Assembly: GCA_947623925.1 (NCBI GenBank)
Contig: CANQID010000005.1
Location: 1 to 51,159 of the forward strand
DNA: 51,159 nt
Source of the DNA: an uncultured Bacilli bacterium
GTDB taxonomy: Bacteria; Bacillota_I; Bacilli_A; RF39; UBA660
Direction of reading: 5' to 3'
This document shows, piece after piece, positions 1-51,159 of the stretch. A model generated the notes under the pieces. That model searched no databases. It was given only the letters and a program-made list of their open reading frames with translations, and was not told the origin of the DNA. Position 1 is the first letter of the stretch. Every line of letters begins with the position of its first letter. A program made the translations under genes and the position numbers.

Positions 1-26
1 ATTAAATACCATTAAAAGAATAAATG

Positions 27-62
27 CAAGTTGAAAAAAAATAATAATAAAACTTGCTTTTA
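27..62. terminator. stem-loop, probable intrinsic terminator of an upstream gene outside the window
   Basis: gcaagtt ... aacttgc inverted repeat followed by tttt. Confidence 0.4.
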
Positions 63-152
63 CCTCTTGAAGTAAAATTACTTAAATAAAAATTTGATTT
101 TTTTTATAAATATGTTATAATAGCCACTAATTATTTAGAAAGCAGGGATAAT

Positions 153-644
153 ATGACTTTTTATGTAAGAGAAAATAAAAAAGTTAATTTATATTCAATT
201 AATATAGATACATATAAATTACTTAATTTAAAAAAAGAAATAGATTTATGGGATAATAAAGGAATCCTTAGAAATAAAAAAAACATAACTTATGTAGAAT
301 TTGAGCCACATTTTTTATCAACATTATGTAATAGATTAATATATTCTAAAACAAGTTTAGAATTTACTAAACTTATAAATGAGCTATCTGTTTATTTAGA
401 TAAAAATTTAAATGCAAATGAAATATGTTTTTGTAAAGATTTATTAGAAATATTAAATATAACTAAAATAAATGATGATGCAAATAAATTATTACATGAT
501 GATATAGATAAAGAAGTATCTTCTATAAATAATTTTTTCGACAAATTTGATAAAATAATAAATAAAAAGGAACAAAAAAGTATTCATAACAGTATATATA
601 ATAGTGTACCTGAATACTCTAATTTATATTTAATAATGGATTAA
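153..644 (+). CDS. hypothetical protein
   Basis: 163-aa ORF, purine-rich region (agcaggga) upstream of ATG, followed by a hairpin at 643-666. Confidence 0.6.
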   Translation: MTFYVRENKKVNLYSINIDTYKLLNLKKEIDLWDNKGILRNKKNITYVEFEPHFLSTLCNRLIYSKTSLEFTKLINELSVYLDKNLNANEICFCKDLLEILNITKINDDANKLLHDDIDKEVSSINNFFDKFDKIINKKEQKSIHNSIYNSVPEYSNLYLIMD

Positions 645-667
645 AAGATGTACTACATCTTTTTTTA
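643..667. terminator. intrinsic terminator
   Basis: aaaagatgtactacatctttttt hairpin with T-run just after the ORF stop. Confidence 0.6.
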
Positions 668-755
668 ATTATTGTAAAAACATTAATTTTTTAGATTTAT
701 TTTAATTTAAGTAATAATGTTAATAAAAAACTGATTAAAAATCAGTTTAAAAATT

Positions 756-2465
756 TTAAATATCTTGTTTTTTTATTTTAATTTTATTTAGTTTTCTAAC
801 TTTATATTTACTTAATGTAGGATACATTGAAATAATGTTTTTTGTATTGCAAATGGTTACAACTTTTAAAAGCGATGTATTTAAATTATTACAAATTCCA
901 ATGTTATAATTCAAATCAATTATATATTCATCATATATTCCTAAATTATTACATTTATAATTTTCTAATTCTTTTAGTGCATATTTGTAAATATCTTCTA
1001 TATTTATGTTTGAATTAAATGATGCATTATTAATTTTACAATCTTCTTCATCAAAGTTAAAATAAATATGATCTAATGCTAAATCAGTGTTATAATCTGT
1101 TAATTGCAAATCAAAATATTTGCTAGTATAATCTTCATTTTTCAACATTCCTAGTTTATATTTTAAATAAAATTGATATTTTCTTAATTTATATTTTTGA
1201 TATTTTATTTTTGTTAAATAATTTAAATGTTCTAATGCATCATTATATAATTCATATTTAATATCCATCATTAGCATTTCCATCCTAGCCATTGGTTCAT
1301 CACTTGTTCCTAACAATTGATTAAAATATTTCATGGCTAAATCTACGTTTCCATTATTTGATTCTAATCGTCCTAGTTCTAATAAAGCACACAATCTATC
1401 TTTTTGTTTTTCATTTAATAATTGATTGTAATAATATTTTGCTTCATCTAAATTTCCTTGTGAATACTCTAAACGACCTAGTTCTAGTAAAGCATACCCT
1501 TTATTTTTAGTATTAAGTAACTCATTGAAATAATATCTAGAAATTTCAAAGTCCCCTATACTTGCATATAGTCTTCCTATTTCTAATTTTGCAAACAAAG
1601 AATAATTAATACTTTCAGATTTGATCAATTCATTAAAATAATATAATGCTTTTTTTATATTGCCCTCATTAGCTTCTAATTTACCATATTCTAATTTAAT
1701 TACATCTTTGTTTTTATATATAATCAATAATTCATCTAAAATACTTCTTGCTTCTTCAATATTACCTGACATTATATATGTTTTTGCTAATTCTAGTTTT
1801 GCATATTCTACTTTTTTATTATCGTTTATCAATTCTAATAAAAGTTTTTTTGACTTATCAATATTCCATGATTTTCTTTCTAATTTTGCTAATTCTAGTT
1901 TTGCGTTTGTATTTTTTTTAGAAATTAATTCGTTAAAAATATTTCTTGCTTCGTCTATTTTTCCAATTTCTACATCTAACTTACCAAGTTCAAGTTTTGC
2001 ATTACATATATCCATGAAAAATATATAATTTTTATTTGTTTCATTTTCAAGTGCAATTATTTCTTTATAAATTATACTTGCTTTATCAATATTATTTATT
2101 TTTCTTTCTAATCTTGCTAATTCTAATTTAACATGTGTGTTATTTGGTTGTTTTTCTAATATTGAAAGAAAATATTTTTCTGCACTTCCAAAATTACCTA
2201 ACAATACTTCTAATTTACCAAGTTCAAAAATTGAAAAAACATCATCTTCACTTGATAATTCTATAAACATTTTTCTTGCTAAAGCATAATTTTTATTTTT
2301 TATCTTCGTTAATAATTTTGCATATTCAAATTTTATAAATTTGTCATTGCTTTCATTATTATATAAAACTTGTAATTTTTTAAAAGCTAAATCATATTCG
2401 CGATTTTTTATTAAATTTTTAATTGCTAAAAATTCATTATAATTTTTCATATACAACCACCACAA
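756..2465 (-). CDS. tetratricopeptide-repeat-like protein
   Basis: many degenerate ~34-aa helical repeats (AKLELARLE.. / GNIDEARxIFNELL..). Confidence 0.75.
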   Translation of the reverse strand: MWWLYMKNYNEFLAIKNLIKNREYDLAFKKLQVLYNNESNDKFIKFEYAKLLTKIKNKNYALARKMFIELSSEDDVFSIFELGKLEVLLGNFGSAEKYFLSILEKQPNNTHVKLELARLERKINNIDKASIIYKEIIALENETNKNYIFFMDICNAKLELGKLDVEIGKIDEARNIFNELISKKNTNAKLELAKLERKSWNIDKSKKLLLELINDNKKVEYAKLELAKTYIMSGNIEEARSILDELLIIYKNKDVIKLEYGKLEANEGNIKKALYYFNELIKSESINYSLFAKLEIGRLYASIGDFEISRYYFNELLNTKNKGYALLELGRLEYSQGNLDEAKYYYNQLLNEKQKDRLCALLELGRLESNNGNVDLAMKYFNQLLGTSDEPMARMEMLMMDIKYELYNDALEHLNYLTKIKYQKYKLRKYQFYLKYKLGMLKNEDYTSKYFDLQLTDYNTDLALDHIYFNFDEEDCKINNASFNSNINIEDIYKYALKELENYKCNNLGIYDEYIIDLNYNIGICNNLNTSLLKVVTICNTKNIISMYPTLSKYKVRKLNKIKIKKQDI

Positions 2466-2491
2466 CTACATTATAATATAAGAACTTTATC

Positions 2492-2836
2492 TTATATAGT
2501 TTTTATTTTTTTTAAATATTTTTCTTCATTTGCTCTTGGTATTTTTTCTGTTTTATCTAACTCTAATCCATTATTTATATGTCTATATAAAAGCATAGCA
2601 TGTGTATATTCATGAATATTTACTAACATACTTTTTAAATCTTTAATAATAGGAACTAATAAATTAAAATCTATAACAACATTAGAATCTATTGGTTTAA
2701 TAAAACAGCCAAAAATATCTAAGTTTTTATTTGTATCAACATTTATTTTTTTCGCTCTCAAATTTATAAAAATATATTCTTCTTCTGTTAAAATTCCATC
2801 TAACATAAAATTTCTAAATGCTTTTTCATCGAACAC
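2492..2836 (-). CDS. small hypothetical protein with HExxH (HEYTH) motif, possible minimal zincin
   Basis: 114 aa, NIHEYTHAMLLY motif; immediately upstream of its start is the uvrA stop (same strand). Confidence 0.5.
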   Translation of the reverse strand: MFDEKAFRNFMLDGILTEEEYIFINLRAKKINVDTNKNLDIFGCFIKPIDSNVVIDFNLLVPIIKDLKSMLVNIHEYTHAMLLYRHINNGLELDKTEKIPRANEEKYLKKIKTI

Positions 2837-2837
2837 A

Positions 2838-5657
2838 TTAAAGAACTCCTTTTAAAAACTGTCCTGTATAACTTTCTTTTACTTTGACTACTTCCTCAGG
2901 TGTGCCTTTGGCTATTATTTTTCCACCATCATCTCCACCTTCTGGACCTAAATCTATTATGTAATCTGCTACTTTTATAACATCTAAATTATGTTCAATA
3001 ACAACTACAGTATCACCATTATCTACAATCCTATTAAGAATAACAAGTAATTTTTTAATATCATGGCTGTGCAAACCTGTTGTAGGTTCATCTAGTATAA
3101 ATAAACTTTTTCCTGTTGGTTTTTTCTGTAATTCTTTTGCAAGTTTAACACGAGCGGCTTCTCCTCCTGATAAAGTAGGTGCACTTTGACCTAACTTAAC
3201 ATAAGAAAGTCCTACATCCATTAAAATTTTTAATTTATTTTTAACTTTAGGTATATTTTCAAAAAACTCATATGCTTCTTCTACTCTCAACTCTAAAACA
3301 TCATAAATACTTTTTCCTTTATATTTTATACTTAAAGTTTCTCTATTGTACCTTGTTCCACCACAAACTTCACATGGTACATAAACATCAGGTAAAAAAT
3401 GCATTTCTATTTTTTTAACACCATCACCCCAACATGCTTCACATCTACCACCTTTTACATTAAATGAAAATCTACTTTTATCATATCCTTTCATTTTTGC
3501 TTCTTTTGTTTGTGCGAAAACATCTCTTATATCATCAAATACTCCTGTATATGTTGCAGGATTACTTCTTGGTGTTCTTCCTATAGGTGCTTGAGAAATA
3601 TCTATAACTTTATCTACATTTTCAAGTCCAACTACTGATTTATAAATACCTGGTTTTTCTTTTACTTTGTATAAATTATTCGCTACTACTTTATATAGTA
3701 TTTCATTAACTAAACTACTTTTTCCACTTCCACTTACTCCTGTTACACATATAAATTTACCTAGTGGAAATTTAACATTTATATTTTTCAAATTATTTTC
3801 TTTTGCACCTTTTATTTCAATAAATTTACCATTGCCTTTTCTTCTTTTTGTAGGAACTTCTATTTTTTCTTTTCCTGTTAAATATTTAGCAGTTATACTA
3901 TTTTCACATTTCATTACTTCTTGTGGAGTTCCTTTTGCTACTACCTCACCACCATGAAGTCCTGCACCCGGTCCAATATCAACTAGATAATCACTTGCAA
4001 GCATAGTATCAGTATCATGTTCAACTACTATTAAAGTATTTCCTAAATCTCTCATTTCTAACATTGAATTTATAAGTCTTTGATTATCTCTTTGATGTAG
4101 TCCTATACTCGGTTCATCAAGTACATATAAAACTCCTGTTAATCTTGAACCTATTTGAGTTGCAAGTCTTATTCTTTGTGATTCACCACCAGATAAAGTT
4201 CCTGCACTACGAGCAAGTGTCAAATAAGAAAGTCCAACATTTTCTAAGAATGTTAATCTAGAATCAATTTCTTTAATTATCATTTCCGCTATTTGTTTTT
4301 GTTCTTTACTTAATTTTAAATTCATAATGAATTTGTGCAAATCAGAAATACTTAATAAAGTTACTTCATATATATTTTTTTTATTTATTAGTACTGATAA
4401 TACAGAATCATCTAGTCTAGCGCCTTTACATTTTGGACAAGTTGATTCTACCATGTATTGTTCTATCCATTCTCTTATCCATGTACTTTTAGTTTCCATA
4501 TATCTTCGTTCTAAATTAGTTATAATTCCCTCATAATAATCTTTACTTGTTCTTTTATTTCCGTTTTTAGATGTATAATTAAATTCTAATAAATCTTTAG
4601 AACCATATAAAATTATATCTAATTCTTTTCTGGATAAGTCTTTTACTTTTTTATTTAAATCTATATTATAAAATTTAGCAACTGTTGATATTTGTGTACT
4701 AATTATACTAGAGTCATCTTCTAAATTTATAGCGACTATTGCTCCTTCGTTTATGCTTAAGTCTTTATTAGGTATTATTAAATCTTCATCGATTGACAAT
4801 TTAATTCCAAGCCCTTTACATTCTGTACATGCTCCATAAGGTGCATTAAATGAAAACATTCTAGGCTCTAATTCTGGAAGTGAAAAATCACATTCTGGAC
4901 ATGCATAATTTTCACTCATAACTATTTGTTCTTTACCTACTACATCAACTACTACTTTCCCATGTGATAGTTTTGCTGCTGTTTCTATAGAATCATATAG
5001 TCTACTTCTTATTCCATCTTTTACTATAAGTCTATCGATTATAACTTCAATATTATGTTTTTTATTTTTATCAAGTTCTTTTACTTCTTCTATATCAAAT
5101 TCTTCACCATCTATTTTTAATCTAACATATCCATCTTTTTTTAGTTTTTCTATTGTATTTACATGTGTACCTTTCTCACCATATATTATTGGACTTAATA
5201 TTTTTATTTTTGTATTTTCTTCTAAGTTTAATATTTGGTCAGTCATTTCCTCATAACTTTGACTTGTTATTGGTTTATTATGTACTTTACAATATGGCAC
5301 ACCAATTCTTGCATATAAAAGTCTTAAGAAGTCATATATTTCAGTTACTGTTCCTACTGTACTTCTAGGATTTTTATTCGTTGTTTTTTGGTCTATACTG
5401 ATTGCAGGACTTAAACCTTCTATAGAGTCTACATTTGGTTTTTCTGTTCCACCTAAAAATTGTCTAGCATAATTACTTAAACTTTCTACATATCTTCTTT
5501 GACCTTCTGCATATATAGTATCAAAAGCAAGACTACTTTTTCCACTTCCACTTACTCCTGTCATTACTATTAATTTATTTTTTGGTAATTCTAAGTCTAT
5601 GTTTTTTAAATTGTTTTCTTTCGCACCTTTTATTATAATTTTATCCATAATCTTCAC
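2838..5657 (-). CDS. uvrA: excinuclease ABC subunit A
   Basis: two ABC ATPase modules (TGVSGSGKSSLAFDTIYAEGQRRYVESLS, LSGGESQRIRLA, LSGGEAARVKLAKEL), Zn-finger cysteines. Confidence 0.98.
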   Translation of the reverse strand: MKIMDKIIIKGAKENNLKNIDLELPKNKLIVMTGVSGSGKSSLAFDTIYAEGQRRYVESLSNYARQFLGGTEKPNVDSIEGLSPAISIDQKTTNKNPRSTVGTVTEIYDFLRLLYARIGVPYCKVHNKPITSQSYEEMTDQILNLEENTKIKILSPIIYGEKGTHVNTIEKLKKDGYVRLKIDGEEFDIEEVKELDKNKKHNIEVIIDRLIVKDGIRSRLYDSIETAAKLSHGKVVVDVVGKEQIVMSENYACPECDFSLPELEPRMFSFNAPYGACTECKGLGIKLSIDEDLIIPNKDLSINEGAIVAINLEDDSSIISTQISTVAKFYNIDLNKKVKDLSRKELDIILYGSKDLLEFNYTSKNGNKRTSKDYYEGIITNLERRYMETKSTWIREWIEQYMVESTCPKCKGARLDDSVLSVLINKKNIYEVTLLSISDLHKFIMNLKLSKEQKQIAEMIIKEIDSRLTFLENVGLSYLTLARSAGTLSGGESQRIRLATQIGSRLTGVLYVLDEPSIGLHQRDNQRLINSMLEMRDLGNTLIVVEHDTDTMLASDYLVDIGPGAGLHGGEVVAKGTPQEVMKCENSITAKYLTGKEKIEVPTKRRKGNGKFIEIKGAKENNLKNINVKFPLGKFICVTGVSGSGKSSLVNEILYKVVANNLYKVKEKPGIYKSVVGLENVDKVIDISQAPIGRTPRSNPATYTGVFDDIRDVFAQTKEAKMKGYDKSRFSFNVKGGRCEACWGDGVKKIEMHFLPDVYVPCEVCGGTRYNRETLSIKYKGKSIYDVLELRVEEAYEFFENIPKVKNKLKILMDVGLSYVKLGQSAPTLSGGEAARVKLAKELQKKPTGKSLFILDEPTTGLHSHDIKKLLVILNRIVDNGDTVVVIEHNLDVIKVADYIIDLGPEGGDDGGKIIAKGTPEEVVKVKESYTGQFLKGVL

Positions 5658-5825
5658 CTACATTTTACAATACCTATTATATATCACGAACAATTGTTTG
5701 TAAATAAATATAAGTTTATTTTAACACATTTTAGTAATATTTTAAATATTATTTTTTTAAAAATGTGATTTATTTATAATTTTTTTATTTTTTGTTGATT
5801 TGAATATAAAGATAATGTTATAATT

Positions 5826-5869
5826 TAAGAGAGCCTATAAAACTCTCTAGAAGTTTGAGGTGTTTTTTT
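5826..5869 (+). promoter_or_regulatory. pyrG leader with inverted repeat, possible attenuator
   Basis: TATAAT-like box (gttataat) then agagagcctataaaactctct and a gtttttttatg U-run before the start codon. Confidence 0.35.
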
Positions 5870-7474
5870 ATGACAAAGTACATTTTTGTAACAGGTGGTG
5901 TTGTATCTGGTCTTGGTAAAGGTATTACTGCTGCTTCTGTTGCGCTTTTATTAAAATCAAGAGGATATAAAGTATTCATGCAAAAGTTTGACCCTTATAT
6001 AAATGTCGATCCTGGAACTATGAACCCTATACAACATGGTGAAGTGTATGTTACTTATGATGGGTGTGAGACTGACTTAGATTTAGGTCATTATGAGCGT
6101 TTTATAGATGAAGAACTTAATTATACTTCAAATATAACAAGTGGAAAAATATATTCAACTGTAATTGAAAAAGAAAGAAAAGGAGACTATTTAGGTGCTA
6201 CCGTACAAATGGTTCCTCATGTAACAAATGAAATAAAAAATAAAGTATATGAGGCTGGTATTTCTAGTGGTGCGGAATTTGTTATCACCGAAATAGGTGG
6301 TACTGTCGGTGATATTGAATCAAGTACATTTATAGAAGCTTTAAGACAAATTCAATATGAAAAAGGAGAAGAAAATACTTTCTTTATACATACTACATTA
6401 ATTCCTTATATATTTGGTTCTAATGAACTTAAAACTAAACCTACTCAAAATAGTGTTAAAGACTTAAGAAATATGGGAATAAGACCTAATGCTTTAGTTT
6501 GCAGAACTCCTTTTCCTACTAGTGATTCTATAAAAAACAAATTGTCTTTATTTTGTTCAATTCCTGTTGAAAATATAATAGATGCTATAGATGTTAAAAA
6601 TATATATCAAATTCCAATTAACTTTTATAATCAAAAAATAGATGAAGCAATTTTGAAACAATTTAAAATGCCAATTAAGAAAGCTAATATAAAATATTGG
6701 CAAGATTTAATTGATACTGTTGATAATTTAAAAGATGAAGTTGAAATTGCGCTTGTTGGTAAATATGTTGAATTGCATGATGCTTATTTATCTGTTGCAG
6801 AATCACTTAAACATGCTGGATATAAATATAAAACTAAAGTAAATATTAATTGGATAGATTCTGAATCTTTAGAAGATTCTAATGTTGATTTAAAGAAAGT
6901 ATTTAAAAACTCTAAAGGAATATTAGTTCCGGGTGGTTTTGGAAGTAGAGGTATTGAAGGTAAAATAAAAGCTATTAAATTTGCAAGGGAAAATAACATT
7001 CCATTTTTAGGAATATGTCTTGGAATGCAACTAGCTGTTATTGAGTTTGCTCGTAATGTTTGTGGAATCAAGGAAGCATCTTCAACAGAATTTAACGAAG
7101 TTTGCCCTGAACCTATAATTGATTTAATGGCTGACCAAAAAGCAATTACAAATATGGGTGGTACATTAAGATTAGGTAATTATGAATGTACTATTAAGCC
7201 TAATACTTTAGCTTTTGCAGATTACAAACAAAATAAAATATTAGAGCGTCATCGTCATAGATATGAATTTAATAATAAATATAAAGAAATATTAGAAAAA
7301 AACGGTATTATATTTTCTGGTATAAATGAACAAAGTAATTTGGTTGAAATTATAGAATATCCTAAGCATAAACATTTTATTGCATGTCAATTTCACCCAG
7401 AATTTAAAAGTAGACCTACAAGACCACATCCATTATTTGATTCATTTGTTAAAGCAAGTATAAAAGGAGATTAA
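5870..7474 (+). CDS. pyrG: CTP synthase (start most likely the internal ATG at 5870)
   Basis: MTKYIFVTGGVVSGLGKGITAASVALLLKSRGY; glutamine amidotransferase GICLGMQ; SD gaggtg before the ATG at 5870. Confidence 0.98.
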   Translation: MTKYIFVTGGVVSGLGKGITAASVALLLKSRGYKVFMQKFDPYINVDPGTMNPIQHGEVYVTYDGCETDLDLGHYERFIDEELNYTSNITSGKIYSTVIEKERKGDYLGATVQMVPHVTNEIKNKVYEAGISSGAEFVITEIGGTVGDIESSTFIEALRQIQYEKGEENTFFIHTTLIPYIFGSNELKTKPTQNSVKDLRNMGIRPNALVCRTPFPTSDSIKNKLSLFCSIPVENIIDAIDVKNIYQIPINFYNQKIDEAILKQFKMPIKKANIKYWQDLIDTVDNLKDEVEIALVGKYVELHDAYLSVAESLKHAGYKYKTKVNINWIDSESLEDSNVDLKKVFKNSKGILVPGGFGSRGIEGKIKAIKFARENNIPFLGICLGMQLAVIEFARNVCGIKEASSTEFNEVCPEPIIDLMADQKAITNMGGTLRLGNYECTIKPNTLAFADYKQNKILERHRHRYEFNNKYKEILEKNGIIFSGINEQSNLVEIIEYPKHKHFIACQFHPEFKSRPTRPHPLFDSFVKASIKGD

Positions 7475-7485
7475 ATCTCCTTTTT
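7464..7485 (+). terminator. intrinsic terminator of pyrG
   Basis: aaggagattaaatctccttttta, overlaps the pyrG stop. Confidence 0.75.
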
Positions 7486-7600
7486 ATTTGCAAGTTATAT
7501 ATTCTTTAAAAATTATATGTTATTCATTATTATTATCATATATCTTAATATTAATAAACATAGAATAATTTTACATTTTTTGTAAATTAAAAGATAACAA

Positions 7601-8275
7601 TTAATCTAAATTGTTATCTTTTATATATTCTTCAAACACTAAATTATTTTCATATATATATTTAGCTACATCATATCCTACATATCTATAATGCCATGGT
7701 TCATATTTAAAACCTGTTATATTTTCTTTTCCACTTGGATATCTTAATATAAACCCATATTTATAAGAATTTGTGCTCATCCATTCGAATTCATCACTCA
7801 TTTCGAAATCATCATAACTATTATTTGAACCCATTACATCTACAGCTAAACCTGTTTGATGTTCAGAATGACCCGCTTTAGCGCTACAAGATAAAGCATA
7901 TTCTTCACCATATTTATCTACATAATAATTAAATAAATTATCTTGATAATCATAATCCCTATACCCAGATACTGCTATTACTTTATACCCTAATTTTAAA
8001 GCATCTTCACTTAATTTTTCAAATGCTTCCTTTGCTTCTTTCCTAAGCATTTTACCTTCATTAGAATATTTTATATTTATATTTTCTAAATCCTCTGGAA
8101 CATAATTTTTAGAAAGTTTATTATTTTTATTAACTAACACTAAAATATCAGTTGGCTTTTCAACTTCTTTTACATTTTTATAAAACATATTTTTTAAATC
8201 TACCTCCTTTAAAAAGAAAAATAAAATTAATAAAATAAAAATAATAAAATATAATATTTTAAATAATTTCTTCAT
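7601..8275 (-). CDS. D-alanyl-D-alanine carboxypeptidase, VanY family, membrane anchored
   Basis: VSGYRDYDYQ...SAKAGHSEHQTGLAVDV...EPWHYRYVG motifs; N-terminal TM helix. Confidence 0.9.
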   Translation of the reverse strand: MKKLFKILYFIIFILLILFFFLKEVDLKNMFYKNVKEVEKPTDILVLVNKNNKLSKNYVPEDLENINIKYSNEGKMLRKEAKEAFEKLSEDALKLGYKVIAVSGYRDYDYQDNLFNYYVDKYGEEYALSCSAKAGHSEHQTGLAVDVMGSNNSYDDFEMSDEFEWMSTNSYKYGFILRYPSGKENITGFKYEPWHYRYVGYDVAKYIYENNLVFEEYIKDNNLD

Positions 8276-8346
8276 ATAATCTCCTTTATAAAATATATGA
8301 AGAAAAAGAAAGTTTTTATCAACTTTCTATAAACAATATATTACAT

Positions 8347-8964
8347 TTATTTTAAATTATTAATTTGTTTTTGATAATTATTACTACTTGTTATATAACT
8401 ACCAACTACGTATATATCAGATTTAACTTTAGAAATAGTTGTATCGTTTATTCCACCATCAACTTCAATTAAATAATTATAATTTTTTTTGAGTTCATTT
8501 AATTTATCTACTTTAGGTATAACAGATTCAATAAATTTTTGACCTCCCATACCTGGTTCTACAGTCATTACTAAAACTAAATCAATTAAAGGTAAATAAG
8601 GGAAAAGTAAACTTACATCTGTATTAGGTTTTATAGAAATTCCTACTTTTATTCCTTGTTTTTTTATATAATTTATTAGATACAAAATATCTTGTTTTAC
8701 TTCTAAATGAAAAGTTATATAAGTAGGCTTTAATATTTTAAATTTATCTACATATTCTTTTACATCTTCTACCATTAAATGAACATCTTTAGGTTTACTT
8801 GTATTAAGAACTAAATCTTTTACATCATCAATATCCCAAGTTTTATTTTGTACAAATTTACCGTCCATTATATCTAAATGGATAAAATCAATATTTGTCT
8901 CATCTAATATTTTTATATTTTCTTTTAAATTTTCTTTTATTGATAGTATAGATGCAGATATCAT
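8347..8964 (-). CDS. rpe: ribulose-phosphate 3-epimerase
   Basis: FIHLDIMDGKFV, MTVEPGMGGQKF, IEVDGGI. Confidence 0.95.
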   Translation of the reverse strand: MISASILSIKENLKENIKILDETNIDFIHLDIMDGKFVQNKTWDIDDVKDLVLNTSKPKDVHLMVEDVKEYVDKFKILKPTYITFHLEVKQDILYLINYIKKQGIKVGISIKPNTDVSLLFPYLPLIDLVLVMTVEPGMGGQKFIESVIPKVDKLNELKKNYNYLIEVDGGINDTTISKVKSDIYVVGSYITSSNNYQKQINNLK

Positions 8965-8967
8965 ATT

Positions 8968-9798
8968 TCACCTCTTAATAAATTTTAAATAATCCTCATA
9001 ACGACTATAAAGTATTTTCTTTGTTTTAACTGCTTCTTTTACTCCACAATTGTCTTCTTTATCATGCATACAATCTCTGTACTTACATAATTGTTTATAC
9101 TCATCAAACTCAATAAAACTATCTCTTATATCAGTGTTTTCCATACCTATAAAATCTAGGCTAGAAAAACCAGGTGTATCAGCTACCAAGCCACCACATA
9201 ACTCTATAAGTTCAACATGACGAGTTGTATGTTTTCCCCTACCTAATGCATATGAAATTTCATCTGTTTTTAAATTCAAAGTAGGTTCAAGTTTATTCAA
9301 CAAAGTAGATTTTCCTGCACCACTTTGACCTGTAAATACAGTAAGTTTATTTTTAAACAAACTTTTAATTTGCTCACAGTCATTGTTTGTTAAAACTTTA
9401 TAACCTATTTTTTTATAATAATCTATAATCTGTTCAATTTGTTTTTTTTCTATTTCATCAAGTAAATCTAATTTTGTAAAGCATATAATTGGTTCTACAT
9501 TATTAAATTCTATCGTAACAATCAATTTATCAAGCAAATTTGAACTAAAATCTGGTTCTTTTACACTTGTTACTACAAGTGCTTGATCAACATTTGAAAC
9601 AGGGGGACGTATAAGTCTATTTTGTCTATCTATCACTTTCATTATGCAATTATTTTCTGAATCAAATTCAACTATATCCCCAACTATTAAAGAAATTTTA
9701 TCATTTCTAAATTTACCTCTTGCTTTACACACATATTTTTTACCATCTGCAAGTATTGTATAATCATTACTTATTAATTTTACTATTCTGCCTGTCAT
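8968..9798 (-). CDS. rsgA: ribosome small subunit-dependent GTPase A
   Basis: circularly permuted GTPase; TGQSGAGKSTLLN; DTPGFSSLD; Cys/His zinc site. Confidence 0.95.
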   Translation of the reverse strand: MTGRIVKLISNDYTILADGKKYVCKARGKFRNDKISLIVGDIVEFDSENNCIMKVIDRQNRLIRPPVSNVDQALVVTSVKEPDFSSNLLDKLIVTIEFNNVEPIICFTKLDLLDEIEKKQIEQIIDYYKKIGYKVLTNNDCEQIKSLFKNKLTVFTGQSGAGKSTLLNKLEPTLNLKTDEISYALGRGKHTTRHVELIELCGGLVADTPGFSSLDFIGMENTDIRDSFIEFDEYKQLCKYRDCMHDKEDNCGVKEAVKTKKILYSRYEDYLKFIKR

Positions 9799-11561
9799 TA
9801 TTGACTGACTTCCTCATTTGTTTCTGTATCTGTTTGTTTATCGCTTGGTAATATTTCTTGTGGAGTTTCTGGTATTTCTGGTAATTTTGTTAATGTTATT
9901 GTTAATGATGCATATTTTGCAACCACAGTTCCTGCTGTTCTACTTTGAGCAACTACAATGCCCTCCGGTGAATCTGCTGTTTCCTTATATTTTACTGATA
10001 ATGTTATATTATTATCATCACACCATTGTTTTATCTGATCATAAGACCATTGTTCTTCAACAAAATCAGGGTATTCAACACTTGAATCTGCAACTACAAA
10101 TTTTATAGTGTCTCCTTTTTTTAATTCTGTTCCTGATAGAACACTTTGCTCAAGTATTACATTGTTTTCAACACTTCCATCAGTTATTTCTTTTAATTCC
10201 ATTTCTACTTTTATACCGTCTGCTTTTAATTTTCCTTCAACTTGACTATATAATTGACCTACGTAATTTTCAATTTTAATACCAGTTTCACCTGTTGAAA
10301 CAACAAGTGTAATTTTTGTATACTTAGTTACACTTCTTCCACTTTGTGGTGATGTTCTTATTACTAAATCTTTATCAACAGTAGTACTTGTTTCTTCTTT
10401 ATATTCAACATTTACTTCAAGTCCTTCTGCTTTTAGTTTAGCCTCAGCATCAACTATACTAAGTCCAGCAACATCAGGTATTTTTATTTCCTTCTCTGTT
10501 TTTCCAGCAAATAATAAAGCACATACACTTAAAATTAATAAAAAGCCTCCTATAACACTACCAAGAATTATTAAAATTTTATTTAATTTTTTATTTTTTT
10601 TCTTTTCAGTAGAATCTTCCTTTTTATTTTGTTCTGCTTTATTATTATCAACATCTTTTATAGTAGGCAAAACTTTAGTCTCTTCTAAATCTTCATGTTC
10701 TGAATATTCATATATTACTCTATGTTCATTTTGTCTTTCCTCATCTAAGGCTGTTTTTATATCATTATGCATTTCTGCAACTGAATCGTACCTGTTTTTT
10801 GGATTTTTTGCGCATGCCTTATATATTACATTTTCTATAGATTGTGGAATATTTTCAACAATACTTGAAACTCTAGGTATTTGCTCTTTCATTTGTTTTA
10901 TTGCAATTTCTACAGCATTTTCACCTTTAAACGGTAATTTACCTGTTAGTAATTCAAACATAAGTATACCAAGAGAATATATATCACTTTTTATTGTTGC
11001 TCCATTTCCGTTTGCTTGCTCAGGAGGTAAATAATGAACTGAACCCATAACTGAATTTGTTTGAGTAAGTTCTGTACTATTAAGTGCCATAGCAATACCA
11101 AAATCTGTTATTTTTACAGTACCATCTTCTTTAATCAAAACATTTTGTGGTTTTATATCTCTATGTATTATATAACTATCATGTGCACAAGTTACTGCAG
11201 AAGTAAGTTGTAACATTATATCTATTACTTCTGGTAATGTTAAAGCACCTCTTTTTTTAATTAAACTTTTAAGCGTTTTTCCTTCAACATATTCCATTAC
11301 TATATAGTAATTTCCATCATCTTCTCCAACATCATACATTTCAACAATATTAGGGTGTGATAATGAACTTGCGCTTATTGCTTCTCTTTGAAATCTTCTT
11401 ACAAATTTTTCATCATTAGCTAAATCCCCACGCAATACTTTTACAGCAACTTCCCTATTTAAAATAGTATCATAAGCTAAATAAACATTAGCCATTCCAC
11501 CTTCACCAATTGTTCTAATTATTTGATAACGATCATTTATTTTTTGACCTTTAGCTATCAT
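9798..11561 (-). CDS. prkC: Ser/Thr protein kinase with extracellular PASTA domains
   Basis: HRDIKPQNVLI, DFGIAMAL, TM helix, then PASTA repeats. Confidence 0.96.
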   Translation of the reverse strand: MIAKGQKINDRYQIIRTIGEGGMANVYLAYDTILNREVAVKVLRGDLANDEKFVRRFQREAISASSLSHPNIVEMYDVGEDDGNYYIVMEYVEGKTLKSLIKKRGALTLPEVIDIMLQLTSAVTCAHDSYIIHRDIKPQNVLIKEDGTVKITDFGIAMALNSTELTQTNSVMGSVHYLPPEQANGNGATIKSDIYSLGILMFELLTGKLPFKGENAVEIAIKQMKEQIPRVSSIVENIPQSIENVIYKACAKNPKNRYDSVAEMHNDIKTALDEERQNEHRVIYEYSEHEDLEETKVLPTIKDVDNNKAEQNKKEDSTEKKKNKKLNKILIILGSVIGGFLLILSVCALLFAGKTEKEIKIPDVAGLSIVDAEAKLKAEGLEVNVEYKEETSTTVDKDLVIRTSPQSGRSVTKYTKITLVVSTGETGIKIENYVGQLYSQVEGKLKADGIKVEMELKEITDGSVENNVILEQSVLSGTELKKGDTIKFVVADSSVEYPDFVEEQWSYDQIKQWCDDNNITLSVKYKETADSPEGIVVAQSRTAGTVVAKYASLTITLTKLPEIPETPQEILPSDKQTDTETNEEVSQ

Positions 11562-12295
11562 TTAACTTCCTCCTTATCCAAAAATGCTACTGAAATATTA
11601 TCAGTTCCACCTCTATTATTACTTTTTATAATTAATTTATTTAATTTTTCTTCTATGCTTATTTTTTCTGAAAGCACCTTCGCGATTTGATTATTATCCA
11701 ACATATTTGTAAGACCATCACTACATAAAAATATACCATCAATATTAGTTTCTACATCAAATATATCCATTTCTACTTTTGTTGAAGCACCAAGTGCTCT
11801 CATAAGAACATTCTTTCTTGGATGATCTTTTGCTTCTTCAGGAGTTAATTCACCTGATTTTACTAATAAATTAACTAATGTATGATCATTTGTTATTTTA
11901 TGAATCATCTTATCTTTATAAACATACCCCGATGAATCACCGATATTTCCAAATAATAAAAATTCTTTAGTTAATACTGCAAGAACAAGTGTAGTACCCA
12001 TTCCAGCACTTTCTGGATTTTCTTCTGTATATTTATATATTAGTCTATTGGATTCACTTACTTCTGCTTTTATCCAACTAATTGCATCTTCTTTTGTACC
12101 AATACTGCTAAGTTCTTTAAATCTTTTACCAATATGTGATATAGCGATACTTGATGCAATTTCTCCACCTTTATGTCCACCCATTCCATCTGCAACGGCT
12201 AATAAATATTCTCCCATATCATTTTTTACAATTATAACACTATCTTCATTATGTGTTCTAACTTTACCAGGATCTGTTAAATAATAATAATCCAT
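11558..12295 (-). CDS. stp: PP2C-type Ser/Thr phosphatase
   Basis: DGMGGHKGGEIAS, GDSSGYVY, DNISVAFL; overlaps the prkC start. Confidence 0.94.
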   Translation of the reverse strand: MDYYYLTDPGKVRTHNEDSVIIVKNDMGEYLLAVADGMGGHKGGEIASSIAISHIGKRFKELSSIGTKEDAISWIKAEVSESNRLIYKYTEENPESAGMGTTLVLAVLTKEFLLFGNIGDSSGYVYKDKMIHKITNDHTLVNLLVKSGELTPEEAKDHPRKNVLMRALGASTKVEMDIFDVETNIDGIFLCSDGLTNMLDNNQIAKVLSEKISIEEKLNKLIIKSNNRGGTDNISVAFLDKEEVK

Positions 12296-13332
12296 TATAA
12301 TCCCTCCTCATAATTAGAGCGTAACTGTCCACATGCTGCATTTACTTTTCTACCAAATTCTCTTCTAATTGTAACATTTATTTTATTTTTTTTCAAAATA
12401 TCATAAAATCTCATTATTTTTTCTTTACTACTCTTTTTATATTCTATATGTGTAGTTTCATTGTACGGTATTAAATTTACGTAACAATTTATTCCTTTTA
12501 ATAATTTTGATAATTGTAATGCACACTCATATGTATCATTCACATTTTTAAGCATTATATATTCAAATGTTACTCTTCTATTTGTATTATATATATATTC
12601 TTTAACTGCCTTAATTAATTTATCTATATTATAAGCTTTATTTACTGGCATTATCTTACTTCTTAATTCATCATTAGGTGCATGAAGACTAATAGCCAAA
12701 TTAACTTGTTTACCATCTTTTATGAATTGTAATATTTTAGGTACCAATCCACTTGTAGAAACAGTTATATGTCTAGATCCTAACGCAATACCATATGGAT
12801 CATTTATAATATTTATAAATTTAATTACGTTATCGTAATTATCAAATGGCTCTCCTATTCCCATTAAAACAATGTGTGATATTTTTATATTTAAATTTTG
12901 TTCTATTTTTAAAACTTGTAATATCATTTCATTAGCATTTAAATTTCTTACTTTTTTTAATCTTCCACTTTCACAAAATGAACAAGCCATATTACATCCG
13001 ACTTGTGTAGATATGCACAAACTATTTCCATAATTATGATTCATTAAAACTGCTTCTATTTTATTTTTATCGTTTAATTCAAATAAATATTTTTTAACAT
13101 CAACATCTTCTTTTTTAGAAATAATTTTTATATCATCAAATTTAAAGTCTTTTTTTAATCTTTCTAATATCTCTTTTTTTATATTCGACATCAATGAAAA
13201 ATCATTAACTCTTTTTCTATATATCCACTCATAAATTTGAGTTGCTTTAAATTTTTTCTCTCCTAAATTAACAAAATAATTTTCTAAATCTTCTTTTGTC
13301 AATGAATATATACTAGTCATATAAACACCCAA
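12295..13332 (-). CDS. rlmN: 23S rRNA/tRNA adenine-C2 methyltransferase (radical SAM)
   Basis: STQVGCNMACSFCESG; GIGEPFDNY; HAPNDELRSKIMPVN. Confidence 0.96.
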   Translation of the reverse strand: MGVYMTSIYSLTKEDLENYFVNLGEKKFKATQIYEWIYRKRVNDFSLMSNIKKEILERLKKDFKFDDIKIISKKEDVDVKKYLFELNDKNKIEAVLMNHNYGNSLCISTQVGCNMACSFCESGRLKKVRNLNANEMILQVLKIEQNLNIKISHIVLMGIGEPFDNYDNVIKFINIINDPYGIALGSRHITVSTSGLVPKILQFIKDGKQVNLAISLHAPNDELRSKIMPVNKAYNIDKLIKAVKEYIYNTNRRVTFEYIMLKNVNDTYECALQLSKLLKGINCYVNLIPYNETTHIEYKKSSKEKIMRFYDILKKNKINVTIRREFGRKVNAACGQLRSNYEEGL

Positions 13333-13412
13333 TATAATTATACCAAATATATAAAAAAAATAATAGATTACTCTATTATTTTTAGATTATAATTAATTTA
13401 ATAACTATATAT

Positions 13413-14387
13413 TTACATAATATTGTCACTTTGTTTATTACCACAAAAACTGCATATTTGTGATTCTCTTTTTATTATTGCGCCACAATTATTACATTTT
13501 TTATATTCTAATATGTTTTCAGGTAAATTATTTGTTTGAAAATCATTGACATTACTTGAATTTTGAGTTTGCTGTAAATGTACAGATTCATTATTTGGGT
13601 TTTCCATAACTTGCTGTTGATTATTAACATAATTTCCATCAATAATATTGTTACTATTATTTATATTTGGTTCATTAGTTTGTTGGTTTATGCTTTGATT
13701 ATTAGATTCACTAATACTTGTATTTTCTGAGTTTATATTATTTTGAAAAATATCAGTTATAGGTATTGGTCTAAATTCATTTGATGCATTACTTAAAGAA
13801 GGTTGATTAATTGGCTGTACTTGTTGTTGTGAAACTTCTACATTTACATTTTCATTAATAACATTATTATTTTTTTCTATAACATCAGGTACACTATTTT
13901 CAAAATTATCTAAATTATCATTAAATAACTCTTGTATTGGTTCTTGTAAATTTTTCTCATTTTCGTCTAATTTTACATTGTGAACATTTTTATTTAACTT
14001 TTTATTTTTTCTATAATCAATAAAACTAAGTATACTTGAAAATATAAGTAGTGCTGCTCCTACTATTATCAAATAAAATCCTATGCCATACTTGGCACTT
14101 CCCGCATTTAACTCATTTAGCGCTGTCATACTATCATTTATACCATAATAAAATATAAACAATATTAAGAGTGTTCCTATTGCAGGTATAAATGAAAAAA
14201 ATCCAACTTTAAATAAATATAATATTGCCCCTATAACTGCACAAGCTAACACAAGTTTTCCATTTTCACTTATAAAAGATTGTGAAACTCCATTTATAGT
14301 TACTATCGGAACAATTGTACCAACAATAATTATAATTGAGCTAATATATCCAATTATATCTGATTTATATTTTAATATCTTTTTCAA
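13413..14387 (-). CDS. membrane protein with Asn/Gln-rich linker and C-terminal zinc ribbon
   Basis: about 4 TM helices; C-terminal KKCNNCGAIIKRESQICSFCGNKQ. Confidence 0.7.
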   Translation of the reverse strand: MKKILKYKSDIIGYISSIIIIVGTIVPIVTINGVSQSFISENGKLVLACAVIGAILYLFKVGFFSFIPAIGTLLILFIFYYGINDSMTALNELNAGSAKYGIGFYLIIVGAALLIFSSILSFIDYRKNKKLNKNVHNVKLDENEKNLQEPIQELFNDNLDNFENSVPDVIEKNNNVINENVNVEVSQQQVQPINQPSLSNASNEFRPIPITDIFQNNINSENTSISESNNQSINQQTNEPNINNSNNIIDGNYVNNQQQVMENPNNESVHLQQTQNSSNVNDFQTNNLPENILEYKKCNNCGAIIKRESQICSFCGNKQSDNIM

Positions 14388-14430
14388 CTAGCCTCACCCT
14401 ATTATGTATTATACCATGTTTTTTAAAAAA

Positions 14431-14460
14431 AAGAACTATTTACAATAAAATAGTTCTTAA
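14431..14460 (-). terminator. stem-loop
   Basis: aagaactatt tacaataaaa tagttctt inverted repeat flanked by A/T runs. Confidence 0.6.
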
Positions 14461-14471
14461 AAAACATATTT

Positions 14472-16229
14472 TTATCTATTTACTTGCCAGTTTCCTACAA
14501 CATCACAGTTACCACTAGATGGTTCTGGATTAGGCATTTCCAATTTAACTATAAGTGGTATTTTAAATGCTGTTCCAAATCCTACACATGTACCTGCTTG
14601 TAAGCTTTTTTGTTTTTCAACTATTTCGGCACTTATATTAGGTAACATTTTTTTAATATAATCCAAATCTCTTGGGTGATTCATTTTAAATATTAAAAAG
14701 TTTGAAATTTGTGAAATAACAGTTTCAGATAATTCAACAGGTCTTTGTGAAATAAGATTTAAAATCAAACCATATTTTCTACCTTCTTTTGCGATTCTTT
14801 CAAATATATTATAACCAATCAATGCAACATCGCCATCATTTTGAACAACTCTATGTGCTTCTTCCAAAAATATATGAAATGGAATTGTTGCTCTATTTGG
14901 TAAATTTTTTGAAAAATTAAATAACATTTTACAATATATTTTAGTTGTTACTTTTGCAAACCAGTCTTCTACATCTTCAAAGTTAAAATTTATTATTTGT
15001 GCCTTTCTACCATTTGTCATTATAAGTGAAGCAATATACTGTTCCCTAGTTATATATTGTGGATAACTAAAATATTGTCCATATTCACTTATTGCAATAG
15101 AATGTAATCTAACTTTTAATGATATTGCAGCATCATATAATTTTTCGTTTCTAAGAAGTCCCTCTGAAATAAGAGTAAATTCTAATGCTTTTTCTAAATC
15201 TTCCATTGTGAAAAAGTTTATTTCTTCTTCTTCATATTTATCTAATTCATCTTTAATGAATGAGTTTATGTATTCAGTTATTAAATTACTTTCAGGGAAA
15301 TTACCATTAGTATCTATTACAAAACAGTCTCTAAAAGATCTAGTATATCCAATACCTTGTACAGGTGCATTTAAATTAAATTTATCTGTTTGGCATGAAG
15401 CAATTATTGAAAATATATCATTTCTTTTACTACTAGAAGTTTGATTTGTGTATAAAACTGTCATTATAGCCTTAGCAATAATATGATTTTTATAGTCTTC
15501 TGCAGTAGGTTTTTTACTTGAAAAAATTCTTACAAGTTTAAGCATTCTTTCTATTATTGGTAACTGAGAAGGACTAGATGCAGATAAAAGTAACGCAAAA
15601 TCATCTATATCAAGAAGCCATAATGGTATTCTTATTTTTTCACCATCTGTATCAAATTTATTAGTTGTATAATATTTAAAATTATAATTTGGATTTATTG
15701 TATTTATGTTTTTAAAAGCATTATGATATTCACCATATGCATCAAATATAAAGAAATTTGACTTATATGGTAATACATCAGTTTTTCCAAACAAATTTTG
15801 TAAAATTCTTGCAACTCCACATGATTTACCACTACCACTATTTCCAAATATAGCTAAATGATTACTACAAAGTGCATTTATATCTATTCTTATAGGATAT
15901 CCAGAATACAAAGGACTAGTTCCTAATAAAAATGTACCTTTACCTTCTGTTCCTAAAAATAATTTTACTTCATCTTCTCTAACCATTCTAATAGTAGAAG
16001 TTAATTTTGGTTTTCTTAATACACCACCAATAAATTTGTTATTTACAAATTCACCTAAAAATCTAATTTTAATAAGTGTTGCGCTTATATCTTCAACTTC
16101 ACCAAGTATTTTTTTGTCTTCATCTTCAAAAACAACATGCATATTCATTAAATCTGTTGAAAGTGGCCTATCTTGAGGTACCTCAACATGTGCCATATTA
16201 TCACTTATATATACTATTTTTCCAAACAT
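14472..16229 (-). CDS. HerA/DUF87-type hexameric ATPase
   Basis: GNSGSGKSCGVARIL Walker A, FHIFLEEAHR Walker B, SQRPVELSETVISQISNFLIFKMN. Confidence 0.85.
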   Translation of the reverse strand: MFGKIVYISDNMAHVEVPQDRPLSTDLMNMHVVFEDEDKKILGEVEDISATLIKIRFLGEFVNNKFIGGVLRKPKLTSTIRMVREDEVKLFLGTEGKGTFLLGTSPLYSGYPIRIDINALCSNHLAIFGNSGSGKSCGVARILQNLFGKTDVLPYKSNFFIFDAYGEYHNAFKNINTINPNYNFKYYTTNKFDTDGEKIRIPLWLLDIDDFALLLSASSPSQLPIIERMLKLVRIFSSKKPTAEDYKNHIIAKAIMTVLYTNQTSSSKRNDIFSIIASCQTDKFNLNAPVQGIGYTRSFRDCFVIDTNGNFPESNLITEYINSFIKDELDKYEEEEINFFTMEDLEKALEFTLISEGLLRNEKLYDAAISLKVRLHSIAISEYGQYFSYPQYITREQYIASLIMTNGRKAQIINFNFEDVEDWFAKVTTKIYCKMLFNFSKNLPNRATIPFHIFLEEAHRVVQNDGDVALIGYNIFERIAKEGRKYGLILNLISQRPVELSETVISQISNFLIFKMNHPRDLDYIKKMLPNISAEIVEKQKSLQAGTCVGFGTAFKIPLIVKLEMPNPEPSSGNCDVVGNWQVNR

Positions 16230-16239
16230 TTTATCACCC

Positions 16240-16533
16240 TCATATTAATTCTTTTATTTCTTCTTTTATTCTTTCATCTTTTATTTTTTCTAAAATATCA
16301 TTTATTTTATTGCTTTTTTCATATAGTTTTAACTTTTTTTCATATTGTATTAATTTTTCCTTTACGTCTTTTATTTGCTTATGTATAGCATTTCTACTTA
16401 TATTATTATTTAAACTTATTTCAGAAAGAGTCAAGTTATTGAAATAATAATCTTCAAAATACATTTTCTGTTTATCTGTAAGCAAGCACCCATAATAATC
16501 AAATAAAATTCCTAAATAAACTCTTTCTTCCAA
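16240..16533 (-). CDS. ylxM: YlxM/p13-like HTH protein
   Basis: YYGCLLTDKQKMYFEDYYFNNLTLSEISLNNNISRNAIHKQIK. Confidence 0.85.
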   Translation of the reverse strand: MEERVYLGILFDYYGCLLTDKQKMYFEDYYFNNLTLSEISLNNNISRNAIHKQIKDVKEKLIQYEKKLKLYEKSNKINDILEKIKDERIKEEIKELI

Positions 16534-16818
16534 TTAAAACACCTTTATTAATCCATCTATAGCATAAGCAATACATATAATACCACCTATTATATATGGT
16601 ATAGTAAATAGTTTTCGTTTAAATGTTTTTGTGTTATTATAAGCCATTGTAAAAAGAGCAAAAGCAAGAACAAATTCCAAAACAATAGCAAAACTATTTT
16701 CAAATATAGTCATTATTAAAAGCGCAATTACACAAGCCATTAATACTGCTTGAATAAATAAACCTATTTCATTTATTACAACTCTTTTTTTTGCTTCTCT
16801 TTTCTCAACTAACTTCAT
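16534..16818 (-). CDS. small membrane protein (start likely MKLVEKREAKK at 16818)
   Basis: hydrophobic helices; SD ggaggatcaaaATG; short overlap with the ftsY 3' end. Confidence 0.6.
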   Translation of the reverse strand: MKLVEKREAKKRVVINEIGLFIQAVLMACVIALLIMTIFENSFAIVLEFVLAFALFTMAYNNTKTFKRKLFTIPYIIGGIICIAYAIDGLIKVF

Positions 16819-17788
16819 TTTGATCCTCCACATCTTTAAATAATCCATATATATATTTTTCAATATCAAATGTTTTTAAATCCTCTTGTTTTTCACCTAA
16901 GCCTATTAACTTAACAGGTATTCCTACATTTTCTTTAATAGCAAGAACAATTCCACCTTTAGCAGTACCATCTAATTTCGTTAATACAATACCAGTAATA
17001 TTAGTAATTTCCTTAAAACTTTTTGCTTGACTTATTCCATTTTGACCCGTTGTTGCATCAACCACAAGTAAAGTTTCATGTGGAGCATTAGGTATTGCTT
17101 TTCCTATTACTTTATTTATCTTTTCAAGTTCTCTCATCAAATTATCTTTATTTTGTAGTCTACCTGCTGTATCTATTAAAACGATATCATAATCATTTGC
17201 TTCCATAAGTCCATCATATATAACACTAGATGGATCTGCATTTTCTTTATAAATAACAGGAGCATCTACTTTTTTACCCCATTCTTTTAATTGTTCTATT
17301 GCTCCTGCTCTAAATGTGTCGCCTGCAATGAGCAAAACTTTTTTATTTTCATTTTTAAATTTATAAGCAAGTTTTCCTATTGTAGTTGTTTTTCCAACTC
17401 CATTTACTCCTACAAATAAAATAACAGTTGGTCCATTTTGATTATAAGAAATTTTACTTGAAATTATATCATTATTTACATATATTATAAACATTTCATC
17501 TACTATTATTTCTATTAAATCAGATGAGTTGATTATATTTTCTTTTTTTACTCTTTTTTTAATTCTATCTATAAAATCCATTACAGTATTTACACCAATA
17601 TCTGCCATTATAAGTATTTCTTCAAGTTCTTCAAAATATTCTTCTGTAATTTTTTTATGTTTTTTATTTAAGTCATCTAGTTTACTAAAAAGTTCTTTTC
17701 TAGTTTTTTCTAAACCTTTGTCATAACTTTCAATTTCCTCTTTTTTTTCTTTTGTAAATATGTTCTTGAATTTATCAAAGAGTCCCAT
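16805..17788 (-). CDS. ftsY: signal recognition particle receptor FtsY
   Basis: GVNGVGKTTTIGKLA, GDTFRAGAIEQL, DTAGRLQNKDNLM, TKLDGTAKGG. Confidence 0.97.
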   Translation of the reverse strand: MGLFDKFKNIFTKEKKEEIESYDKGLEKTRKELFSKLDDLNKKHKKITEEYFEELEEILIMADIGVNTVMDFIDRIKKRVKKENIINSSDLIEIIVDEMFIIYVNNDIISSKISYNQNGPTVILFVGVNGVGKTTTIGKLAYKFKNENKKVLLIAGDTFRAGAIEQLKEWGKKVDAPVIYKENADPSSVIYDGLMEANDYDIVLIDTAGRLQNKDNLMRELEKINKVIGKAIPNAPHETLLVVDATTGQNGISQAKSFKEITNITGIVLTKLDGTAKGGIVLAIKENVGIPVKLIGLGEKQEDLKTFDIEKYIYGLFKDVEDQNEVS

Positions 17789-17842
17789 ATAATCACCCTA
17801 ATCTATATTTTACACTATATTCAATAAATTTTCCATATTTTT

Positions 17843-18148
17843 TTAAATTCTTCTATATTTTAAATCACTTTCAATGTTAAAATCAATACCAGAAACATTT
17901 TTTATTGCTTCTTTATAAAATTTTGTATATATTACAACTATAGGAATATTCATTTCTTTTGCAACACCAATATCAGACTCTTTTATATTATCGAAGCATA
18001 CAATATAACTTGGTTTTATTTCTTCATCTTCAATAACTAATATTTCATTATATCCTTTAGTATTGTCGATTAGTTGTTTAGGAGTAAAAATTTCATTTTT
18101 ATAATAAGTTTTGCCTTCACGTAAGCTAAATGAATCAGAATGATACAT
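17843..18148 (-). pseudogene. short ORF, possible 3' fragment of a larger disrupted gene
   Basis: no SD before the ATG; same frame stays open upstream (NIFRLAFEFNKINKNKIIS) to a TGA at 18220-18218, 2 nt past the stop of the 18222-19085 ORF. Confidence 0.35.
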
Positions 18149-18221
18149 ACTAATAATTTTATTTTTATTTATTTTATTAAATTCAAAAGCAAGTCTAAAA
18201 ATATTTGATTGATTTTTTCAA

Positions 18222-19085
18222 TCAAAATTTTTTATCTATATTATCATTGTTAAAATAATTAAAAATACCATTTTCATCCATATTTTGTATTTTATAATCA
18301 TAATTTTTATATACACATTTATTTAATAATTCATATGCATATATATTATTTTTACTTAAATGTTCTATCATTGTTCTTAACTGATCTATATTTTTTATTT
18401 CTAAATATTTATTTTGAAATTCACTATCTAAATATATTTTTTTATCCAAAATAAGTCCATCTATTATTAATTTATCAATAGTATATATATCTAATTTCAT
18501 AAAATCAATAATATAATCTTCATCATGTATTATTTCATTTAAAGTTTTTATTGGTATATATGTTAAATAATTTTTACAATTATTAACAAGTTTATTTAAA
18601 TTTTCTCCTTTTAAAATATTATATAACTCATCTTTATTAAAATATAAAAGTATATGATATAAATTTGCATCATTTTCTTTTAAAAGGAAGTTGAAAAAAG
18701 TTTCTAAAAATGGATTTTTTGTTTCAGATAGATAATATAATAAATCATCATTTTTACTAATAAATCTAATTATTTTTATTTTATTTAGTACAATATTTTT
18801 ATATTCATTTTCAATAGTCATAATAGCATTTAATTTATCTAATACTCTTTTAGAAGATAAAATTTCATCTATTACAAAATCATCCAAAAAAGTAACTAAA
18901 TCATCATCTTTTAATGCTTGAACAAGCCAAACAAACTCATAATGATTTTCATCTTTTAAAAATATTTTTTTTACTTCTATATTATTTAATATTTCCGTTC
19001 TTATATCTTTATCATAAGTGTTTAAAATGTAATCTCTCAAATAAGAAGGACTTAAATTACTATAATTACCTAGTACTCTATTCAT
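18222..19085 (-). CDS. hypothetical helical-repeat protein
   Basis: 287-aa ORF; no recognised domain. Confidence 0.55.
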   Translation of the reverse strand: MNRVLGNYSNLSPSYLRDYILNTYDKDIRTEILNNIEVKKIFLKDENHYEFVWLVQALKDDDLVTFLDDFVIDEILSSKRVLDKLNAIMTIENEYKNIVLNKIKIIRFISKNDDLLYYLSETKNPFLETFFNFLLKENDANLYHILLYFNKDELYNILKGENLNKLVNNCKNYLTYIPIKTLNEIIHDEDYIIDFMKLDIYTIDKLIIDGLILDKKIYLDSEFQNKYLEIKNIDQLRTMIEHLSKNNIYAYELLNKCVYKNYDYKIQNMDENGIFNYFNNDNIDKKF

Positions 19086-19207
19086 ATTATCACTCTTACT
19101 ATTCTATACTATATATATTATATCATATATTTTCATTAGACTAGACAAATAGTAAAAAAAAATGTATAATTATATAGTAATTTTTTATTAAAGAGAAAGG
19201 AGATAAA

Positions 19208-20896
19208 ATGAAAACAAATAATAGTGGGGATACTTTTGTATTTGCACTAGGAGGTTTAGGTGAAGTCGGAAAAAATATGTATTGCATTATGACGGGTAAT
19301 GAACTTATTATTACAGATGCAGGTATTACTTTTCCTCAAGGAGAGTTACTTGGTGTTGATTATGTTATTCCAGACTTTACATTTTTGAAGAAAAACGAAA
19401 ATAAAATTAAAGCTTTATTTATAACTCATGGTCATGAAGACCACATTGGAAGTATTCCATTTTTATTACAAACGGTTAATATTCCAGCTATATATGCTCC
19501 AAATCAAGCAGTTGGGCTTATAAAAAGAAAATTGGAAGATAGAAATATCGGATACAATAATTTATATGTTTATACTGAAGAAACAAAAGTCAAATTTAAA
19601 ACAATGGAAGTGGAATTTTTTAGGACAACACACTCTATTCCAGATTCACATGGAATTGTTGTTCACACTCCTAACGGTACTATTGTAACTACAGGAGACT
19701 TTAAATTTGATTTGACTCCGATAGGACCTATGGCAAATCTACATAAAATGGCTGAAATTGGTTCAAAAGGTGTTACCCTACTTTTAAGTGATAGTACAAA
19801 TGCACTTAATGAAGGATATAGTGCGAGTGAATCAAAAGTCGATGAAGCTTTATCTGATATATTTGATAGACATTATGGAAGAATAATAATCGCTACATTT
19901 GCTTCAAATATATATAGACTTAAGCATATTGTAGATACATGTAAAAGACATGATAGAAAGATCGCTATATTCGGTCGCAGTATGGACAATAATATTGAAA
20001 TTTCTATTGAAGGTGGATATATAAAAAATAAAGAAATATTTATATCACCCGAGGAAGCAAACCATTTAGAGCCAAATAAAGTATGTTTACTTTGTACAGG
20101 TACACAAGGTGAACCTCTTTCTGCTCTTTCTAGGATTGCAAATGGAACACATAAACAAATAAAGCTTCAAGCAAATGATTTAGTAGTTTTTTCTTCATCA
20201 GCTATTCCTGGCAATGCTTTAAGTATTTCAAGAACAATAAATAAATTATATTTAAAAGGTGTTAAAGTTTATACTAATACATTATTAAGTGATATTCATA
20301 CATCAGGTCATGGTAGTGAAGAAGAATTAAAACTTATGCTTAGATTAATAAGTCCTAAATATTTTATGCCATTTCATGGTGAATATAGAATGCTCAAAAA
20401 GCACGCTGATATTGCTGTTAATTGTGATATTCCAAGAGAAAACACTTTTGTTCTTGGAAATGGTGATGTACTTTGTATAAGAAAAGGCATTATTACTAAA
20501 GGTGAACCTGTTCAAGCAGGAGATATTTATGTTGATGGAAACAGAATAGGTGATGTTAGTAATGCTGTTATGAAAGATAGAAAAATAATGGCTAATGATG
20601 GTATAGTTGTAGTTATTGCAAATATAGATTCAACAAACAACTTATTACTTGGAAATCCTAATATCACTACAAGAGGTTTTGTACTTGTAAATGATAATTT
20701 AGCACTTTTAAAAGAGTTAGAAAATGTTGTTAAAAAATCAATAAGTTCAAAATTAGGAAATCATATAAATTATACTGAAATAAAATCAGAGATAATAAAT
20801 AATTTATCTATTTATATTGATAATAAGACAGGTAGAAGACCTATAATACTTCCTGTTATAATGGATATTAAAAAAGATGTTAAAGCTATGAATTAA
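19208..20896 (+). CDS. rnjA: ribonuclease J
   Basis: FALGGLGEVGKNMY, THGHEDHIGSIPFLL, HTSGHGSEEELKLML; SD aaaggagataaaATG. Confidence 0.95.
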   Translation: MKTNNSGDTFVFALGGLGEVGKNMYCIMTGNELIITDAGITFPQGELLGVDYVIPDFTFLKKNENKIKALFITHGHEDHIGSIPFLLQTVNIPAIYAPNQAVGLIKRKLEDRNIGYNNLYVYTEETKVKFKTMEVEFFRTTHSIPDSHGIVVHTPNGTIVTTGDFKFDLTPIGPMANLHKMAEIGSKGVTLLLSDSTNALNEGYSASESKVDEALSDIFDRHYGRIIIATFASNIYRLKHIVDTCKRHDRKIAIFGRSMDNNIEISIEGGYIKNKEIFISPEEANHLEPNKVCLLCTGTQGEPLSALSRIANGTHKQIKLQANDLVVFSSSAIPGNALSISRTINKLYLKGVKVYTNTLLSDIHTSGHGSEEELKLMLRLISPKYFMPFHGEYRMLKKHADIAVNCDIPRENTFVLGNGDVLCIRKGIITKGEPVQAGDIYVDGNRIGDVSNAVMKDRKIMANDGIVVVIANIDSTNNLLLGNPNITTRGFVLVNDNLALLKELENVVKKSISSKLGNHINYTEIKSEIINNLSIYIDNKTGRRPIILPVIMDIKKDVKAMN

Positions 20897-21779
20897 CATC
20901 TTTTTCTATATATTTCAAAACTTCTAAAACAGTTTTATTAAAATCATTAAAATCAACATCGAACCATTTTATATTCATTTGATTGTTAAACCAAGTATAT
21001 TGTCTTTTAGCGTAATTCCTACTATTTTTTTTAATTAGTTCTACACACTCTTCTAATGTTTTTTTACCATCAAAATAATCAAATAATTCTTTATATCCGA
21101 TAGGTGTCATTACCGCCTTTGTTCTTATATTAGAATCATATATTGTTTTAGCTTCTTTTAACAGTCCATTTTTAATCATTAAGTCTACTCTATCATTTAT
21201 TTTATTATATAAAGTATCTCTATCTGTTGTAAGTCCAATAAATATAGTATTATATAACAATTTATTTGTTTTTTCTTTAGAACTTGGAATATTTCCTGTT
21301 TTATCATAATAATTAAGTGCCCTAACTATTCTTTTTCTATTGTTTTTATGGATTTGGGTATTTGGATCGATACTAATTAGTTTTTTAAATAAATCTTCAT
21401 CTGATATATTTTCATAATAATTTGTTTCTTTTTCATTTTCAAATTTATAATCATATAAACTTGCTTTTATATAAAGTCCAGTTCCACCTACTATTATTGG
21501 TGTTTTATTTTTATTAAGTATATCTTTTATAGTTTTTCTACAATCTTTTTGATAATCATAAACTGTATATTCTTGTGTAATATCTTTAATATCAATTAAA
21601 TGATGAACTATATTTTGTTTTTCTTCTTCTGTTACTTTAGCTGTTGCAATATCCAATGTTTTATATACTTGTGTGCTATCTGCATTTATTATTTCACCAT
21701 TTAGTTTTAAAGAAAGTTCTATACTTAATTTTGTTTTACCAATTCCTGTTGGTCCAACTATAACAATAACTTTGTCCAT
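20886..21779 (-). CDS. miaA: tRNA dimethylallyltransferase
   Basis: VGPTGIGKTKLSIELS, NADSTQVYK, RNYAKRQYTWF. Confidence 0.96.
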   Translation of the reverse strand: MDKVIVIVGPTGIGKTKLSIELSLKLNGEIINADSTQVYKTLDIATAKVTEEEKQNIVHHLIDIKDITQEYTVYDYQKDCRKTIKDILNKNKTPIIVGGTGLYIKASLYDYKFENEKETNYYENISDEDLFKKLISIDPNTQIHKNNRKRIVRALNYYDKTGNIPSSKEKTNKLLYNTIFIGLTTDRDTLYNKINDRVDLMIKNGLLKEAKTIYDSNIRTKAVMTPIGYKELFDYFDGKKTLEECVELIKKNSRNYAKRQYTWFNNQMNIKWFDVDFNDFNKTVLEVLKYIEKDVNS

Positions 21780-21787
21780 ATAACCAC

Positions 21788-22789
21788 CTATCTTAAAGTT
21801 TTTAACTCCCTTTTATATGACTTAAATATTTTTTTATATGATTCATCTGTTAAATCATCTGTTTCTTCATCTTTAATTTCAAAGCCTAAATATTCAAACA
21901 TTTCTTCTAATTCAACATTATCAAAATTTTCATTTATATAATTTAATTTATTTAGTGAATTTGAATCATCTAATATTTTTTGATGAATATATGAAGCAAA
22001 TGATACACCAAGTATATTTCTAGCCTCCATATCTATATTTATCGTATTATTTTTTAAAATTTCATCTATTATATAATCTATATATATTTTATAATGTTTA
22101 GTTTTATTTTGTAAATAAGAAGAAATAACACTGTTATTTACTATACCATTATTATAATATTCTTCTAATATAAATCGTTCAAAGTCAATTTCAATAGATT
22201 TATAGCTTATAATTGAAAAAATTTGTCTTTTATTTTTGCCTATATCTTCTAAAAATAAACCTTTGTATTTTAAGTAATCTTCAAATAAAAACTCAACTAA
22301 TATAGTTGGTACTTCACAAAGAAAATGGAATGTATCATTGCCTTCTTCTTTTTCTTTTAAATAAAAATCATGTATAAGTTCATGAACTATTGAAAATGCA
22401 TCAACTATATTATTATTTTTATGAATTAATATTTTTCTACTATTTGTTTGTTCACAAAATAATGATGTTGCGCTATCAACTTCAATACCTAAAATAGTTT
22501 TTTTATTACTAATTATGAATTTACCATCACTCCATATTTTTTCTAAATAATAAGCATATTTATAATCTATACTACTTAAAAATTCATGCGAAATTTTATA
22601 ACTTTCATCTATATCTATTTTATTTACATAAGTTTGATCTAATTTAGGTTGTTGATAATATTTTAAAATAAAATCATTTATTTTTTTTAATACCATAAAT
22701 CCATCTATATAAAAATCATCATACTCTATAGATTTATCCAGTATACTATTAAATAATGTCAATTCTTTTTCGTTCATAAAAACCCCCAA
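21788..22789 (-). CDS. hypothetical protein with HELIH zinc-protease-like motif
   Basis: FSIVHELIHDFYLKEK...CEVPTILVEFLFEDYL resembles HExxH plus a downstream Glu. Confidence 0.5.
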   Translation of the reverse strand: MGVFMNEKELTLFNSILDKSIEYDDFYIDGFMVLKKINDFILKYYQQPKLDQTYVNKIDIDESYKISHEFLSSIDYKYAYYLEKIWSDGKFIISNKKTILGIEVDSATSLFCEQTNSRKILIHKNNNIVDAFSIVHELIHDFYLKEKEEGNDTFHFLCEVPTILVEFLFEDYLKYKGLFLEDIGKNKRQIFSIISYKSIEIDFERFILEEYYNNGIVNNSVISSYLQNKTKHYKIYIDYIIDEILKNNTINIDMEARNILGVSFASYIHQKILDDSNSLNKLNYINENFDNVELEEMFEYLGFEIKDEETDDLTDESYKKIFKSYKRELKTLR

Positions 22790-22795
22790 AATAAT

Positions 22796-23818
22796 TTATT
22801 TTATAAACATTGCATCTCCAAATGAAAAAAATCTATATTCTTTTTTTATTGCTTCACTATATGCTTTCATTATATTTTCTCTACCCGCAAGAGCACTTAC
22901 AAGCATTACAAGTGTTGATTTTGGAAGATGAAAATTCGTAATTAAATTATCAATTGCTTTAAATTCATATCCTGGATATATAAATATGTCTGTCCAGCCA
23001 CTACATTCTTTGAATGTAGAATATAAATTCATTATTGTTTCAAGTGTTCTTGTAGATGTAGTTCCAACACTTATTATTTTCTTATTATTTTCTTTTGTTT
23101 TATTTAATATATGTGCTGTTTGTTTATCCATTATATAAAATTCACTATGCATTTTATGTTCATATATATTTTCAACATTTACAGGTCTAAATGTTCCTAA
23201 ACCTACATGTAAAGTTATATACACAATATTTACTTTTTTTTCTTTTATTTTATTTAGTAAATCAATTGTAAAATGAAGCCCTGCTGTTGGAGCAGCTGCA
23301 CTACCTATATTTTTTGCATATACTGTTTGATATCTATCTTTTTCTTTTAGTTTTTCATGTATATAAGGTGGTAGTGGCATCTCACCTAATTCATCTAATA
23401 TCTCAAGTAATATTCCATCATATACTAATTTGAATACTCTTATTCCTTCTTCTTTTTCTTCTATACATTTTGCTTTTAATCTATCTGAAAATTTAATATG
23501 TTCTCCTACATGTATTCTTTTAGCAGGTTTTACTAAACATTCCCATTCATCTTTTTTTGTTTCTTTTAACATAAGTATTTCTATAACTGCATTTGTTTCT
23601 TCTTTTATTCCTGTAAGGCGAGCGGGTATTACTTTTGTATCATTCAAAACTAAAGTATCTCCTTCTTCTAAATAATCTATTATGTCAGTAAAATGTTTAT
23701 GTTCTATATTGCCTGTTTTTTTATCTAATACTAATAATCTAGATGAGTCTCTTTTTTCTAGTGGTGTTTGAGCAATTAATTTTTCTGGTAATTCAAAATT
23801 AAATTCTTCTATATTCAT
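22796..23818 (-). CDS. queA: S-adenosylmethionine:tRNA ribosyltransferase-isomerase
   Basis: [45 protein letters not shown]. Confidence 0.97.
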
Positions 23819-23934
23819 AATATTACTCCCTTTTTATGAAATATATTTTAACATATTAATATATATTTAACAATAAAAAAATAAAAAATACTTGGAATTA
23901 TAATCCAAATATCTTTTATTTTTAATTTATTAAT

Positions 23935-25179
<1,245 letters not shown>

Positions 25180-25252
25180 TTATATAAATATTATATCACT
25201 TATAAATGGGTTTAAATTAAAATTTATTTTTACTTTACATTTTATAAAAAGT

Positions 25253-25300
25253 AAACTCCACATAATGTGGAGTTTGTAACGTGAATAATTTATATTCACA
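25253..25300 (-). terminator. two consecutive stem-loops downstream of the sortase gene
   Basis: aaactccacataatgtggagttt and gtgaataatttatattcac. Confidence 0.55.
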
Positions 25301-25357
25301 TTATTATATTTTACAAATTAATTTTTTTTATGCATTTTTTATAAAATTTTAATATAA

Positions 25358-26938
25358 TCAATTAATTTTCTTTGCATGAACAACTAATCTTTGATCAGAA
25401 TTTATATAACAAGTTGATAATGTAAGTATTTTATCATTTTCATTAACTTGAACTCCAAAGTCATTTATACTTCTATTTTTAATTAAATTTATAAAGTCTA
25501 AAAATGAGGTGTCAGAATCGAAATTAACTTTTAAATAATCACTAGTAGTATTTATTGTATAAATTGAAAAGATTTGCCATTTTGTATCTTTCCCTTTTAT
25601 ATTTAAATTTATTATTAAATTTTCTTTATTACTATACCAATCTTTAGAAAGAACATTTTTAAGTGAACCAAACATCAATCCATCTTTACTTATACTATGT
25701 CCATATATTATATTATTTTTATCTAAATTATCTAAATTATTTCTATAGTCTGCAAAAATCCAACCTGCAATATTATAATTTTTACTATATGAATGTTGTA
25801 AATAATACTCATTATCTTTATATTGAACTACAGGGTAATTAATATTAGTATTATTAACTTTTAATAATCCAACTGTATCAGAATTTTTCTTTTTCAATTC
25901 ATTATAAACATTACTATATTCCATATAATATGGATTATTTTCTTTTTTATCAACTTCGTCTAAAACTTGTGTTTCATCTATTGTTTCAATAGTTTTATTA
26001 TTATCGTAATTGGAAACTATTTGTTCTATCTCTTCTAATTCGTTATTTATTTTTTGATTAGATTTAAATTGGGAATACTCTGAAAATATAAAAGTCGAAA
26101 TAACAAATATTATTCCTACTAAAGCAATTGTTCTAAGTAAAAATATATTTACTTCTTTTAATTTGTTTTTTTCTTTATAATCATCTGAATATTTTATTTT
26201 TATTATATTATTATATTTTTTTTGAAGTTTATCAAATTTTCTACTATCTTTTAACAATTGTTTAATTGTTTCTTCACTTTCATATATTTCAATTTTTTTA
26301 TTGATAATTTTATTTTCTTTTAATAAATTTAATAAATCAACTAACAAATCATAATTATAATTATAAATTTTTATTAATTTTAAATTTTTATTAATTTGAA
26401 AAAAATAATTTAATTCTTTAGTATCAATATTTCTAAAATTTCTTTTTATTACAATTTCCTCTTTATTGTATATTTTTGAATATGTATCTATATTATTATC
26501 ATTCATTACATCACTTATAAACAAATATTCACATCTAGTGTTTACTTTGATATTTTCAAATTTTTGAATCATTATATCTGGTAATGAATAACAATTAATT
26601 TCTTTTATATTTTTATTTTCTAATATTGAATATGAAGTTGAATAATTAATTTCTTTTTCATATTCAAAATATATAAAATTTATAGATTTTATATATTTAA
26701 TTATTTGCAATGATATATCACATATTTGAAAATTTTTAATAATTGCTTTTGTTATTTTTTTATTAGAAATAAGTGAATCAATTTTTTCTTTAAATAAAGT
26801 TTCATTTTTTAATAACTCACTATCTAGTTCTAATATTTTTTTATTTTTTACATAATTATCTAAGAATTCAAAATAATGTTCAAATTCATTTTTGCAAAAT
26901 ACAATATCATTATCTTCAATTTTTATAAAAACTTTCAT
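25358..26938 (-). CDS. class-B-like sortase with a large N-terminal (probably cytoplasmic) domain
   Basis: TM around IFLLRTIALVGIIFVISTFIFS; C-terminal NYPVVQYKDNEYYLQHSYSKNYNIAGWIFADYRN...NIIYGHS...LTLSTCY...RLVVHAK. Confidence 0.9.
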   Translation of the reverse strand: MKVFIKIEDNDIVFCKNEFEHYFEFLDNYVKNKKILELDSELLKNETLFKEKIDSLISNKKITKAIIKNFQICDISLQIIKYIKSINFIYFEYEKEINYSTSYSILENKNIKEINCYSLPDIMIQKFENIKVNTRCEYLFISDVMNDNNIDTYSKIYNKEEIVIKRNFRNIDTKELNYFFQINKNLKLIKIYNYNYDLLVDLLNLLKENKIINKKIEIYESEETIKQLLKDSRKFDKLQKKYNNIIKIKYSDDYKEKNKLKEVNIFLLRTIALVGIIFVISTFIFSEYSQFKSNQKINNELEEIEQIVSNYDNNKTIETIDETQVLDEVDKKENNPYYMEYSNVYNELKKKNSDTVGLLKVNNTNINYPVVQYKDNEYYLQHSYSKNYNIAGWIFADYRNNLDNLDKNNIIYGHSISKDGLMFGSLKNVLSKDWYSNKENLIINLNIKGKDTKWQIFSIYTINTTSDYLKVNFDSDTSFLDFINLIKNRSINDFGVQVNENDKILTLSTCYINSDQRLVVHAKKIN

Positions 26939-26978
26939 TATATCATCCCTTAAAAGAAAAGACTTCTATTGAAGTCTA

Positions 26979-28013
26979 TTATGCTTGTGGAAATTTACTA
27001 CGTTTTCTACTTACTAAATATGTTACCCCACCAACTATTCCTAATATTGCTAAAGTCGTATATGCATAATAATTTCCAGTTTCTGGGTTTTCTGTTTCTT
27101 CTTCAACTATCTCATCTTCTGAAGCATCTCCATTTAAAGAGACAAAATCAATTTTTAACCCATTTTTTATATCTAATTCAAATGTAACTAATAATTTTAT
27201 TTCTTTATCACCATCAGCAAATGTGTTTTCTTCATAATAAATTCCGTTTTCATCTAAAGTTAGATTTTTCATTTGCATTAATTCATCAATACTTAAAGAA
27301 TCATAATCAAGCGTATCAGCATATGTTTTAATAACCATATCAATTACTACATTATCTTCAACTAAAGCATCAAAATCACTATTAAGTACATACTTTACAA
27401 CACCATTTTCATATGAAAAATTCGTTAAATATGAATTACCTTCATTAATAGTTATAACTTTTAATGTATCTTCAGTACTAAATGTATAAAATTGTATATC
27501 TTTAGACTCTTCATTAAAATTATTAAAAGATTCTATAAAGTTTTTCCATTCTTCATCATAAGATGACATATCTTGGTTTAAATCTGAATCTGTTCTAATT
27601 ACTACAGTATCTTCACTTATTTTTAAATCTGATAATTGTTTATTATTCCTTACATCTACAAGTTTAATTAAATTGTATTGAATGTCTAAACTTTTTAAAT
27701 TTACATTTTTACTTAAATCTATATTTTGAATTTTATTACCATATAAATTTAAAGTTTCTAATGAAGTAAGTTTTTCTATACCTGTTGTATCTTCTATATC
27801 TTTCGCTACACAACTTAACTCCTTAATTGTTGATAATTGGTCTTCTGTCAATCCTGTTTCATATGATATTTCAGTTTCATTATCTTTATTGTATTTATCA
27901 ACCACACACTTGTTTAAATTTTCATCAACTATAATTGTTTGTTTTGCTTTTACACCATTAATGCACAACAACATTGCAAATGCAGTAACAAATAATGCTA
28001 TTTTTTTATTCAT
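26979..28013 (-). CDS. secreted LRR-like surface protein with NPETG sorting signal
   Basis: signal peptide; LTSLETLNLYGNKIQNIDLSKNVNLKSLDIQYN; C-terminal NPETG + TM + RKRSK. Confidence 0.85.
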   Translation of the reverse strand: MNKKIALFVTAFAMLLCINGVKAKQTIIVDENLNKCVVDKYNKDNETEISYETGLTEDQLSTIKELSCVAKDIEDTTGIEKLTSLETLNLYGNKIQNIDLSKNVNLKSLDIQYNLIKLVDVRNNKQLSDLKISEDTVVIRTDSDLNQDMSSYDEEWKNFIESFNNFNEESKDIQFYTFSTEDTLKVITINEGNSYLTNFSYENGVVKYVLNSDFDALVEDNVVIDMVIKTYADTLDYDSLSIDELMQMKNLTLDENGIYYEENTFADGDKEIKLLVTFELDIKNGLKIDFVSLNGDASEDEIVEEETENPETGNYYAYTTLAILGIVGGVTYLVSRKRSKFPQA

Positions 28014-28042
28014 TCCACTACTCTCCTATCTTATACATTATT

Positions 28043-28072
28043 AGTATACATTCTTATGACTAGTTTTGTCAA
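28043..28072 (-). promoter_or_regulatory. sigma-A promoter of the LRR surface-protein gene
   Basis: TTGACA-N18-TATACT on the minus strand. Confidence 0.6.
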
Positions 28073-28229
28073 GATTTGTCGGTAAAATTTTACAAAATAG
28101 ACAGAAATATCTTTAAAACTATTACTTTTCATTTCATATTATAACTACCTAATTTTATAGCTAAATAAAAATCATCAATGCATATCTACTTCTTTTCAGA
28201 TTAGTAATAAAATACGTCTAATAAATAAT

Positions 28230-28250
28230 TATTCAGTTTTCAAAGAACAA
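28230..28250 (-). promoter_or_regulatory. rRNA-leader/ITS boxA-like element
   Basis: minus strand TTGTTCTTTGAAAACTGAATA, matching the Gram-positive rrn boxA/ITS signature as I recall it. Confidence 0.45.
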
Positions 28251-28490
28251 AACCATAAAAAATGATGAAGGAAAATATCACTTCAATGTATATCCTTAAA
28301 TTTGCTAAGTCAAAATTTTTATTTTTTAAATTATTGAAAATAATTTAAATAAAGAGAAATAGTTTATGAAGAAAGCAATTGAAAATTATTTCAAAAGAAT
28401 AAATTATATCACAATTTCTATAAAAAATTAGAAAGAGAAGAATAGACTTTTCTATAATAATGCGTTAAAATATAAGCGAGGTGAAATGCT

Positions 28491-29651
28491 ATGAGTGAAA
28501 AAAATAATAATAAAAACAACAGAAAAATCAATAAAAATAATATAAATACAAAAAAAACAATAAATAAAACCTCATCTAAAAATAGCAACTATACTTCACA
28601 AATAGCAGTTCAAAAAAAGAAAGAAAAAATGATAGAAAATTCTTATAAAACAACAGCAAAATCCACTCCAACAAAACAAGAAAATCCTCATTATAAAGAA
28701 TTACATACGACTACTCATATAAAAAATGCAGAATATGAACCAAAACACACTATTAAGTCTATTAAAAACGGAAAAATAAATTCTCCTCAAGAAGAAGGAA
28801 CAGTTTACCATACTAAAAAAAGGAGAAAATTAAAAGTTAAAAACATAATTCTATTACTTATATTTTTAACTAGTTTCACCTTATTAGTTTATTCATGTAT
28901 CAATATATATAGATGGTATCAAGACTCAAAGCAAACTAAAAAAATAAATGATGAAATACAAAATATCGTCGAAATAAAAGACATAGAAGAAGATAATACT
29001 CCAACAAAACAGATAGAAGTCATCGAACAAGAAGAAGAAATTCCAAAAAGCAATCCTTATTGGGATTACATAAAAATGAATCTAATTGATGTTAATTTCA
29101 ACAATTTAAAAGCAATTAATAATGAAACAGTCGGTTGGATTCAAGTAAACGGGACAAACATCAACTACCCTTTCGTTCAAACAAGCGATAACAAATTCTA
29201 TCTAACTCATACATTTAATAAAAATTATAACACTGCAGGTTGGGTCTTCATGGATTATCGTAATAACATTCAAAATTTTGATAAAAACACCATTCTTTAT
29301 GGCCATGGAAGACGAGATAAAACAATGTTTGGTTCATTAAAAAACATTTTACAGAGTAATTGGTACAATAACAAAAACAACTACATTATCAAGCTTTCTA
29401 CAGAATATCAAAACAGTTTATGGCAGGTCTTTAGTGTTTATCATATAGCTACAACTAGTGACTATATCCAAACAGAATTTAGTAGTGACGAAGAATTTAA
29501 AAAATTTGCTGATATGCTTCAAGCAAGAAGTGCTTATACTTTCGATACAACTGTAAGTGGATCAGATAAAATATTAACTCTATCGACTTGCTATAACGAT
29601 CAAGAAAAAGTAGTAATGCACGCTAAATTAATAAAGTTTACTAATCGTTAA
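28491..29651 (+). CDS. class-B-like sortase with Lys/Asn-rich N-terminal tail
   Basis: NYPFVQTSDNKFYLTHTFNKNYNTAGWVFMDYRN...YGHGRRDKTMFGSL...LTLSTCYNDQEKVVMHAK; single TM. Confidence 0.9.
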   Translation: MSEKNNNKNNRKINKNNINTKKTINKTSSKNSNYTSQIAVQKKKEKMIENSYKTTAKSTPTKQENPHYKELHTTTHIKNAEYEPKHTIKSIKNGKINSPQEEGTVYHTKKRRKLKVKNIILLLIFLTSFTLLVYSCINIYRWYQDSKQTKKINDEIQNIVEIKDIEEDNTPTKQIEVIEQEEEIPKSNPYWDYIKMNLIDVNFNNLKAINNETVGWIQVNGTNINYPFVQTSDNKFYLTHTFNKNYNTAGWVFMDYRNNIQNFDKNTILYGHGRRDKTMFGSLKNILQSNWYNNKNNYIIKLSTEYQNSLWQVFSVYHIATTSDYIQTEFSSDEEFKKFADMLQARSAYTFDTTVSGSDKILTLSTCYNDQEKVVMHAKLIKFTNR

Positions 29652-29680
29652 AAAGATACTCAAAAAAAAGTATCTTTTTT
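29651..29680 (+). terminator. intrinsic terminator of the second sortase gene
   Basis: aaaagatact c aaaaaaa agtatctttttt. Confidence 0.7.
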
Positions 29681-29739
29681 AACATACAAATTAATCCACA
29701 ATAAAAGCCTATCTTAATTGATAGACTTTTAAATTTTAA

Positions 29740-30804
29740 CTATTCATTTACTTTTTTGAAATAAATTGCAGTTCCTAATAAACATACAAGTGATACTGTT
29801 CCAATAATAGCATAAGTTACTATGTTGTCTCCAGTAGATGGATTTTCTTCCTCAGGGGCCTTGTCTCCAGTAGATGCATTATTTTCTTCAGGAGTTTTTT
29901 CTTCAGTAGATGTATTATCTTCTTCAGGAGTTTTTTCTACAAGAGTAAGCTTAATATAAATTTGATTTGTTTGTCCTAATTCACTATTAAAATCAAATTC
30001 TTTAGTCATTTCTTCATCTGTATAATATCCAGCAATAGTAAGACCATTTTCTGCAACTTTTGTTTTTAATGTAGCAAATGTATCTTCTGTAACTTTTGTT
30101 CCTTCATCTAAATAAACAATATCTGTATAAACCTTAGAATCTGCATCATTACTATAAGTAGCTGTATAAGTTAATTTAATTTGCTTAGAAGTAGTTAAAT
30201 AATTTTCTTCAGTCCATACAACAGCATTATCTTTTGCATTAGTATCTTTTAAAGTTATAACAGCTGGGTTGAAAATAATTTTAACAGTTTGATCATATTC
30301 GCCATTGCCATCCCAATCCATTCTGTATGTGTAAACAAATTTAGTTTTTAATTCACTGGCTTTAGTTAAAAATTCTGTTTTAATTGCTGCATAGAAATCA
30401 AAGTATTGCCCTTCAGGATTAGAAGCATCAAGCTCCTTTGAATCACGCTTATCCCACCAGCTAGCAGCAGGAGTCTCATCAGCATGATCATATTTTGAGT
30501 TTTTCAAAACATCGATACCAATTCCTTTAGGTGCATAAACACGAACACCTGCCCAAGCAGCAACACTATTCCTACCAATTGTTCCATCTACTTCAGTCAT
30601 TTTAAATGTTGCAGCATCGAAAGTAATAACTACATTATCTGTCCCATTACCCTCTACAGTTGGTTCACCTTCTATAAAAGAATCCCTTGGAAGTAAAACT
30701 TCTACTTCTGATAAAGAATCGAACTTTGCTTCTTCAGCATATACGGGAACTGTAACAAACATGCCTACTAAAAATGCCGTCATAAACATTATTGCCTTTT
30801 TCAT
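29740..30804 (-). CDS. secreted surface protein with NPSTG sorting signal (start likely MKKAIMFMTAFLVG at 30804)
   Basis: signal peptide; Thr/Glu-rich stalk repeats; NPSTGDN + TM + KKVNE; SD ggaaaggagag. Confidence 0.85.
   Translation of the reverse strand: MKKAIMFMTAFLVGMFVTVPVYAEEAKFDSLSEVEVLLPRDSFIEGEPTVEGNGTDNVVITFDAATFKMTEVDGTIGRNSVAAWAGVRVYAPKGIGIDVLKNSKYDHADETPAASWWDKRDSKELDASNPEGQYFDFYAAIKTEFLTKASELKTKFVYTYRMDWDGNGEYDQTVKIIFNPAVITLKDTNAKDNAVVWTEENYLTTSKQIKLTYTATYSNDADSKVYTDIVYLDEGTKVTEDTFATLKTKVAENGLTIAGYYTDEEMTKEFDFNSELGQTNQIYIKLTLVEKTPEEDNTSTEEKTPEENNASTGDKAPEEENPSTGDNIVTYAIIGTVSLVCLLGTAIYFKKVNE
29826..29935 (-). repeat. short tandem repeats encoding the pre-anchor stalk
   Basis: three 12-aa units EKTPEEDNTSTE / EKTPEENNASTG / DKAPEEENPSTG. 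Confidence 0.7.
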
Positions 30805-30840
30805 AAATTTTCTCTCCTTTCCAATAATATCTATAAGTCT

Positions 30841-30870
30841 ATGATAACATACCACCATAACCATTGTCAA
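30841..30870 (-). promoter_or_regulatory. sigma-A promoter of the NPSTG surface-protein gene
   Basis: TTGACA-N18-TATCAT on the minus strand. Confidence 0.6.
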
Positions 30871-30969
30871 TTAGTAACTTTTTCTATGACAAAATTTTAC
30901 ATCTAGAGAAATCAATCATGTGTTACATTTTTTATAAAATTAAAGATGTTTTTATAATTAAGTTATACA

Positions 30970-31234
30970 TAAATATTCCTCTACTATTTTGTTAAGAATC
31001 TTAAATCCTAATAATTTTTTTTGCTATATTTATATCTTGAATTATATTTTTTAACTTTTTTAAATCTCCTATCAATAAATTTGTTTATATTTAATTATTA
31101 ACAAATTCTAACCCATTATTTGTCTATATTGTATTTATTTTTAATTTCATTGTTTTTTCTAATGTTTTTATAAATCTCGTATTTGTTACACCATTTTTTA
31201 TTGTATATTCACACATTTTCTTTCTAAATTTCAT
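30970..31234 (-). pseudogene. decayed IS transposase remnant (HTH plus rve/DDE type)
   Basis: SD ggagg then MKFRKKMCEYTIKNGVTNTRF..., then TNNGLEFVNN (cf. TDNGxEF of rve), then KKVKKYNSRY and GFKILNKIVEEYL in shifted frames. Confidence 0.6.
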
Positions 31235-31373
31235 TTCCTCCGTTATAATCTTGAGAGTACTACTCTTTCATATAATTATTATCTTTCAACTCAATTACAC
31301 AAGATAGTATCTTTTTTTATTTTATGTTTCATATTCAAAATATCAATAAAATTTCACAAAAAAAAGATAAGAA

Positions 31374-33119
31374 TTATCTTACCTTTATATGAACCTCTCT
31401 TAATTGTTGTTCAGTAACTTCACTAGGAGAAGACATCATCATATCTTGACCTGAAGCACTCATAGGAAATGCTATAACCTCTCTTATAGATTTTTCATCT
31501 TTTAACATCATAAGCATTCTATCAATTCCTATTGCCATACCAGCATGTGGAGGTGCTCCATACTCAAAAGCAGTGTAAAGTGATTTAAATTTTGACTTCA
31601 ATTCATCTTCACTATATCCAGCAATAGAAAAAGCTTTTTTCATTATTTCAATATCATGATTTCTAACAGCTCCACTTACTAATTCAACACCATTACATAC
31701 AAAATCAAATTGATAAGCAAGAACTTCATCTGGTTTTTTATTATTTAAACTATCCATACCACCTTGTGGCATACTAAACGGATTGTGAGTAAATATCATT
31801 TTACCTTCTTCTTCACTATATTCAAACATAGGAAAATCATTTATAATACAAAATTCAAATTTATTTTCATCAAGTAAATTTAATTTTCTTCCAAGTTCAT
31901 CTCTAATAGATCCTGCTAGAGTTGCTGCATTATATTTATCAGCAATAAAGAAAAGTACACTTCCTACTTTTAAATCAGCAGTTTTTATTAAACTTTGTCT
32001 TTCTTTATCACTTAAAAACTTATCGATAGGTCCTTTAAATGTCATATCATCATTAACAGTAATATAACCAATTCCAGGCATACCTAAAGAAGAAGCATAA
32101 TCAACAAGTTCATTAAACCAAGAATTAGATTTATCTGCAATGCCATCTACTTTTATACCTCTTACTGTAGTATTAGAAAAAGGTTTAAATGTAGTTTCAC
32201 TAAATTCATCTGTTAAATCAATTATAACAAGTGGATTTCTTAAATCAGGTTTGTCCGTACCATATTTAAGCATAGCTTCTTTATAAGGTATTCTTACAAA
32301 CGGTTTAGATGAAACTTCTTTATTACTAAATTTTTTAAAAACATCAGTAAATATTTCTTCACCAAGTTTATAAATATCTTCTTCTTCTGCAAAAGACATT
32401 TCCATATCTAATTGATAAAATTCACCATAAACCCTATCTGCTCTTGCATCTTCATCTCTAAAACAAGGTGCGATTTGAAAATATTTATCAAATCCACTGA
32501 CCATTAATAATTGTTTAAATATTTGAGGTGCTTGAGGTAAAGCATAAAATTTACCATGGAATTTACGAGATGGAACTATAAAATCCCTTGCTCCTTCTGG
32601 AGATGATGAAGTAAGTATTGGAGTTTGAATTTCTGTAAATTCTAAACTATTCATTTTCTCTCTTAAATAAGAAATAACTTTTGTTCTAAATAAAATATTA
32701 TCATGTACTTTTTTATTCCTTAAGTCTAAATATCTATATTTAAGTCTTACTTCTTCGTTTACTTCTGTTGATGTCATAACTTCAAAAGGTAAAACATTTT
32801 TACATTTTCCTAAAACTTCTAATGAATCAACTAATACTTCAATAGTACCTGTACTTATTCTTGGGTTATAATCATCTTCATCTCTTTTTCTTACTTTACC
32901 TGTTAAGCAAATGGTAGATTCACGAGTAAGTCCATCAAATAATTTGCCATCATTTGTAACTGTTTGAATAGTTCCCTTTTCATCTCTAACATCTACAAAT
33001 ATTACTCCACCATGGTCTCTAATATTTTCTATCCAACCTGATAATTTAACATTTTTCCCAATATCTTCTTCTGTTAAACTACCACAATAATCATTTCTAT
33101 ATTTGTTATTTGGTTTCAT
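31374..33119 (-). CDS. aspS: aspartyl-tRNA synthetase
   Basis: GWIENIRDHGGVIFVDVRD, SSPEGARDF, GIDRMLMML. Confidence 0.97.
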   Translation of the reverse strand: MKPNNKYRNDYCGSLTEEDIGKNVKLSGWIENIRDHGGVIFVDVRDEKGTIQTVTNDGKLFDGLTRESTICLTGKVRKRDEDDYNPRISTGTIEVLVDSLEVLGKCKNVLPFEVMTSTEVNEEVRLKYRYLDLRNKKVHDNILFRTKVISYLREKMNSLEFTEIQTPILTSSSPEGARDFIVPSRKFHGKFYALPQAPQIFKQLLMVSGFDKYFQIAPCFRDEDARADRVYGEFYQLDMEMSFAEEEDIYKLGEEIFTDVFKKFSNKEVSSKPFVRIPYKEAMLKYGTDKPDLRNPLVIIDLTDEFSETTFKPFSNTTVRGIKVDGIADKSNSWFNELVDYASSLGMPGIGYITVNDDMTFKGPIDKFLSDKERQSLIKTADLKVGSVLFFIADKYNAATLAGSIRDELGRKLNLLDENKFEFCIINDFPMFEYSEEEGKMIFTHNPFSMPQGGMDSLNNKKPDEVLAYQFDFVCNGVELVSGAVRNHDIEIMKKAFSIAGYSEDELKSKFKSLYTAFEYGAPPHAGMAIGIDRMLMMLKDEKSIREVIAFPMSASGQDMMMSSPSEVTEQQLREVHIKVR

Positions 33120-33121
33120 AT

Positions 33122-34546
33122 TTACCTCTTTTCTATTTCCTCTTTCATTAAATTTGAAGCTAAACTTGGATTTGCTTTTCCATGTGTTTTTTTCATAACT
33201 TGACCTACTAAGAAATCAAGTATTCTATCTCTTCCATTTTTAACATCTTGTACTGCTTGTGGTTGTTCTTCTATTACTTCAAGAACTATTTTTCTTATTT
33301 CTCCATCATCTGCAATTTGACTAATTCCAAGTTCATTAACAATATCAGTTGGATCTTTTTCATCACTTAATGATTTATATAAAACTTCTTTACCTTGTTT
33401 ACTAGATATTTTATTTTCACTTACCATTTTAATTAATTCAGTTAGCATTTTTGGTGTTACATAAATATCATTAATTCCTATTTCTAGTTTATTTAAATGT
33501 CCTAATATTATACTTATAATCCAATTTGCAGCAAGTTTTGGGTCACTACCTTCTTTTATACATTTTTCAAAATAATCTGCAATTTCTTTTTCTTTTACAA
33601 GTATAGTAGAATCATATCTTGATAAAGAATATTTATCCATATACATATTTATTCTTTCATATTGTAACATTGGTATTTCTGATTTTATTTCATTTATAAA
33701 TTCATCTGTTACTTTAACAGGTGCGATATTTGGTTCTATAAAATATTTATAATCAACTGCATCTACTTTACTACGCATTGGATAAGTACAATTATCTTCA
33801 TCACTATATCTTCTTGTTTCTTGGATTACTTTACCACCACTATTAAGTACTTCAGTTTGTCTTTCTATTTCATACATAATAGCCTTTTCAACATTATTAA
33901 ATGAATTTATGTTTTTCATTTCAACCTTTGTTCCAAGTTCTGTTGCATTCTCGTCCATAAGTGATATATTAACATCACATCTCATTTGTCCTTTATCACT
34001 TCTTGCTTCACTTGTGCCACAATATAAAAACATACTTCTTAATGCTTCAAGGAAAGCAATAGCTTCTTTTGCACTATTTAAACATGGTTCCGTAACTGTT
34101 TCTAAAAGTGGAATACCTGAACGATTATAATCTATTAATGAATATGTGCCAAAATGGTCTAATGAGGCAGTATCTTCTTCTAAGTGTGTATCATGGATTA
34201 ATACTTTTTTATCTACACCATCGACATTTATCATTACATATCCATCAACACCTACTGGTTTATGCATTTGTGTTATTTGATAACCTTTTGGTAAATCTGG
34301 ATAAAAATAATTTTTTCTATCAAATATTATTTCATCAGGAGTTTTACAATTAAGCGCAATAGCCATCTTTAATGCTTTTTTTACTGCTTCTTTATTTACT
34401 ACAGGAAGTATCCCCGGAAATCCTAAATCAACAGGTGCAATATTTGAATTTGGAATACTTGAATAATCATTTTTTGAACCACTAAAGTTTTTTGAATTTG
34501 TTTTTAATTCACAGTGAACTTCTAGTCCTATTACTACTTTATACAT
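33122..34546 (-). CDS. gatB: Asp-tRNA(Asn)/Glu-tRNA(Gln) amidotransferase subunit B
   Basis: VIGLEVHCELKT, FDRKNYFYPDLPKGYQITQ, RCDVNISL. Confidence 0.97.
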   Translation of the reverse strand: MYKVVIGLEVHCELKTNSKNFSGSKNDYSSIPNSNIAPVDLGFPGILPVVNKEAVKKALKMAIALNCKTPDEIIFDRKNYFYPDLPKGYQITQMHKPVGVDGYVMINVDGVDKKVLIHDTHLEEDTASLDHFGTYSLIDYNRSGIPLLETVTEPCLNSAKEAIAFLEALRSMFLYCGTSEARSDKGQMRCDVNISLMDENATELGTKVEMKNINSFNNVEKAIMYEIERQTEVLNSGGKVIQETRRYSDEDNCTYPMRSKVDAVDYKYFIEPNIAPVKVTDEFINEIKSEIPMLQYERINMYMDKYSLSRYDSTILVKEKEIADYFEKCIKEGSDPKLAANWIISIILGHLNKLEIGINDIYVTPKMLTELIKMVSENKISSKQGKEVLYKSLSDEKDPTDIVNELGISQIADDGEIRKIVLEVIEEQPQAVQDVKNGRDRILDFLVGQVMKKTHGKANPSLASNLMKEEIEKR

Positions 34547-35981
34547 CGTATTCCTCCTTTAACAATCCTTTATACCCTAATTTTTCTTCTATTTTATATG
34601 CCATATTTAATACTAAATCATCTTCCATAGCTCTACCTGTTAAATTAATACTTATAGGCATTTTATTTACTATTCCACTTGGAAGTGAAATACTTGGGAA
34701 ACCTCCAAAGTTACCAATAACTAAATGGTTTTCAAGTATTAAATATCTATCTGATAATTGGTCAGTTTTTTCTCCAAATTTAGGTGCGATTCCACCACTT
34801 GTAGGCATTATAAGTCCATCATATGTTTTAAATAATTCATTCATTCTATTTACTACAAGTCTTCTTACTCTACCTGCATTTAAAAATAGTTTTTCTTGAT
34901 TTTCTTTTTGTAATATATAACTACCTAGTATAAATCTTCTTTTTATAAGTTCTGAAAAACCTTTTGTACGAGCATCGAACATTATTTCCTCTATACTATT
35001 ACCTTCACCTCTTGGGCCAAATTGAATACCTGTCAAATTAGCATTATTACTTGTTGCTTCTGCACATGATATTGTCATGTATGTTGGATATAAAGCATCA
35101 AGTAGTTCTTTTCCAAATTCAACCTCTTCTACTATAAAGCCAATTTCTCTTAGTTTATCTATATTTTCGTGAAAAATCTTTAATGTTTCAAGTAATTCAG
35201 TATCTTTTGAATCTTTATATAAATTAATATCACATGCTTCTTTTATATAAAATAATTTTTTACCTTTAATATCGTTTTCTAATGTACTTGAATATATTTT
35301 ATTATCATCTGGAAGTGAAGTCATATCAAATTCATCTTGTCCTTTTATTATATCTGTTACATAAGCAATATCTTTAACACATCTAGCAAAACATCCAACA
35401 TGGTCTAATGATGATGCAAATCCAAAAAGTCCATATCTACTTATTCTTCCATAAGTTGGCTTAAATCCTACTACTCCACCAAATGCAGCAGGTTTTCTTA
35501 TAGAATCTCCTGTATCTGAACCTATTGAAAAAGGAACTATATTTAGAGCAACTGAGGCTGCACTACCAGCAGAAGAACCACCTATCATATGAGTTTTATC
35601 CCAAGGATTTCTTACAATTCCTGTATGTCCTGTTGTTCCTGTTCCTCCCATAGCAAGTTCATCTAATACGGTTTTTCCAACAAGTACAGCGCCACTTTCT
35701 TTTAATTTTTTATATACAGTTGAATCGTAAACAGGTACATAATCTTTTAATATATTTGATGAACCTGTTGTTAAAATACCTTTTGTTGAAAAATTATCTT
35801 TTAATCCATATGGTATTCCATCTAGTTTAGAAGTACTGTTTTCATGCATATATTCATCTAATATTGTTACAAAGCAATTATAATCTTCTTGATATTTTTT
35901 TGCTTTATTTTTTGCTTCTTCAAATAGTTGTTTACTTGTTACTTCTTTTTTATCTATTTTTTCTCTTAATTCATCTATCAT
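34539..35981 (-). CDS. gatA: Asp-tRNA(Asn)/Glu-tRNA(Gln) amidotransferase subunit A
   Basis: GGSSAGSAASVA amidase signature; FKPTYGRISRYG. Confidence 0.97.
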   Translation of the reverse strand: MIDELREKIDKKEVTSKQLFEEAKNKAKKYQEDYNCFVTILDEYMHENSTSKLDGIPYGLKDNFSTKGILTTGSSNILKDYVPVYDSTVYKKLKESGAVLVGKTVLDELAMGGTGTTGHTGIVRNPWDKTHMIGGSSAGSAASVALNIVPFSIGSDTGDSIRKPAAFGGVVGFKPTYGRISRYGLFGFASSLDHVGCFARCVKDIAYVTDIIKGQDEFDMTSLPDDNKIYSSTLENDIKGKKLFYIKEACDINLYKDSKDTELLETLKIFHENIDKLREIGFIVEEVEFGKELLDALYPTYMTISCAEATSNNANLTGIQFGPRGEGNSIEEIMFDARTKGFSELIKRRFILGSYILQKENQEKLFLNAGRVRRLVVNRMNELFKTYDGLIMPTSGGIAPKFGEKTDQLSDRYLILENHLVIGNFGGFPSISLPSGIVNKMPISINLTGRAMEDDLVLNMAYKIEEKLGYKGLLKEEYDV

Positions 35982-36271
35982 TATTCCACCACCTTTGGTA
36001 CTCTTATTTGACTTCTGTCATGATGTTTTGCATTTACTAATAAGTCTTCTGTTTCTAAAGTATTTTTTACTTCATCTTCTCTTAGTTTTGCAGTGTATGT
36101 TACAAATGGAAAAGTCATCGGTTCAACATCACTTATTCCATCTATTTTTCCTATTAAATCCATTTGTTTTAAAATAACATCAAATTCTTTTTGTAATGTT
36201 TCATATTCTTCATCATTCATTTTAAATAAAAGTTTTTCTGCATAAAGTTCAAGTTTTTCTTTTTCAATCAT
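35981..36271 (-). CDS. gatC: Asp-tRNA(Asn)/Glu-tRNA(Gln) amidotransferase subunit C
   Basis: small ORF upstream of gatA; GISDVEPMTFPF, LREDEV. Confidence 0.93.
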   Translation of the reverse strand: MIEKEKLELYAEKLLFKMNDEEYETLQKEFDVILKQMDLIGKIDGISDVEPMTFPFVTYTAKLREDEVKNTLETEDLLVNAKHHDRSQIRVPKVVE

Positions 36272-36294
36272 ATATATCTTCCTTTCTAAATTAA

Positions 36295-36560
36295 AAACAC
36301 AACCAATAGTCCTATTAATCAGGACGAATAGTTGTGTTTATCCGCGGTACCACCCTCATTACCATTAAAATGGTCACTTTTAAGTTCGTTAAAACTTTTG
36401 TACATGATAACGGGTACTATACCGACTTAATTTACTATTGTTTCAAATAAGCTACTCCATGGTGTTATTCATATTAGTTTATTTATTAGTTTTCACCAAC
36501 CACTAACTCTCTTAAAATAAAATCTAATATTACTTCTCCATTTCAAAGTATTTACTAGTA
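36295..36560 (-). promoter_or_regulatory. T-box leader of gatCAB-aspS, specifier AAC (Asn)
   Basis: minus strand AAGAGAGTTAGTGGTTGGTG (Stem I), ATGAATAACACCATGGAG (specifier loop), GAGGGTGGTACCGCGG (T-box); preceded by TATAAT. Confidence 0.85.
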
Positions 36561-36642
36561 AATTATACCATATTTTTTATATTTTGTTACACTTTTTTTA
36601 CAATTGATAAAATTTTTAAAGAAAGAATATCAAGATTTTTTA

Positions 36643-37773
36643 TTATGAACGTTTTTCTTGCGGAAAAACAACTGATGTTTTACTTGATACTGGCTTTCCA
36701 AATACTGGTATACTACCACTCCAATAAAAACTTTGAATTCTAACTTTCCTATTGCCCCAATTAGAAACATCACTAAGTTTTTCATATGCATGATATATAA
36801 TCCAATTAGTATTGTTTGGTCCCTTAACAAAACTAGCATGGCCAGGTCCATATACACCGTTTCCAGATTCGAATAGAGGTTTTGATGATTTTTTCCAAGA
36901 AGAAGGATTTAAAATGTTTCCATTATCTTTAAAAGATAACATTCCCAAACAATATGTACTTGTTCCCGCACCAGAAGCTGAATATATTATAAGCAATTGC
37001 CCGGTAGGTGATATCAAAACTTCAGGGCCTTCATTAATGTAACTTTTATTAGCTGTTTCCCAACTATAAGTTGGTGATGATATTTTTACTCTCTTTCCTG
37101 AAATTTTAGTAGGGCTACTCATAGGAGCAATATACAAATGCTGTATATATTCTCCCTTTTTTTCTAATCCAGACCATACAAAATACAATTTACCTTTCCA
37201 TTGTAATAAAGTTCCATCTATTGCATATTGATCTGTCGAATCAAACACCTTAACTGGTGCTTCATATTCTCCCATAGGATCATTTGTTTTTGATTTTAAA
37301 ACATACATTCTCCTCTTATAATCACCTGAATCACTTTTTTTATTATCAGGTGCAGCAAAATATATATACCAGTGGTTTTGATAATGATGCAATTCTGGAG
37401 CCCACAATGAAGCTTTATCTGATCTCTGATAAATCTTTTTACCACTCTTTTTCAAATTAGATAAAGTGTCAGTTTTATATATTGTTATACTATTACCAGT
37501 AGCTAAATAATAATAATAATTTCCATATCTTATTACCCATGGATCTGCTCCCTTTGTAACTGGATTTTTAAAACTTTTAACATTTTTACTTACACTGTTA
37601 CCCATTAAATTAAATAAATTGCCACCTGTAAATAACACATATGCTCCTCCACCTAAAGCAAGTACTCCTACTAAACATGCTGCTATGATTGCTATTTTTT
37701 TATTTCTTCTTTTTTTTAATGTTTCATTCGACGGGCGTCCAACTGAATTAACATTTTTTTTAAATAAACTCAT
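36643..37773 (-). CDS. membrane-anchored glycoside hydrolase family 43-like protein
   Basis: N-terminal VGRPSNETLKKRRNKK + TM; KGADPWVIRYGNYYYYLAT, LWAPELHHYQNHWYIYFAAP, AIDGTLL, NEGPEVL. Confidence 0.85.
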   Translation of the reverse strand: MSLFKKNVNSVGRPSNETLKKRRNKKIAIIAACLVGVLALGGGAYVLFTGGNLFNLMGNSVSKNVKSFKNPVTKGADPWVIRYGNYYYYLATGNSITIYKTDTLSNLKKSGKKIYQRSDKASLWAPELHHYQNHWYIYFAAPDNKKSDSGDYKRRMYVLKSKTNDPMGEYEAPVKVFDSTDQYAIDGTLLQWKGKLYFVWSGLEKKGEYIQHLYIAPMSSPTKISGKRVKISSPTYSWETANKSYINEGPEVLISPTGQLLIIYSASGAGTSTYCLGMLSFKDNGNILNPSSWKKSSKPLFESGNGVYGPGHASFVKGPNNTNWIIYHAYEKLSDVSNWGNRKVRIQSFYWSGSIPVFGKPVSSKTSVVFPQEKRS

Positions 37774-37800
37774 ATAACCACTCCTTTACCTTATATTTTT

Positions 37801-37829
37801 ATAATACATACAATTACTATTATTGTCAA
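37801..37829 (-). promoter_or_regulatory. sigma-A promoter of the GH43-like gene
   Basis: TTGACA-N17-TATTAT on the minus strand. Confidence 0.65.
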
Positions 37830-38011
37830 TTTAAATTTAGAAAGTGATGATTGAAAATTAAGATTTTGTAAATTCATTGTAAACTTATACATTGATTTTT
37901 TTTAACAATTACATCATACATTTTATTCTAAACAAATTTATAAATAATATAAATGTATAATCTAAAAATGATAATTATATAATTTTTATTTAAGAAAATT
38001 AAAAAAAAAAA

Positions 38012-38033
38012 GAGTGTACTATATCATACACTC
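38012..38033 (-). terminator. stem-loop downstream of the repeat protein
   Basis: gagtgtactatatcatacactc. Confidence 0.55.
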
Positions 38034-38086
38034 ATAAAAATTGAAATTTCAAAATACAAGTACTTACTTCACAATCTCAAAATTTT

Positions 38087-39463
38087 TTAGCTTTTGCTTA
38101 CATTCGTTAATACAACATACAACGTCATATTATTTTTTACAGTTATTTTTTCACCTGATTTGTAATCAACAACTGTTGAAGCAGATTTTTTTGAATAACC
38201 ACGTGCATTTTTACCTTTTGGTGCTTTTAAAATTTTTGGTAATGTTACTGTACAACCTTTGCTTTCTTCTCCTGCTGGAGTACAACTCATTCTAGTCTTA
38301 GTTCCCTCTAGTGTTGAACCTAATGCCTGAATAGTTACAGTATATGTAGAATTCTTTTTAACAATTGGATAATATGTAACATCCTTATATATTTTTATTT
38401 TATTATTTGTTAAAGCAACGTCTGCTTTTGTTGCACTCATACTTGTTGCAAATCCAACTGTTGAATAATATGTTGGTGTTTTTATAGTTGGTGCTTGAAC
38501 TTCACAAGTTAAAGCAGTATTGTAAAGAGTACAACTTTTACCACCCGTAAAACTTAATTTTACATTAGTTTTTGTGTTATTATAAAATTTTGCTGTTACG
38601 GTTTTTTTAGATATTACATAATAAGTTACATTTCTATTTATAGTTATATCTCCATTATTTACTGGTACTAAAACATTCTTATCAGTTGCATTTTTAATTT
38701 CTGAAAGTCCTAATACAGACCATCCATCACCTCTAGATATACTTGGCAATGTTACTTTACAACTTGTACCTACTGTTGTACAAGATAAAGTTGTTTTTCC
38801 TACACTTGCTCCATTTCCAACTAATGTTAATGTAAATGTATTTTTCTTATTATTTGTAACTGTAATTTCATTAGACCAACCAGTATATTCTTTTTTAGAG
38901 CCATTAACTATATATCCTCTTATTCTAACTTTCTTCGTGTTATTAAAGTCAATACTAAATGCATCTGTAACTGTCTTGCCTTTATTTCCACTTAATGGAT
39001 TAGGAACAGAAACTCCCCATTTACCATTTGAATAAATTTGATATTCAATACCTATTGTAACATCTGAAGGCAAAGTACCGTGTATAAATGTTGGTAATGA
39101 AATATTATAAGAAATTTTTCCATTAGAATCTCTTTTATGTTCACTAACATTTGCTTGATTTAATGCTGGTGTAAAATATTCTACACGCTTTGGTTTTGAT
39201 GTCTGACCATCTCCTCTTCTACAATAATCTCCCTGAAGTGTAGTATTTGATGGACATATATACATTGAAGTATATTTTGTGACACTGTTACCCATTAAAT
39301 TAAATAAATTGCCCCCTGTCAATAACACATATGCTCCTCCACCTAAAGCAAGTACACCTACTATGCATGCTGCTACGATTGCTATTTTCTTATTTCTCCT
39401 TTTTTTTAATGTTTCATTTGATGGTCTTCCTACTGGATTAACATCTTTCTGCAAAAAACTCAT
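38087..39463 (-). CDS. anchored extracellular protein with three Cys-pair repeats
   Basis: same N-terminal module as the 36643 ORF; repeats with CTTVGTSC, CTLYNTALTC, CTPAGEESKGC; SD taggaggag. Confidence 0.75.
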   Translation of the reverse strand: MSFLQKDVNPVGRPSNETLKKRRNKKIAIVAACIVGVLALGGGAYVLLTGGNLFNLMGNSVTKYTSMYICPSNTTLQGDYCRRGDGQTSKPKRVEYFTPALNQANVSEHKRDSNGKISYNISLPTFIHGTLPSDVTIGIEYQIYSNGKWGVSVPNPLSGNKGKTVTDAFSIDFNNTKKVRIRGYIVNGSKKEYTGWSNEITVTNNKKNTFTLTLVGNGASVGKTTLSCTTVGTSCKVTLPSISRGDGWSVLGLSEIKNATDKNVLVPVNNGDITINRNVTYYVISKKTVTAKFYNNTKTNVKLSFTGGKSCTLYNTALTCEVQAPTIKTPTYYSTVGFATSMSATKADVALTNNKIKIYKDVTYYPIVKKNSTYTVTIQALGSTLEGTKTRMSCTPAGEESKGCTVTLPKILKAPKGKNARGYSKKSASTVVDYKSGEKITVKNNMTLYVVLTNVSKS

Positions 39464-39492
39464 ATCTAACTCCTCCTATATTTACTATACCC

Positions 39493-39521
39493 AGTTTACA
39501 CCCCCCCCCCATAAAAGTCAA
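39493..39521 (-). promoter_or_regulatory. candidate phase-variable promoter with G10 in the spacer
   Basis: minus strand TTGACT-tttat-GGGGGGGGGG-tg-TAAACT, spacer exactly 17 nt. Confidence 0.65.
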
Positions 39522-39571
39522 GAAAAAAATTATCTTTTTTTTAGATTTTGTAAATATGTAAAAATATAAAA

Positions 39572-39600
39572 TTAACGTCACTCCTATAACGTGACGTTAA
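39572..39600 (-). terminator. intrinsic terminator of the PrsW-like gene
   Basis: ttaacgtcac tcctataac gtgacgttaa, perfect 10-bp stem; T-rich on the minus strand after the hairpin. Confidence 0.7.
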
Positions 39601-39662
39601 TCTTAGTAACTATATCTTTTATTAGTTCTTTTTAATTAATTTAACAAAAAATATAAAACACT

Positions 39663-40382
39663 TTATTTTGGGCTAAAAGTTAATTTATATTTTATTAATT
39701 CCCACATTTTTATTATTATAAATATAAGCATAAATAATATAAAACCTAAAAATATAATTACATTATTTTCGATTGTTGATGATAATATATAATCATATAT
39801 TCCGTGTAAAACCATTGCTATAAAAAAGCCACAATATTTATTATATAAATACCTTCCCGTATTAAAATCAATTGATTTATAATATTTTGCATATCCATAG
39901 TAATATCCCATTATTATTCCAAAACAAGCATGTGCTGGAACAGAAAATATACACCTAGTTATAAGCAAAGATAAATCTGCATCAAGTAAATAAAACCTAT
40001 TTTCTACAACCGCAAATCCTAATGAAATTAATACACCAAATAAAACACCATCATAAACTTCATTAAATTTTTTATTTTTCCAAGTAAATATATTTAAAAC
40101 TAAATATTTTGAAAATTCTTCAATAAATGCAATTGCACCAAATGCTATCAACATAACACTAAATTCATCGTAATTATATGTTAATATAAATGGTAAAAAT
40201 TTTGTAAGTATCATTGTCATAAGCTTCACAACTAAATATGATATACACCCACCTGTAAATATAACAGCTAATGTTTTAGAATTTTCCTTTTCAATTAAAT
40301 CCAATTTATATATTACAAATACAATTAGTGCAACAGGTATTAAAGATATAAGCCAAAATATTATTCCTTGCATATATACCAC
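39663..40382 (-). CDS. PrsW-family intramembrane metalloprotease-like protein
   Basis: multiple TM; IEEFSKYLV, PAHACFGIIMGYYYGYAK, LHGIYDYIL. Confidence 0.8.
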   Translation of the reverse strand: MVYMQGIIFWLISLIPVALIVFVIYKLDLIEKENSKTLAVIFTGGCISYLVVKLMTMILTKFLPFILTYNYDEFSVMLIAFGAIAFIEEFSKYLVLNIFTWKNKKFNEVYDGVLFGVLISLGFAVVENRFYLLDADLSLLITRCIFSVPAHACFGIIMGYYYGYAKYYKSIDFNTGRYLYNKYCGFFIAMVLHGIYDYILSSTIENNVIIFLGFILFMLIFIIIKMWELIKYKLTFSPK

Positions 40383-40443
40383 CTTATTTTAATTTCTTAT
40401 TTGAGAATAATATATATTTTTTTATTTGTCAATATTTTTATAA

Positions 40444-41076
40444 TTAATAATAAAATATTTTTTTCAATAACTTATTATATTGTTGTTCTTCTATATTTGT
40501 AAATCCTAAATAATACTCTTCTAAATTAATATTTCCAGATCCAAAAATACCTTCTTTAAAATCTGAACTTATCGAATATATTTCTTTTTGCTTATTATTT
40601 TCAGTAATTATTTTATTTTTTTTAATTAAATTTTTATCGTCTATTTTTATTATAGTAGATATATCTTTAAAATAATATTTTTTTTTATTTTTAAAGTCCA
40701 TTTTTCCTTCAAAGATTGTACTCTCTTCTTTTCTAAATAAAAAGTTTCTATTTTTATCATATACAGTCATTTTATCTATACTTTTTATTAAGTCATTTTC
40801 TAAATAAATTTTTTCTTTATAATTTGATATATAATTTCTATCATTTTTATATGATTTAAATATTTCTTTTTTATCATCATATTTTATATAACCTTTTAAT
40901 GTATTTTTATCAAGTATTATTTTTATATATCCTAATTTTTCTTTATAGACAAAATTTCCTACTATTTCTTTTTCATCTATTTTCATAAAACCACGCTTTT
41001 CACATAATTCTATTATTTTATTTATATCAACGTAGTCACTAATTATTTTATATAAAAATGAACTTAAAATATCCAT
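40444..41076 (-). CDS. hypothetical protein
   Basis: 210-aa ORF, Lys-rich, no recognised domain. Confidence 0.5.
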   Translation of the reverse strand: MDILSSFLYKIISDYVDINKIIELCEKRGFMKIDEKEIVGNFVYKEKLGYIKIILDKNTLKGYIKYDDKKEIFKSYKNDRNYISNYKEKIYLENDLIKSIDKMTVYDKNRNFLFRKEESTIFEGKMDFKNKKKYYFKDISTIIKIDDKNLIKKNKIITENNKQKEIYSISSDFKEGIFGSGNINLEEYYLGFTNIEEQQYNKLLKKIFYY

Positions 41077-41189
41077 ATAATCAACTCCTAAATATATTAA
41101 ATGCCTAAATATTTATTTTGTTAATTTGTATAAATTAGTAATTTCATAATTAAATAAAATATTAATATAATTTTATTAGGAAGTGATGT

Positions 41190-41885
41190 ATGTTTAAAAA
41201 ATTATTAAAATACTTATTTAAAGATTTTTTTATTTTTACCGCTGCTTATTCAAATAATATTTTTCCAGATCCTCTTTCAAAAGAGGAAGAAGATATTTGT
41301 ATAGAAAAAGCAAAACTTGGAGATAAGGAAGCAAGAGATAAACTTATACAGCATAATCTTAGATTAGTAGCTCATATAGTTAAAAAATATGAACACAATA
41401 AAGATGATACTGATGATTTAATAAGTATAGGTACAATTGGATTAATAAAAGGTATAGATTCTTATTCATATAAACACGGAACGAGAATTACTACATATTG
41501 TGCAAGATGTATTGAAAATGAAATATTAATGTATTATAGAAATAATAAAAAAAACAATAAAAACATAAGTATAAATGAACCAATTGGTTTTGATAAAGAA
41601 GGAAATGAAATAAGTTTTTTGGATGTTTTAAAAACACCCGATCCTGATTTTGCTATGGATATACATTTACAAAATAATATTAAATTATTAAAAAAATATT
41701 TTAATGTTTTAACCGAAAGAGAAAAAGAAATAATAATTAAAAGATATGGCCTAAATGGTCAAGATGAAATAACACAAAAAGAAATAGCAGAATGTTTAGG
41801 AATTTCTAGAAGTTATGTATCTAGAATTGAAAAAAGAGCATTAACTAAAATGTTAAGAGAATTCATAAAAAATAATTCAAATTAA
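41190..41885 (+). CDS. sigK: RNA polymerase sporulation sigma factor K-like
   Basis: NIFPDPLSKEEE, HNLRLVAHIVKKYE..DDLISIGTIGLIKGI, ARCIENEILMYYR, EIAECLGISRSYVSRIEKRAL; hydrophobic N-terminus. Confidence 0.88.
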   Translation: MFKKLLKYLFKDFFIFTAAYSNNIFPDPLSKEEEDICIEKAKLGDKEARDKLIQHNLRLVAHIVKKYEHNKDDTDDLISIGTIGLIKGIDSYSYKHGTRITTYCARCIENEILMYYRNNKKNNKNISINEPIGFDKEGNEISFLDVLKTPDPDFAMDIHLQNNIKLLKKYFNVLTEREKEIIIKRYGLNGQDEITQKEIAECLGISRSYVSRIEKRALTKMLREFIKNNSN

Positions 41886-41888
41886 AAT

Positions 41889-41910
41889 ACTATTGAGAAA
41901 TCTCAATAGT
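41889..41910. terminator. bidirectional terminator between convergent genes
   Basis: actattgagaaatctcaatagt then gttttt. Confidence 0.7.
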
Positions 41911-41917
41911 GTTTTTA

Positions 41918-43120
41918 CTATATCTTTCTAGTTAAATTTTTACCTTCTTTAAATTTACAATCAGATGTACAAATAAAATCTTTAAAACTGCATCTTGCAC
42001 CATTACAATATTTTTGAATATCAGCAGCAAGTGGATTATTAGATTCTTCTAATGCTTTCTTATATTTTAATAAAGTTTCTTTTGTTTGTAACATAATTTC
42101 AAGTTGTGCTTCACTACATAATCTTTCTTTACACTTTAAAATAAAATCATCATATTTTCCTACTTCACTAATCTTAACAAGTTCTCCTTGAGGATTTACT
42201 CCTTTTACTATTTGCATATCACAAAGCCATTCATCAACTAGCGCTTTATCATCTAAAATAATTGGAGGTACGAAATATTCTTTTTCATCTTGCATTTCCA
42301 TTTGATAATCTAATGTTCTATGTCTATGTGCTTGAGCAAGTTCAGCAAATGAACCTTTATATGTAGTAGAATATACATCTCCAAAATGCTCTTCTTTTTT
42401 ATCTAAATCTTTACCAAATATAGATAATTTTCTATATTTTTCATTTTTCATAAGTCTTTCATCTAATACATTTAATTTATATAATTCATCTATAAATTGC
42501 CTCATATAATACGCTAATTTTAATTCAAATAAATCATTAATATTCACTTCATCTATATAGTCATTCATCCAAGAAGCAATATAATTTATTTGTCTTAATG
42601 AAGTAGAATAAATCATTTGTGTTGGCATAAATATAGTTACTAAATATCTAGCATTTTCTTGGGCTAATTTTTGAATTTTAGAATCATTGTAAATATATCC
42701 ATAATTTTCTTTAATTTTAACTTTAAATATATTAATCCACTTATTATAAAGTTTTTCTTCATCTTCTGTAATAATTGATCCTTCTTGTCTTTCTATAGGT
42801 GTATATCTTGCTGATTTTTCACTTGTTGTATATTGATGTTCATTATTAAGTACCATAGCTAAAATTTTAGGTATATTTTGTAAATTGAAATTTATTAAAA
42901 CATGATCATAAACACTATGATGACCATTATTTAATGTCATATCAACTCTACGCATAGTTTTTTCTTCTAGTTCGTTTTCAAGATGCGCGAAACCTTCTTT
43001 ATCATAACATACCCCTGCTATTTTACCACATAATTTAATTGCCTCGTCTTTATCAAAAGTTCCATCCGGTTTTAAAAATTGATTAGGCAAAATACCAATT
43101 TTAATTTTTGTTTTTTTCAT
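41918..43120 (-). CDS. divergent ThyX-like (FAD-dependent thymidylate synthase) protein, apparently duplicated
   Basis: GHHSVYDHVLINF...NNEHQYTTSEKSARYTPI and ELAQAHRHRTLDYQMEMQDEKEYFVPPI; C-terminal Cys cluster. Confidence 0.6.
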   Translation of the reverse strand: MKKTKIKIGILPNQFLKPDGTFDKDEAIKLCGKIAGVCYDKEGFAHLENELEEKTMRRVDMTLNNGHHSVYDHVLINFNLQNIPKILAMVLNNEHQYTTSEKSARYTPIERQEGSIITEDEEKLYNKWINIFKVKIKENYGYIYNDSKIQKLAQENARYLVTIFMPTQMIYSTSLRQINYIASWMNDYIDEVNINDLFELKLAYYMRQFIDELYKLNVLDERLMKNEKYRKLSIFGKDLDKKEEHFGDVYSTTYKGSFAELAQAHRHRTLDYQMEMQDEKEYFVPPIILDDKALVDEWLCDMQIVKGVNPQGELVKISEVGKYDDFILKCKERLCSEAQLEIMLQTKETLLKYKKALEESNNPLAADIQKYCNGARCSFKDFICTSDCKFKEGKNLTRKI

Positions 43121-43207
43121 TTTTACCTCCTAAATTGATATTTCCCCGTTTTTATTCTACAAACATTATAACAAAATAATAATAATTTTTAAATATATTC
43201 TAAAAAA

Positions 43208-43230
43208 AAGTCATACAAATTGTATGACTT
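43208..43230 (-). terminator. intrinsic terminator of ileS
   Basis: aagtcatacaaattgtatgactt. Confidence 0.65.
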
Positions 43231-46200
43231 ATGCTTTTTCTACTTTTAAATAAACATTTATATCATTTATATCATATGCTTCAGTTAAAGTTTCATCTTT
43301 AATTAATGAAAGTGTTAAAGTTTCATTTTTTATAAAGTCTGAATGATTTTGTAATGTTTTTTCTAATTTTTCATTTCCATTATAATAAACATTTATTCTA
43401 TCAGTAATTACTAAATCCATTTCTTTTCTTATGCTTTGAATTTTTCTTATTAATTCTCTTGCAATACCTTCTATAATTAAATCTTCTGTTAATTCTGTAT
43501 TTAATATTACAAATGTTTTTCCATTATTTGAAGAACAATATCCTTCTTTAACTTTTACATTTATATCAACCATATTAGGAGTTACTACAAGTTCTTGTCC
43601 ATCAAAGTTTATAGTTATTTCTTTTTCTCTTAGTGTTGAAATTTGTTCATGTGTTAATGTTTTTAAAGTTTCTGCAAACATATTAACTTTTGGTCCAAAT
43701 AACTTTCCAACTTCTCTAAAGTTTGGTTTAATTATATATTCCATATATTTATCCATTTCTTTGATAAATACTATTTTTTTAACATTTAACTCTTCTTCAA
43801 TTATAGTATATAAATTAGATATTATTTTCTCATAAGAAGAATCTAGTATTAATTCACTGATTGGTTGTCTTACTTTTATTTTAACTTCTTCACGAGCAAA
43901 TCTTCCAAGTGAACAAATATCTCTTATTAAATCCATTTGTTCTTCTACTTTTTCATCTATTAATGTATTATCATATTTAGGGAAATCTTCTAAATGAACT
44001 GATTTTTTATCTGTTAAGCATCTATATATTTCTTCTGATATATAAGGTGTTATAGGAGCGGTTAATTTAGTTAATGTAAGTAAGGTTTCATATGTTGTTA
44101 AATAAACTGCTTTTTTAGAATCTGTTAATTCACTTTCCCAAAATCTTCTTCTATTACTTCTTATATACCAATTAGATAAATCATCGTTTAAAAATGTTAT
44201 TATGTACTTAGTTATTTTATTTAAATCATATTCTTCATACGCTAATGTAACATCTTTAATTAATTTATTTAATTTAGAAATTAACCATCTATCTGTTATA
44301 TCCCTATCTTTAATATCTACGCTATATTCTCTTGGGTCTACATTATCTGCGTTAGCATACATTTCAAAGAAAGAATAAGTATTTTTAAATGTATTTATAT
44401 ATTTTGAATATATTTCTTTTAATCCTTCTTCATCAAATTTAATTGGTGTCCAAACAGGAGATGTATAAGGTAAATAAAATCTTATAGTATCTGCTCCATA
44501 TTGTTCAATTAAACTAAATGGATTAATTGCATTTCCTTTACTTTTATGCATTTTTTTACCATATTTATCTAATAATAAATCATTTACTAAAACATTTTTA
44601 TAAGGGCTTGTTCCTTTTACAAATGTAGAAATAACTAATAATACATAAAACCAACCTCTTGTTTGGTCTATACCTTCTGAAATAAAGTCTGCTGGGAATT
44701 GGTCTTCAAATAAGTTTTGATTTTCAAATGGATAATGATATTGTGCGAATGGCATTGAACCTGAATCAAACCAACAATCTATTACATCTGTTACTCTTGA
44801 CATAGAGTTTCCACATTTTTTACATTTTATATGTATTTCATCAACATAAGGCCTATGCAAATCTATAGTTTTTGCATCTATATCTTCTATTGCTTTTTCT
44901 TTTAATTCTTCTCTTGAACCAATCATTTCTTCATGACCACAACTACATCTCCATAAAGGAAGTGGTGTTCCCCAATATCTATTTCTAGATATTGCCCAAT
45001 CATTTAAGTTTTCTAACCAATTTGCGAATCTTTTTTCTCCTATATAAGAAGGATACCAATTGATTTTTTTATTATTTTCTATTATTTTATCTTTTAATTT
45101 TGTAACTTCAAGATAAAATGATGGTTTAGAATAATATAAAAGTGGTGTATCACATCTCCAACAATGTGGATAATTATGTACCATTTTAATTTTTTTAAAT
45201 AATTTATCGTTTTCTTTTAAGTATTTTATAACTTCTATATCAGCATCAAATACTAACATATCTTTCCATGGCCCAACTAAATATTTTCCATCTTCTCCTA
45301 CTGGATTAACATATGGTAAATTATAGTTTTTACCTACTTTAGCATCATCTTCTCCAAATGCAGGCGCGATATGAACTATACCTGTTCCATCTTCCATTGT
45401 TACATACTCATCATTTGTTACAAAAAATGCTTTTCCTTTTACATCTATTTCAGGTATTAATTGTTCGTATTCTACATATTCAAGTTGAGAACCTTTATAT
45501 GTTTCTAATACTTTATATTCATCCCCTAATACTTTAGAAGCTAATTTGCTCGCTAAAATAAACTTATATCCTTGACTTTCTACTTTTACATATTCTTCAT
45601 TTGGATTTACACATAAAGCAACATTTGCTATTAAAGTCCATGGTGTTGTTGTCCATACTAAAAAGTAGACATCTTCATCTTTTTTCTTCATTGGAACAAT
45701 AACAGTATTAACTGTATCTTCTTTATAACCTTGGGCTACCTCATGAGAAGCAAGTCCTGTACCACATCTTGAACAATATGGAAGTATTTTATGTCCTTCA
45801 TAAAATAATCCTTCGTCAAAGAATTTTTTAAGTATCCACCATTCTGTTTCAATGTAATTATTATCATAAGTAACATAAGGATTTTTAAGGTCTATAAATT
45901 GACCCATTTTTTTAGTTAAATCTGAAAATGCACTTTCATTTTTCCATACACTTTCTCTACATTTTTGATTAAATTCTTTTATACCATATTTTTCAATGTC
46001 TTTTTTACCTGTAAAACCTAATTCTTTTTCTACTTGTAATTCAACAGGTAAACCATGTGTATCCCAACCTACTTTTCTAAGTACTCTATATCCTTGCATT
46101 GTTTTGTATTTGCAAAAAGTATCTTTTAGAAATTTTGCCATCATATGATGTATTCCCGGCATACCATTTGCAGTAGCTGGTCCATCATAAAAAACAAAGT

Positions 46201-46324
46201 TTTTGCAACCTTTTCTATTTTCTATTGTTTCATCTAGTATATCTTCTTTTTCCCAACCTTGTAATATTTGTTGTTCTACATTGTATATATCCTCTTTACT
46301 TAAACTTTTAAATTTTCCCATATA
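43229..46324 (-). CDS. ileS: isoleucyl-tRNA synthetase (start probably MGKFKSLSKEDIYNVEQQIL near 46324; the ORF track extends to 46417)
   Basis: DGPATANGMPGIHHMMAKFLKDT, GWDTHGLPVE, KMHKSKGNA. Confidence 0.97.
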   Translation of the reverse strand, partial: YMGKFKSLSKEDIYNVEQQILQGWEKEDILDETIENRKGCKNFVFYDGPATANGMPGIHHMMAKFLKDTFCKYKTMQGYRVLRKVGWDTHGLPVELQVEKELGFTGKKDIEKYGIKEFNQKCRESVWKNESAFSDLTKKMGQFIDLKNPYVTYDNNYIETEWWILKKFFDEGLFYEGHKILPYCSRCGTGLASHEVAQGYKEDTVNTVIVPMKKKDEDVYFLVWTTTPWTLIANVALCVNPNEEYVKVESQGYKFILASKLASKVLGDEYKVLETYKGSQLEYVEYEQLIPEIDVKGKAFFVTNDEYVTMEDGTGIVHIAPAFGEDDAKVGKNYNLPYVNPVGEDGKYLVGPWKDMLVFDADIEVIKYLKENDKLFKKIKMVHNYPHCWRCDTPLLYYSKPSFYLEVTKLKDKIIENNKKINWYPSYIGEKRFANWLENLNDWAISRNRYWGTPLPLWRCSCGHEEMIGSREELKEKAIEDIDAKTIDLHRPYVDEIHIKCKKCGNSMSRVTDVIDCWFDSGSMPFAQYHYPFENQNLFEDQFPADFISEGIDQTRGWFYVLLVISTFVKGTSPYKNVLVNDLLLDKYGKKMHKSKGNAINPFSLIEQYGADTIRFYLPYTSPVWTPIKFDEEGLKEIYSKYINTFKNTYSFFEMYANADNVDPREYSVDIKDRDITDRWLISKLNKLIKDVTLAYEEYDLNKITKYIITFLNDDLSNWYIRSNRRRFWESELTDSKKAVYLTTYETLLTLTKLTAPITPYISEEIYRCLTDKKSVHLEDFPKYDNTLIDEKVEEQMDLIRDICSLGRFAREEVKIKVRQPISELILDSSYEKIISNLYTIIEEELNVKKIVFIKEMDKYMEYIIKPNFREVGKLFGPKVNMFAETLKTLTHEQISTLREKEITINFDGQELVVTPNMVDINVKVKEGYCSSNNGKTFVILNTELTEDLIIEGIARELIRKIQSIRKEMDLVITDRINVYYNGNEKLEKTLQNHSDFIKNETLTLSLIKDETLTEAYDINDINVYLKVEKA

Positions 46325-46384
46325 AACCTCCATTATATAATTATTAATAACTATTAAAAATATAACTGTATTAAAAAAACTCAA

Positions 46385-46575
46385 TCCAATTAAGGACGAG
46401 TTTTCCCGCGGTACCACCTTATTTTATAAATAAATATACACTTAAAACTATAACGCGTTACCGTTTTTATCTTATCCATAAAAAACATCAAGAGTGATCT
46501 ATATATTATTTAGTTATTAGTTTACACCTACCACTAACTCTCTTTAAACATCAATAATATATCGTCTCTATCATA
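46385..46575 (-). promoter_or_regulatory. T-box leader of ileS, specifier AUC (Ile)
   Basis: minus strand AAAGAGAGTTAGTGGTAGGTG, ATAGATCACTCTTGATG, AAGGTGGTACCGCGGG..CTCGTCCTT. Confidence 0.85.
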
Positions 46576-46579
46576 TGTT

Positions 46580-47047
46580 TTAAAAATCGACTTTTTCAAT
46601 ATCATTTATAGCATCCATTTGTGTTTGTATAATATCTCTTAGTCTTCGTTTGAATACATTTATATTTTTTCTAAGCATGTTTGCTTCCATCTCTGTTTTT
46701 TCAGCTCTAAGTAATGCCTCATTTACTATTCTACTTGCATTTGATTTAGCATCTTCTATTAATGTTTCACTTTCTTTTATAGCAGAAACTTTTATTTGCT
46801 CACTTGTTCTTTGAGCCATCATTATTGCTTTATTCAAGGTATTTTCCATTCTTTCATATTGTTCAAGTTTTTCTTTCAAATGAACATTTTCTTGTTCATA
46901 ATGTTGAAGTTCTTGTATCTTTTTGTCTTTTTCTTTACCTTCAGCAATCATTTTTTCTACTTGAGTAATTACTTGATCTAAAAAAGCATTGACTTCTTCA
47001 GGATCGTAACCACGAAGTGCTCGATTAAATTTTTCCATATCTTTCAC
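46580..47047 (-). CDS. divIVA: DivIVA family cell-division/polarity protein
   Basis: FNRALRGYDPEEVNAFLDQVITQVEKM, coiled coil; lies upstream of ileS as in other Firmicutes. Confidence 0.92.
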   Translation of the reverse strand: MKDMEKFNRALRGYDPEEVNAFLDQVITQVEKMIAEGKEKDKKIQELQHYEQENVHLKEKLEQYERMENTLNKAIMMAQRTSEQIKVSAIKESETLIEDAKSNASRIVNEALLRAEKTEMEANMLRKNINVFKRRLRDIIQTQMDAINDIEKVDF

Positions 47048-47101
47048 CTCTTGGTACTACTTGATATTGTAGCACACACAAACTTTTTTTTCAAACATTT
47101 T

Positions 47102-47518
47102 TTACCATTCGATATTTATATCATCATTATCATGGATATCTTTTCCATCCTTTTCATCAGAAATTGTACCTTGTATATCTACATTGTTCGGTGTACACAA
47201 AAATATTCCTCCACCAATTTTTTGTATATCTCCACCTATAGCATATATTGTTCCACTCAAAAAATCAACTATTCTCTTTGCTTGATCAGATGTAACTCTT
47301 TTTAAATTAACTACAACAGTATTTCTATTTTTTAAATGATCAACAATTTGTTGTGATTCAGAGTAAGCTCTAGGTTCTAGTAAAATCATTTTACTTCCAC
47401 CATTATTTTCTTTTAATGCTTCTTCTGGTTTTAGTGAATAATAAGTATCTTCAACTCCCTCAACACCAAAAACATCATTGTCTTCATCTTTAAACCATTT
47501 TTTTAAATTTAGTCCCAT
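47102..47518 (-). CDS. sepF: cell division protein SepF
   Basis: [63 protein letters not shown]. Confidence 0.94.
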
Positions 47519-47589
47519 TTTAATTCCTCCTAATATCTGACTCTACTATACATAATTATAACATAAAAAAATAAAAAGAAAACACTTTT

Positions 47590-49461
47590 TTATTTTCTTT
47601 TTATTTTTTCTCGCTCTATTTCTATTTTTTCTCTATTTTCCATTCTTTTTATTAATAATTGTCTTTTTACCTCATTGCTACATATTAATTTATTTATATC
47701 AAAATTATCTGGTAACTCTAAGCCTTCTGCACTTGTCAAACTTCTTAAACTTAAATATCCACCTATATGGCTTGGTAATTTCAAACCTTTCGCATTTGTC
47801 AAACTATATAAATCTAAATCCCCACCTATATAGTTTGGTAATTCTAATCCTTTGGCACTTGTCAAACTTTTTAAACTTAACCTTCCACCTATATATCTTG
47901 GTAAATTCAAGCCTTTCGCACTTGTTAATCTTTCTAAATTTAAACTTCCATCTATACGGTTTGGTAAATTCAAGCCTTTCGCACTTGTTAAACTGAATAA
48001 AAATAAACCTTCACCTATATGGCTTGGTAATTTCAAGCCTTTCGCACTTGTTAAACTGCCTAAAAATAAATTTCCACCTATATAGCTTGGCAAGTTCAAA
48101 CCTTTTGCACTTGTTAAACTTCCTAAATTTAAATCTCCACCTATATATCTTGGTAATTTCAAGCCTTTCGCACTTGTTAAACTGCTTAAATTTAAATCTC
48201 CATAATGATATTTTATATTTCCACTTAATACTTCTTCTTTTGTAAACGATATTTCTTCTTCTTTACAATCAAATGCAATTGCTAAATCTTTTCTTATATT
48301 TCTATTATCTTTTATCTCCTGTATTCTTGGATCCTCTTCATATCCAAATCCTATTATTTTATCATCTATCTCATATAAAAATCTTAAATCTTCTTTTGTT
48401 AATTCTACTTTATTTTCAAATTTTGTATACACATATGTAAGCATTTCCATATCTTTTACTTTTTTTAAATATTCTTCTTTATCTGGAAATTCATTTAGTT
48501 TTTCTTTTACTATTTTTTCCATATTGGATTCTATATTTTGATTTTTTGCTACCCCTCTTATTTCACCTATTCTATTACCTTCCATTCTTATAGCTATTCT
48601 TGGTATTGTGAATTTTCTTTCTTTATCTTTTGTATAATATACATAGAAATCTCCTCCAATTATATGTGTTCTTGCCGTTTCTATTCCTCCTGCTGTACAC
48701 CAACCTGTTCCTTTCCCATGTATATCATTAAATAATATTTCTGGATTACTTCCTTGATTATATTTTTTCCATATGCCTTCTTCTGAATTTGCTGTTTCTT
48801 TATTTACTCTATCTAATTTCTTTGTTATATATGAATATATTTTTGTAAAACTTCCATTATTTAATAATTTTTCTAATTCTTCATCTAATATTTCTTCTTT
48901 ATTTAATACTTTTACAAGTTCTGAATATAACATAGCAATTGCTTCTCTATTTATTTCTATAAATGGTTTTGTCGTACTTGGCGTCCTTTTTGTATATTCA
49001 CTTTTTTCTTTATCATATACTCCTAATTTTAACATTCCTTGAAATGTATAATATTTAAACCATGTTGGATAATAAGATGTTTCTTCACTTGTAAAATATT
49101 CTAACCATCTATCTATTGAATCTTCTTGCTCTTTTATTATTGTTTCTATTGCTTCTTTCTTTAATTGTTCATTATATTTTATATGACCATATCCTCTTTC
49201 TAAGGCTATTCTTTCTTCTAATCTAAAATATGAATCTGGTACATTTTCTTTTTTTATTACATATTTATCATAATAGTATTTTTTTAATAGACTTAATTTA
49301 TTTTTCTCTACTGCTCTTTTTGTTACTTTTTCTATTCTATCCATATATCTTTCTACTTTTTTATTTTTATCATCACTTGGTTTTGATGTATGCATTACTT
49401 CTTCTTTTAAATGCAAATCTTTATATATTTTATTTAAAAACTCTATCCCACTATTTTTCAT
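47590..49461 (-). CDS. repeat protein: conserved N-terminal domain plus C-terminal 21-aa solenoid repeats
   Basis: NDIHGKGTGWCTAGGIETARTHIIGGDFYVYYTKD; eight [G-x-L-x-L-x-S-L-T-S-A-K-G-L-x-L-P-x-x-I-G] units. Confidence 0.75.
   Translation of the reverse strand: MKNSGIEFLNKIYKDLHLKEEVMHTSKPSDDKNKKVERYMDRIEKVTKRAVEKNKLSLLKKYYYDKYVIKKENVPDSYFRLEERIALERGYGHIKYNEQLKKEAIETIIKEQEDSIDRWLEYFTSEETSYYPTWFKYYTFQGMLKLGVYDKEKSEYTKRTPSTTKPFIEINREAIAMLYSELVKVLNKEEILDEELEKLLNNGSFTKIYSYITKKLDRVNKETANSEEGIWKKYNQGSNPEILFNDIHGKGTGWCTAGGIETARTHIIGGDFYVYYTKDKERKFTIPRIAIRMEGNRIGEIRGVAKNQNIESNMEKIVKEKLNEFPDKEEYLKKVKDMEMLTYVYTKFENKVELTKEDLRFLYEIDDKIIGFGYEEDPRIQEIKDNRNIRKDLAIAFDCKEEEISFTKEEVLSGNIKYHYGDLNLSSLTSAKGLKLPRYIGGDLNLGSLTSAKGLNLPSYIGGNLFLGSLTSAKGLKLPSHIGEGLFLFSLTSAKGLNLPNRIDGSLNLERLTSAKGLNLPRYIGGRLSLKSLTSAKGLELPNYIGGDLDLYSLTNAKGLKLPSHIGGYLSLRSLTSAEGLELPDNFDINKLICSNEVKRQLLIKRMENREKIEIEREKIKRK
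47701..48207 (-). repeat. eight tandem 63-bp repeats inside the CDS
   Basis: spacing of cgcatttgtc (47791) and ggcacttgtc (47854) is 63 bp; caagcctttcgcacttgtt recurs. Confidence 0.85.
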
Positions 49462-49520
49462 AAAATCACCAACACTTTTTTAGCGTTTATTATAACTAGT
49501 TTTTATAAATAAATCAATAA

Positions 49521-49543
49521 AAAAATGTGCTTAACACATTTTT
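49521..49543 (-). terminator. intrinsic terminator of glyS
   Basis: aaaaatgtgcttaacacattttt. Confidence 0.6.
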
Positions 49544-50897
49544 AAAATTTAATATTATTTGATATATAATTAACAAGTTCATCTATTTTTAATGTTACTT
49601 GCTCCATTGTATCCCTATCTCTAATAGTTACTGTATTATTATTTAATGTATCATCATCTATAGTTATACAATATGGAGTTCCAATAACATCTTGTCTTCT
49701 ATATCTTTTACCTATATTTCCACTTTCATCATATGTTACCATAAAGTTTTTACAAAGCATATTATATACTTCTAAAGCTTTTTCACTATGAATTTTTTTA
49801 ACAAGTGGTAAAACACAAGCCTTATAAGGCGCTAAAGCAGGATGAAAATGCATTATTTCTCTTGTATCTCCACTTTCTAAAGTTTGACATTCGTATGCAT
49901 CACATAATATAGCAAGTGTAAGCCTATCACATCCTACTGATGATTCTACTACATATGGTATATATTTCTCATTTGTTTCAGGGTCTAAATATTCCATTGA
50001 TTTTTTAGAATATTCTTGATGTCTTGATAAATCATAATTAGTTCTATTATGTGTACCCCAAAGTTCACCAAAACCAAAAGGAAATAAATATTCTATATCA
50101 CATGCTTCTTTAGCATAATGCGCTAATTTATCATGATCTTTAAATCTTAAATTTTCTTTTTTTATTCCTAAATCATATAAAAAATTCATTGCTTTTTCTT
50201 TATATTGTTTATAAAATTCACTGTCAGTTCCTTCTTTACAAAATAATTGATGTTCCATTTGTTCAAATTCAATTGTTCTAAATGTAAAATTACCGGGAGT
50301 TATTTCATTTCTAAAAGATTTTCCTATTTGACCTATTCCAAAAGGTATTTTTGCTCTAGCAGTTCTATACACATTTAAAAAATTTACAAATTCACCTTGT
50401 GCAGTTTCAGGTCTTAAATATACAAGACTACTTGAATCTTTAACAACTCCTCTATTAGTTTCAAACATTAAATTAAATTCCCTAATATCAGTATAATTAC
50501 TTTTGCCACATTTTGGACAAGGTATTTTATTATCTCTTATATATTTAATCATTTCTTCATCTGTCAAAGTATCAGGGTTTATTTTATCTGTAAAACCTGA
50601 AATTAAATTATCTGCTCTATGCCTAGTTTTACATTCCTTACAATCTACTAATGGATCTGTAAAACTTCCAACATGTCCACTTGCTTCCCAAACACGAGGA
50701 TTCATAAAAATTGCCGCATCTACTCCATAACTGTTCATGCTTTCTTGAACAAACCTTTTCCACCATAATTTTTTTACATTGTTTTTAAGTTCAACTCCAA
50801 CAGGACCATAATCCCATGTATTTGCAAGTCCATCATATATTTCACTTCCTTGAAATATAAATCCATATTGTTTACATAAATTAACTATTTTTTCCAT
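49542..50897 (-). CDS. glyS: glycyl-tRNA synthetase, single-chain type
   Basis: GFIFQGSEIYDGLANTWDYGPVGVELKNN, RPETAQGEFVNF, GIGQIGKSFRNEI. Confidence 0.97.
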   Translation of the reverse strand: MEKIVNLCKQYGFIFQGSEIYDGLANTWDYGPVGVELKNNVKKLWWKRFVQESMNSYGVDAAIFMNPRVWEASGHVGSFTDPLVDCKECKTRHRADNLISGFTDKINPDTLTDEEMIKYIRDNKIPCPKCGKSNYTDIREFNLMFETNRGVVKDSSSLVYLRPETAQGEFVNFLNVYRTARAKIPFGIGQIGKSFRNEITPGNFTFRTIEFEQMEHQLFCKEGTDSEFYKQYKEKAMNFLYDLGIKKENLRFKDHDKLAHYAKEACDIEYLFPFGFGELWGTHNRTNYDLSRHQEYSKKSMEYLDPETNEKYIPYVVESSVGCDRLTLAILCDAYECQTLESGDTREIMHFHPALAPYKACVLPLVKKIHSEKALEVYNMLCKNFMVTYDESGNIGKRYRRQDVIGTPYCITIDDDTLNNNTVTIRDRDTMEQVTLKIDELVNYISNNIKF

Positions 50898-50919
50898 TTT
50901 TTCCTCCTAAAAAATAAAA

Positions 50920-51063
50920 TCTCCTAGAATTATAAGGACGAGTTTACCCGCGGTTCCACCTTACTTATTCTAGAAGAATCTCTCATAACATATTACTGGT
51001 AGGTTTCCAAGCCCGTCATCGTATTTACAAATAGATTATATCATTAGATTACAAATTTGTAAA
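50920..51063 (-). promoter_or_regulatory. promoter plus short T-box leader of glyS
   Basis: TTTACA-N17-TATAAT (51063-51035); AAGGTGGAACCGCGGGTAAACTCGTCCTT T-box/antiterminator; no recognisable canonical Stem I. Confidence 0.65.
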
Positions 51064-51159
51064 TAATAAAATTATTTTATTATAATTTTATACAATACAT
51101 AGTGACCCCAGGTTATTATGTATTTTTTGATGATAGGAGTATAATAACAGGTCAGAAGG

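Follow-up and report, generated by a model that had tools for sequence, protein, structure and literature searches.

The locus described here lies on the minus strand of the window, by which we mean the whole stretch of 51,159 nucleotides analysed, and comprises a putative promoter with a run of ten G's, the gene of a 458-aa protein downstream of it and a neighbouring GH43-domain gene with a promoter of ordinary type. The features, with the basis for each, are as follows.

36643..37773, minus strand: GH43-domain gene (domain match)
37801..37829, minus strand: ordinary promoter of the GH43 gene, TTGACA-N17-TATTAT, used for comparison with the poly-G promoter (sequence)
38087..39463, minus strand: gene of the 458-aa protein, a presumed surface protein (predicted membrane segment, sequence)
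39463, minus strand: ATG of the 458-aa protein gene (sequence)
39472..39477, minus strand: Shine-Dalgarno sequence AGGAGG (sequence)
39493..39498, minus strand: -10 hexamer TAAACT, a 4/6 match preceded by TG (sequence; the tract-TAAACT ending is also found in genus G098)
39501..39510, minus strand: G10 tract within the 17-nt spacer, 39499-39515 (sequence)
39516..39521, minus strand: -35 hexamer TTGACT (sequence; the TTGAC anchor also stands at five other G-tracts of the same genome)
~39567..39605, minus strand: terminator, a hairpin that separates the upstream PrsW-like gene from the poly-G promoter (folding)

The poly-G promoter and its gene

Read from 39521 to 39493, the minus strand gives TTGACT-TTTAT-G10-TG-TAAACT, followed just downstream by the Shine-Dalgarno sequence and the ATG of the 458-aa protein gene. 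The first-pass annotation had described a G10 tract filling most of a spacer of exactly 17 nt and had called it the only long G/C run of the window; both statements are borne out, and no other run of G or C in the window exceeds five. With the nucleotide pairs of the window as the model, about 0.0006 G-runs of at least ten would be expected per window, and 0.014 per whole 1.23-Mb genome. The hexamers match the consensus at 5/6 positions (-35) and 4/6 positions (-10), the latter as weak as had been noted, and the spacer of 17 is a near-functional spacing. Taken singly, a 9/12 match is ordinary (30 such sites were found as against 25.8 expected from shuffles), which is the one point in favour of an accidental G-run lying beside an accidental promoter-like match. 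Against this stand the rarity of the tract and the recurrence, described below, of the whole architecture, by which chance is refuted for the class of sites; for the window locus we hold it to be highly improbable. What makes the promoter assignment convincing, at the level of sequence, is the family of equivalent loci and not the 9/12 match by itself. The terminator that had been proposed to insulate the promoter is a real hairpin (stem ~39567-39605, 9-nt loop, -18 kcal/mol, z -5.5).

The 458-aa protein has a short positively charged tail at its N-terminus and a single membrane segment, the rest of the chain being rich in repeats; neither the protein nor its repeats matched a Pfam or NCBIfam family. 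Its sequence suggests a membrane-anchored product, and its surface exposure is presumed. Similar repeats are found again in long proteins encoded on contigs C36 and C7, and one of these proteins has a peptidase-like, HExxH-type end. The C36 example (G000, L036:1-2676, minus strand) is an 892-aa anchored protein with a C-terminal, peptidase-like domain containing HEMAHKWD, and its gene is adjoined by a second gene of the same kind. The gene next door to the 458-aa protein gene had been annotated as a GH43-like paralogue with an ordinary promoter free of the tract. The promoter (TTGACA-N17-TATTAT, 37829..37801) and the GH43 domain were recovered as described, and the two proteins do have in common an N-terminal anchor of 71 aa (77% identity); beyond the anchor nothing is shared, so paralogy over the whole gene is ruled out.

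Recurrence within the genome, the family and beyond

The 1.23-Mb genome holds seven G-runs of at least eight. Six of them, of 10-12 G, each lie between TTGAC and a -10-like hexamer that is followed by a Shine-Dalgarno sequence and a start codon, and these six stand before exported or membrane proteins; the seventh, of 8 G, lies inside a reading frame that looks acyltransferase-like by eye. The chance of finding TTGAC at that position in six of seven G-runs is about 3e-13. Whatever its status in the window, the tract is thus not unique at genome scale, six promoters carrying one. Three of the six precede proteins of at least 480 aa with a prepilin-type N-terminus (PF07963/TIGR02532, tested on one of them), and the others precede a secreted-looking protein (C15), a small membrane-anchored protein (C17) and the 458-aa protein. 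With the -10 elements assigned by reading, the six spacers measure 19, 19, 19 (CATAAT), 19 (TATACT), 17 (TATAAT) and 17 (TAAACT). We note that the prepilin-type proteins (L003:1547-3007 and its paralogues in L007 and L011) join this N-terminus to a very long remainder (480+ aa), and that a genome encodes several such proteins, each behind its own poly-G promoter; one of the genes starts directly after a PheT-like gene.

Across 147 genomes of the family, the pattern TTGAC-n-G8+ was found at 222 sites in 37 genomes, with up to 39 per genome (totals summed from a table), as compared to 9 sites for a reversed control pattern and a single match, with no -10 after it, for the poly-C version. A -10 element with 5-6 of 6 matches to TATAAT follows the tract directly or a few bases later at 116 of the 137 sites listed, and the tract-TAAACT ending of the window locus is seen in 10 of the 12 listed copies from G098, another genus of the family. 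The pattern also occurs in other families of the class (33 of 248 genomes overall). Among the listed matches in named genomes there are many uncultured Bacilli and Clostridia, some Saccharibacteria and Selenomonadaceae, and cultured species such as Blautia luti, Pumilibacter muris, Lactococcus hircilactis (DSM 28960) and Streptococcus henryi. In both promoter and gene, G135 of the family is similar to loci L288 and L316 of uncultured Bacilli, which suggests Bacilli as the class. In the phylum sample, the small-genome families f4 and f15 are almost free of the pattern, so genome reduction is not enough by itself to give rise to such tracts. Loss of mismatch repair was considered as a cause and rejected, as nearly all family members have mutS, the genome studied here included.

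Poly-G artefacts of two-colour sequencing chemistry, or of assembly, might be suspected given that a few matches extend into ends of low complexity (G071 C21, G098 C56) and that several tracts lie close to contig ends. Such an error would have no preference for one strand, or for TTGACA ahead of the tract and TATAAT behind it, nor would it recur in cultured isolates, and the window tract lies in the interior of a contig of 51 kb; we give this explanation almost no credence.

Reading frames downstream of the tracts start mostly 33-40 nt after them. A strongly hydrophobic stretch within the first 60 residues is predicted for 70 of 109 products after poly-G promoters versus 4 of 17 after ordinary promoters at the same loci (9 of 41 genes in the window as background), counts that are approximate because the frames were chosen by a simple rule. 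Judged from their sequences, poly-G promoters mostly precede pilin-like, membrane-anchored or secreted proteins.

In a separate observation, a repeated TTGTCTAC motif, in several cases ending TTGTCTACTTTnAGTTTACC, lies 35-80 bp upstream of 6 of 177 poly-G promoters from several genera (L007, L050, L060, L065, L082, L323) and resembles the end of an insertion element.

Tract length and spacer length

Within single genomes we grouped promoters with identical flanks (no difference in the bases preceding the tract or in the first 12 that follow it), and the number of G's differed in 14 of 22 groups, e.g., 10/11/13 in G014, 8/10/10 in G098 and 10/10/12 in G087. The comparison is between loci of one assembly, rather than within one locus over time, and assemblies report the commonest tract length only. 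Length differences between identical-flank copies are as slippage would produce, and they point to length change that is much faster than substitution. A near-identical pair of poly-G promoters, with G9 and G10, was also seen before neighbouring paralogous genes on an uncultured Bacilli contig (L293:1011-1041 and 4755-4786, minus strand).

Alternatively, the G-tract might be a fixed part of the promoter, a G-rich spacer that either is read by a regulator or acts on promoter strength by way of DNA shape, in which case variation in length would be incidental. The strict G orientation, poly-C being found in 1 of 147 genomes, is not required by slippage alone and would fit such a role, as would the longer spacers and the pilin class described below. 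Yet the tracts are nearly always pure and at least 8 G long (in eight genomes searched down to 5 G), while the neighbouring spacer bases and the -10 vary freely among sites; the number of G's differs between identical-flank copies; and interruptions, which a binding site should tolerate, are seldom seen. On balance we regard a fixed promoter part as unlikely. The interrupted tracts GGGGAGGGG, GGGGGTGGG and GGGGGAGGGGGGG do occur in otherwise similar promoters (G062 C13:10905-10935 and C14:557-587; G014 C35:8478-8523), the two in G062 having a 19-bp spacer, and are perhaps locked versions.

An exception to the variation in length, and a point against slippage, is the pilin class, which has G11 in 8 of 8 copies from two species (G000 L003, L007, L011; G002 L040, L042, L046, L048, L053). 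In this class a TGAC-N4-GTCA palindrome spans the -35, and the ATTATGCCC/GGGCATAAT inverted repeat around the promoter takes in the -10. This palindrome or inverted repeat is a possible operator or cruciform, and by their sequence these promoters may also be regulated by a DNA-binding protein.

Spacers were listed for three family genomes fully and for a fourth in part. Poly-G spacers there measure 18-21, with 25 of 41 at 19 and none of 41 at 17, whereas ordinary promoters of the same genomes, for which perfect hexamers were required and G content was left free, peak at 17 (47 of 106). The medians are 19 versus 17 (p ~3e-16 within 15-21, a value inflated by the related copies within the listing). 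We considered a general avoidance of 17-bp spacers and rejected it: the dip at 17 suggested by the wider collection came with a pattern demanding at least 9 G, and in a phylum sample with a minimum of 6 G spacers of 17, 18 and 19 were about equally frequent (8, 8 and 9 of 33). Longer spacers are accordingly claimed for the family only, not as a general rule, and the window locus, at 17, is unlike the family's poly-G mode of 19. Either the commonest assembled allele in the family is weaker than optimal, or the G-tract shifts the optimum.

A candidate surface switch and its known relatives

Homopolymers in promoters have precedents. In N. meningitidis, surface expression from porA is high with G11 between the -35 and -10, reduced with G10 and very low with G9 (PMC3639595). 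The likeness extends to a coding-strand poly-G tract of 9-11 G within the spacer and to a surface protein, with the graded expression having been measured for porA (PMC3639595); porA is, however, one locus in a Gram-negative pathogen, whereas the Bacillota here have many loci per genome and spacers often of 18-20. Treponema pallidum tp0126, an outer-membrane protein gene, has poly-G between its -35 and -10 (PMC7864442), in the same position as the window tract, although the phylum differs and the tract of tprL overlaps the -10 region and so works otherwise. The C-stretch of Bordetella fim2/fim3/fimX and that of Neisseria opc are likewise promoter homopolymers that alter transcription of surface structures (PMC1891110, PMC7864442), but these are poly-C, which is essentially absent here, and are not simple -35/-10 spacers. 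In Bifidobacterium breve, a gut commensal, G-tract slippage affects a pilus, and further G-tracts in promoter spacers are mentioned without detail (PMC9187656); the switch studied there is a frameshift inside the gene, and the phylum is again another.

By its tract position, hexamers, spacing and predicted membrane or exported product, the window locus resembles the porA type. The initial suggestion of a phase-variable promoter is supported by the recurrence of the architecture, the copy-to-copy length differences and the exported or membrane products, and the locus keeps its status as a candidate. The best reading of these sequences would place it in a large promoter family of uncultured Bacilli that extends to Clostridia and to a small number of cultured species. 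We consider it likely that the site is a porA-type phase-variable sigma-A promoter, in which the spacing set by slippage turns the 458-aa surface protein up, down or off. The G10 tract would set the distance between the -35 and -10, replication slippage would add or remove G's, and each such change would bring the spacer closer to the optimum or take it further off, cell by cell. By the logic of porA, expression would be best at G10 (spacer 17) and would fall with a gain or loss of 1-2 G. With at least six such promoters in this genome, the set of surface proteins on display might differ from cell to cell and be reversible, which could serve in evading immunity or phages, or in changing ligands. 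Promoter activity, slippage in living populations, the effect on expression and the benefit are what we infer from these comparisons. As for the strict orientation, one possibility, given what is generally known of sigma factors, is an extended -10 contact provided by the G's that immediately precede the -10, however long the tract.

Discussions of phase variation in gut bacteria mostly concern DNA inversion, and to our knowledge switches with poly-G spacers have been described from pathogens, singly or in small sets of loci. Our literature search, which left subscription papers and preprints mostly outside its reach, found nothing on RF39 and phase variation or on poly-G spacer promoters in gut Bacillota. 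The mechanism is already known from Neisseria and Treponema; what appears to be new is its scale and the clade, together with the strict orientation of the G's and the greater length of the spacers.

We tentatively speculate, with rather less confidence than for the single locus, that uncultured gut Bacilli and some Clostridia practise combinatorial surface switching with at most ~40 independent poly-G promoters per 1-1.5 Mb genome, fixed in G orientation, the family's alleles lying mostly 1-2 bp above 17 so that the usual state would be attenuated and one or two slippage steps would turn a promoter fully on. Cells carrying these promoters probably vary their surfaces at random, and a simple rule, TTGAC-n-G8+-TATAAT, would predict which surface genes switch, both in uncultured gut Bacilli and in the culturable species named above.
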